Of a DNA stretch of 64,000 bases, positions 1-64,000 are shown one piece after another. The stretch is taken from NCBI RefSeq assembly GCF_964199755.1, contig NC_133901.1, forward strand, positions 26,810,397-26,874,396, in the 5' to 3' direction. The first letter of the stretch is position 1. Each line of letters opens with the position of its first letter. The translations under genes and the position numbers were made by a program. This DNA comes from Larus michahellis. Taxonomy: Eukaryota > Chordata > Aves > Charadriiformes > Laridae. Below the pieces are notes generated by a model that saw nothing but the letters and a program-made list of their open reading frames with translations, had not been told where the DNA came from and searched no databases.

Positions 1-3000
1 CTAGACAAGAAAATACAGTTCTGTGAGAGAAAGAATGGTATGTTTTGGTTCTAAAAAAAATCAGAACAAAGTAAACTGTGCTGATTTCACGTTGCTCAGA
101 TACAAGGCAAATTACCAAGAATGTTTCTGATTCAGTGAATTGATAAATAGTTATTATATCACATAGCTACACTTTCCTGTATGGATTCCCTTTTTTTTGG
201 CTTAATGCAATTAAACCAGAACATTGTTTCCAATCAACTTGCGCTAATGGTGAAGTAAATCTCTTGTGGTTATAACCCTGTGCTCAAAGCTAAAAACCCA
301 AATACTGCAAAAGAAATAATAGTTCTTGAAAAAGATGCTGAATCTTGATGCCTATATCTAGGTTATTGAAATACGAACAGACATGTACATGGCACTTTTA
401 AACAGAGGTTTTTAGGGTAGTATCAATCCACTAAGATTTTTATGTGCTTATGTGTTAGAATTACATGCCACAACAGGGAGGTAGTAAGCATGTTTTACAC
501 CAGTTGTTCAAAGCACTCTACATTCCTTCACTGGTCCAACACTGGTCCAGCTGGGCTGCGTCAGGTCTTCAGAACACAGGTATCCAAATCCTTGCAAATT
601 GGTCAGGAAAACATGCTCTGGGCTGAATATAAACTGGGAATGGCAGAAACACATTCTGTTTCCCATACTTCTCCGAAAATTGACCTTAATGATTAAATGT
701 GTTCATAAATACAGCCTCACTCCCTGATTACCTGTAGGAATTACATATATTTCATCCAGTGCATTTCTAAAAGGATTTCTATGTCTTTGTGCTAGTATTT
801 TGATTTTAGCAACATTTCACATGTTGACATCACCCATTAGATGATTTCAACATCTAATGATTGCTGACTGCGTAACACAGAGTGATCCTGACCCTTTATG
901 CATGTTTTGGAGGAAAAAATTAAGCACGTCATTCATTATGACAAGAATTGTCCTCCTAAACCTAGTAGTCCAAGCTCCTGCTATAAAAGGCAACCACATC
1001 AAAAACACACATCTGTACTTTGGAGAAAAAGATTTTGAATGAAAATTATAATACACAGGATGTTTTTTTACATATGCTTATGTAAGTGTACAGAGAATAA
1101 GTATATACAGATAAGTTTACACGTGTATACTTTTTTATGTTTCTTTGTAGGTACACTAAGAGAGGCTTTAGGAAACTGTCATTCACCTTCTGTAATTCAT
1201 ATTTTCTAAGATCAAAGCATTCTAAATGCTGCTATTCTTTGCTGTTAAAAACTTAACAATATAGGCCTAATCAATAAAAACATTTTAAAGAAAAAAAGCC
1301 TGATAACCATGTTGTGATCCCTCTGGTGGTTTGTTGTTCTCAACCCCGTATTTGCATAGTTCACTGTTAATAAACTAAGCCAGTGCATTGCAATAAACAA
1401 ATATCACAGTAGATAAGCTGAAGTCATCTAAATGATGAACAAACTAATGTGTTCTTACTGTTCATTAAGGTTTCCTAGGAACTAGTTTTACTTTTTTTGA
1501 AAAACAGTCAATGTCTGGATAAACAACCCAGCCCCCAAAACGTGCAGTGCAAAGAGGTAACATCTGAAAGCTATGAAAGCCCAGTGTCAAAGGCACACCC
1601 TGGCCTGGCCAGGCTGTCCCAGAACACTGAGCTAATGACTTACTAATAGGGATGGCAGTGTGCTCTGGCCGAGATTTAAATAAAGAAAGCAGCCACCTAA
1701 ATTAGACTTTTAAATCATATGTAATCATACAGAGATATGTCCCGATTCTTTGGACCATTAACAATCAAAATTAGCACGAATAACTAGGTCTTCTAGACAT
1801 TCATTAACTGCAAAAGAAAATGGCTCCAAGGGGCTAGTTAGCCCCACTAATTAGCCTCGTCCCCTCACCCTCTGCCCCAGCAGTGCTCACACTTGTTTTT
1901 TATGCAGTGCCATAATGTTTCTCTGGGCCCTCCATCCTCTGAGACATGTACTGGTGGGGCTGAGAGAAAAAGTACAGCAGATGTGTCTTTTCCCCAAAAG
2001 TCACAGCCCCACAACACAGAGCTCTTGCAGAGAAGAGAGGGGAGCTCCTGCTACACGGGCAGGTCCAGGAGCTGGAGCCTCCTGCCACAGCCTGTGCACC
2101 CAGGTGCTCTTCCAGCTCCACAATGGAGGGACTTCAGAATGCATGGCTGAATGCGTACATCTGTGAATTTCCGCTGGATTTTATGCTTTGAAATTTGGAC
2201 CCAAACCAAAGTTCTGGCTCTAATGCAAACACTCCAAACTGGTGGAGTGTTTGAAAATTGCCAGTTGATCTAGATTCACAGTTTTTAGAAAAATAAATTC
2301 GTAAACACCAATACAACGCACTGAGAAGTTGGCTTTTGTATTGCAAAGGGTGGTAGAGCAAATATACTTATCAAGCTACTCACGGGAGTCAGGAAAGTAT
2401 AAAGGACCTTCAAAAAAGATGTCATTGAGCCAAGGTGATTACTCAAAGTTTGTATTTTTGTGCTACAGTCATATGCTATCGAAACAAATCAAATATTTCA
2501 CATGCACTGAAACACTAAAAGAGAAATTCTCATTAGTGATCTTCATACAATGATAGAATCATTCTGATCAGGTAAGTTGCTTCAATGAAGGAATTTTGTG
2601 TTTTTAAAGGTAAAAATATTCTTTAGTTTTCATACTGTCCTAAGTAACATAGCATACTATTGTGTATTAGGTTTACCACAATATGTGTAAGATTTTATAC
2701 TCTCACCTTTCAAATCAATCCAATCATTCTAGGCCAGTCTTTTCTAAACTTTTCCCTTCACAAGAGAAGCCAACTTTCTGCCCCAGTTCAGAACGAACAC
2801 ACATTTTGAAATGTGGAGAATTCCTGCAAAATGTAGCTCCCATTTTCACATGTTCGCACTACCTCCATTTTTGCTCTGCCAGGACGTTATGCTTAGTCCA
2901 TATATATGTGTAAGTAGCGACATAAGGCAACGAAGAGTCAAGCTCTTTGGTTCTGTAGCTCATACACACCTTTTCAGTAGCATACTGGGTACTTTGATTA

Positions 3001-6000
3001 GATTTTGATTGAACTCACAGATTTGTGAGGAAGGGTTACTTCTACAGTAGATGAGGTACCACTCCATACTTGGAAACTTGCACCTATTTTTAACATTATA
3101 AAGCTGAGGAGTACTGGAATTTAGCTGCCTTTTATCTTACTTTATAAAATGTTTGCTCTTACTTATAATAACTTGATTAGAAAGTGCTGATTCTCAGACC
3201 ATAGTGATTTGCAGACAGCACTGCTCCGGGGCTGAGACAGTCGGGGGTTTGAATTTTCACTCTGCCATAAGCTTCCTGAGGATGTCCAGCAAGTTACTGA
3301 GTGATTAAGTGGCCTAATTCCCCTGTGAGATGACAATAATAGTACTTCTGCCCTGTCCGTTTTCATCCCACAGGAATTGGGCAGGGTTAGGTTGATGACC
3401 AATATGTGCCTGGAACAATTGGGGGTTCAGTCACAACTACAATAATTATTATCCTCACTCTTACATGCTCCAATAAGGAGGGAAAAAATGATGGTTTTGA
3501 GTAGAGAAGCAAAAGCAGCTGGTCAATACCTGTGTGTTAAAAATACCATATTTCACTCTCATGTTGGTTACATTTCTTTTTCAGAAACGGCAAAAAACCC
3601 TTCTAACTAGCCAATAGTGTTTTCTCCAAGAAATCTGCCCAGAGAGGAAAATCCATCTTTTTGTGCTTCTGTTTAGCTTGAAGAACATGGTAAATAACGT
3701 TCAGAGGGTCTTATAGCTGTAATTCTTGGCAAATTTACAGAATTCCAGAAATAAAAACTGACTTCTAAGTCTTTCCACAGTTAGGTTGGAGAAGAGTGTT
3801 TTTAACATAGTAATTATCGCTGATAACACTGCACACTGTCCATTAAATTGCAATCACAATGATTAGGTCCAACAATAAGTAGAGGCCAGCTCAATCACCC
3901 ATTTTTGTTTCTCCTCTTGTTCCAAAGTATAAATGTGTTTTTATGAATACGTACTGTATTTAAGATTACCACAATGGTAAGTCTTATTTGTTGTTTTGAG
4001 AAAAGACATTTTAAAAATTACTAATTACACATTAGTCCAAACCCATTTTTCAGGGATGATTAAGCAATGCAAACAACAACTTGCTTTACCATAACCACAG
4101 CCTATTCCAGAAACTGATAATTTTACGATCAGTTAAAAATTAAATGGGATAGTTCTTATGACCTACAAGAACCTTAAATCATTAACGTGTCAACAGAAGG
4201 TGCCCAAACCATCCTGTTCTACTGCACAATAAAAGAACCACATATACGGTAATCACAAATTTTACAACTTTTATTTCTCTATTTCAGTATTTAATATGCT
4301 CCCTTCAAATTTTAACTCAGTTTTACCCTGAACATAATTTTTACATAAAGTTTGCTTCAGATGAGATGAATTTACTCACAGGAAGGGTAAATGAAGGGCT
4401 ATAATGTGTTCCCCCACTAATAGTACTCAATTCAATTCACACGTAGTATCACATACTGAGAAGAAATCACACAGCCTCTCCAAACATACTTCACCACCAT
4501 CATCACTGCTTCCAGCTCTAAGGAATTTAAACATAATTCCTTTTACAGGAATACTTTCTTGGCTCATTTTCTGCTTTTGTATCACTTGAAACATAAATGA
4601 TGCCACTAGCATGGCATTGTGTGGAGATCAGAGCTGAATCTGGAACAGACACAACAGTCAGTGACAGAAATGGGAGCCAAGCTTCACAGACTTTTGGATC
4701 ACAATCACACGCTGTCTTGTGCTGAATTTTGTAAAAATATTCTTTTCAATGGCATGATCTGTGTAACACTTTATTTAAGAGCATGTATCAGTTTAGAAAA
4801 CACATTTAAAATATAACATTTTGCTGGCAGTTCCCAGAAGGAACATGGCCACGATCATGCAGAACAGGTGAACATCCCCAGACCAGATTTAAATGGCAAA
4901 ACCAAGCTAAATGATATATGTGCCTGTGATGAAACACTATTTGAAACTAAAGCTTATAAGTCTGAGGAGAAAAGGCTGATTTCCAAAAGCATAGCAACAT
5001 GTTTGATAAATAAAGGACCCCAAATACCTGCCTTCTCACAAATGACATACTTTTACTCCAGCCTGACATTTCTTAGAGGCACTCAAAAGATGGCTCTTCT
5101 TGGCTCTGCCTGCCCCAGTCAGGTCTACTTTACATCCAGTTTGGAAGCAGATATTTTGCCCAGAAGGGAAGAGAGGAAGAGAGGTATCTCTATTTTGGAA
5201 CTGCCAGTCCTGCAGCAGCTCCTGTGACTATGCAGGTGGAGTAGCACACGAGCAGCAAATCCAGCCTCCCTGCATTTTCTTTCCCCATCCTGCAAACCTG
5301 ACCTGTGCTTGCATCTGAAGGCGAGAGTGTACTGCACTGATTGTGGCTCCATCAGCTAAAAGGGAAGCCATGGAAATGAGGTAAGACTGTAGTAAATGTT
5401 CATTGAATAATACCGTATTTCAAGATTGCCATCTAGGATTTTTCAAGCAAAGGAACTGAACTGTCATGAACTCTTAAGAAAGTCTGCAAAAGAAGAGAAA
5501 ATATCTCCCAAATTATTCTTCTTTGCAGTTATTTTCTCCAAGAGCTGACCGTGGTTGCCCAACCCTGTGGACTGCAGAGCGGCGTGAGCACAGCTGAGGG
5601 AGCCCAGCCGAGCCCCTGGATGCTGCCTTGTCAGCGTCTGGGCTCGTCGGGCTCAGGTCTTGCTTCCCAGCTCACTGCTGCTGGGGAGACCCCTGCCTCA
5701 AAAAGAGGCTGGTCTCTGTCATCAGTGAGAACATGGCATGGCTCTGTCACCTCTGCTTCCTACAGATCCTCTCACTCCCCTGGGATCCCCAATAACATCT
5801 ATAGGGGAACATGAAGTTTACACCGAGGTAGCCGGCTTCCTTCTGTCACAGAAAGAGTTCCAAGAGAAGTGTCAAGGTTCTGCATTAATCTGGTCACCTG
5901 ATGGTTTCATCAAGCATGGATTTACTCTAGGAATAAAGAAGAGTCTAAGTCTAAGCCCACAGAACCATCTAATACTACACTTTCCCGTTCATACTAGCAG

Positions 6001-9000
6001 CTGCCCGTGCCAGGCTGGATGCACTGTGCTCACTATGGACCCACAGGTCTGGCACTGTCTCGCTGCAATGCAGACCCAGAAGGCAGCCAGCCTGCTCTTG
6101 CTGGCCACCTGCACAGCACCCCCTACACCACAAGCCCATTACACATGTTATATCTGCCACTGAATTCAGCAGTCCAAACCACTAAAGCAGCTGCTGTTGT
6201 TATTAAACTAATGATCTAATAAAACTGAATCTAGATATAAAAATAAGTACATAATTGCCCCGGTTTATAAACTTCAGAAAATGAGGATGTCACACACTTC
6301 TCTTTCAGTTCAGCTTCCTAAATTCACAGTAGAAGTCAAACAAAAAACCTACTATTTATCTATTAAATAAAACAAGCTAAACTTTAAAGTGTTGAGAAAA
6401 TGCTGAGATTTAAAACATTGTCTTCCTTAGAGTCTTCATATTTTCCACCTTCCCTTTTTCCTGTATGCTATAATGATTATAAGGGATACAATTAAAGAAT
6501 ACAAGCTGAGGAAGACTAGAAGTTAAAGCATATATCTTCCTGGAAAGAGATTAACTATCTTAATTATTCAAGGACCTCATCAGAAAAAAATAATAATGTA
6601 AATTTCCATAGCTCTAGAGAGGCCAACCTTGTGGATATTAGCGCCGCTGCTGCTCAAAAGTCTGCAAATGACCTCCCTCGCTTGTCCCAAAAGATGTTTC
6701 TCTCTCTCCCACGCTCTCCTCTCATATACACAAATATGTATTACTCTTAGTAGAATCTGTGAGCCTTAGCAAAACCTTGTGGTCTCCAATGGTCTCACAT
6801 AGAGAGTGGATGACAACAGCAATATACTTCCCTGTTCCTACAAGACAAGCTACTAACATTATTCCTACAGCTGAACAAGTTTGGGATCAAGAGGAGGACA
6901 GTGAGAATTATGTTTACCTTTTTTTCAAAATTTTCTTTCCATAACATTTTCCAGTAACCTTCAGTTGTAGTAGACATGAAGGAAGGGAACACACTCCGAA
7001 AACACAGTTCATTGACAAAAGAGGATGAAAAATTCTAAATAATAGATGCATTGACTCAAGATCGATTCTTGATCCCTTTTCTCAGAAAAAGGTTTAGATA
7101 TGTAAACAGGATATGACTGAAATACTCATTATGGCAGGAAGAGAGTCTTTTGACAAGAAGTGTTCCTAAAAATGTATTTATAAATTCTCTTGTCTTCAGG
7201 CAAGTCATCAGCATACTCAAATCAGCTTGCTACCAGGACATGTACAGGTTTCCAGTACAGGCAAAGACCTACCTCTAAATTACACGTTTTCTTCCAAGCA
7301 AATGCACAGCTATATTCTATGTGCAAAAGTCCAATCTACTTCCTGAGACAAGCAACAGTGGGAAAATGCATAAGAAATACATACAAAAGAATATAATGAA
7401 TAGAAGCGTCATGCCACACCACATGTGGTGCTTTCCTCAGGGCTGGCTCTTGACACACAGATGCATGGGGATCTATGTATGGAACATCATCTTTCAACAA
7501 GGAAAATGATTTCCTACTTCTCATTCTTGCAGGAAAAAGAAAATCTTGAAAATGTGAAAAAACACAACCAAAAGGTTCAGAGGAGAATCATTCCAAATGT
7601 ATTACTTACTAAAAATCAAAGGGCTTTAAAGGCAATGGGATTTTGAAGTCCCAATAAAGATTTGCTTTAAACAATTTATTCTCAATATAGTACTAGTGAT
7701 TTTAATAAAGATTGCTGTTAGGAGAGCTATCTATTTGATTTGATAGCAATCAAATTGCCCAGTCCAGTCACCTTCTTAATGACAGCTGTTTGCTCTAATA
7801 CAAGCAGTAGAATGAAATCTGCTCTGTGAAGCCCTTTCTGCATTATAGACACCTCAATCAATTCTGGTGGGAAGAAACCTCTTTATTTACAGCAGTGCAA
7901 TGAAAACAGAATTCTAGTCATCAAGTCCATTATTCACTGTTCCTGTGAAACACATTTCTACAGAAAGTGCATGTTTCAATGTTCATCATGTTACAATGCT
8001 GTCACTGTGATTCCAGACACAAAACTTGTGGTAATGAGGAGATTTTCCCCAAATTACATGAAATTACATCTTCTCTCTTGTGCACATCCACAGAGCTGGA
8101 CTGAACTCAACAGAGAGATGCAGACCCAAATTCAATTTTACGTGCATCTTTACAAAAAGAATCCAATTTAAAAATAAGTTTATTTTTTTAATTTTATTCT
8201 GGTTAAAAATACAGTTATCATCTATGTTCCCCATCTCTTTCCTGAACAGAAGGGATGATAGGAGGTAATAAAGGGAACAACTGATCTCCAGAAGTGGTTC
8301 GCACATCCAGAGGCATTTTGTGACTCTAAGTAGCCAGTGTTTGATGCTGGCATTGGGATTTGGCTTCAGTTCCTTCAGCTCAGCTCTAGGAGGACGGAAA
8401 GACCACTAGAGGACAAATCCCTGCAAGCATCACCTTATGGAGGTGTCCTCCCCATCAGCTTCATCCAGCAGGTTTTACCATAGAACAGACCGAGGCAGAA
8501 TTGTGCAATAACTGCCAAATACATTGATACTCAGTAGAGTTTTGTAATCAGTCACACATGTACAAAGAATTGTTTGGATAGAATAAATGTGTCCCATATG
8601 TCAAGAGCCCGATGTAACACAACCAACAACATATATGGGAATAAAAGCGCACTGCTGTAGCTGGCTTCAGGGACTGTAGAGGCCTGAATAGCACTTACTG
8701 GCAAGTGGCTTCCAGTCCCTGTCATGATAAATCTGTGAACATGCACATGGTTCATCATTAGAAGATAACTCAGCACGATCTCTTCAGAGAGGAAGCCTAT
8801 TACAAACTCCCCAAGTGGCAGGAGGGCAGCACGCTGCCAATATAGACTGTTTCGATCCTGACTGCTGTTCTGATGAAAATGCAGATGATTTTTCTTGACG
8901 CGACATAAATAAGATCAAGACAAGATTATGTCACAGGTGAATTAGTGCCTTCATGTAACGCACCCGTGGCCCACCAGACACAGCTTGGAACAATTAAGTT

Positions 9001-9750
9001 CATGTAATGTGCCTCAGTTCTGCATTTCTATCTGAACCTCTGATTTAGCTAACAGACTTTCAAAAACAAATTATAGCCAGACAAGACCTTGCCGATTATA
9101 CATGTGCAGATGCTGAAAAGCAATTATTATTCCAGCTAAAGTTGTTATTACTGCAGAATCCAAATGTTTCCTCTTGATTTGCCCTCTCCTATCACTGTCA
9201 CTAGGTAGATCCTAATTACTCTTAGCCACAGTAAAGTTAGACTGCCAACCCTTGAAAGATATTACCATCCTAGGTCATGATGTCTTCCTTAGGAGGGCCT
9301 TCAAAAACACACCAGGTGTATAAAAAGATTAGAAAGCAATCTGCAGTTGTGCAGTTCCCATTGGAAGAATTATCTCTGTCCATAACTATGGTCAGGTGAC
9401 CCTAAAATAAAACAGAACTTGATGAGAATCTGAGAAATACTGCCTGAAAAGTTGCTCCCTGTCCTGTTTACCAGATCAAGAAGAGAGAGAAACAAACAAA
9501 TAAACAAAAAACAATCCCTCATACACAAAGTCATTTTTTAATGTCAGCCAGCAGTGACACGAAGAGCATGTATGTATTCCGAGGGGATTTAACATCCCTG
9601 TTTCCTTCTCCCCTCTACTCCCAGAGAATAAAGTTTGACAGATTTATTATGGCAACTTGACATATATTGCAGCTTCACTAGTGATGATCTGAACGTTTCC
9701 GTTGTGCTTACAGGCAGCCTGGAGGATTCCTAGAAAAACTGGAAAAGTTT
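1..9750. other. Intergenic DNA upstream of AGTR1
   Basis: No convincing gene is visible. The DNA is AT-rich with many in-frame stops, and the open frames are short, overlap on both strands and show no recognisable domain. Slightly GC-richer patches lie near 1870-2130, 5550-5800 and 5990-6140, but they lack CpG clustering and promoter motifs. The only recognisable repeat is a MIR-like relic near 3190-3420, listed separately. Distal regulatory elements of AGTR1 could lie here, but cannot be recognised without cross-species alignment. Confidence 0.6.
3190..3420 (+). repeat. MIR-like ancient SINE relic
   Basis: The stretch follows the order of the MIR consensus in degraded form. A 'gggtttgaattttcactctgcca' type block matches the usual 'gggttcgaatcccggctctgcca'. 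It is followed by a 'cagcaagttactgagtgatt' block where MIR has the 'ggcaagttacttaacctct' core, then 'ataatagtacttctgccc', and finally 'tgtgcctggaaca' near 3405-3417, which resembles the MIR 3' end. Divergence is high, as expected for an old amniote SINE. The call is by eye; no alignment score was computed. Confidence 0.6.
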
Positions 9751-10170
9751 GTACACCGCTTGCAACCCCTACTTCACAAAGCTGAAGGCAAAAGGAAGGA
9801 GCGGGCGCCCCATGCCCATCCCTCGCACTACGCACGCAGCCCGGCTCTGGCTGGCACTCGCCCTCCTCCGAAGTACCCACGGGTCCCTGGGCGCTGGCTC
9901 TGCACTACCATGAAGAGAGACACCCGTCCTGCCCGTCCTCCCCCCGCCTCGGGCACCTCCTCGCTGCCGGCGGAGGGATGCGGACCGGCGGCCTCCACAG
10001 CGGGAGGGGCGGGGGGCGCTCTGGCTGCAGGCGCGCCAGCGGACGCGGGGCGAGGAGGTGGCGTAGGAAAAGGACTGGAAGTGGGAGGGAGACCGGTCAG
10101 AGGGGTCTGTCCCGGGAGATGGGTGGGGAGAGACAGCGGGCGAGCTGGGCTGGGCTGCAACGCCCCTCGC

Positions 10171-10177
10171 TATAAAG
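10171..10177 (+). promoter_or_regulatory. AGTR1: TATA box of the AGTR1 core promoter
   Basis: TATAAAG sits inside the CpG island, preceded by 'cgcccctcgc' and followed by purine-rich GC sequence. With normal 25-30 bp spacing, transcription would begin near 10200. A consensus donor lies about 120 bp farther on. The exact start site cannot be read from sequence. Confidence 0.65.
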
Positions 10178-10199
10178 GGAGCGGGAGGAGCGGTGCGGC

Positions 10200-10318
10200 C
10201 GGGCAGGGAGAGCGCGCAGAGCCCAGCCGAGTCCAGCCAGCGCCGTCGGGGCTGCGCCGCCCGCCCCAGCCGGGCTGCGGCCGCTCCTCGCCCCGGGGCC
10301 GGCCCTCCGCGGAGCCAG
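10200..10318 (+). other. AGTR1: AGTR1 non-coding exon 1 (5' UTR)
   Basis: This runs from the predicted start (about 28 bp after the TATA box) to a strong donor: GGAGCCAG then GTAAGGC, with the intron starting at 10319. The exon is very GC-rich and contains no ATG, so it adds no upstream reading frame. The next exon I can support is the coding exon, with acceptor at 30286/30287. Human AGTR1 also has alternatively spliced non-coding 5' exons, and further small exons could exist in between that I cannot recognise. The 5' boundary is an estimate; the 3' boundary follows the donor. Confidence 0.65.
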
Positions 10319-11040
10319 GTAAGGCGCGTCCCGCCGGCCGCCCCCGTGTGCCCGCCACCGGCTCTGCCGCGGGAGCCCGGCCGGCAGCCTGCCGTCCCGC
10401 CGGCCGCTTGGGACCACGCCGCCGGGCCCCGGGGGAAGGAAGGTGTTCGCGGTGTCTGGTACAGCCTCCCGCTGAATTTATACTTTGTTTAGATGAAGGC
10501 TCCGTGCCGGACAAAGAGCAGGCACATAAGCTCTGCGCCCTGGCTCGCCCTGCGAGGTCCATCCCACAGGTTTATTTTGGAGACAGCGAAGTGTCCCACA
10601 GGCTGTCAGCCGCACCGCGTGTGTGAGCTCTGGTGTCTCGTCAACAGTTTGAAGCTAGAGCAAAGGCAGCCTTTGACAGAGGGCACAGCGCTTGGAGCAG
10701 TGACACCTTCTCACCATCAAGGCTCTTCCCAGCAGCCCAGGAGAGGCAGCCCTGCTAGCGCTAGGCAAGATCTAGATGAGCACTTGAAATTTTCATTAAT
10801 GTGCTAAGCCCATGATAGAAATTAACAATAATAATTAAAAAAAAAAAATCACTAAAATCAATGCTGATTATTTTCTAGACTTTGTGCGAACAACTTACAC
10901 CTATTAGCAACTAGGATTGGTTTCATCAAAATTCTGTAGCGTACATGCTCCGTAACCAGACTTATCCCTCTTCGTACAGGAGAAAAAAAAAAATGGAGTG
11001 ATCTACAACCAGAGATTAAACTTTAGTTAAAAATGGGGGG

Positions 11041-11080
11041 GTGTTTGTTGTTTGTTTGTTTGTTTTCTTTTTTCCCCCCT
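11041..11080. repeat. (TTTG)n simple repeat with adjoining pyrimidine run
   Basis: Repeated 'tttg' units followed by T- and C-runs. This is ordinary low-complexity sequence within AGTR1 intron 1. Confidence 0.8.
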
Positions 11081-11717
11081 CTTTATCGGCCAGCTCCTAA
11101 GCTTAGTTTGGACTGAAAAATGAAACTGGACTAGAGTTCTTCAACATGTTCAGGTGACACCCTGTAACATATTTACTGTCTTCCCACTCTCCATATGCTA
11201 AAACACTTAAAATGCTATCACTTATTTACAGGCACACAAGCCCTGTATTCATCTGAGCCAATCCACTCGCACATCAGTAGCTGGATAAATCAATCAGATT
11301 GGATTATAAGCAGTAAATTTGTAGGATTATGTTATGTCCACGTCCATATTTCTGCAAACCCCCTGTAATTAATGAGACATATGGCAATAAGTGGCAGCAG
11401 GATTCTGGCCAGAGCAGGCTACAGCTCACTGTAAATTTCCATCACTTTCATAGGTAGCAGTCCTTGTTTTGATTGTGTTGTGTTGCATGGCATGGGACAG
11501 GCTCCTAATGGGCTCAGTAAAATACAAGCCCCAAAAAGGGATGAGGTTAAAGAGAGACTTTTGTTTTGTTTAGGTTGTTGGATTTTATTTTTAGGGGGGA
11601 TGGGGGCTCCGTGTGGGTATCTTCTCTTTTCACTTTCATGAACCCACACCGCTAACATGATTAGATTTTTGCCTGAATAGGAGGATTGAATATGGCCTGA
11701 AGCAGGTAATTACCATG

Positions 11718-11855
11718 CTGATGTAGAAAGGCTCTTTTAGCTCTGTTTCACTGTCAGACAAATGTTTCACTCTGCTGACTGTGGCAGCCCATTTCACTTG
11801 TTGACACCACAATCTTTTAAATTACAGCATCTTTCAAAAATATGAAGTGCGTACA
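11718..11855 (+). repeat. Left arm of a 138-bp inverted repeat
   Basis: This segment is the reverse complement of 12513-12650. I compared the arms base by base: 137 of 138 positions match, with one mismatch at 11846 (A here; the partner would give G). The match begins at 'ctgatgtagaaagg' and ends at 'gtgcgtaca', and flanking sequence does not continue it. The arm resembles no repeat family I know, so this looks like a duplication of single-copy sequence. The spacer between the arms is 657 bp. Confidence 0.95.
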
Positions 11856-12048
11856 AATTAGGTTTTTGCCCTGTATTAAGAGTTTTAACTATATGCCCTT
11901 CCAGCAGGAATATGCTATTTCTGTCCGCCTTTCCTCTCTACAACTTGAAGTACATAGCAGAGAAAAATCAGTTAATACTATGGAGTGCTTCTTAGTTTGT
12001 GTTGCTAAACTGAGAAAGCAAAGTGGTCCTGTATGATTAAGAGAGGAA

Positions 12049-12101
12049 AGTTGGAAGGAACATTTACAGGTCCAACCCACCTGCAATGAGCAGGGAATCT
12101 C
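12049..12101 (-). mobile_element. CR1 LINE 3'-end fragment
   Basis: The block 'gttggaaggaacatttacagg...tccaacccacctgcaatgagcagggaatc' resembles the 3' end of the CR1 copy at 56155-56222, in the same minus orientation. Similarity fades after about 50 bp. It lies in the spacer of the inverted duplication. Confidence 0.55.
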
Positions 12102-12512
12102 CTGTGTTCCTGCTTGGAAACATACCTTGCTTGGGTTGGACAGCAGGTGCAAACTGCAGCTAGAAGTTACTGGTTTAAAAGGCAGTAAATACCAGCCTGA
12201 AATGCCAGTAGCCACAGCACTGCAGAAGTGAGGAGAGTGCTGCCTTTAGGTTTAAAGTGTCACAACTCTACAACCTGCTTTTTGCAGTCCACTTAGAACA
12301 AGGTGATGCATGATTTATATTTGTGTCACCCGCTGAATGAGTATTATTATCTTTAATTGTATTAAATATCTGAAAATGTATCTCACTTCTTTTTGCTATT
12401 TCTAGTACTATAAAAACAGGGGCAGATGTGGGATGTAAACACGGTGATTTATTTACACTTTCTAGAATAATTCTGTTAAAACGTATGGACTGTGCTTGCA
12501 AATGCGGAGATA

Positions 12513-12650
12513 TGTACGCACCTCATATTTTTGAAAGATGCTGTAATTTAAAAGATTGTGGTGTCAACAAGTGAAATGGGCTGCCACAGTCAGCAGAGTG
12601 AAACATTTGTCTGACAGTGAAACAGAGCTAAAAGAGCCTTTCTACATCAG
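12513..12650 (-). repeat. Right arm of the 138-bp inverted repeat
   Basis: Reverse-complement partner of 11718-11855. Both arms lie in AGTR1 intron 1, so the primary transcript could fold into a hairpin with a stem of about 138 bp. Near-identity implies a recent event, gene conversion between arms, or an assembly artefact. Confidence 0.95.
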
Positions 12651-15600
12651 AGTTAATTCCCATTAAAAAATTTATTTTGGATAATGGGTACTCACTGCAT
12701 TTTTCTACACTCCTAAGTTTTCCGCACTGCAGTAATTTTATCCTCTGTGTTTGTTGAAGGAACGCATTTAGGTAGTCCTTTTCTCTGGCACTGCCTATGG
12801 TTCCTTACTACAGCTCCAGTAATTAATCTGGTAATTTAAGATTACATAAACTACAAACTCTCATTACAGTTTCCTAGTTAAATTCTTGTTTATTCAAAAG
12901 TATAATATTAGTTGAAAATGTTTTAAGCAGTCACAGAATACTCTCATTTGCTCGCTACTTCTCTTTTTTTCTCTGGACATTCTTAAAGTCCAGAAGCTTC
13001 TAGTGTCATCACCAGGACTACTCATAATCTCTCCTGTGGCTATTGCTGCCCAAATTTTAGGGCATCTAATCACACTGTGAGAAGCATCCAGTTGTTTCTG
13101 AGTGGTTGGCATATATCTCTATTCCCCACACTTCAAGTCTCCTTTTCTGCCTTGGTGAGTTCACAGAAAATCACATTCTGTCTTGAGTTGGATAGAAAAC
13201 ATGGGTATTTATGCATTATTTTAACGAAATACTGTGTCTGACTCACATTACATGGTTAATCTTGTGCTTTTTTTTACCTGAATGTAATGGTTATCTTCCC
13301 AGGCACACCTCAATAAGAGGAAAAATAAACTAAAATTAAATTTGGATATGTTATACTTAAAGCTGAGTTGTGGAAACAGGTTATCAAGTTTCATCAGCAT
13401 ATGAATAGCTCTTCTAGGGCAGTATATTAGATGTGACAGAGAAAGCGGCCAAACAGCGAAGTTAGGAGAACTGGGGTGGGCAGCAAAGCAAAATCAGCCC
13501 TCGCCTATTTGTGACAGGAATGCTGGCAGCCCAGCAACATATCTCCTTTGGCACCCAAAGCACTAACATGAAGAGATGTCTGAAAGTTTAAACAAAACCA
13601 CCGTTGCTGTTTCCTTAGCTATAATGAAGGAGACTCGGGCAGTTAAGTGAAATGGCACAAGTTGAGTGAAAGAGACTACTTATTTGACAGGGAATAGGAT
13701 CAGACCTGCCCCGATAAATGACAGAGCAGAGATTAATCTAGACTGTAATGCTAGTTAAAGAGTAATTACGCATCAGAATCCCTTGCAAATTCTTAGATTC
13801 ATTGATTTTAAACCATCATCTCTCTCCAGAAAGAGAAGTATAATCTCAGAATCATTTCAGATTTACAAGTTTGGTAAGACTTCTGGTTTACAGCTGCGAG
13901 GACTGGGTCAGGGTATAGTCTGGCCGTTACAGGCCCACGGCAGTCTACTTGTAGGCTCTATTGCATGTACAGGTAAATCTCTAGTCTTTGGGTAATCTTG
14001 TTTCAGTTTTTAAGCCTTATCTAGCTTATTTGCTGATATTTGTGCCTCATGCTCTCAGTTGTGCAACAATTCCATCAGAAGTGCAGTGGTGCGGATGGTG
14101 TGTTTTACCATATGTTACTCTCAAATATTAATTAACAATTTTGCAGTATTCTTGGATAGCATTTCTGATTTTTGGGCAGTTTGTCCCAAGGGAGACTATG
14201 GTATTTTTAAAATATTAGCCTCTGCATTGTTAGCATCAGGTTTGAGGACCTAGGTAAGAAAAAATTGCAAAGCATCACAAAGGGAAGTTTTTAGAAATCT
14301 CATGGAATTCTGAAGACAAAATGGAAAATGCAGTTCACTTATGAAGAGAGGGGAAAGTGGAGGGGAGACTAACTTTTTTCTTTTCACACTATTTTAGGGT
14401 TAGTTTCCACCATGCTAACAGGAAGAAACAGGTTGCTATTGCTGAGAATTGAACCCCAGCTAGTTATCAAGACAGGTTCCACTCTAGAAGTGTGATACAT
14501 TTTTCCAGGTGATTAAGAAAACGATTCTGGAATTAAGATTTTATGCAAGGTTAACATTTTGTCATGTGTACAAGGTGAGTTCAAATAAGTTGCAGAGTTT
14601 TGAGTAGGTGGCAACATAATTTACTCTTAGAGCTTAAAGATGTATAAACCTCGCGTATGGGGCCCAAGTGCTACAGCCTCAAGATCAGAAAAGCTCCAGC
14701 AGACCTGTTTTCTTATATACAGCTGCTATTGCACAGAAAGTTACTAATCACAGTATCATTTTCTGTCTCCTCCTTCTGGTCTAAAAAACCCTGCAGTGAA
14801 AAGCAAGCCAGTAAGCTTTTGCTAATCACAATATTGGTTTTAGTTCCCTTTCTATCAACAGATTTGTCCCTTAAGATCACTTTCACTGATAGTCATCGTA
14901 CTCAGAGCACTCGGCATGTTCTGTACCATCTTCTAAAACTTATCCTTTTCCAAAAAAATATAATAATGACAGATGTACTCTAGAAGAATCTGTGTCATTT
15001 CTGAACATTTTAGGGACTTTAACAAATCTGGCAAACAAGGGGACTTATGATACTTATTCTTGATATTTTTTTTACCTCAACTGTAACAAACAAGTGAAAA
15101 GAAGTTATCTTGACTCTTAAGCCCTAACAGCTGTGCTTATTTGAGACAAAGCACATATGAAATAGAATGGCTGGTCTGATCATTTATGGCCTTATCTTCA
15201 GATAAATGATGGATTATACTAAAATTACCTTGAGCTTTCAAGTGAATTGCAACTAAGGGTAGGAAAATATCACGCCCCAAATAGCATGCTGTTAGTATTC
15301 TCTGTTGCACCATCATCTGAAAGAACTACAGATTTGGGGCTGTCAACTGTCTTTTACAATTTTCATTCCATTTGGTTTTCGTTTGATAGCAAAACTGTCC
15401 AGGTATCAGCTATATAACAACGCTAGCTAGAATGCTTGGTAACTATTTGTGGTGTTTATCTCCTTTTATTGTAGTTGAGTAGCATTTCTCTTACAGGCAC
15501 AGAAAATGGGTAATAACTGAAGATGACCTCACAGCAGGAAAGTGAGATCAGATTGGCAATGCGTCAGTGAGTGGCATGATTGAAGACGAGACAAAAAGCA

Positions 15601-18600
15601 GGCTACTGCAAAAGGTAACTGGCAATATCTAGAGAAACTAGTACTGAATTTGGGCTAGGTCAATATTTAGACAGTATTTCACTGTTAGAGGTGAAAGCTA
15701 TAATTAGAGTTACAGCCAGAACAAAGAATGATTTAACTGAATGCCTAATTTCAGATAATTTGCCTATGCCTTTCTTTACTTCTAGGTCACAAGTTTGTCA
15801 GTTACTGATTGATCAGTGGCTCATTGAATCTAATAATCGGTAGATGAAGTATAGGAGCAGAAACAGAAAATAAAGCAGCATCCCTCAGTTTTCTGAAAAT
15901 TGAGAGGGATACACTGAGTGAGAGTACTGTGCCTCAGCATTTCTAGCTCGGAGGGACCCACACAAATAGTAAAACATTACAGAAAACCACTGAACAGCTG
16001 TACTTTTATGTTGGGGGGCTTACGCATGGGAGAAAAATGCACTAGTTGACTTTCCTAAAAAAATGTTCTGTTGGCAGTTATCTTCCATTTAACCCTGCTT
16101 TAGCATTATCACAGCCTGGCCAGACCCTTTGCTTGACGCAGGCAGCACATAATGTACAAATATGCAGCCTGAACTTGTTTATTGAGGAACAATGCATGCC
16201 CCTCCCAATCCAAGTTTATAGGATGTTTGGTGCCTTTTCATCTTTTTCTTTATTGGTTTTCATCTTTTCTCCTTTCTCCCCCCATTCTTGTTATCCAAGC
16301 CTAAAACTTCATACAATTTTCTTTTCCCCCGTTCTCCCCATGAGGTACATTGAGTCTAAGAGTTAGTCTGCTACCACTCAATTTTCTGGCAGTTGCTCAG
16401 GATTTCCTTCCTCCTCAGGTTCTTTACTTAATGTACAACAATAAGAAATGGAAAGCATGGGGCAGGAATCAACATCTGTTTTCAAAGTGGGACTCTAGCT
16501 CTGCTGTTAGATTTCTGTCTTTATTATTTTCCTTTTGGCTTTGTTATTAGCAGCTTACCATAAGACAATTACAGATTTTCTTTTTCTCAAATCAGGCTTT
16601 ATTTCAGGTAAAAGCTATTTCTTTACCTATGTCCTTCCTAAAAAGCACTTCAAAGGAAAGGGTTCAAAAATATTTTGCTTTTAAATACATTTTATGATGG
16701 TGTTCCATGTCCTTAAACATACCATCAAAAAAAGTCATGTCAGTACAGGACAGCCACACATCCAAGCATTTGCTCAGCTCAGTTGGTAATTTTCCTAGCA
16801 CTAAAGTAAAGCTCATGTGGCACCTTTTGGAGGGCACAGTGCTACCCTTTCCAGGCATCTGTGCAGTTAAGTTTGCTTGAGAGCAAGACTGCACTGCATT
16901 GAGGATGCACTGATTCACAGCATCACAGCTTAGCTCACACTCTGGCTGTAACAGCTGCCTTTGTTTTGCTACTGCTGGTGCTCAGTATCCACAAGGAACA
17001 TCTCAGAGCCAGGACAGCAAAGAGAGTTCACTAATGAATTTTATTTTCAAAATAGAGCAATAAATTTTACTTTGGGAAAAAAAAAAAAAGGGAAACAAGC
17101 TGTACAAATTTGGCAGAACATCTTTTCTGGTATCATTCTATTAAGTGTGCCACCTTCCAGACAAAGCACTAGGGATCACAGTTCCTTGTTTTTTTCATGG
17201 GTGATAATACTTTCACACTGACACGAATTAAGGTGTCTGTATTTGACCTTCCATTCTCTTTGATTAACCCCTTAGCACCTCACTAGTCCAATTGACTTGT
17301 ACAAAAATCAGAGATACTTTGCTTGTCTTTATATTTGGCTACTCAGATGTTCTTCTAGTCCTCATAATGATCTCCCCTTAACAGGAGTTTTGTGCAAGTG
17401 AAAGTGCTATTGGGCCTCTACGTTTTCCATGTTATACTTAGTAACATTTACAATGATACTAACTTCTCCTGGGCTTAGCTGCATTACCATTTTAAAAGAT
17501 TTTTTTGGTCTGAATAAACTCTTGTACTTTACCAGTTTCTCATACTGTTTTCTTTCCTTTCTGCCTTTGGTTCCCTCTTTCTGACCCTAATGAGGTATTC
17601 GTTAAGAAGCCTCCATGCTGATCCTTTTCTTTTAATCTTTTAACTTTTCCCTCCAGGCTGTTCCTAACATTCTCATTTAAGGAAGAAAAGCCTTTTCTGA
17701 GGCATATTGCGATTGTGTGATATTTTCCCACTGTAAGGATATCTAAATTAATTATAGGAAAGAGAAGCAATCAAGTATCGCAATCAGACACAGTGAACCA
17801 AATCCTATTACATATTGCTGAATTACGACACATGGAAGACAAAGCTTCCTCTGAACAAAGGTGTTGAAATCTAATATCCATTTCCTTGCCCAGAAATCTA
17901 CAATACATTTAACTTTTACTTCTCCAGTAAGATAAACACTATTTTTCAGCATGAAGTCAAAAGAAAAAAAAATGTTCGATGTGAGGTTTGTTTTCCCCAG
18001 AGCCGTAACACTTTGAGTAGTAGGAAGTTATGCGGAAATCACTAGCCGCGGTATTGGAAACATAGTGATAAAACTTCCACATTAATTGGTTTAGTTAAGA
18101 TGACAGAGACTTTAGTGATATCTCTGTGTCTATGTTCACATAGACATAGACGTGCTGCATCTGCATGTGTGCTTGTTTTTCAGTTAGTGTTTTAATTACT
18201 CAAAGCAAAAAGCTTCTATCAGTCACTTTAACCACATTGGTAATAGGCAAGAAACAGGGATGTGATTTGTTAGAGGTTTTTAGAAAGCAAAAGTCCTTTT
18301 AGATAACAATGTACAACATGAACTACTCTCAGCTGGCTCAACTGATTTCCATTAGATTAGAAAGTGTAACACCTCTGCTTGGCAGAGATCTCCCCATTTC
18401 TGGAGTAGAAGCAGAGAGTTTTAAGTGTTTCTTTTCTCTCCCACTTTTTGACAGATTAGCAACATTGCAGATGAAAATAACTGTATTGTTCTGCACAATG
18501 CATTTCTAAAGCTTGTTATTCGCTAATTTACACTTGCCCTCTATGTTTGTAGAGGGGAAAAAAGTAAAAATAAAAAGTACGTACTGCAGAAGGGACTGCA

Positions 18601-21600
18601 TATTAAGAGCTCATATGTGCATCGTGGCTCCACCCTGGTTATTTAGCTTAATGGTACGAAAATGTCCTTTTGAGGATTAATGTACAGGTAATGTCTCACA
18701 CATCAGAGTGTTTCCGCACATGTCAAAATGTTACTGATTTGCCGCACGACTTGGAGCAACTTTATGTGTATAAGCTGTCTTGTAGCACCTTTCTTATTGT
18801 TTTACAAGAAAGTACAGGAAGGCAGTTCCTTGTACCAGAAAAGTAGAAATAACGCTATCTTGCAGGGTTCATTGCTCATCATATTATTATCTCACTTTTA
18901 ACTCAGGGAAGTTGTTCAGGAGCTTAAGTTGCATACATAATGTTAACTTTTGCCTCTGCATCTTCTAGCTTAGCAGAAGAAGAGTAACATGACTGTGGGA
19001 GAATAGGCAAATGACACAGTAGTCCCTAAATAAACTAAACTACCGGGACAAATTAAGGAAGCCTCTATTTGGACTAACCTGAAATTCCACAAAGAAGTCC
19101 TTTCACCTCCCATTTTTGTCTACAAAGTTATCTACTGTGTTCCCTACCCTTCCTCCTGCAAACACCTTTACCTAGAGGAAGCAACATAAACCTACTTAAA
19201 ACATCACTTTCAGTAGTTTTATACTAGTAACAGCACTGATTTTTGAGTTGCATCTTTCATGGTAAAGCTCTAAAACAAAAAAAGGCCAAAAGAACTTGCA
19301 CATAGATTCAGAAAAATCCCTTTCTCCCTGAACTAGATATTTTGCTTCGTGAGGAATCAGTTGCAGCTTTGACCTTTCCATTCCCTTTTCTATTGTGCTG
19401 TCTGCCAGTGAGAGAGAAGATTCTGACAGTGATTGCATATTGCTGTGGCCATGGCACTCATGCATTAACCATTTTAGAACATTACCATTTCTAATTTAGA
19501 TGCATGAAATCCCATTTTCTGCTAAATTATCAGCCACCACTAATATAACCAAGAGTTTGAATTTACACAAATTTTACCTGTTTTTACCTATAGGCTGGTA
19601 AGTGTATACTCAGTATCTGGACTTTCACAGAGTAGATTGTAGTAACCCTCTTACAGCCAATCCTAATCTGGCTATTCTGATTTTCTAATTTTTTTTTTTA
19701 GTAATAATGAGTATAGTAATACTTATTATCCATCCTTTAATGACACTTGTTACTTTAACATTCTTAACAGAATTTGAGAGATGTTTTATCCTTTACCACA
19801 TTTTGTTCTCTCTGGACTAAAAAGCAGAAGAGGCCCAGGTTTCATGACACTCCATGTTTCATTTCACACACGTTACATTGCAGTACAGCTACCCATAATA
19901 AACGAAAAGATATAACCATTTACCTTTGTCATTGGCTCATCTCAATTAATAAAAGCTGGGAGGGTGGAGAGTCTTCATCATGGGAGGCAGGGGAGTCTAG
20001 CGGAGAAGTGAACTGTGTACCTGTTGCTTCCTCACAGCTGCCTGTGGGAGTAGCACCATGTCCCTATAGAAAAAGAATCAGTGTTTTAGAAATTGCTCTG
20101 GCCAACAGCCATGTTAAGTGGTGCGCACTTCTAATATTTTAGGCTTCAAATTAAAATACAACAATGGTTAGAGTTTATATGCTGCAAAAACAGCGAGGAA
20201 GAGCCAATACATAGATGTGTCCTCTCATGTCCTGGAGTCAGTAACACAATAACAGGTTGTGAGCAAGGAGTCCCCATGAGACACTAATATTCTGGGGCTC
20301 AGGTCTACAAGCCGTAGTCTACACGAGTAACTGTTACTCTCAAGGCCCTGAAACATTACTTGCACCGTAATTGCAATCATCAAATGATAAATCCCAGAAT
20401 GCAAATAATAACCTCTAAAGCAGCAAAGATTTCATTTGCCTCCCAAAAGAAAGATTTACATAGCACCCCTGAGGTTACTAACCTCTCGCTTCTTTCTGCT
20501 GTATAAAAATAATTTCCACATGCTGTGAATTTTCATTGTGTGTTTTAACAAAGGAGGGGCTAACTCATCCTTTCCTACCAACACTGGTGCATGTGATTCA
20601 TTAAAACCTTTGTGTTTGGACTCCCTAGCAGAGCCCAGATCCAGACACATCCAAAATGTTTCGGTCTGCATCTTCCATATTGCCTATGCCCTTAGTATCA
20701 TGCTGCTTTGAAAAGTCGATGTTTGCACAACACCAAGAGAACAACAATCTACACAAGACATTTCCAGCATTTGCCTGACCTTGTCAGTAGGAGTTGCATC
20801 ATCCCCTCCCGTGGGGGTAGGTTTCCCAAAGTTTGGCTGAGTTTCAGGAGCTTTGTAGAATCTGTGTGGTAACTATGTGCTTCTCTAAGTTAGCAAAAGC
20901 AGCTTCCTTCTTAACAACAGTCTGGGCCTTTTGCAGCAGCACTCTAAAGCATCATCCTTTCATGTGTTTTAGATAACAGAAATGCATCATTTCTCCTACA
21001 GGATCTTTGATATTTGTAGGCTCCACACTTTTCTGTTTTCAAGAAGTTGCAAAGATAAAAAGCTCGCAGTGGGAACAATGTTCCATCAAAAGACCAGCCC
21101 CAGCATTGCTACAAGGCAAGTTTCTTGATGCCGCTGTGAAACTAGAAAAAGAGCAAGTGGCTGAAGTACAGACAAGTCGGGTGGTTCAATCACAAAATTA
21201 GATCATGCCAATAAGAAGTGAAATCCAGAAAACTTGCCTTTTCTTGAGCACTGGAGATGATCTTAGTTTGATAATCATATTGACACCTTTTCAATAGTTT
21301 TGAATTTCAAAATGGGCATAAAACCCTAAAGATCCTCCGTTCTATAAAGGATCTTTACACACAAGTACTGTTTCTTCCTGTCAGAGCCAGTTTTGGGTTT
21401 AGCAATCCTTGGCACAATTGGAACCTCCAAGCTGCATCTAGAGCTATTGTCTTTAAAAATTCAGATATTGTTAAAAACCAGCAAAGCAACAAGCTAATTG
21501 CCTAGATGTCTCTCTCTGCTGCTCAGAGCTTCGTCTCTTCCTTAGAAAGCAGTAGAAGATAAAGTCTCTGTCTTGCATTCAGAGCAGTTTGTGGAAGTAG

Positions 21601-24600
21601 CCTTTATTCCCCCCAAAAGGCTACTCTCCAAGTGATATCTACCTTCTAATGGACCAGTGAAACCATTGGCTAATACTGAGAAGATCTGGACAGTGAAACT
21701 AAGATCTCTTTCAGTGTTGGATGCACAAAGGCATTCACGCCAGCAAAAAATAAGAATGACCAGAGACCAATGATACTCAAAACAGCATGGAAAATGTCTT
21801 GTAACCCCTTATTAAGCTCTGCGTGCTTGAAATCACAGTAATACAACACAGTATTTCTCCAACAAGCTGGGAAGGAAGAACAGCTGTTGTTACTGCTATT
21901 TTTGTATAGTTATGGAGGCACCCACAAGCATCAGTGAAGAAGACCGTATAACCTTAAAGACAGATTAATAGCTATATGAAATATCCAGTAAGTCAAATTG
22001 CAATTTTATGTATGATCTGAAAGGAGTTAAGATACCTCACACATTGTATCTGATCTCTGCTTTGTTAGAAGAGGGCATGACAAGGGCTTTCAGTAGTGCT
22101 TTTTATTTCAGTACATTGGGTTTTTTTCTCTCTTGCCTCTACACGGCCTTTTTAATATAAGGCTGAAATATAGATCTGGATCAAGCCCAGAATTAATGTA
22201 AATTCCCTTACTCCTCGGGTTGGAGGAGTTCACAGTAGAAGTTTATGGTTCATTCCATATGGAAATAATGATGGCAATGGAAATTTCAGGTGTGTGGTTA
22301 GGTACGCAGAAGCTACATTTGTGTAGGATATGCACTGCTGTGATATTAAAAAAAAAAGAATACTTTAAACGTCTTATTCCATGGAACTAAGCTATCAGAA
22401 TAGAAATGTAAAATTCGTCAGATGATTTCACTCGCACTTAACAAACCTGAATTTGATTTCTGTCTTTTATTAAAAATGATCACATGGGGCACACTATATT
22501 TTATATAGGCAATTCCAGCTGCAATAAAGGAAATGTGTTAATCCATTCGTTTACTATCACTCAGAGAAAGTAACCGTGCAGCATGTAACCTTTCACAGCT
22601 CAAACTAATCTCACTTTTATTCGTTCTGGGACTTGATGGCTTAATTCTTGTTAACTATTGACTCTTTCGGGTACTTCCAAATACCCTAAAGATACTACAT
22701 AACCAGGCATCAAATCTGAAGTTATGAATGCGCAGTAAGCTGTATATTCATAATAAAACAGTACTTCATGTTGTGTTGCCCTTCAACAATCTTTTCATGT
22801 CAGTGCTGAAAACCCTAGAAATTCTAGTCCTACCTTGATCTGAGACAGATTTATCTTTTACTTTCCTGGCACCTAATGTACTATAAATGGCATTGTTAGC
22901 AATATGAGAAGATGGCACATCCCTGATAAGCAGACTTTAGGTTAGCCTGCTGATTATTATTTTTATGTCATAGGAGGGCACCAATCTTCCTTTTTAGTAA
23001 AGCTAATGGCTAGAACAGAGGCGCAAAAATCCATGCTGGATTGATGACGATGCCCTCATTTCAAAGTCTTAATAGGTTTAAGTGACTGTAGCATCTTTTA
23101 GAAAGACACAATTCTTTACCCTGTGGTATAAACAAGAGTGACTGCCTCTTGCTATAACAATTAGTTTTTCATATTTAAAAACTAGTTCAGCTACAGGTTT
23201 AATAACCTAGATAAGGAAAATATGATCTTCATTCCTGTCAAGGGAGAGCAACTGAGGTGACTGGGACAAGGGTATATTACCTGGGGATATCACATGGAAA
23301 TTCACCTTTCAGACATCATCTTTTCTGAAGCTTAGCCTTTTGGTATTTAGTTTCAGAAGTACTGAACTAGAAGTATTAAGCTAGAAGGATATTTCACTTT
23401 GTTTATTTAATTATCTTTTCAGTTTTAAGTTACTGGTGCGCAGATAATTTTATATTCACATCTAAGGATATGTAAAACCTAAGACATTTTAAACACCAGA
23501 GAGTTTGCAACACATTCTTGCACCCTTGGTCAAAGAAAGAACACAGAGATTGCTCTGATGGATAAACATGAACGAAAGAGATCAGAAAATCACGTGGAAA
23601 ATCTAAGATATCTGGAGTATTGGGTACACTGTCAAGCCAGAACCAGTGATCTCCAAACTCACCACCTCACTGATCTTCCCCGGGAAGATCAATGCATATT
23701 GCACTGCACATTGAACACACACTGCATATTGAAAAGGATTAATCCTTCAGTGTTTTGGAGTCCAGTTATACATTTATTGAACCCAAGAAAAACAAAATCC
23801 TGTGTGTATAGAGGAAAAGGTCCCAGAAAACAATGTTTACTTTTAAACCTAAACCTAGATCTGAAAAATGAAACCCATAAACTAAAATACTGAAACTTAG
23901 TCTCACCTGAAAGACTTTTGGCTAACCATAACAAGTGCTTTGTGGATCAATTGGTCAAACTTCTATACAAAGCCCACCCCTAATCATTGCCATGCTAGCG
24001 TTCACTAAACTACTAAGTTCTGGTGAGGCTGAGAATCCTTCCTTGGCCCTAGTATCTGCAAGTAAGATTTTATAGAAATAGGTACATCAGGATTTCTCAA
24101 CTTCTGTAGAAAAAAACATACATGAGAAGGGAATTGGTAGAGTTAACTGGCCAAAGAGCTAAGTAACATGAAGAAATATTTCCAGTGTTTCCGGACTCTG
24201 TAAGTATTGCAAGAGTATATGCAAAAAATAGTCCAAGCTTTCACTTTTGCTGCAACTGCTAGAATTATAACCATGACATCATTACACTGTAGGCTATTAA
24301 AAAGAGCATGCAGAAAATGTCACATACTACATTGTAGTATTATTAAGCATTTAATGTCCGAAAAAAGTACTTGAAAGATTTTATTCATCAATCCACAGAC
24401 CCAAAAATTAATGTTTTAGAGGTGTCCTTTCACTTATGCCAGTTTTTGCCACATCCACATTTCTAACATGAAATCCTTGAGTGTGAAAATGAAAGAAAAT
24501 TTTTCTTTATTCTGCATTTTAAAACTAATAGATACTAAAATAAAATAGTTCACTCTGGTACATTATACTTTACATAAATGCAGAAGTTCTTTGATAGATA

Positions 24601-26770
24601 TTTTGCCTTGTGTTTTCATCTTAAATAATGTTGAAGGCAGAGGGTATTTTGAAAAGTGATGGTACTTGAATACAAAATAAAGTAATTCTCTTATTTTAAA
24701 ATGGGAAATACAGACCTCTAGTGGTCGAAATATATATTATGAGTTAAACTTCAAAGCGATTTTAATGTCACTGTGCTTAACTGTGTTACTTTCCTTTTTC
24801 TTTACGTTTTCTTCCCCTCTCAATCATTCAAAATCACACAACCCCCCAATTCCACTGTTCAGTCATTCCACAAGCATTGATTTTTCCCAGAGGAAAGAGT
24901 ACTTTCATCTGCCCTTTTCTCACATAAATTTTATGACTGAAACTGGGTACAGTTGAAAGATACTTGGGAAGTGAAGGGAAAATTAATGAGCGTAGTCTAT
25001 GAAAACAAACAGAAGAAAGATGTTCATTCTTTTCAGAATAAACTATGAAGCCATCATACAGAAGGACAGACTCTTTTGAAGTCTGATGGAAGAAATAAAA
25101 TGCAGACAAGTTCTTACAGAGAAGGTCAGAGTACATAAACAGTTTGCATTTACAAGGTAGCCATAGCTGTTCCTCTGCTAGCACAAAATAAGTAACAAGC
25201 AATTTAGAGTTTTGATGTAATAGAAGAACCAGATCCTAGAAGGATCACAGACAATTTACTGTCCAGCAATATAGAGCTAGCACAAATGAAGCAGACCAGC
25301 TTCAACTCTTGCAAGGGGAAGACATAAAGAATCCACCCATTGGTTAGAGGATTAAAAAGATAAATACTTTAATCTAAAATAAAAAAAAAAGTAAACACCA
25401 CAAAATGAACAGCAATTTCAACAGACAGCAGGACAGCTATTAAACGAAAAGGCACAGGCCAGTACCAGGTCCTGCAAATTCTGTTTGTTCTGATGGCAGA
25501 CCACCTCCTGATCCAAAATTACAAAAGCAACAGCCAACTTCACAGGTTCTAATACGAATCTTCTGGAGCTTGCTTTCTGTTCTTGGTGCTCATGAACTGA
25601 TGTCTGGACAGTGTTCTGGTTCTGTACTGCCTAACTGCCTATTCCAGTTCCGTTTCAGTAATATTTTGATTTATTGTCATTTGCCATGAAGTCAGACATG
25701 GACCTCTGTGGAAGATAGCGGCAGTGATGACAGGAGGCCTGTGCATACTGCAAGGCTACAACAGTTTGAATTATATGCCTTTATTTGCCCAAGTGTTTGC
25801 ATTTCTCTCACCCTCCTCATTCACCTATCAATTGTGGACTAAAAATACTTAGGAAAGGCACGAGTGGGGAACACAGAGTGTTAGGAGGAGCACAGAAAGA
25901 AGGAGAAAGGTAAATTTATGGCCTCACAGTCAGGAACACTGGGAAAGCAGGGAAGAGGCTGAAGTAGGCATATGTAGTAGAAGAAACCATATTCATTAAG
26001 GCACTGGGGATAACAGGGGGTTGATCTGCTGGAGAGGAAAAAACAAGGCAGTTAAATAAAGTATTTGGAAAGTGTCATTACTTTCTCAGCAATTAGAAAA
26101 AGAACATAGAGGAAACTGGGGGGGGGCGGGGCTAAACTCTCAAGGTGAAGGAAAAAAGCTTATGCCACCAGAAAGAACTAAAATGTAGTTAATATACTGA
26201 ACATATTGATCCAAGCATTTTTCAGCCTCTCTTCTACCTGTGCAATAATTTTATACAAAACCAGAACGTATCGTCCTTTTAAACATGGAAGTATCTTCTC
26301 ATTTGTAAGAAAAGCAAATAACCCACCTACCATCAGAAGACAAAAAAACCCTCACATTACCTAATGGTGAGGTGGCTAAACTGTGGCAAGGTTGGTCAGC
26401 CTGAGTTTATTTAGTCTTTGTCAAAGCAAATATCAAAAACACGTTTTTGTTTAAGATCTGACTTGTGACATCTGCTTACCTATTTATAGCTGATGAAGTT
26501 CTCACAGAAAGCCACAGTCAGTGCTGTCTTATCTTTCAGTAGGCAAAGTGCTGTTTACCTTGCATGAGCTCAGCATTCCTTGTTGTTTCCACAGGCAGTT
26601 TAATTAGGATGCATGTTCATCCAACAGAAGCAATGAATGGAGTGGTAAATAATAGCTGGTAGAGCAGTCTGAAGCATTTCATTATCAGTGACTTATTATA
26701 ATCATTGTAATTATAAAAGGTAAAAGGTCAAACAGGACAGTAACATACAACAGGGGTTTGATGCCTACCA

Positions 26771-26808
26771 GATAATTTACTTTGAGATTGATAATTTACT
26801 TTGAGATT
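26771..26808. repeat. 19-bp perfect tandem duplication
   Basis: The 19-bp unit beginning 'gataatttactttg' occurs twice with no gap (26771-26789 and 26790-26808). This is a typical small replication-slippage duplication in intron 1. Confidence 0.9.
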
Positions 26809-29024
26809 GATGCAGCCACATGATTCACAGTTGCATCAATTCAATCCTCTTAGAAAAAGCTCCTTGTGTATCAGCCTTAAAATGATCCAATTATCATTCT
26901 GTTAACTCAGGTCATTTGAGATGCTTTAAATGGAATTATCAATGTGCACAATTTCAATACTTGCATTTAACTGGCCAGTGGTTTAACCTGCTCCAGTGAA
27001 TTCTGGCAGCATAAAGCTGTACCAGTCATCTATTTCTGTAATGTTTTTAAACAATCTGCAGTACTTCCCATGTAGAAGTATCCGCTTTGCATAAAAGGTA
27101 TATAACCATGATCCTGGGACAAGCAGGTGAACTGTGGCAAGTGAGAATAACAGCAAAAATGACAGTGGTAGGGAAAGAGATATCATCACCTGTAAGGAGT
27201 TCGCACCACTCGCACGCACTTCCTTGTCTCACCACTCAGCCCACTATAGGCCCATGCCTTCCAAAACAGATGACTTTCTTCTCCTGTGTTGAAGCTTTTC
27301 CTAATGTTCTTAAGTTACAGATGTACTCAAGGCAGCAGATCTACCTGAGGCTAGTTCTGAAACTTTAAAATTTCCAGGAAATTTAAAAATTCAGGTTGAG
27401 ATTAGCAATGCCTTCCTCACTGTGCATCAAATGTAAGACTCTTACAAGGTTCATTCTCATAGCAACATTCAAACTGTTTTCAGATACGTATACAGCAATC
27501 CATTTACCCAAAAAGCAACCACATTATATATTTCTACTTCCTTTTCATTTACTGAAAATAGTGATGGATTTCTTTATTTATTGAATGTAATTCCCTAGAA
27601 TAATTTAAAACTGGTAACATACCAAACACATCCTTTGCACAGTTCCACTGACTTCAGTGTTACACCAAAACCTTTAATTCCAGAAGGGTTAGTCTTATAC
27701 AGATAAATTGAAGTATCATACTATTTCTTCACCAAATCCTGATTTTTCATGGGAATTTTTCTGCCTTTTTTACTTCCCAAGCACTCCCAAATAAGCTCAG
27801 GGAATTCAATACCTTCGAGCACCAGACACAAGTTTCCCAACTCAATTTTTTTTTTTTTTTGTTTATTTTAACACATTTCTAAATATGCAATATAGCCACT
27901 ATTACACTTTCTTGAAAGTGCATATGCTATTAATTACATCAACTAAAGCTACTACTAGCATGAAAAAGTACAGGCCACCATGTGGATAGAAAAGGGAAAT
28001 TGGAATTTAAACAACAGAACACACTACACCGAAGGCTTCATGAAGCGACCGTGAGAAAGGTACCTTGGCATCTACTGCTGCACAGAAACGATCCTGTTGA
28101 AAGGGGACTATTTACCATCAGCTACATTTGTTTTAGCCACTGAATCTGCAGTTGGTACACACCAAACAGGATGCACTTGCCAAATAATACCACCAATTGG
28201 TTAATCTAACCATGGAGAAAGGTCTTGCTCAGCCTTAACTGGACCCTGATCTACTTTACTACAAGTCTAACTTGCACTGGTGATTTTGTTAGAAGAGGGT
28301 TTCTTACTGCTAAATTCCGGGCGGTAATCTCAGTGGGTGTATAACTCCGCAAAGGCTATGATAATGAATAGACCACACAGCACAAGCGTGTAGCTGGGAC
28401 AGAGCAAATATTGCTAGACATTGATGTTGCAGAACCTATCAGTTATTGTCAAATCTCCTCGTGCCCTTTCACAACCAAGGGATGAGATAAGAGGATTTAC
28501 CTTGAAATGTTTTTATTGTAGTTTTCCCTGTCCTACAGATAGCATGACCTTCCACAGAGCCAAACACTATATATTCTAGATTTGGCACAGTTTGAAAGCC
28601 AGGAAGTTTTGCTCAGGATGCAAGTATAGTGCTACATGTGACCAGAATGGCATGCATTTCTGTCAGCTGTATTGGCTTGATCTTTTAATTTCTTAAACAT
28701 GGCAAAAATAGCTGATGTCATTTTGAGGCATCTGTACCAACTGAGGTAACAAGACTAATTCAGAGAATGAATTGAAAAGACTGTGAGGTGTCACATTGCG
28801 CATCTCGACAAAGGGTTTGTTAGTTGCATTTAACTAGATATTCCAAACTTGATAGAATTATCAAGAACCTAAATCCTGGTATTACCCTACTAACTTTATG
28901 GAAATGAGTCAGCTTATTAATGCAAACATAATAGAACTTGAGCTGAGATTGAGAAATAGTGAGTCTTGTAAAAGCTAATAAATCGAGAGCCAAAGGATGA
29001 CGGTGCTCACAAGATGCTGCCTGC

Positions 29025-29145
29025 AACCCATATTCTGGGTTCAGTTCCTGACTCTGCTTCAGACTTCCTGTGTGGGCTTTGCCAAGGCAAATCTATGCCT
29101 CACTTCCCTATTAAAAAGGCAATCCATTTGGAATAAGGTTTGTCT
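29025..29145 (+). repeat. Possible MIR-like SINE relic
   Basis: A degraded series of MIR-like blocks appears in order: 'ctgggttcagttcctgactctgctt', then 'cttcctgtgtgggctttgccaaggcaaatc', then 'tatgcctcacttcccta'. These parallel the 'gggttcgaatcc...ctctgcca', 'tgtgaccttgggcaagt' and 'gcctcagtttcc' blocks of MIR. It is shorter and weaker than the copies at 3.2 kb and 33.1 kb. Confidence 0.45.
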
Positions 29146-30286
29146 CCCAACAAGAACATGTCAAACACTTTAATAGAGTAGCATTCTGTATTTAACAGGA
29201 ACATCAGTGCTGAACAACGCAAATAATGAGCAACCACCTCCGTAACAACATAGCCTGTATTTCTATAATGACAGGCATTCTTTTCTTTCTGAATGCATCT
29301 GTACTGCCCAGGGTCTTAGGGTGTGTATATTTATCTATATAAAAGTGACTTACATTTATAAGGGGTTTGTTTGTTATGGGATTCTTTAGGTGTTTGTTTT
29401 TTTTTTTTAAAGCAAATATATTTCACTTAATCTGTGTTTGAGGCAGCACAAGTTGGGTTTGGCTGACAGCTGTCAGGATCTTGCAAACAGCAGTAAACAC
29501 TACTCTGCAATAATAACTATCAGTTTTGGTTTTTTTTAAATATCCACTGTTTTTGAGGGAAGACTGTCTATTTGTAGACTCTGCAAAAGATAGAGTCGTG
29601 TATATCATATGACTTGCTTCTTAAAGTCATAAGTCATTAATAAGGAAATTGTTCTTGCAGAACACAAGCTCTAGCAAATCAAGAAGGTGCCCTGTAAAGG
29701 AGATTTCATCCATTTCCATACAATTAATACAGTCCAGAAATATTTTTCATACACTAAGTCTACAACTTCAACTCTTGGATACATAAATTTTGTCAGTAAC
29801 TGAAAAGATAATATGAATTGTTGCTCCCCCTTGTGCCCTCCTTAAACTGATTCTACAGTTAATGTGCAATAAATCAGCACGTGTCTGAAATTTTCAGAGA
29901 TTATTTTTTTTTCCTCATTAGTTGTTAAATACCATAGATCCAAGCCAGATGGGGAGCTAGGTAACTTCTGAATATTTAAGGTATTTATGGTACAACAGAA
30001 CAATAGATTGTATGAGTGTCTTCATCTTTCTCTGTGATGTAAAAATTGTCTCAAAGAATTAAGCTTTAACGTATAGAAAAAAAATTATAGTGATTCATGT
30101 CAGAGATCAAAATGAGTACCTAAACTGAAACACTCTTACCTCTGTTTTATTCTGCAAACGAGGTCTATATTAAAATACAAATTGGTTGAGAAAACACTTG
30201 AAGATGGCTTATCTTTAAATTCAAAGACATTTAAAAATTAAATTGCTATCACGAATAGTATTTTTTTTCCTCTTTTCCCCTCCTAG

Positions 30287-30339
30287 GTGTGAACTTCATA
30301 TTTTCTTCCTGAAACCAGGTTAGAGCTGAAGAAATCAAG
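30287..30339 (+). other. AGTR1: AGTR1 5' UTR part of the coding exon
   Basis: The exon begins after the acceptor 'ttttcccctcctag' (intron ends at 30286). The 53 nt before the start codon contain no ATG, so the codon at 30340 is the first in the spliced message if exon 1 joins here. The context 'atcaagATGA' has a purine at -3. Confidence 0.8.
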
Positions 30340-31389
30340 ATGATTCCAAATTACTCTACTGAAGAAACAGTTAAAAGAATCCATGTCGACTGTCCCGTTT
30401 CGGGAAGGCACAATTACATCTACATTATGGTTCCAACTGTTTACAGCATCATCTTTATCATAGGCATATTTGGGAACAGCCTGGTCGTTATTGTCATTTA
30501 CTGCTACATGAAATTAAAAACAGTAGCCAGCATCTTTCTGCTAAACCTGGCACTGGCTGACTTGTGTTTTTTAATAACTCTGCCGCTCTGGGCAGCCTAC
30601 ACAGCCATGGAGTACCAGTGGCCATTCGGCAACTGTTTATGTAAGTTAGCGTCAGCAGGGATAAGTTTCAACCTGTATGCCAGCGTGTTCCTCCTCACAT
30701 GCCTCAGTATTGACCGGTACCTGGCCATAGTACATCCAGTGAAGTCCCGAATTCGACGTACCATGTTTGTGGCCAGAATAACTTGCATTGCCATCTGGCT
30801 TCTCGCCGGTGTGGCCAGTTTGCCTGTCATCATTCACCGCAACATATTCTTTGCTGAGAACTTGAACATGACAGTCTGCGGTTTTCGGTATGACAACAAT
30901 AACACAACGCTCCGGGTCGGATTGGGTTTATCCAAAAATTTGCTGGGCTTTTTAATTCCTTTTCTGATCATATTAACAAGCTACACCTTAATTTGGAAGA
31001 CTCTGAAGAAGGCATATCAAATTCAAAAAAATAAGACTAGAAATGATGATATTTTTAAGATGATTGTGGCAATAGTTTTTTTCTTCTTCTTTTCCTGGAT
31101 TCCTCATCAAGTGTTCACTTTTCTGGATGTACTAATTCAATTACATGTAATAACAGACTGCAAAATCACTGATATTGTGGACACGGCTATGCCATTCACC
31201 ATTTGCATTGCTTACTTTAACAACTGTTTGAATCCTTTTTTTTATGTGTTTTTTGGAAAAAACTTTAAAAAATACTTCCTTCAGCTGATAAAATACATTC
31301 CACCAAATGTCAGCGCACATCCAAGCCTAACAACAAAAATGAGCTCCCTCTCATATCGGCCACCAGAAAAATACACGCTTGCCCACTAA
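30340..31389 (+). CDS. AGTR1: Angiotensin II receptor type 1, with frameshifted C-terminus
   Basis: A class A G-protein-coupled receptor for angiotensin II in the plasma membrane; the family signals mainly through Gq/11 to phospholipase C in vascular, adrenal and renal cells. The intronless reading frame gives 349 residues and lines up with human AGTR1 without gaps through about residue 343. Visible hallmarks: glycosylation sequons at N4, N176 and N188; extracellular cysteines C18/C274 and C101/C180; N46 and D74 in helices 1 and 2; DRY at 125-127; K199 in helix 5, a ligand-binding lysine in the family; the helix-6 'FFSWIPHQ' block; NPFFY at 298-302; and a basic helix 8. Seven hydrophobic segments sit at about 28-52, 65-87, 103-124, 143-162, 193-214, 241-262 and 276-296. 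The last six residues (344-349) do not resemble the family. Skipping one A of the run 31367-31371 restores a family-like tail and exactly 359 residues, the usual length. This is either a real frameshift or a homopolymer error. Confidence 0.98.
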
Positions 31390-32060
31390 AAAGACTGCTG
31401 GGCCTTTCAACACCAAGTGATGTGTTTTGCAATATACTTTTTTTGAACAACCTTGTGAACGAAGCAGCAAGAATGACAAAATTCATCTGCAGTCCTGAAC
31501 ATCACAGCTTACTGCTCATTACAGAAACATGAGATCACCTCAGAGAAATCATGCTGTAAAGATTTTAGCAGTGGCCTTTTCTTTTACATTGTGAAGAGGA
31601 CTGCTTGGTTTTCATTTTGTTTTCCTTTACCGAAAACAACATAAATGGTGGACCGGCATGACATAGTTTCTGTCAGCATCCTGCCATTTACTCGAACTAC
31701 AAAAGAAGGGTACAGAAGACTCCTAAGTTCAGAGATCTCTTTAAAGAAAAAGCTTGTATAAATTACATGAATGATGAAAGACCTGTTTTGCACGTACATG
31801 AGCTATTCCAAATTTTGTTCAAGGAGCTGGTGGAGCTACACTGCTTGTTTTGTTGTTTTTTTAATGACATAAAAGGCATATCATTATATTTAGAACACAT
31901 TTTCAAATATATGCTATATAGAGAGGCCCAATTTTAAACTCAAATGGAAATTTAAGGTCCTTGAAATTGGTCTCATTCGATTTATGCTACTATTTTTCAT
32001 TTTAAAAAGTGGCAAATTTTTCATAATAATATATGCAATAAAATGCAGATTTATTTATTA
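31390..32060 (+). other. AGTR1: AGTR1 3' UTR
   Basis: AT-rich non-coding sequence follows the stop. In the restored frame the stop would be TGA at 31418-31420, so the UTR would start 31 bp later. The first good polyadenylation signal is AATAAA at 32037-32042, next to an AU-rich 'atttatttatta' block of the kind that can destabilise mRNA. Further AATAAA hexamers at 32172-32177 and 32452-32457 could give longer UTRs. No GCATTA core for the miR-155 site known in human AGTR1 was seen. Confidence 0.6.
32037..32042 (+). terminator. AGTR1: AGTR1 polyadenylation signal (first candidate)
   Basis: A canonical AATAAA about 650 bp after the stop, in AU-rich sequence. Which of the three AATAAA hexamers is used cannot be decided from sequence. 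Confidence 0.5.
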
Positions 32061-32177
32061 AATATAGAAGAAATATATTTTTAGATTTCTATTCCTACTC
32101 ATAGATTTCAAACATTGTTTCATAAATGTACATTTATATCCCAGTGGGTATTTTTATAGTAGTTTAAAAAAAATAAA

Positions 32178-32210
32178 CTATATATATATATATACACACG
32201 CACCCCCCAA
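32178..32210. repeat. (TA)n/(CA)n microsatellite
   Basis: About seven TA dinucleotides grade into ACACAC and a short C-run, just downstream of the second AATAAA of AGTR1. Confidence 0.85.
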
Positions 32211-33114
32211 AATGGGCTTCACTTAACCTTTCCTCATAATATGCCACACTGACTTTGAAGAACATTACTTATGGAGTGGGTTCACTCCATACTCTATATG
32301 GCTAAAAGTAAAATTCTATATTTGAAAACATGAGTTCTGGGACAGAGGTGATTAGAAAACGTCAAACTATTTCTGTATAACAACCTGAGAGATGTCTGAG
32401 AGAAATTAGCAACTAATCAAATCCACTCAAATTTTCAAATTTCAAATTTTAAATAAACTCACATTCTGAGAAGCAAAGACGTTTGTATTACAGTTTAATA
32501 ATGCTTTTAGTCACATCACAAAATATCTAAAACCACACTTTACTCTTGGCTTTTATGGAATTACTCTCCATTTATACAAAACTAAGCCTAGAGTATTTGC
32601 TCGCTGTAGAACTTTTTTTTAATGTGTATGGAATGAATTCAAATTTATACTAGCATAAATCAGAACGAAAGTCTGGCTTAAACTCTCCATACAAATAACA
32701 GGGGAATGCTGACAAGCACCGTAGGAAGTTTCAACTAATGATACTCCTCATACGTCCTTTTTACCTCAAATAATGAGCTCCAGAAAATATTTATTCTTGA
32801 TTCACACTCATTTACAGTCTTCAAAGATAAATGAGTTCACAAATTCTTTTTCATACAGTAAAACTTAAGAAAAATTCCCAAACTTTACATACATCATGTA
32901 GACAATTACCTGACCCTTAAGAATTTGCAACATTTATAATCTTCAAGATTATACATCTAATGCAGCTTTGTCTCAGGTGGCAAGTCTGATTGTCAGTCTC
33001 TTGCATATACACAAATAATATTTTTAAATTATTTTTTACTTTGGGAAATTATTTCAAATCAAAACACAACAAAAAAGTTATTTCTGTAGTTTAGTACTTT
33101 TCAAGAAAAATGGG

Positions 33115-33285
33115 ACTACAACCAGATCTGGGAATCTTGTGCCTCTTCCTGCTCTTTCATTAATTTGTTTTAAGGCAGGTTTCTTCAGTTTTGCCTTTGT
33201 TCTTCCACATGCAAAATGGGAACAATCTCTACTTGTATATGTCACAAGGCACCGTGAGGATTCACTAAAACTTCTAAAGCTGCAT
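33115..33285 (+). repeat. MIR-like ancient SINE relic
   Basis: Consensus-order MIR blocks are visible in degraded form: 'ctgggaatcttgtgcctcttcctgctc'; 'cttcagttttgcctttgttc', where MIR has the cctcagtttcc block; 'atgcaaaatgggaacaatctct', matching 'ctgtaaaatggggataat'; and 'caccgtgaggattcacta', matching 'gttgtgaggattaaatga'. The last two blocks are diagnostic. Plus strand, highly diverged. Confidence 0.6.
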
Positions 33286-34470
33286 GTTAAAAAAAACAAA
33301 ACAACGCTCTTTCATTGATGGTTTAAGTTAATTTAATTGCAAGCTAGTATCTCAAAATTTGAAACCCGAATGTGTCATTTAAAGACACATTTAAATTATT
33401 CTTATTATATGTAATGCTTTACATTTAGCTTATATCTATCTTTACGTGTGAGACAGCCATTGGTTAAAAATGAATATGGCAATAGTCCTGTGCACTATAA
33501 ATAGCACCCACTACACTACCACTGCCTCAGCACTCAGCTGACAAAGGACTGACAGAGCTTGCCATTTATCGGTATGATATTTTGTTTGTGTGCACATGCT
33601 GAGCAGCATCGGGAGCTTCCCCTGGCAGAAGCAGATCTGTCTCAGACATAATTCAGTGTGCTGTGCTTGCCACCTGCTGGATACAGCCACAAATTTGTTT
33701 TTCATCTCAAAAGTTTCTATGGGAAGGGACAGCAATATTTCCCTGCCTCGCGATGGATCTAGAGATCCCTACCTGTGGCAAAACTCCACTAGAAATGAAA
33801 TACAAACTTGTCCATCTGGGAAGCAGTTAACTTCTTTCACAGAGGCCAAGCAAGCATTCTCATCACCTGCTGATCCCTTTGGTCGCTGACATCCAGCGTC
33901 CCCAACGACCACAATAGGTAACTCATTTGCAAAACTGTAATTGCATTACTACAAGAGCCATCCCAAAGAGAAGAAATATATATATATGTATAAAAATAAA
34001 AATCAAAGCATATTTGCGCAAGTGATAACTAAGTATTCAGTCTTTCAACTGAATTTATTCAACTCATTTATCACCAAGAAGAAGCAGAATCAGTAGTGAC
34101 TGTGAACGCTAAAACCGACTGTATTACAGTAGAAAACAGACGAGAAGCCACTGCTTAGTGATTTTGATCATTTAATGCCAGATCCTACGTTTCTAAGAGA
34201 CTGTGTATCCTAGGCTGCTGCTGCCACCTGTGCCTACCTGCGTCATGGGAAAAAGCACGAGCATGCACGTTCAGCTGGCTTGCTGCAGGAAAGGCAGGAG
34301 GGATTGCAGCTGGTGTGCTTTGAAGGCAAGACTGACCTTGAATTGATAGGCAAAGAAAGTAGAGGGCAAAGCTGCTGTGAAATTATGCTGGAAAATTTTC
34401 ATTCTTCTAAGGGGTGGGAAAATGATCATCAGCTAGCAAATATAGTGGACCCTAATTTAGTGTTTCCTTA

Positions 34471-34531
34471 TTAAAAAAAAAAAACAAACACACAACACAC
34501 CACCAAAAAGCCACAACAACAACAAAAAAGA
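34471..34531. repeat. A/C-rich simple sequence
   Basis: A run of twelve A followed by irregular CAA, CAC and ACA units. This is low-complexity DNA. Confidence 0.85.
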
Positions 34532-36620
34532 AGTGGCAAATCAATCAATAGTGAAAAGTATCCAGAGACAAAACTCTCCAGCAACTGGGCAGCAGCAGAG
34601 AGCAAACTCTTTCAGAGCACAGAGTTACTGCATACAGGCACATCCTGCAGTTTCAGGCATCCCCACAAAGCCCCAACCTGATGAGTCCCCATTTCCCTCA
34701 GCACAACAAGCCACTTCCATCACACTTCTAGCTGCAATGAATGCAGGTGCTGAGAAACACGTTGCTGCTGAGCCTCACGCTCCCCTGCCCACCTGCTTGC
34801 AGAAATACTGTGCTGGAGACCTGCACATGTGCAGAGCAGCGGTGTGTCAGAGTGCAGGATCTGGCCACTCTTGTGGACCCTTGGCTGTGTGGTCCCTGGT
34901 CCCCTCTGAGGTGCAGGTAGGAGATGGCCAGAGTATGCTTTGATGTAAGAACCTACTCCTTGTCAACAGAAGAGGAGGGAGTAAGATCTGGCTCTATGTG
35001 ATTTCACCATCTTTGGGGAACTGTGGGTTGAGCCATCTTAATTTAGTATCAAAATAAGAACTAGCTATATGTATGCTTAAGAACAAAGTCCCACTATCTG
35101 TTATTTTAAAAAGAAGTATCCAAAGTACTTTTCATTCTCAGGATGACCAAAAGTAAAATACTTGACAAACTCTTAGTCCGTCCCTGTACTCTCCTGGTGT
35201 GAGGAACTCAAGCCAGTATTAATGGGGACAGCATATAGCCAGCCCTAAATATAGGGATCACTACTCCTAGTCTATCACAATTATATTCTGTTGACATGTT
35301 TGAGTGAATACTCTCCTTCTGCTGGCAGAATAATTACTAAATCACATTATGTTTGACATATACATGCATAATATTTATTTCTATTTATTGCGCAGCAGTG
35401 CTTCATATGACTCATGTTTCATGCTTTGCTCTCTACTTGCTTGCCCATTATATACCCATCCTAAATCATACTATATAATCTGCACTGATTAGCCTAAATT
35501 CCAATAAATTATTTACAGGTACAGTAGGGATTAATTTGGCTTTCGGCTTAACAATTTCCTCATGTTTACATTGTTAATCAAGATGTTGCAGAGTAACTAC
35601 AAGGCCAAAAGTCCTTTACCAGAGCTATTATTTAGGTGATGTTTTGATTATCTTCTTGAAACTGTGACAGCAGCAGAGAATGTAGTAGGATTCCCAGGTT
35701 TTGTTCAGTTTTGCTTGCACAGCTTCAGCAATGATTTATCTTACTGATCTCCTTTTTAAGTATACTGAAGTGCAAGTATTCCCAGGGAGAACTTTGCAAT
35801 GGAAAGGAGAAACAAATACTTGGGAGGAGGCAGAAGGCCTAAAGCAGGGACTTGCTGATTTTGGAAATATTTAGTGTTAAATGTAAATACTTAATTTTAT
35901 TTTTGCAACAGATAAAAAAGAAAAAAAAAAAGAAAAAAATAACCTAAGAATTAAGTCTTTTATCTAAGTAGTAGAAACTTCCAGAAAGTTTTTGAGAGGC
36001 TCTTTTTAAGTTTCTTAATAATGTCCTGCTCAGTTTGAAAATACCAAGCCATTCTTACCCCGCTCACAAGGTCAGGGTCTCCAGCTCTGCACTTCTGCAT
36101 CACTTTACAGGCTTGGCCAGACCATCATCCCACCAGCTTGTGCAAAGTGATGAGGTTGTCCTATCAGCCATCGAGTCCATTTCAATGGCGACCTCACTAC
36201 CAAGGCTGAACTAACAAATCCTCAATGTTAATGGCAGAGCTGTCAAGCTCATTGTCACTGGTGAGCTCTGCAGATGTGGCTAGGCACTCAAGAAATAGGT
36301 ACAGACCACATTTGAACACAGCATTGTGCGATCTTTTTAGTGGACTAGTGCCATGGCCTGCAGCTTTAAAAGTACTTGGTAAATTAAGTAACAAGAACTA
36401 GATTTTACTTTTTTTTAAAAAAATATTTTTGTGCAGTCATATATTGTGAAGTGGTGAATGTTAATGTTTTCTATTTCAATAGAAATAATTTTATATTGTA
36501 GAAGTTTACTACTATTATATAAGAACTTTTATTGTCTGAAGTATTACTAAAAACATACACGTCATCAATAGATGTCTTTGTGAAAGCCATCTCCACCTGC
36601 TGTATTAATCCACTCAAAGC

Positions 36621-36664
36621 AGAGATCTGCTTCTGTATTATTGTAGAGATCTGCTTCTGTATTA
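36621..36664. repeat. 20-bp direct repeat with 4-bp spacer
   Basis: The 20-bp unit beginning 'agagatctgcttctg' is repeated exactly at 36621-36640 and 36645-36664, separated by 'ttgt'. This is a small local duplication. Confidence 0.9.
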
Positions 36665-39600
36665 AGTACTACACTGTTATCAGTATATTATAGCTATATA
36701 CCTTAGACAATATCATCCTTACCAAAGTATTTCTATTTAATGCTGTAATGTTTTATACCACCATTCCTCATTCCTTTTAATCCAAAACCTAACCCAGCTA
36801 CCCCTAAACTCTTGCGATGAACAGGCTGTGTCTGCAATTCATAACGGAAAGGCTACCAGGCTAGCTCCAAAAGTCACATGTAGAACAGCAGTTCAATAAT
36901 TCACCTGTGTTTCACAGAACTGGTTAAGGTAATAAAGTTTCCTTGGAATGGATACTTAACAAATTGCTAATTTTCCTATGTACAGGTTAGAGTTTAAAGC
37001 AGCTTCTAAAAAGTTAAGCCTAAATTATACAGACAGATTCACCCAGAATATTGTGAGAAATAAAAGATCAAATTACGTTATGAATAATGGCTCTGAAAAG
37101 CCAGGCTCAGGCTGCCTGTAGCTGAGTGTTCAATGTAAATATATCCACTTATTTAGAATAAGCTTTGGTATTTCTAAGCAGTGCCACATTGTACAGTGGC
37201 TTCAGTGGAAACCAGAAAACGAGATCAGGTTCCAGCATAATAAAAGGGGACTGGTGGGTGGTTTTTTGGTGCTTTGTTTGTTGGGTATTTTTGCCAAAAG
37301 AATGGTAGAATGGATCACATATTTCCATTTCAAATTTGTTTGAAAATAAAATTGAATTTAATCTTACATATCTCTAGTAAACCCTACTTTATACTCTGTT
37401 TTATAGCGTCACACCCTGGAAAAAAGTGAAAAACAGTTAAGCTATACGATTTCATAGGTCCAGCCTTTATCTACTGAATAACTTACTTATTTTCTATGTA
37501 TTTTATTATTCTTCAGCTTTATATATTGGCAGTGCTGCGAGGCTACAATCAAGCTACATGATGCAGAAGGCAGTATACATACACAGAGAGATATATGATC
37601 CCTTGAAGCTTTACAGCCTCAATCAAAGGGTGAAAAATTGTTAGAATAGGGTGGAAGGCAAAGACTGTTGCTGAACAAATACAAAACTGAGAAGGTATTT
37701 CACCCTGCTGTTAAATTAAAAAAAAAATCTAATTTTTTTTTTTTTAAACTCAAGTGAGCCAAAAAGCTTCTCTCTCGTTGAGAATAAGAAAGCAAAAAAA
37801 CTAGAAAAGAAAATACTGAAAGGTTTTATGTTATAGGTGAGGAACAGCCCTGCACATACACACAGACTTTGAAGCATCTCCAACTAATATTCTCAAGCAA
37901 ATGCAAACTCAGCCGTTTTTATGAAATTGAATGGATAACCAGAAATGTTTTAGTCAACAGATGTGTACAAGATATTAGCAGCTAATTTGCCACTATTGAC
38001 TTTTCTTTCAGAAAAAAAAAAAAAGTCAAATTATGCATTAGAATCCCATCAGATAATTACATGCCCAGGAAAGGAAGACAACGTACTGCGTATAGACTTA
38101 CATGAGCTTTGCCTACCTAGCCGGAACTCCTCCTCATGCTCAGTTTATCACACAATATACAGATACACCAAAAAAAACCAAACCAGAAACCAAAACAAAA
38201 ATAAAATAATTTCACAAAAAAAATAGTGTAATTATAGTCGCGCTATGTATATTTCATTTTGATGAACAGCTATGAAATACTAAAGGATCTAAACTAAATT
38301 AATAAAAACATGTGAAAACAAACTTAAATAGCTTTTTTAATCTTTTATAAGGATTTAGTTTTGCACTGTAAAAAACCTTTCAAGCATGATAAAAATTGGC
38401 AAAGCCAAAGCCCTCTTTCTGTATAAGAGCACCTACAAAGTTAGGGAATGTGTACGATTTGCAGGATACCTTTCAAAGGCAGGTCGTAAATAAAGGTACA
38501 TGAGATATAATTTCACCTACTAGAGAATTGTTAATGTTGAGTCTGGGTTTTGTGATACAATTACGCTAGATAGAAATGTAAAGAAGCATGCAGAAAGGCA
38601 TACTTTACATTATCGACTAGACTGTAGTATACAGTGCAGTGTATACATGCTAAATCCAGCAAAATTATATTTCTGGTATTCTTGAATTTCTATGCTTATC
38701 TATGATAGCTTTCTATACTGTCATCTGTAACTTTTACATGAGAGTAGACAGTAGATATGCAATGCTCTGTTTCAGAAAAGTTTAGCACATTTTAGACATG
38801 TTTCTGTCTAACATAACTGTGCAAAAAAGTAAGCGTTTTTCACAGGAACATCTACATCAGACTGATTGTATTTTGAAATACTGAAAGTATTAAACAATCC
38901 AAAATAACTTTAAAGAAGTGTTGGCTTAATTTAATCTTCACACCATATGGTTAGATTGTTTCTTCCAAGTTTTGTTTCTCATCAAACCTACAAGTAACTG
39001 TGTTTTTAGCTTTAACTTCCAACACAGGTAGCAGAACATGGTACAGAGTCTGACAAGAACACTGGGTTGTAAATGAAAACGTATGTTCAATGTACAGCTC
39101 ATACCCCAGAAATTCTGAATTGCACACAATTTCATTTTGATCAACAAGGTTTGTGACTCAATGTCCTGTTAATTAAAGAAAATGATAAATGTTAATTGGA
39201 AAAATACATTGTACTTATTGCTGAAGTCTAGATTATATTCTACCAAGGGATATACTCCTACGGTCTTTTACCTGTGGTCTCTTTAAGCATCTAACTTCAG
39301 TTTTCTTGTGGGACTCGCTGCTAATGTGTGTATCAAATATGTTTCAAGAGCATGACAGATCAGTGCCAAAATAACATCATCATTCATTAATGACCCACAA
39401 GCACATACAGGATTTAAATGTAGAACTGAATCACAATACTGTCAAGACACTAGAAAAGTATACAATACATTTAAAAAAAAATAATCTAAAGGCATATTCC
39501 AATTTTGACCTCTTACCTCCAGCCCAAAAGAAAACTGCAATCTTTACATGCAAGATAAAATTTTCCTTACACTTCGCTGCTTATCTTGGAGCTGTTTAAA

Positions 39601-42600
39601 GGCTAAATTTTCTACCAAGTTAATTCAAATATTTTGACAAGGTTAATCTGTGGTAGAACATGTCTTTATCTCTCCTGCGATACCATTTGATTTATGATCT
39701 GCCTATGTCACAGGAGAAGCTGATCAACACTGCAAGGCTCCATAACTTTCAGCTACAAGCAGGTCATCACTCCCAACATTCAAACTTGCACAGAATCTCA
39801 GCGTGCTCTGCGCACATTGATGAAATCCAGTTTCACGTATTGCAAATAAGGTTTACTCTTCTGGCCCAATAAAGCCACAGAGGCAATGACATACTGAAAA
39901 AAAAGATACTGTAGATAGGGATATCCCTAAATGTCACCTACAATTAAATACCTGCAATGCCTGCAGTGCTGCATTTACTGATAATATATAATACTGACTG
40001 CCATCCAGCACATATCATATAGGTGCCGCTGCTGCACATCAGCATGCTGCAAATATGCACTAAAATACACTATGGTGTGTTTTTACTTGGCAAAGCCTTG
40101 TATTTAATTAACCATGCCTACATTTAACTTTTGGGTTTTCGACTATATGTTCTCCTAACCCACAGAGAGTATTTCATATATAGCTGTTAAGTACACTGTA
40201 ACAGTGGAGAAAAACACATGGGCAGTATTAAGGACTTGCTCCGTAACTGTGTTAATCCCACATTGTTTTTAAATGTGTGCTTTCACAGAAAACAAAGGAG
40301 TCTAAGACTTTCTCTATATGCTTTAAATTTGGGAAATGTTTGATTTCCCAAGAGCACAGCGCAATTCCCTTAGGAGGGAGCTACCAAATTTGAAAACAAA
40401 TGAACCTTCTTATGCACAAGTTTTGAATCACAATTTAAACACTATTTTTAAAATTTAAACTAGATTTCTGGTCTACTATTCATTCTGCTGACTATGCATT
40501 TTGCAAAATTTTACTGGCGGTCATTTCTTTCTCCCTCGGAGGACCTCTTTAAGTCACAGGAGATAAAATACTTTTTTTAAATAGGGGGAAAAATTAAAAA
40601 GATACACAGAGCAAGAAACACTTGAAGACAGGTCAATGCAGATGTGATTTGTAGAGCTGTACTACACACTCTTTCGTTACATTGAAAATGGGTAGATTTC
40701 AAACTAAGCTTGTCTGAAAGGTAGAAGTTGTCTGAAAGCGTAATATTACCTCAGGCTGCTTGTAAGGTATAAATCTTCAGGCACTAGAGGAATCAAATTT
40801 GCAAACGTGTGGATTTAAGTATACTTTAAACCCTTTAATATTCTACACTTAGACTTTCAAATTCCACCTTGCAATAGCAAGCATTGCCATTGATTTAGAG
40901 CAGTCAAAGCAGGTCTGCAAACATTGGCCATAAACCTGTCACAGCTGTGATGAAACGTTGCAGTCTAAACACAGTTCCTAAGATTTCTGTAATGTGGTAC
41001 TGAAAGCTGTTTTATTTCCCTATAAAATGGTATTGCTATATGGACAAGGTTATAGTTGCTAGCCTGTTAAATGAAACTTCACATTTTTAAGATTATGGAA
41101 AAAAGAGAAAAACGTGCAGTCACCTGCAATGCACAATACTGAAGAGCTTTAAGAATATGGGGAGTGGTCCTGTGGCGTGCAAAAGAAATTCATCAAAGAA
41201 GCACGAACACTGGTTGAATTCTGTTCACACCAACGTCAGCTGGAATTTTACTACTGGCTTGAATGAAAGGACAGTACTAAAAAGTCTCACAAGCTACCAT
41301 TAATTTTAGAAATGGAGCAAAACCAGCACCTGACCAATCATTTTCTCTCCTCTTGTATAGAGATGAAAATACAGCATGCAACCACTTGCATGCTCATGGC
41401 GCGTGCGCTGTGCAATCAGCTGGGCAGTCCAACACAGAACAGATCAAGTCAAAATGGCGGCACCAAGCATTTCATCCATCTGTTTGGAAAGGTTGTTTTA
41501 AATGCAGACAAGGCAATTGAGAAAATACAAGAAATTTAAATATTTTATTTCCTTATGCTATGAGGCAACTTCCTAGCCATCGTCTTTCGGGTTTTTTAGT
41601 GCACAGCACTTCTTTGTAGCATAAATTCGTCAGGAAATTAACCTGATGTTATTCTGCCTCACTATCAGAGAGTTTGAAGTCATTTGCATTAAAACCATGT
41701 ACAGTGTTGCTTAGTAACAGAGACAGTGGAATAAAGCCATAAATTGGGAGGAGGAAGATGAGGCAGGAAGAAATCATAGCAGCATAAAAACTTTTATTGG
41801 CACTTAAGCGTATTTTTCCCTGATTGAAGCAGAATTCATGAAACAATTACAACCCCATGACAAGGCTGGTAATGATTAGCCCTTAAGAACTACTGTTATT
41901 TTCTGACAGTTGGGAAGCTGGTTTTGTTTATTTCAGGAAAGGAAACATCAAATCTGCTTTGGACTAAAGAAAACTGAAGACAGAGATTAGCACCAGCTAA
42001 TTATCCAGTGCCAGCATTTCACTGAAGCTCCTACTATAGAATAGGAGACTTATGTAATAATTTATAATTGCAATTAATTCTTGTCACCCAATCAGAGTTT
42101 TTAAAGTAACAATATACACTTCAGTGCCCAGTACTTACGTTATGCTGCACTACAGTGGAAAATATACAATCCAATTACAGTGAAGGAATTACTGGAGAAA
42201 GAAAGAGTTGTGAAACAATTTTAATAAATTCAGTCAGAAATACTGACAGAAAGATAAATGTCATAAAAAGAAAAATCAGTATCTTAATGAAGTCAAGCCT
42301 ACATGAAGTTTCAAGCACTTCAGCAAAATTTGTACTATGATGTAAACAAAGTACACCTGTATCATAGAAGCAAAAATGACTTCTACTCAGTCATGGAATG
42401 TAAGAGATTTTTTTCTTTTAAAGGTCATACAACAAGGCTCGCATAGAACAGAGAACTTTTACAATTCTTCATAGCAGAGACCCAAACAAGGCTCTCTAGT
42501 ATTATTAAAATCTTGGCTTTGATTTAATCAAGTCATTTCAGTAAAATTTGAAAGGTCCAATCCTAACCCTATCATTTAAAAAAATTGCTCAAAGCTTTAG

Positions 42601-43687
42601 ACAGATAACAGCTTGCTTACTCCAAGCACCACTTCAGAGCCCATCAGCACATAACCATAAAGCAAGGTAAAAATGCAGAGTTCCCACCCCAATCAGCCAA
42701 GCAGATACATCTGTCAAACAGAAAAGTATTGCAGGCTACCTTCTCTGTCCAGGAAAGAGGTGACCATCTTCTCTGCTTATGCCACCAATTTCTAGAAGAA
42801 GCAGGTTTTTTCTGTTCTGCCCTTCCAAGTGAGTGCTTAGAGTTGTATAGAGTTGATAGGGAGAGAGCCCCACCAGAGCAGAGAGCTCTGTGATTTCTCT
42901 GTCCTCTCCCAATTCACAGGTGTACCCTGTTGCCCCTGCTTTGTTGTTGACCTCCTTGTTATGTCTAATCTTAAAATTAAATGCTTTGCAGACATGGGAG
43001 AGAAGTCCATGCATTTGCTCTGTAAATCCATTTGTATATTTAGGATGCTGGATAAACAACAATACAATAAGTTAGCATTTACTTAAGAAACTCAGAAACA
43101 AGACAGTAAGTATTTGAGCCATTAGAAAAGCATATATATATATGATAATTTCTTATTACAAAAATATCTGAGCTTACCTCAGAACCTACCCAGTCATAAC
43201 ACTGAAGTCTTAACATCAACCTTTGAAGATTTCTCTTTACAAAGGCCCCACCACAGTTTAAATATCATTTTTGATAGGTAATAATTTTGAAACCTTTTCT
43301 ATCATCTCAAGACTAGGAAAGACAGAAGAAATGAAATACCACATGAAACATGCATTTAGAAGCCAGGACAGAAAGTACTACAGAAAAACAAAGTATTAGA
43401 GAGGTACTAAGGCTAGACTCAGGCTAGCCCTGCTTCTGTTGATACATGTAGTCTGCCATTTGCTAGAATACATTTTCTCTCAGGCAGCTCTTTTAAGACT
43501 GAAAAAACATAGTATAATGTTTTGACCGCAGCTCTTTAAAACAGCTGCTTAGTTTTCTGCATCACACCCATCAACCCAGTATCAAGTGCACCCACACAAA
43601 GTCTGAACAAATTTCACTTAAAGTTTCATTGACAAATTGTTAAATACTCCCCAGTTTGCTGAATTTTCCAAGAAATACAAATCTCCA

Positions 43688-43704
43688 TTAAAAAAAAAAA
43701 AAAA
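43688..43704. repeat. Poly-A tract
   Basis: About 17 consecutive A followed by CCCGC. There is no retrocopy body upstream that I can recognise, so it is called as simple sequence only. Confidence 0.8.
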
Positions 43705-43776
43705 ACCCGCTGCTGTGAAAGACAATTCTGTGCAAAGTTAGATACACAAATAAAAATAAATCAAGCTAAGACATCG

Positions 43777-43822
43777 CCCCATGTGATTTCCCGAGGGAGA
43801 ATACCCCATAGGATTTCCCGAG
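43777..43822. repeat. Imperfect 19-bp direct repeat, period 27
   Basis: A ccccat..gatttcccgag unit occurs at 43777-43795 and 43804-43822 with two differences. Confidence 0.85.
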
Positions 43823-46569
43823 CTGGGAACAAAATAATAAGAGACAATCTGTGAATTAATGCTCAAATCCAAACATAAGGACTTTATACACCAAAAGAAT
43901 CACTTTTATCCCCCCCTTAAACTTTTAAAAAAATGTAAGCGCTGTTATTTATCAGCTCCCTAGTGAAAAATATTTGCGGTTTTCTTTTGAAAAATGATGA
44001 AGCAAAACAGATGCTGCAGCGCAGAGAGCACAGCAAAACAAGGAACAGTTGTTCGCTCGCTCTCCAGTGTGCCATCCACATTATTTGCAATCATGCAAGA
44101 CCTCATTATGCCGTGTGCTGAGCCAGGATGCAGCCCTACTGCCTTGGGAGCCGCACACGTGCAACTGAGATCAGGGTTTGGCCGCATACGGTCTTTCCTG
44201 GCCCAACGAGCATAAATCCTGATGACATAAATTCTTACAGACGCACGGACAAACCCGGCCCCAGTGTAACTTCACTGCTGGCGGATCTGGTGCTCCCCAC
44301 ATCAGATACAGCTCACAGAGAGCACGTTTGCCTTTCGTCAGGACACTGACCAATAAAACACAAAATAAGACTGTCTGTTCACTTCATTTATCAGCTAGCA
44401 CAAAGGGCAAGGAGCTCTTTGTAACTCTGTCACGGCAAAGCCCACCAAACCATCAGCTTACCTCAGAAAACAGCACTGTCCTCTCCCTGTCGGCAAGGCC
44501 ACGGCATTAGCCTTGGGCCTGGTGCAAGCCCCGAGCTGAAGGGGAAGGCAGTTACACCGGTCTCTCGCTCGCCCCAGCACAAAGAGCTTGTTTTCCGTCC
44601 AGCACAGGGCTCACAGTGACACTGAAGGACACTGGTCTCCAGTCCTGCCCCAGCCCAGCCTGTCCCCATCTCCACAGCCATGCATGGCCGTCCTTGGCTG
44701 TGTCTGACCCTGGTTTCTCCCACCAGGCCCAGTCCTGAAAGGTGAAAGCTGAAAGGTTTGAAATCAATCTGGTAGAGGTCTCCGGGGCCAAGAGACCAGG
44801 ATATAAAAGTTTTCCACGCAAGCTTACCTAACACTAGCATTGCATCCTGCATAAATTACGCTTTGGAATTCATAACGAGGGAGTGCTTTGGTTGGGATTG
44901 CCAAAATAATTTCAGTCACGTTTTAGCACCTAGCCGCTTTTTAAGACTCAGTCTCACCTAGGGGCAAGTCTAAGTTTAGTTGTATTGGTGATTTAAGATA
45001 AACCGAAGGCTTCTCCCAAACCTAGACAGTCCACCTGACAAGCAACAAACCAGGCAAGGAAGAGATGTGCACAGCAGCCTGGTTTGGCCTAGCGACAAAA
45101 CTCCTTAGCAGGCAGGTCAAACAGGGTATTTTACAGCCCTGAACTTGTAGCTTCGCTCCTTTGCCATTTTCTTCTTGGTCCTTTACACTAGAAACCCGAT
45201 TTGGCTTCCATATTTCAAAATTCAACCAATTCTATCCATTCATAACAATGTTTTTTTTAAATGTTATCGCTTCTTTTTGCAACACCTATGAGGGGAAGTT
45301 TTGACATCTGTAGCACTGGAAAATGTTAAGAACAGGTAGTTCAAACAGCTGTCAGGAATGAAACCGGTTATGCAGCTTTGGGTCACAGCGGTGGACTAGC
45401 TAACTTCTGAGAAACTTTCTATCGGTTTAGAGGCTGCTTCTGAGGCAGCAGGCAAACTGATGGAATAATTCACGTCTTAGACATCAGCTTCAGATTTCTC
45501 AGCTCTTGCTGCAGTTCCTGACAGCAGGCAAACTCACTGCCGTTAGTTAGAAACAGTGCTGGCCTTGCGCTAAGGTCGTAGATCGAGATACTGACAACAT
45601 TAATTTATAGCAGACAAATACCTCTGATAAGCTTGGAACAATTAGGAAAGGCCTTGGCAGAGTTTCAGCAGGATTTGAGATGTGTTTTGGCTTCTTGTCC
45701 CTTGGGATGGTATTACTCCAATAGGTGTTATTTCACAGAAAATCAACAAGATCCATACTCTTTAACTACCTTTGACTCTTTCAGAACTTGCAGTCTCTTC
45801 CACCAAACAGCTTACAAACTCTGATAGCAGGATATGCAGTTCAAAGATGGCAGGACAGACTGAAAGAGGCATGAGTCACGGTGACTTATATTTATGATGA
45901 ACTGTTTGTATTGTGAACACATGTGCTTTACAAGGTTCATCATTTTCCCCACAGAGCTTGTAAAACCTTGGAAATATTCATGTTAGAGACCTGCAAAAAG
46001 TATAAAATTCTTCAAACTTTGTGGATTTGCAATGAAGAACGTTCCTAGATGACAAAACCTATGTTACTTGACCCTGTGTGTAAAATATAACTCCCATCTC
46101 TCCTCCAGACTTAAAAACTTCATCTAGTTGGCAAACAAATCAGAATTTACTCCTCTCAGGATGCACACGAGTTCAAAACAACAATATGAAAGAATTTAGT
46201 TCTGAGTGATATTGAAACAAGACTTCAGAGGAGCTAAGGCAAAAAAAAAAAAAGTAAATAAAAGGCTTCACTTCTCTTATTTAGAGAACTACAATTTTTC
46301 TTTTTAAACAAACAAATCTTTCTTTTTTCTCAGCACTGGGCTACCTCATAACAACACGATATTCATAACAACATGCCCTTTTCCTAGAAGGGCATAAACC
46401 TTAAACAGCTATTTTATTAATGTGCAATTTTGGACTAATGGAAAAAAAAGTCGAATAGGTACCTGAAATAGCATTAATGCAACTTTAAAAAATCAACTTG
46501 TAACATTATATAGCTCCCTGTAATGATCTGCAGAGCTCCATACAGTTGCATCCTTGTGACTACGTGGGA

Positions 46570-46850
46570 TTGTGGCCTAAGTCAGCACTTCTCAAAATGT
46601 GGTCCCTTGGAAGCAGACTGTTCCCTCCAAATTTCCAGATGCTAAACTGCATTAAAAGAGGTATAACATACATTAAATCCTTTTTCCATGTAAGTAATTG
46701 CTGCTGTAATGCTAGAAAATTATGAAAGGAATGAAGGTCAGCACAATTTCTGAATGGGCGGAACAGACTACATAAGGCAATCTGTCCCTAACCATGTGGC
46801 CTAGCCCAGAAACAAGCTTAAGAATTCCTGATGCAAGCCTATTTGAAATG
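46570..46850 (+). repeat. Possible MER5-like hAT transposon fragment
   Basis: The block 'cagcacttctcaaaatgtggtccc' near 46582 resembles the terminal 'cagtggttctcaaagtgtggtcc' of MER5-type non-autonomous hAT elements. Near 46793-46855, 'aacaagcttaagaattcctgatgcaag' and 'gaaatgcagattttta' recall internal MER5 blocks. The middle is not alignable by eye and the block order is partly inconsistent, so this is tentative. Confidence 0.3.
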
Positions 46851-49470
46851 CAGATTTTTATTATATTTTTTTTAATGCTTTGTGTTTGTCAGGTTGCTTA
46901 TATATGTTTCTACAGTTTGTCTGCATTCTTCCAGTCTCCTAGCCTTCTGCCTGACTGCAGTTCCTCAGGGCAGAGTGAATTATAAAAGAAAAATGGTATA
47001 AATCAAAAGTCCTTCTAGATTACACTGTGGGGGAAAAAATATAAAGAAACATATTGCTCTTACTGCCTAACTCTCAATTATAGAAAAATAACATCAGTGA
47101 GAAAATTACTACTTTCATAATTACCCCTCTCAATAACTGTTTTTTGAAATCCTGTGAAAAGCTCTCAGAGTGCATTTCAAACTTTGAAGTAGTGAAGTAG
47201 ATCAAAGTACATGTATGGTTTCTCTCTCTTATTAAGGAAGCTGTATGGTATTTGACAGCTACAGGCAATGAGAATTGTGTGAAACTTGTAGGATCGTAAC
47301 AACAATAAACTTGAAGCAGTATGTGTCTTGATAGATTTAAATACAAAATAGAATGTAATGTTGCCAGTTAAATGGATTGTGGTGTTTTTCTCTCCTCAGG
47401 CCAAGCACACAGAGTTTTAGACAACAAACAAAAACACCCCCATGGTTAGAAGGGAAAAAGATACTTCTTTTAGTCATGAAAAGTGTAGCTTTCCAGTGTT
47501 TTAACCAAACTGTATTTGGATTAAAAAAAAAAATAATTTTAAAACAAAGTTTGAATTGTAGGGGTAGGAGGTGGGGCATGGTTAAATGGATTAGATCACC
47601 TCTGGAACACAGATTTTCATCAGGAGCATGTGCTCCATACACTATCGCCAAATCTTTGATACAGAAATTCTTCTATTGCTTGGAATAAATCAGAGGCAGG
47701 GTTAACAGATGACAGTATCTTCTTTAACAGAGAGAGCAATTGCAGGGAGATTAAGAACACGTTTTCTCTGTCATTCAGTGCCTTGAACAATGAGTCCATC
47801 AGCTCGTCTCATTCTTGTAAGGCATGGCTACGTTTGCTAGAGCTATATCTGGAAAGAACATGACCTCTTAGTGTCACTGGCCCAGCCTTTGCAATGCAAA
47901 ACTCAAAGAAGCTAAATATCGAGGAAGATGTTTTGCCTGAAAGCACAAATTCATCCTCCGAAGCAACATCTACCCTTCGCTTTGTCAATTTTCCAACAAC
48001 AGCTGCTAGTTATCTGTCATATTAATATGCTTTCAATATACTGTGCTTGAAGCAGCTGGACCAACTTGAAACCAATTTGAAAAACATGTTTATAGAGAAA
48101 GACAAAGGAAATGACCTGTAACATTGTAGACACAATATGTTCCACATGAGAGCTTCACCAGTTGAGTTTTTACTCAGTCGTTTTATTACCATTCAAGGTC
48201 TCCAGCTTTCATTGTGCTGCTGTTAGTAGGTCTGGGATGCCTTTGACTTCCAATCTGCCTTCCCAGTATTTTCTGTGGTTCTTTGGTCCCAGAGAAGAAG
48301 CAGCAGTTAACCAGCCGTTAAAGCAAACAGCTCCAGCACACATTCCTGTCCATCTGCAGCCGAGTGCAATGACTAAACCAGGATTTGCTTAACTAGTCGG
48401 CCTGTGAGAAGAATGAGCAAGCAGGTATTTCCTTTTTTTTTTTGCATCTATGAAGAGACAAGAATGAGATTCAAAGAATAAGTGCTACAAAATGCTTCAA
48501 AAGAAATGGTTTTTCTTCCAAGCAACTTCGCTGTAAAAGGTGACAAATCTTCCTTGTAACCAAGTGATCCACTTCCGACCCACCCACCCCTCATGCTACC
48601 AGAATTTAGTGAAATGTGACAGTTAGAAAGATCACAGTTTTAACTATTTTGGATGTTAGGGTCACATCTTAGAATGTAATGAAGGAGAAAGTTGAGGAAA
48701 AGATCTTTTTCTCATCTTTTGTTCTGCTTAAAATTCTTAACTTGATCCAGAATTACTTCCAATAAGCCAAACTAGTCATTTTTGTTTCATGAACTTTGAG
48801 TCTGAGAATATAAATCTGAAAAAAAAAATTAACCAAACCCACAAACAAGCATTTTCCCTACAAGTACTATATTTTTTTTCACATTTTATAAAGAAATATA
48901 TACATGCCTTTAAACAGGTATTTGTTAAAGGAAGTACTGCAGGCCCATTGCTCTCGCTTGGTACAGATAATTTTGAACATTTTGGTGGTTTTGCATTTAA
49001 AATCTCAAGCCCAAACCCAACATTTAAAGGAAATTTCCTTTGTGCATCCATGTGATTTTAAAATGGAACTTATAAAGCGACATTTTGAAGTATTGACCTA
49101 TGCAAAGCGTCAGTTAACTAGAGAAAAGATTAAAGTACAAGACTAACTAAAACAGTCAGCCCTCCATGTTCTCTATCAGCTGATCAAGATGCTGTTGCTC
49201 TCCAGAAACATACTTGTTTCAGTTGTGGTCAAAAATATGCTGATCGTAAGCTTCTGATGCAATGCCATCATGGAAAAGCCATTGCAATGCTACAACGCGT
49301 GACATGAAGTGCTGTCAGGAGTTAGGAAAGCACTAATGCAATTAAGTAAAGTTTTTAGTGGTTCCTCCTCTGAAATGCTAGTTTGGTAAGCCACATTTAG
49401 AAGCAAAATTGAGACTGAAACAGCACAGAGCAAGACAGTAAGGAATGGAGTGTATGCCTGTCTTTCTTAC

Positions 49471-49489
49471 CAAAAAAAAAAAAAAAAAA
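49471..49489. repeat. Poly-A tract
   Basis: About 19 A in a row, not preceded by any retrocopy sequence I can recognise. Confidence 0.8.
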
Positions 49490-51535
49490 AGGCTTATTTA
49501 ATCCAGCAAATGCTTTGGTTTGTTTAGTCTAGCAAAAAAAAATCTAAAATGAGATAGGATTATTCCTCATAAATACATCATGGAAAGGCAAATGAAGCTA
49601 AAGGGTAATGCTGGTACACGAATAATTGAGTATCAGCTTATCATGAACAAAACTTAGGCTAAATTAAAAGGCAGTTTCCAACCATCAGAAGAGCAATGAT
49701 CAGAAACAGTTTTGCAACAGGAGTAGTGAGAGCACCAGCGAAAAGAGACCTAAGGTGGCACTTGATATGTTTGTGAACAGGATAACGCAGTATGGTGCCT
49801 GAGAAAGCAAGGAGGAAGCGTGTTCCCCTGGTGAACTGCATTACACAGCTCCTGATTTGGATGCATTCATCAATCTACAATATCAAGGGAAATAGCAAGG
49901 GAAATAGATACAAGACCAAGTTTGTGTGTATATTGAACATCCTGGAGGTCTGTAAATTAAATTGTTTTCCTGCTTTTACTCTGTTCTGGCAGCTTAAGGG
50001 AGTTTTTATTTAAGTAATACTTAGACATGCAGTAAGTAAATGTGAAAACACACACCTTGCAGGGTATCTAAGCATGCAAATATAAAACCTTTACTGATGA
50101 CCACATTTGTTTTAGACAGAACTGCACCTACTAATGAATTGAAAGTCTGCTGATTGACAGTGCATAGAGACAGAATGAGACTTTTCTAATCTGAGTCTCC
50201 CTATCACCTCTTATTCTCAACCTGGCTTCCCACTTCTAATCATGCCTTCAAAATTTCTTGTCTCTGTTTTACATCTGATCAGCCAGGGGATAAAGAAGAT
50301 CCAGCTGGAACTCATCGGCCTCAGTTTTTAAAGACTGTTTCTAAATTTTCTGGTCAGCGTGTTGGCTGAACTGCTTTGCCACCCAATTTGAACCGTCGCT
50401 TTTCCATGAACCTGCTGATGCCAAATCTTACACAAAATGCTGTGTTTCACAAACAGCATTTTTTCAGCTCAGATATCCTCATTTTACTGAGAGGAAAGCT
50501 CTAAGCCAGAGCAATTATCTCACTTCTGCCAGACCATACAATAGAAATGCAGAGCATATTACAGCAACCTTTAATATATCAGTTTCAGCATGTTAACAGT
50601 TACCCTGAATATGCAGAAAAACCTGCAGCAAGCTTTCATCGAGACTTAAATTAGCAAATCTTCGTTGCTTTGCCCTGTGCTACATGGCCTCATGAGCTCA
50701 AGAGCCTGAAATATTAGGCAACGCTTCTCCATGCTCCATTTATTAGTGAAGAGGGTTTATACGGGTTTGGAAATGTCACCATCCCAACAAACCCCTGTAA
50801 ACACTACCAGGATGAAAGTATGAATAGCAACTCACCCTGAAGACATCTAAGGGCTTTCCTTCTGTAAAAAGTCTTAGAAAGTCTATAAATCCACTCCTCT
50901 GTAAAGTATCATGGAGTTCTGCACTATTGGATTTTTCCTATGGGCCTAGGTATTCTTTCAGCAGTGCTGTTAGTCAAACCTCTCACCTACAAATTACACT
51001 GCTACTGAATACATGAGAGTCCTTTCCTATATGTCACAAGAACTGGAAATCTTAAACATAAACAAATAAAATAATTTCAAAAATTAAAATCCAAATATTA
51101 TATGTTGCATTAATAAATTATTTTCATGTGTCATTTACTAAAAGCATGATGAATCTCTCCAGAAAATTAAACTCTGCTCTTCCAAGTTTCAATCAAATCT
51201 TAACTTCCAGTAAAGCAAGTAATAAAAAAATTACCTCTCCTTTAATCTTAAATACCTCTACATTTAGCATAATTTGGAAGGCTTATCCTGGGATTGCGTA
51301 AACCTCTCAGGGGTACTTTTCATGCCTGCTAAACATAGGAATGGTCTGTCTCATACAACGTACACCCCATTGGCCTGCTCCACGTGGATCACTCATGAGG
51401 AACAGGGCTTTCCATTCGCACATGCTGAAGCATCAATCTAAAGACCTTAAAATGGCCAGAGGGAAAGGGGAAAGTTTCTGCATCTTAAGGGTGCTGGGAT
51501 GTGACTGGCAACCTTACTGGCTTTTATATTTCTGG

Positions 51536-51690
51536 TTTTATTATATTTCTGTTTATATTCTGTTATATTATTTCTCTTTATATTTATACATATATATTTT
51601 ATATATATACACAAATATATAATATATATAATATATATTATATTATATATAATATATATAATAATAATATATATAATATTTACCCCTGAC
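51536..51690. repeat. AT-dinucleotide/trinucleotide microsatellite tract
   Basis: About 150 bp almost free of G and C, made of TATAT, TATTAT and ATAAT units in irregular order with many self-complementary stretches. The Tyr/Ile-rich open frames here on both strands are artefacts of the repeat. Confidence 0.95.
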
Positions 51691-52188
51691 AAAATCTTTC
51701 AGTTCAAGCTCCAGAAGCTTGTTATTCAGTGAGGGGGAGGTATTGAGCATCACAACCTGTTCTTATTTTCCTGGAGTGACTAATAGTTACCAGTTTCTTC
51801 AAACGTGTGAGAAGTTCCATCAATTTATCTAATTCAGAAAATAAGCTGGGACAAAGGCAGCATCAACAATGCAAATATCTAATTAAAAACTACATATGAT
51901 TCAGAAACAAGCAAATTCCAAAACTTCATGTATTCTGTTGTAAGCCTTCCAGTGAGAAGGCAAAAATCAAATGTGAGCAACATAGTGAAAAAACCAAGAG
52001 GCAGCTTCGCTAAGGTAGGAAAATCTTTGGCAGCAAAAGAAGAGAAAAAAATTCCGCAACCCTTCCACAAGGACCCTGTTGCATAGTAGTTAAAAACAGC
52101 TAATGACAGCAGGGAAGGAACTTAATCTTTCCCTACGAAATATCTCAAGGTAGGAATATTATGTTACTTTTACAGGGGAGAAAAAAGG

Positions 52189-52216
52189 TATTTTTTTATA
52201 TATATATAAAAAAATA
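52189..52216. repeat. 28-bp perfect AT palindrome
   Basis: The sequence has the form TA-T7-(AT)5-A7-TA and equals its own reverse complement. It could extrude as a cruciform. No function is implied. Confidence 0.9.
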
Positions 52217-55200
52217 GATTTTATAGTCTGTATTTTTATATACTTTAATATGTTTTTTTTTCCATCTGGCCAGGCCCTTGGACCAGATCTTCTGATGACA
52301 TTTACACCAAACCAGCAGCTCAGCTGCTGCACTGCGTGGCTGGAGTCCTTAGTCACAGAACATCACGGGTGTGACACACTGCCTGCAGAAAACAGCACAG
52401 GGCCTTGGGATACCTTCCCAACCATTTCCATGAAGCACTACAGCAACATTTCCACATCAAAATATATCTTTTTTTTTTGAGAAAATGTTTTAAATAATTC
52501 ACAGAAAATGTAAGGATTTCAGGTAGCTGTGATGTTTCAGGAGGCAGGGGATCAAAGCATGGTCTCTCTCTACTCCTCCCTCACTGCTTCCCAGCAGATC
52601 TGATTTCAGGGTTGGGAGCTGAGAAGTGCAGAGAAACGTAAGTAAGAAGCAGAGATAAATTAGTAGCAAAAAGTCTCTGCCTAAAACTGGACCCGTGTAG
52701 TCCCAGTGTTTGAAATACCTGTATTACAAACTAGAGTTTTACAAACTGTTTCCAATCAAGTTGCTAAAAATAATAGTTTCAATCATGCTCTACCAAGCAA
52801 AAAAAGCAAAACAATTGAATTTAAACAAACAGACTTGGCTGCATGTAATACAGCAGAATCCCGACACTGAATTTAAAGCAGCTATCTTATCTCTGATGCC
52901 TAAACATTTCCATGTGTACAGACAAAAATATTTCCCAAGAATGTTGTTTGTTTATGTTCTGCAGCTTGCTTCTTTTTGGCTTCATCAAGGTCCTTTTCAT
53001 ACAAGTTTAACAGAGATGAATCCAACTGAATTAATCTCCAGATAAATTCATGAAAGTAAGATTAGACTGTGGCTACATGATGAAATTGTTTGCACTCTGT
53101 ATGTTTTCCTTTGTTCCGTGAAGCCGACTGTTTACTGAAAAATTGCAAATTATTCATCTCTTGTGAAGTCCAGTTTTGTCTCTAGTCATTGACTTCCTTC
53201 TATGAATAAAAGGAACTTTTCGTCTAGACAAAAATCCATACCTCAGTCAGATTTGGTTCCACAGTCTCCAGCAGCATGAATTTGATTTCTTGTTGTTTTT
53301 TCCCTGTGATATCTCCCAAATAGCCAATACCCTTACTTAAATCAGACAGGTTCTCCCCTCGGTTTGAACTTTGTCTACTTAACATGTTCACAGAAGAGTG
53401 CGAAGATTAATTCATTAAGCTTAATTTACTACCCCATGCTCTTATAATGGGTGAGCTCTCACTACGGTTTTTCAAATTAGTGTTTTAATAATGCTGTCCA
53501 AGCGTAGATGATTAGTCCAATTAATTGCTTTGGGAAGAGTTTTATGAATACTTCTGATCAACTAAGAACCACGAGTCTTTTGAAAAGGAACATATTGTTA
53601 CACGAACAAATTGTTGTGCAGAATACCCAAATTACTTAATCTATTTGTACTTTTGCCTTGGTGTTTCTACATAATTTTTTTGTGTTTTTTCCCTCTTTAC
53701 AGCATGACATAAGAAATCTAAGAGCAAACTCTGGTAGAAAGTAAGAAGGGAACTAATTTAATGATGTTTTATTGTGTATGTTTTGCTGGGGAGGAAGCCA
53801 GATAATTAGCTGAAGTTCTACTTGTTTGTAGAGGAGTTCTGCTTTCTTCTGCAGCTCGTGAATTTGTGTTACTTCAATAAATGCAAACTGAGAAAGTTTA
53901 CGCTTTTCTAAATGGTCTTGTTTTTCTGAAACGGTAGAAGTCCCTGACCTTTGCCCAGGTATAACAGCAGTTGATACAACCTGTCTCTCAGTGAAGGGCA
54001 CAAGATTTCAAAATCATTCAAGCCCTAAGCTTCAAATTTTATCCACTACAGATCAAAAACAAGCTATACAGGAGAAGAAGAATGTTCATGAATGTCCTGG
54101 TTTGAGGTAAAACAGAACCATGAAGACCAACACATACAAAAAGCAAAAGAGAACAGTAAATTACCCAGCACTGAAAAAAAAAAGAAATTTCAGTTAGGCC
54201 TAAGTATGGAATCAAGCTGTTCAGTCCACTCTCTTCCTCGAACCTTTCTCGCTGATGTTTTTCTATGCATCCTGGACTCTCCCGTTATCTATCATCTGTC
54301 TTTACTCCCACTCATGGTGCTCCTGCTGTGCTGTGTTAACTGCAATATAGCGTCACTATCTGGATCGCATTTAGCTGGATGAAATGGAGATCAATCTGTC
54401 TGTCTAAATCCTTCTGTTAAAACCGGAGGTGAATGATTGCACACTGACAGCCTGATTTACCTTTAGCCCCTGCAGAGCCCAGAATGGGAACTAGGGGAAT
54501 ACTGAGAACGACAATGTGCTAACAACCCATATTAGATATCCTGGAGAGACCTCAGCACTGAGCAGATACTCCTGTATCTCATTACAGAATAATTCGAGCA
54601 CCGCCTCAACAGCATCTGGTTCTGGCATTGCTGGAGACAACATATAGGTGTAAATGTTGTGCTGATCTACACCAGAAGAGAAACTCCTTACACCCATCAG
54701 ATACTGCAAGAAGACGAAAGCTGAAAATTTCAACTGTCTTCTATTAGTAAGAGAACTGAGTGTCTAGTTACTCATGTGCTTTTTTAAGATTATGAACTTT
54801 TCACTGTAGGCATGATCTCTCACTACACACCACACGCTGATCTCAGTGCCTTAAAAATTGTAAGGGGAAGGACTTTATGCTTTTTTGTATCTTTGAACTA
54901 TCACCAAGTCCTGCCATGGCCCTGCCAGCCTTACAGCTGCCAGGGAACAAGTTTGAGTATAATAACCTCTTGTACACGACAGAAAGCCCATCCCAAGTAC
55001 AAGCTAATGAATCAGAAGATGTCTATAACCAATGGGCGTGAGGTCAGTCCTTCTCATTGCTTCATTAAATACCTTTTTTCTGTTTGGCACTAAGCAGATT
55101 CTTGGTGCTTGGCTTCTGGGAATTCTGGCACTGCCTATACTGCTTGCTCCCCCAGTCCCTGCCTTGCAGTCCATCCACTCGAGATGTGTGGGAGGGGAGG

Positions 55201-56140
55201 TTGCCAGTGAAGACTGAGGCAAATATTGCCAATACTACTAAAACAATTCTGGTAGTGCCAATTCACTGCTTCTATTTTTAGTGAATTTCACACTTTTTCC
55301 AAGACAATAAGAATCTGAATGCATATGGTATATATGACATCTTCTAGCTAGGCATATAAAATACCTTCTAAACATTAAGCAATCCATGCATTGATCGTAT
55401 AATGAAGCTGCAATACATTCAGTCTTAATCCCAACTGTTAGAGCTCAATGGTAAAAATATGACACCTATTTCACAGAAGACACCTTGGCAAAAATCCATC
55501 GATCCTACAAAAGAACAGTTACGGGTTTTACTGTCCTATCTTTGCTCCATACCCTAGATGCCATCACGCCCATTCTTTGGTCTCCTTCTCCAGTTCTGGT
55601 TCATGTGTTAAACAGCATCTGCAAATGTGAAGGAGAAAAAAAAAAGATACCTACACATAGCTTCCAAAACGGCAGGATATGAGCACGTGCCAGGGCACTG
55701 AAGTTGAAAAAGCCTTTGATGAATTAAAAGATGCAATATTAATAATATATAAATACAGAGAAACTACCAAGAAAGCTTGGAGCATACACTGGATAGTGGA
55801 TTCTGCTGATCCTGGCCGCTTCAAAGTACTGTCAAAGGTCTTCAGAATATATTCAACAGTATAATTCTTCCAAACCAAGTTTAGCACATATTTCCTTAAC
55901 AAATAAATGATCATAAGTGCGTCCCCATAATTCAAACACATGGCTGGTGGAACACATGTTAGGATTTTGCTACATTAGCAAAAATATGTAAGCAGTGTTA
56001 AGATTTGGGCATTGAGGAGTTTCTCACTGATCTTTTGGAACATAATAAATATCAAACAACATTAAGAAGTTAAATTTGTCAATAAAGGATTGTAAGAACT
56101 GACAATATTTTGTGACTAAAAGATAGCAGATTTTTTTAAA

Positions 56141-56929
56141 CATAGAATCATGGAATAGTTTGGGTAGGAAGGCACCTTTAAAGGCCATCTAGTCCAACTC
56201 ACCTGCAATAAGCAGGGACATCTTCAAATAGATGAGGTTGCTTTGAGCCTCATCCAACCTGACCTTGAATGTTTCCAGGGTGAGGCATCTAGGACTCCTC
56301 TGGGCAACCTGTTCCAGTGTTTCACCACCCTCATTGTAAAAAATGTCTTCCTTATATCTAGTCTAAGTCTACTCTCTTTTAGTTTAAAACAATTACCCCC
56401 TGACCTACCGGAACAGGCCCTGCTTAAAAGTTTGTCCCCATCTTTCCTGTAGGCCTCCTTTAAGTACCGAAAGGCTGCAATAAGGTCTCCCTGGAGCTTT
56501 CTCTTCTCCAGGCTGAACAACCCCAACCTCTCAGCCTGTCCTCGTAGGAGAGGTGCCCCGGCCCTCTGATCATTTCTCTGGCCCTCGTCTGGACCCGCTC
56601 CAACAGGTCCATGTCTTTCCTGTGCTGAGGGCCCCAGAGCTGGACACAGGACTCCAGGGTGGGGTGTCCTCAGGGCGAAAACAGAGGGGCGGAATCACCT
56701 CCCTTGGCCTGCTGGCCACACTTCTTTTGATGCAGCCCAGGATATTGTTGTCGTTCTGGGCTGTGAGCGCATGTTGTTGGCTCATGTCCAGCTTCTCTTC
56801 CACCAGTACCCCCAAATCCTTCCCAGCAGGGCTGCTCTCAATCCCTTCATCCCCCAGCCTCTGTTGATACTGGGGGTTTCCCCTACCCAGGTGCAGGACC
56901 CAGCTTTTCTTCCACCAGTACCCCCAAGT
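56141..56929 (-). mobile_element. CR1 LINE, 5'-truncated copy A
   Basis: A minus-strand CR1 non-LTR retrotransposon. Its 3' end lies at 56141 with the CR1-type 'catagaatcatggaatag' terminus. Reading leftwards, the minus strand encodes the end of ORF2 after the reverse transcriptase: about 56869-56720 has '[11 protein letters not shown]' and '[12 protein letters not shown]' type blocks, and about 56526-56290 has '[19 protein letters not shown]' through 'MRVVKHWNRLPRGV'. Frameshifts and a loss between these blocks make it inactive. The 5' part of the element is missing. Its 5' end carries a 30-bp segment (56901-56930) repeating 56789-56818 of the same element with 28/30 identity. The start of copy B follows immediately. 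Confidence 0.95.
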
Positions 56930-57905
56930 CATAGAATCACAAAATGGTAGGGGTTGGAAGGGACCTCTGGAGATCATCTAGTCCAATCCCCCTGCCAGAG
57001 CAGGGTCACCCAGAGCAGGTTGCACAGGGATGCGTCCAGGCAGGTTTGCAATGTCTCCAGAGATGGAGACTCCACCACCTCTCTGGGCAGCCTGTTCCAG
57101 CGCTCTGCCACCCTCAAAGTAAAGTTCCTCCTCATGTTTAGGTGGAATTTCCTATGCTCAAGTTTGTGCCCATTCCCTCTTGTCCTGGCACCACCGAAAA
57201 GAGCCTGGCCCCATCCTCCTGATACCCACCCTTAAAGTATTTATAAGCGCTGATAAGATCCCCCCTCAGACGTCTTTTTTCCAGACTGAAGAGACCCAAA
57301 TCCTTCAGCCTTTCTTCATAAGAGAGGTGTTCCAGTCCCCTAATCATCTTGGTAGCCCTTTGCTCTACCCTCTCCAGCAGTTCCCTGTCCCTCTTGAGCC
57401 GGGGAGCCCAGAACTGGACACAGTACTCCAGGTGCGGCCTCACCAAGGCAGAGTAGAGGGGGAGGATGACCTCCCTCAACCTGCTTGCCAGCCCCCTCTC
57501 GGCAGGGCTGCTCTTGATCCCTTTGTCTCCCAGCCTGTGCTGGTACCAGGGGTTGCCCCAACCCAGTTGTAGGACCCTGCACTTGTCCTTGTTGAACCTC
57601 ATGAGGTTCACATGGGCCCACTTCTCGAGCTTGTCCAAGTCCCTCTGGATGGCATCCCATCCCTCAGGTGTGCCAGCTGCACCACTCAGCTTGGTGTCAT
57701 CCACAAACTTGCTGAAGTGCACTCATTCCCACTATCTATGTCACTGATGAAGATATTAAACAGTACCGGTCCCAATATGGACCCCTGAGGGACACCACTT
57801 GTCACTGATCTCCATCTGGACATTGAGCCGTTGACCACTACCCTCTGGATTACACCATCCAACCAATTCCTCATCCACTGAACAGTCTGAGGAAATCTGC
57901 ATCTA
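56930..57905 (-). mobile_element. CR1 LINE, 5'-truncated copy B
   Basis: A second minus-strand CR1 copy of a different subfamily, with 3' terminus 'catagaatcacaaaatgg' at 56930, directly abutting copy A. It encodes the C-terminal half of the reverse transcriptase: '[19 protein letters not shown]' and the RT block '[18 protein letters not shown]' near 57870-57755; an '[10 protein letters not shown]' block, the catalytic YADD/FADD motif here reading FVDD; then '[18 protein letters not shown]' and '[17 protein letters not shown]'. A frame change separates the first and second blocks. Compared with copy A, about 32 codons are missing near 57495-57503. The element is dead. The 5' boundary near 57905 is approximate. 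Confidence 0.95.
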
Positions 57906-60700
57906 CTGAAACTCCTAGAAAAAGATACATTATTTATCCTCAGACTTTTGGAGTTGGTTTGGTAACAAATGGGATGAAAGGCTTCAGAGGACAAGGGATG
58001 CTTCTGAAATGCTAATGTTGATGTGCATTTTTTCCTTTTATCAGGCTGCAGTTAGCCTTCATAAGCTTTTCAAAGTGGAGTACCAGAGTATTTCTGTTCC
58101 TAAAACTGAAATAAGAAATTACTACAAAAATGAATTTCGGCTGGAATACAGCCAATTATTAGCATCAAAACTTTTTACAGCTCATGTCACTAAACACAGG
58201 GAATACTGCTTGTGAGTGACAACATCATAGAAGGCTTTATTTTAATCATCAAAAACAGCAAACAACTGCAACAAAATTGCAATAACTGACAATTTTTTCA
58301 GCTGTGCTCACCTTAAGTATAAGATAAAATACATACCCTGAAGGAAAATACCACACACTCTCCTTTCAGGATTCAGCTGCTTTTGTTACTTTCTTGATTA
58401 GAGAAAATCAAATCTTTTTGAATCTTTTCAAAGATATAGGTAATACTAGCCTCTGCACTCAGTGTTAAGTAACAAAGGCCAAGGTTTACTCAGCCATGGC
58501 CAACTGATGTGCTGTTGGCTTGTACTCAGGCACTAAAAAGAACAGATGGCTTAACCAAATTTAATTTGCTATTTTATTTATTCTTATGCTGCCTCTTTGA
58601 CATACAAATATTAAACATTTATATTATAAAGTTAGAAAAACAAGACAAATTTTAAAGCTACTTTATGAGCCAATCTGACAAAAAATCATCAATTCTGAGA
58701 TGTAAAATAAGTCACTAAAGTAGGATTCTAGGTCATTGGTTTTTTTCTGACATAGTCTGGGATGGAAACAGCAAAGACTGCCATTAGAAATGATATTATT
58801 CAGTAACGATTGCCAGCTTAGTAGTTGATGTCAGTATTGCTGTGTCAGTGATTATTTGGAGAAAAAAAAACCCACCATACAACAAAAATCCCCCATCATC
58901 TCCTAACGCATGAAAAAGCAAAGAATTTCTTAAAAGTAAACTCACGCATTGAAATCTGGCAGTCTTCTATTTCCAAGATGCTTCTCAGTGCTCAACAGAG
59001 AATGATGACATCTGCAATTTGTTTGATTACTTCTTGTGATCACTTATTCATTGCAAGATCTGGGCTTGATCATCTCCCCAGTATTGTCTTAGCAGCGTTC
59101 ATGGGATCAGACCATTTTATGTGATACTGTAGATCTCATCATTGTAAAATTAAAACTTCTGACGACTTTGCGGTATTGTTTTGGCACTCTGTCAGAATAA
59201 CTCCTGCTGTCATCCTTCTTAGGAGACTTGACTCTAAGTAGGATTATTACTGTGCAAGAGCCTACAGTGCTACAAATTAGATCATTAATTGTAAAGTAAG
59301 TTCAAACCCTATGATTTGGCAAAGATAGTTTTGGATAAATAGGCTCATTGTAGTTTTGGAGTCTTCCTTTAGGAACATATTCATCACGGGTCATATTGTT
59401 AAGCATAAACTCCTGCACATTTGGTACACTGATTTTAAAAATATATTTCTAGGTATTCTGTATATAAGGCTGCCACAGCTTCACTGAGTTGACTCCAGAG
59501 AACCTCATAAAAAATTAAGTGCAGAGTCTGATGCCACATTCATTCTTAAAATGGTCATTGACAATTCAAATTTCTGCACTTTGTAACTATGTTTTTTAAT
59601 CTGAGATTAATATATATTAATTTTCTAATAAATTTTCACATATTAAGTCATATGCATATATATAGATTTCTGCAAAATAGCAGACATGGTGTCAAAGAAC
59701 ATCTTCAAGATTATCTGTGTCTGAACCCCTTTAATTTGTCTGGTCACTTAGGGATAACAGAAGACAGAAGTGAGCTCATAAATTCCATTCTTTATATATT
59801 TATACACCGATTCATTTAGAAGCTCACAGTTGAAAACAGCAGTCACCTCAGGACAGAGCAGCAACAGACAATTAACATTACATTTAATGCCAAGTATCCG
59901 TTAATGAAAACTAAACAGATGCAAGTGCAGTGATGCAAACACACCATTGTTTCTCAGATAGTTTAGGCACAAAGTAAAAGGTAAAGATAAAAAAGCTTTT
60001 GTATGACTACATTTCATTTAATCTTCTTTTCTTACATGTCATGCCCACGGTGGTGCTTAATTTAAAAGATATATACCTCTGGTCCTTACATGATTAAATT
60101 AGAGAACATGCGAGAATCAGCGAATATATTATGTGGATTATTAATACAACTCCACTGCAACTACACCCTCAGTTCTGCAGACACTGGCTTGCTTATAAGT
60201 TTCAGTGAAGTGACTGAACATAGAACAAGTTCAGTACTTTTCTTCTCTGTTGGGGGAAAAAAAAAAGATAATTGGTACATCCCAACTGTGTTTCCTCTTT
60301 CTTTGTCAGAGTCAGGCCCATATTATTCAGGAAGAGGGACAATGCTGTGTGATTATCAGTCACACTGCAACAACCCCGATAGACATCTATCATTACATAA
60401 AGTAACAATAAAGTATTATAAAGTAAAGCTTGTAATCCAGCAATCAAATGATTAAATAATCAAAGTTCATCTACAACAGAAAAGAATAAAGTAAATTAAA
60501 TTCACTTTCTCATATCAAGAGTTTATCCAGCTCAAGTGGCAAGATTCTTTAGCCAGCCCCCCTTGAGACTTTCATCTGTTTTCACAGGTGTGGAGTAAAA
60601 CACACATTACAAATAGTATGCAAATAAAACAAGGCCAAGGGTATAATCTATCAGTTGATCAGTGGGTTGTTCTGGTGTACAATTGATAAAAAGCAGGACA
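57905..60700. other. Intergenic DNA between the CR1 pair and CPB1
   Basis: AT-rich DNA with no recognised gene or repeat family. A short open frame at 58046-58215, preceded by a good pyrimidine tract and AG, is mentioned in the findings but has no known homology. Proximal CPB1 control elements probably lie in the last 200 bp. Confidence 0.55.
60573..60590. promoter_or_regulatory. CPB1: E-box pair upstream of CPB1
   Basis: CATCTG (60573-60578) and CAGGTG (60585-60590) lie about 150 bp before the predicted CPB1 start site. Acinar-cell digestive enzyme genes are typically driven by PTF1, whose site includes a CACCTG-type E-box. The accompanying TTTCCC-type half is not clearly present, so this is only a candidate. 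Confidence 0.3.
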
Positions 60701-60708
60701 AAACAGGT

Positions 60709-60715
60709 TATAAAA
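60709..60715 (+). promoter_or_regulatory. CPB1: TATA box of CPB1
   Basis: TATAAAA lies 50 bp upstream of the CPB1 start codon, so transcription should begin near 60738 and leave a 5' UTR of about 20 nt. A strong TATA and very short leader are typical of pancreatic exocrine genes. Confidence 0.75.
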
Positions 60716-60758
60716 GCAGCATAGAACTGAAAAACTGGGTTTTTTTCTTTAGAAAAAA

Positions 60759-60829
60759 ATGTGGGCGCTCTTGGTTCTCATAGGTGCTGCAGCTGTTTCT
60801 GCGCACCTGCAGGATCTTGCCTTTGATGG
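60759..60829 (+). CDS. CPB1: CPB1 exon 1 coding part
   Basis: Start codon at 60759, 20 nt after the predicted cap site. It encodes MWALLVL... (signal peptide) to '..FD' plus two bases of a Gly codon. The donor is GG|GTAAGA at 60830. Confidence 0.9.
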
Positions 60830-62752
60830 GTAAGAACAGACATCAGGTTTTATATTTGCACAATTTCTTCTGCATGAGTAAATGCCTCTCAATTGACTTA
60901 CCTGTTTCAAATCCAATCTTTTTCTCCCCTTTCAGGCAGAAGGTTTTCCGTGTGATTCCACAGAATGATGAGCAGGTGGCAATCCTCAATTCCCTTGCCA
61001 GCAACATAGAGGTAAAGAACTTGGGGAAAGGGCCATATTGCATTTGAAAGGAACATTTCTCATTTTGTTCAACTAACATATATCTTAAAAAAAAAAAAAA
61101 AAAGTCATGCTACTGGATTAAAGACCTAATCTTGATTCCATTCAAGTCAGGTGGACTGTTTCTTCAGAAGGAACAAGACAAGGTGATAAAGCTAGAGCTA
61201 TGCAAATACATTCTAATACCTTCCTAGAAAGTCCGGTTAATCCAGTCTGAATATCAAATTGCCCACCAGAATTTCTTAATAGAATAAGTTAATCCGAAAT
61301 GCTGTATTCAGTGGGGTGCTTTCAAGAATGTATTAGATAAAATATGGAAATTGCAACTACCAGAAATTTCACCATTACAGGCAAAAACATTTTGCTCATG
61401 TAAACAATCTAAGAATCCATACTCCCAACAAATTGAGCTTTTCTTTGACCTCCAGTCTCTCATGTCATCTTTTCTTCTCTGACTTTCCTTTAAAGCTTTC
61501 TTTCTCTCCATCCAAGCTGCACGTTTCTTGCTGACCTTGATGTAGATATATGATGACACAAGGACATGAGAAAAAACAATAAAGACAGCAAATGTGTTTT
61601 CAATATTTCTCTTCAGCTTTGATGTTGTAAAATAGCTGTTGGTGAAAAAGAAACCATTATCTGTAGGATGAAAGGATGGTATTTTTAACGAAGTACAGAT
61701 GTGGAGAACTATCTTCAACAGGCTAGTATAGCATGCTGGAACAGTGTTCTGTAGAAGAATGTACTATTGGAATGGTGCTGCCAATATTAAGAATATTAAT
61801 ATACCATGCTTGCTTTTAAGTGTGTAGTATAAAGGGATTGTTCCTTTTCTTTTTAGCAAAGAAAATATCCCTGGACTACCATTGTTATACAAAACAATCA
61901 GTCAGGACTGATGTAGTAGTATATCCTGGGATAGTCATCTTGCTTAAAGACACATAATTCATGAATATGCCCACCAGCCCCAATTTCCGTTATATTCATG
62001 AGATGAGAGGCTGAAAAGGCATTAGGTTGGCAAACCAGCTTTACTTTCCTTGGCCTTTAATAGGCGCTAAATCCAGAGATCTGGAAACTGACTTTAGCAA
62101 AAATACGTGAAATAGTAATAGCACTGCCGTTTGTTCATCCTGAACTAAATATCTTCCAAAGGCACAGGTTCCTCATACCACTTTTAGTGAACTGAGTTTT
62201 AAAAGAGCTCATCCAGACAACAGTCTTTCCCCGGTGATTTAAGTAAAGTACTCCTGTGGCATCCCCCTGCTACTGAGTCAGGAGTCTGTTTATGTCTAAC
62301 AGTTACAGGCAAAAACTTCCAATGAAATCTGTGCAAAGAGTGAAAGAAGTTGTAAAGACAGTTATAATACTCACAAGTCTGTATGCACTCAGATGCTGTA
62401 GAAAACTTGGCATTTGTGCAACTGTCACTGCCATCTTAATCAATTTCCACTTAAAATTTAGGTTGATGCTTCTGGCAAGCAAGGTTGGGTCAGTGTAACA
62501 GGACAGGAATTAAATTTGATATATTAATCACAATCAACATCACCATCAGACATACACCCACCTAAAAATCACAGCTATACGTATGTATGTATGTATTTGT
62601 GTATGTATTCATTTGGTCTTCTTTCAGGTTGACTTTTGGCAGCCAGACTCTGTCACACTGGTAAGGCCAAAAATGCAAGTTGATTTCCGAGTTGAAGCTG
62701 ACACCTCTTTTGAGGTTGAAGATCTTTTGAAAGAAACTGGAATGGAGTATAG
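60759..62752 (+). CDS. CPB1: Carboxypeptidase B1 (pancreatic), exons 1-3, partial gene
   Basis: A secreted M14 zinc metallocarboxypeptidase; CPB1 removes C-terminal Lys/Arg from peptides in the gut after trypsin activation. Joining 60759-60829, 60936-61011 and 62628-62752 gives 90 codons plus 2 nt, with phases that match across both introns. The protein starts with a hydrophobic signal peptide (about residues 1-15) followed by the activation domain. 'KVFRV' near residue 26, 'DFWQPDSVT' near residue 50 and 'VDFRVEA' follow the human CPB1 propeptide ('DFWKPDSVT', 'VDFRVKA'). The 'PDSV' block favours CPB1 over the neighbouring paralogue CPA3, as does its position directly after AGTR1 on the same strand. 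The zinc site (HxxE...H) and catalytic Glu are encoded downstream, outside the window. No frame disruption is seen. Confidence 0.9.
60936..61011 (+). CDS. CPB1: CPB1 exon 2
   Basis: Acceptor 'ctcccctttcag' ends at 60935. The exon completes the split Gly codon, encodes 'QKVFRVIPQNDEQ' through 'ASNIE', and ends at GAG|GTAAAG. Intron 1 is only 106 bp. Confidence 0.92.
61012..62627 (+). other. CPB1: CPB1 intron 2
   Basis: Phase-0 intron of 1616 bp. It contains a poly-A run at 61088-61104, a 136-codon minus-strand open frame (61308-61718) with a membrane-segment-like stretch discussed in the findings, and a (GTAT)n microsatellite near its end. Confidence 0.85.
62577..62612. repeat. (GTAT)n microsatellite
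   Basis: Imperfect 'gtat' tetranucleotide repeats just upstream of the CPB1 exon 3 acceptor. Confidence 0.9.
62628..62752 (+). CDS. CPB1: CPB1 exon 3
   Basis: Acceptor 'ggtcttctttcag' ends at 62627. The exon encodes 'VDFWQPDSVTLVRP' through 'KETGMEY' plus two bases of the next codon. Donor AG|GTAAGT is a full consensus. Confidence 0.93.
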
Positions 62753-64000
62753 GTAAGTTTGTTCTCACTACTGTATTTTGAATGGAAGGAGATTAAATAC
62801 TGGGGAAAATGTGTTTGATCTTTTCATACTGGCCAACTGATCTTCCTGTCAGGAACTTCATCCCTCCTGTGGGTGAAGTTTCCAGGGTTCAGCTTTCCTG
62901 TGGTAGTTCAAATGGACTGTAGCTGCTCTGAGTTAAAGGGGTGAGGTGAAATGCTGATAGAGGTAAGAGACAGGAAGTAAAGACTACTACTACCAGGAAT
63001 TTCCCGGAGGTGAAAGCTCACTGCAGTACACAAAGGTGGAGTACAGAGGGGACAAGAAAAATTGCCCATTAAAGACAAAACGCAGCAAAGGTCTAGAAAG
63101 AGCCAGAAAGTACACCAGATGGGTTTGCATGATAGTATCAGGGAACTGAAGACAGAAAATGGGCCCCAAGGGTTCCCACTGAGTTCTCTAACCTGCAGAA
63201 CAACAGCTAGAGGGGCAAAAAAATGCAACTGGTGACAAAGAGAAGGCAGTTGCTAGGTGAAGGGCTAAAGGAGTGGGGAGAACAGATTCCTAGGACAGCC
63301 TTGGACTCAAGTCACACAGCAAATCCATAGCAAGGATTGCTTCAGAGAAAGCTCTTAATTAGCCTACATATTTTGTAAGTATATTACGCAGAAGTAAGAA
63401 AGCCCTGAGTTTCCATAACCGAATACAACTGTAGCATAAGTGGAGTGAATAGACCACACTGCCACATTACACATCCCCGAGAATGGAATCATTGTAGTGA
63501 GCAGCGTTAATGGGAGGGGAAGGAGAAAAGAGCAGGACCAGTCAACTGCTTATACTTCAAATATTCCAGTCACTGGGCGAGCATTAATCAAGGATGAGAA
63601 GTTGACTTTGGGCTGGAGTGGAGTGGGTCTGTCTCTCATCATTGCTCCTTTAGCTCCACCTGAGCTTTGCAGATTGTCTCGGCCCATCTTGATTATCAGG
63701 CTTCCTCAATGTGTAATGGATATTCTGTCAACATCATGTACTCAGACGCTGAAAGTCAGTGTTATTTGATCAAATTCTCATGACTTCATTTGGATGGGTG
63801 GAGAGTTTTTCTCTCTCAGCCCCATTGTTGTTGCCACTAGAACAAACTCCTTCATTGGAGACCACACAGTTCTCATTAAACATTACTTTCATGATCTGCT
63901 AAATCCAAGGATAATCCATCCCTAAACTTACTGGCCTCACGTTAGCTATGTCTGATTTGGATGCTGCTGGGGGAACAGAATCTAAAAACATTCTAGAAGA
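62753..64000 (+). other. CPB1: CPB1 intron 3 (runs off the window)
   Basis: No fourth exon could be recognised: nothing resembles the propeptide-catalytic junction that follows in the family. The open frames here on either strand show no homology I know. Confidence 0.7.

What the first reader, a model, noticed from the sequence alone, without database searches (positions are those of the whole stretch)
31366..31420. AGTR1 C-terminal tail looks frameshifted by one extra A
The receptor aligns gap-free with the family to residue 343, then reads six unrelated residues and stops at 349. Reading on after skipping one base of the five-A run at 31367-31371 gives the tail [16 protein letters not shown] and a TGA at 31418-31420. 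That is exactly 359 residues, the usual AGTR1 length, and it contains the T-K-K block seen in the human tail (S-T-K-K). A chance match in length and motif is unlikely. If real, the bird's receptor lacks the distal tail, including a serine/threonine-type regulatory site used for phosphorylation and desensitisation in mammals. If not, it is an indel error in a homopolymer.
Basis: partly seen in the sequence, partly recalled or inferred. Interest (0 to 1): 0.75.

Follow-up and report, generated by a model that had tools for sequence, protein, structure and literature searches.

The report
One-base shift ends bird AGTR1 early
In this bird assembly one extra A near the end of the angiotensin receptor gene swaps its last 16 residues for 6 others; it is either a tolerated real variant or a one-base assembly error, and in either case the core of the receptor and its main regulatory sites are untouched.

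Summary
The AGTR1 frame (30340-31389) encodes 349 residues. It aligns without gaps to human AT1R up to the A5 run at 31367-31371, then reads KYTLAH and stops. With one A skipped, the frame runs to a TGA at 31418-31420: 359 residues, gap-free to residue 356. This hidden tail matches human at 6 of 13 positions, which shuffles almost never reach. So there is a net +1 insertion relative to the ancestral frame.

Whether the bird or the assembly carries it cannot be settled: no reads and no other bird orthologue were available. A baseline leans slightly to a real allele. In two receptor searches of the genome (117 and 150 matches) I found no one-base frame break and one broken core of another kind. 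Longer homopolymers in AGTR1 stay in frame, and the shift sits in the last 4.5% of the coding sequence.

The functional claim is overstated. The main phosphorylation cluster (human 332-338) is kept as T332/S335/S336/S338. The lost stretch corresponds to the minor human cluster 346-SSST-349, where even the restored bird tail has only T349. Low interest unless the state proves fixed.

The parts
30340..31389 (+). AGTR1 coding frame as assembled, 349 aa, ATG to TAA
   Evidence: Pfam 7tm_1 237.3 bits
31367..31371 (+). A5 run where the frame departs from the family by +1
31369..31389 (+). novel six codons K-Y-T-L-A-H and TAA stop
   Evidence: 0 of 6 match the human tail
31369..31420 (+). hidden ancestral tail [16 protein letters not shown] and TGA in the +1 frame (one A of the run is not counted)
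31333..31353 (+). codons 332-338 T-K-M-S-S-L-S, equivalent of human phosphorylation Motif II, intact upstream of the shift
   Evidence: motif numbering from PMC12386296

Best explanation
The sequenced bird carries a real one-base insertion (A4 to A5, replication slippage) in the last 5% of the AGTR1 coding sequence. It may be a segregating allele or a recent lineage-specific change. The product is a 349-aa receptor with an intact 7TM core, DRY and NPxxY motifs, the YIPP stretch and the main phosphorylation cluster, but with the last 16 residues replaced by KYTLAH. The stop lies in the same exon, 31 bases before the ancestral stop, so the mRNA should escape nonsense-mediated decay. I infer near-normal Gq signalling and arrestin recruitment, with at most mild changes in distal-tail functions such as ATRAP binding (that ATRAP needs region 339-359 is recalled, not seen). 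Shown: the sequence state, the hidden tail, the retained motifs, and one copy in this assembly by DNA search. Inferred: that the base is real, and its effect.
For: The hidden tail is homologous to the human tail. One-base frame breaks look rare in this assembly. With AGTR1 as query, 98 of 117 matches span at least 241 query residues in one frame without stops (97 without AGTR1, 83.8 kb). With Pfam 7tm_1, 127 of 150 matches run from model position 1-2 to 256-260 in one frame (counted). The remaining 19 and 23 rows were all looked at (fetched, or one frame by the tables): none shows a one-base break, one (L039) has a broken core. 29 other receptor frames hold 136 homopolymer runs of 5 or more, and AGTR1 keeps T8, T7 and A7 runs in frame. 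An error placed at random falls in the last 16 of 359 codons only 4.5% of the time, whereas real frameshift indels in chickens lie more often near protein ends (PMC4563830, passages). DNA search finds one copy, so a duplicate or retrocopy is not the source.
Against: No reads, RNA-seq or second individual were available. The hidden tail still ends at the family position with a recognisable sequence, so the shift is recent or not real. Short indels were the commonest error of CLR-based long-read assemblies (PMC8081667, passages; fewer than 3% of genes had frame-shift base errors once the initial goals were met). The baseline only bounds the error rate: zero one-base breaks in 83.8 kb gives a 95% upper limit of 0.036 per kb, about 0.057 if L039 is counted as one event (worked out by hand), so one error here is quite possible. 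The one-frame cores were selected for being in one frame, and only the best candidates were scored (116 of 679, 147 of 1129), so broken genes could be under-sampled.
Confidence: 0.57

Rival explanations
1. Sequencing or assembly error: one A was added to a run of four; the bird's receptor is an ordinary 359-aa AGTR1 ending [16 protein letters not shown].
For: The hidden tail is intact to the family stop and similar to human. The change is a single base in a homopolymer; short indels are the commonest error of CLR-based assemblies (PMC8081667, passages). The baseline does not exclude it. One other receptor, L039, has a core broken in frame, which may itself be an assembly fault.
Against: No other one-base break was found among the receptor matches of two searches. 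Longer runs in the same frame are intact. The change falls in the tolerant last 4.5% of the coding sequence.
Confidence: 0.39
2. The 349-residue form is the fixed, normal form in a whole clade of birds, with the distal tail lost under relaxed constraint.
For: Not excluded by any search. From recall only, the galliform tail differs from the hidden tail at a few of its 16 positions, which would fit relaxed constraint but also a tail that is always variable.
Against: The hidden tail and its stop persist, so any fixation would be recent. No bird orthologue could be found in the collections.
Confidence: 0.2
3. Recoding: +1 ribosomal frameshifting or transcript slippage at the A run restores the 359-residue protein.
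For: The restored frame is open and homologous.
Against: A5 is short for slippage (general knowledge). No structure beyond chance around the site: fold of 31340-31440 has z-score -0.38, 62 of 200 shuffles fold at least as well. No Rfam match in the window at gathering threshold.
Confidence: 0.02

Closest known systems
Angiotensin II type 1 receptor, AGTR1/AT1R (human, PDB 9q0f)
   Same: Gap-free over residues 2-344 as read; best solved relative at 624.1 bits against 216.7 for the best type 2 receptor chain; DRY, NPxxY, YIPP and S/T at the four Motif II positions kept.
   Different: The last 16 residues are replaced by six as assembled; at the Motif III positions (human 346-SSST-349) the bird has T-L-A-H as read, or R-L-P-T if restored.
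Engineered AT1R tail truncation (rat AT1a cut after S331, PMC2994726, passages seen)
   Same: Loss of distal C-tail residues from an otherwise intact AT1 receptor.
   Different: That cut removes Motif II; it about halved surface expression, raised IP potency and lowered arrestin2 recruitment (potency ratio 0.3, maximum 0.8). The bird form keeps Motif II and stops at 349, so the effect should be smaller (inference).
Frameshift indels near protein ends in chicken lines (PMC4563830, passages)
   Same: Small insertion close to the C-terminus, a position class where frameshift indels are found more often than non-frameshift ones.
   Different: Those were called from reads in several lines; here only one assembled sequence is available.

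Membership tests
AGTR1 (AT1 receptor) | Best match to AT1R over AT2R and other peptide receptors | tested here: met
   9q0f 624.1 bits against AT2R 216.7 bits
AGTR1 (AT1 receptor) | Class A 7TM core with DRY and NPxxY | tested here: met
   Pfam 7tm_1 237.3 bits, residues 45-302; D125 R126 Y127, N298 P299 Y302
AGTR1 (AT1 receptor) | YIPP stretch and proximal Ser/Thr cluster in the tail | tested here: met
   Y319-P322; T332, S335, S336, S338
AGTR1 (AT1 receptor) | 359-residue length with the family's distal tail | tested here: not met
   349 residues, last six unrelated, as assembled; usual length, not a requirement for being AGTR1
AGTR1 (AT1 receptor) | Single full-length locus in its usual neighbourhood | tested here: met
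   One DNA match in the genome; five carboxypeptidase M14 exon matches 3.6-17.8 kb beyond the window end on the same contig; that such genes neighbour AGTR1 is recalled
AGTR1 (AT1 receptor) | Binds angiotensin II and couples to Gq | not testable with these tools
   needs expression and assay
Real fixed frameshift variant | Same A5 in reads, other individuals or relatives | not testable with these tools
   no reads and no bird relatives held; searches found none

The most novel reading that the evidence does not exclude
This bird's lineage has fixed a frameshift that replaces the distal tail of its only AGTR1. That would make a natural distal-tail variant of a key blood-pressure receptor, with the old tail still readable in the +1 frame and the partner protein ATRAP still encoded (two AGTRAP exon matches).
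Probability: 0.2. Interest if true: 0.4.

Novelty: new variant of a known kind. Interest (0 to 1): 0.2.

Why it matters
If real and fixed, it is a natural experiment on what the last 16 residues of AT1R do in vivo, in an otherwise conserved receptor whose mutation in humans is among the causes of renal tubular dysgenesis (PMC12289354, start of abstract seen). If it is an error, it is a reminder that tail truncations in bird receptor genes need read support. In both cases the main desensitisation cluster is intact, so strong physiological claims are not warranted.

Tried and rejected
Chance: rejected by the residue match of the hidden tail, though the exact length alone is only a 2% coincidence. 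Duplicate, haplotig or retrocopy: rejected at the sensitivity of one DNA search. Programmed recoding: no supporting structure. Local repeat-driven change: no direct or inverted repeats found in 31200-31500. Bird orthologues: none in genome contigs (113 pattern stretches, none confirmed), in viral contigs (12 stretches, none confirmed), or as tail peptides in papers (0 papers). Papers on bird AGTR1: one search listed 20 of 50, one search listed 3 of 3 (with the word frameshift), one search listed 15 of 272; none looked relevant to a bird AGTR1 frameshift from title and start of abstract, and none of these was opened. The ATRAP binding residues were not found in the listings or the passages. PMC9516821 (passages) ties false indels of older assemblies to GC-rich 5' regions, which does not describe this site, but says nothing of this assembly. 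The bacterial promoter/terminator scan has no bearing on a bird gene.

Partial receptor matches, all rows. One search has 19 partial rows. Eight were fetched: three (L032, L034, L035) show two parts of the core 269, 700 and 1,086 bases apart, read as introns; four (L033, L036, L037, L038) show one part of the core (L036 with a further 12-bit scrap), read as single exons, which is not proof; one (L039) has a core broken within 62 bases, with about 65 model positions missing. Three more (L042-L044) were fetched: L042 shows one part, L043 and L044 two parts more than 1 kb apart. The other eight rows are in one frame by the tables. One search has 23 rows that are not full length: 19 rows lie in the 18 loci and 4 rows are two genes whose parts share one open frame by the table. 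In those 18 loci the parts found either share one open frame, lie about 0.9 kb or more apart, or stand alone; one row carries an internal TAA, and its parts share a 309-codon frame. One search picked wrong frames for several loci because strand was ignored; its run counts were discarded and one search replaces them. The odds did not change.

Full report
What is there. The AGTR1 coding exon starts at 30340 after a pyrimidine tract and an AG acceptor seen by eye. The frame encodes 349 residues and stops at 31387-31389. Human AT1R (PDB 9q0f) is the best solved relative, at 624.1 bits over residues 2-344 without a gap; the best type 2 receptor chain scores 216.7 bits.

The shift. The as-read end, KYTLAH, matches the human tail at 0 of 6 columns. 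Skipping one A of the A5 run at 31367-31371 gives 359 residues with the tail [16 protein letters not shown] and TGA at 31418-31420. The ungapped alignment to human then reaches residue 356 and gains 9.8 bits. 6 of 13 tail columns are identical to human; 0.019% of 200,000 shuffles of the tail reach this, and 9 of 30,800 open 13-codon stretches elsewhere on the + strand reach its BLOSUM62 score. So the +1 frame is the ancestral one and the assembled sequence carries a net one-base insertion. The exact length of 359 adds little, because 47 of the 55 one-base deletions tried near the end give it.

Real or error. I could not see reads, a second haplotype or another bird: DNA search of the genome gives one AGTR1, and the collections and papers searched gave no orthologue. 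I therefore looked at how often receptor frames break in this assembly. Searching the genome with AGTR1 gave 117 matches; 98 span at least 241 query residues in one frame with no stop, that is 97 cores and 83.8 kb without AGTR1. In the Pfam 7tm_1 search 127 of 150 matches run from model position 1-2 to 256-260 in one frame (counted; many are the same genes). The 19 and 23 rows left over were then examined: 26 loci fetched, the rest judged from the tables (details in Tried and rejected). None shows a one-base break between adjoining parts; one, L039, has the two ends of its core in different frames with about 65 model positions missing in between. Zero one-base breaks in 83.8 kb gives a 95% upper limit of 0.036 per kb, below 0.039 for a 1,080-base coding sequence; counting L039 as one event it is about 0.057 per kb (by hand). 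29 other receptor frames hold 136 runs of five or more equal bases (these frames are open by selection), and AGTR1 itself keeps T8, T7 and A7 runs in frame. Limits: only the best candidates were scored (116 of 679 and 147 of 1129), so halves of a broken gene could rank too low to be seen; single parts were read as exons without proof; and the tails were not judged.

Reading of the baseline. A random error would fall in the last 16 of 359 codons 4.5% of the time and would favour the longer runs. A real frameshift in a receptor under selection would be expected there: frameshift indels in chicken lines lie more often near protein ends than non-frameshift ones (PMC4563830, passages). Against that, short indels were the commonest error of CLR-based assemblies, with fewer than 3% of genes showing frame-shift base errors when the initial goals, Q40 among them, were met (PMC8081667, passages). 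My estimate is 0.57 for a real allele, including 0.2 for a fixed lineage state; 0.39 for error; 0.02 for recoding. This is judgement, not a calculation.

Consequence if real. PMC12386296 (passages) divides the human AT1R tail into Motif I (326-331), Motif II (332-338) and Motif III (346-349). With AngII, Motif II was the main target of GRK2, 5 and 6; mutation of Motif III gave no significant reduction with GRK2 and moderate decreases with GRK5/6; GRK3 showed no pronounced differences. What the paper found for arrestin binding of the mutants with GRK5/6 was cut off in the passages I saw. By gap-free numbering the bird keeps S/T at 332, 335, 336 and 338, and at 331 of Motif I (326 is A, 328 is P). 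At Motif III it has T-L-A-H as read, or R-L-P-T if restored. So the shift exchanges one S/T for another in a region that is already poor in them at those positions, and removes the T-K-K block and the last residues. A much deeper cut, after S331 of rat AT1a, about halved surface expression, raised IP potency and lowered arrestin2 recruitment to 0.3 in potency and 0.8 in maximum (PMC2994726, passages); a smaller effect is expected here (inference). ATRAP was isolated with the AT1R tail as bait (PMC7131980, passages) and two AGTRAP exon matches are present in this genome; that ATRAP needs residues 339-359 is recalled and was not found in a paper. Nonsense-mediated decay is not expected, because the new stop lies in the same exon only 31 bases before the old one (inference). 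Programmed frameshifting has no support (fold z-score -0.38).

Verdict. An ordinary kind of variant or error, with low interest unless reads and relatives show that it is fixed.

Noticed in passing
L039 (G000:C17:500000-506000), about 2138-2943 on the minus strand: A very GC-rich class A receptor, resembling an apelin-type receptor by eye only, whose first part and last third lie in different frames with about 65 model positions (around TM4 and the following loop) missing within 62 bases: pseudogene, assembly collapse or true deletion.
   Followed up: partly
window 56224-57994, minus strand: Broken reading frames that look like a LINE-type element; one piece (57686-57994) matches reverse transcriptase RVT_1 (33.3 bits), the three other pieces tested had no Pfam match. 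The CR1 label is recalled.
   Followed up: partly
window 9751-10750: CpG-island-like block (GC 0.59-0.76, CpG observed/expected 0.50-0.94 against 0.39 and 0.26 for the window), about 20 kb upstream of the AGTR1 coding exon; possibly a promoter and first exon of AGTR1.
   Followed up: no
G000:C10:26877995-26892186, 3.6-17.8 kb beyond the window end: Five peptidase M14 exon matches on the + strand, probably a carboxypeptidase neighbour of AGTR1. AGTR1 lies on a 74-Mb contig, long for the chromosome that carries it in chicken (recalled), which hints at a chromosome fusion.
   Followed up: no
window 51524-51682: AT-rich tandem repeat array with several overlapping periods.
   Followed up: no
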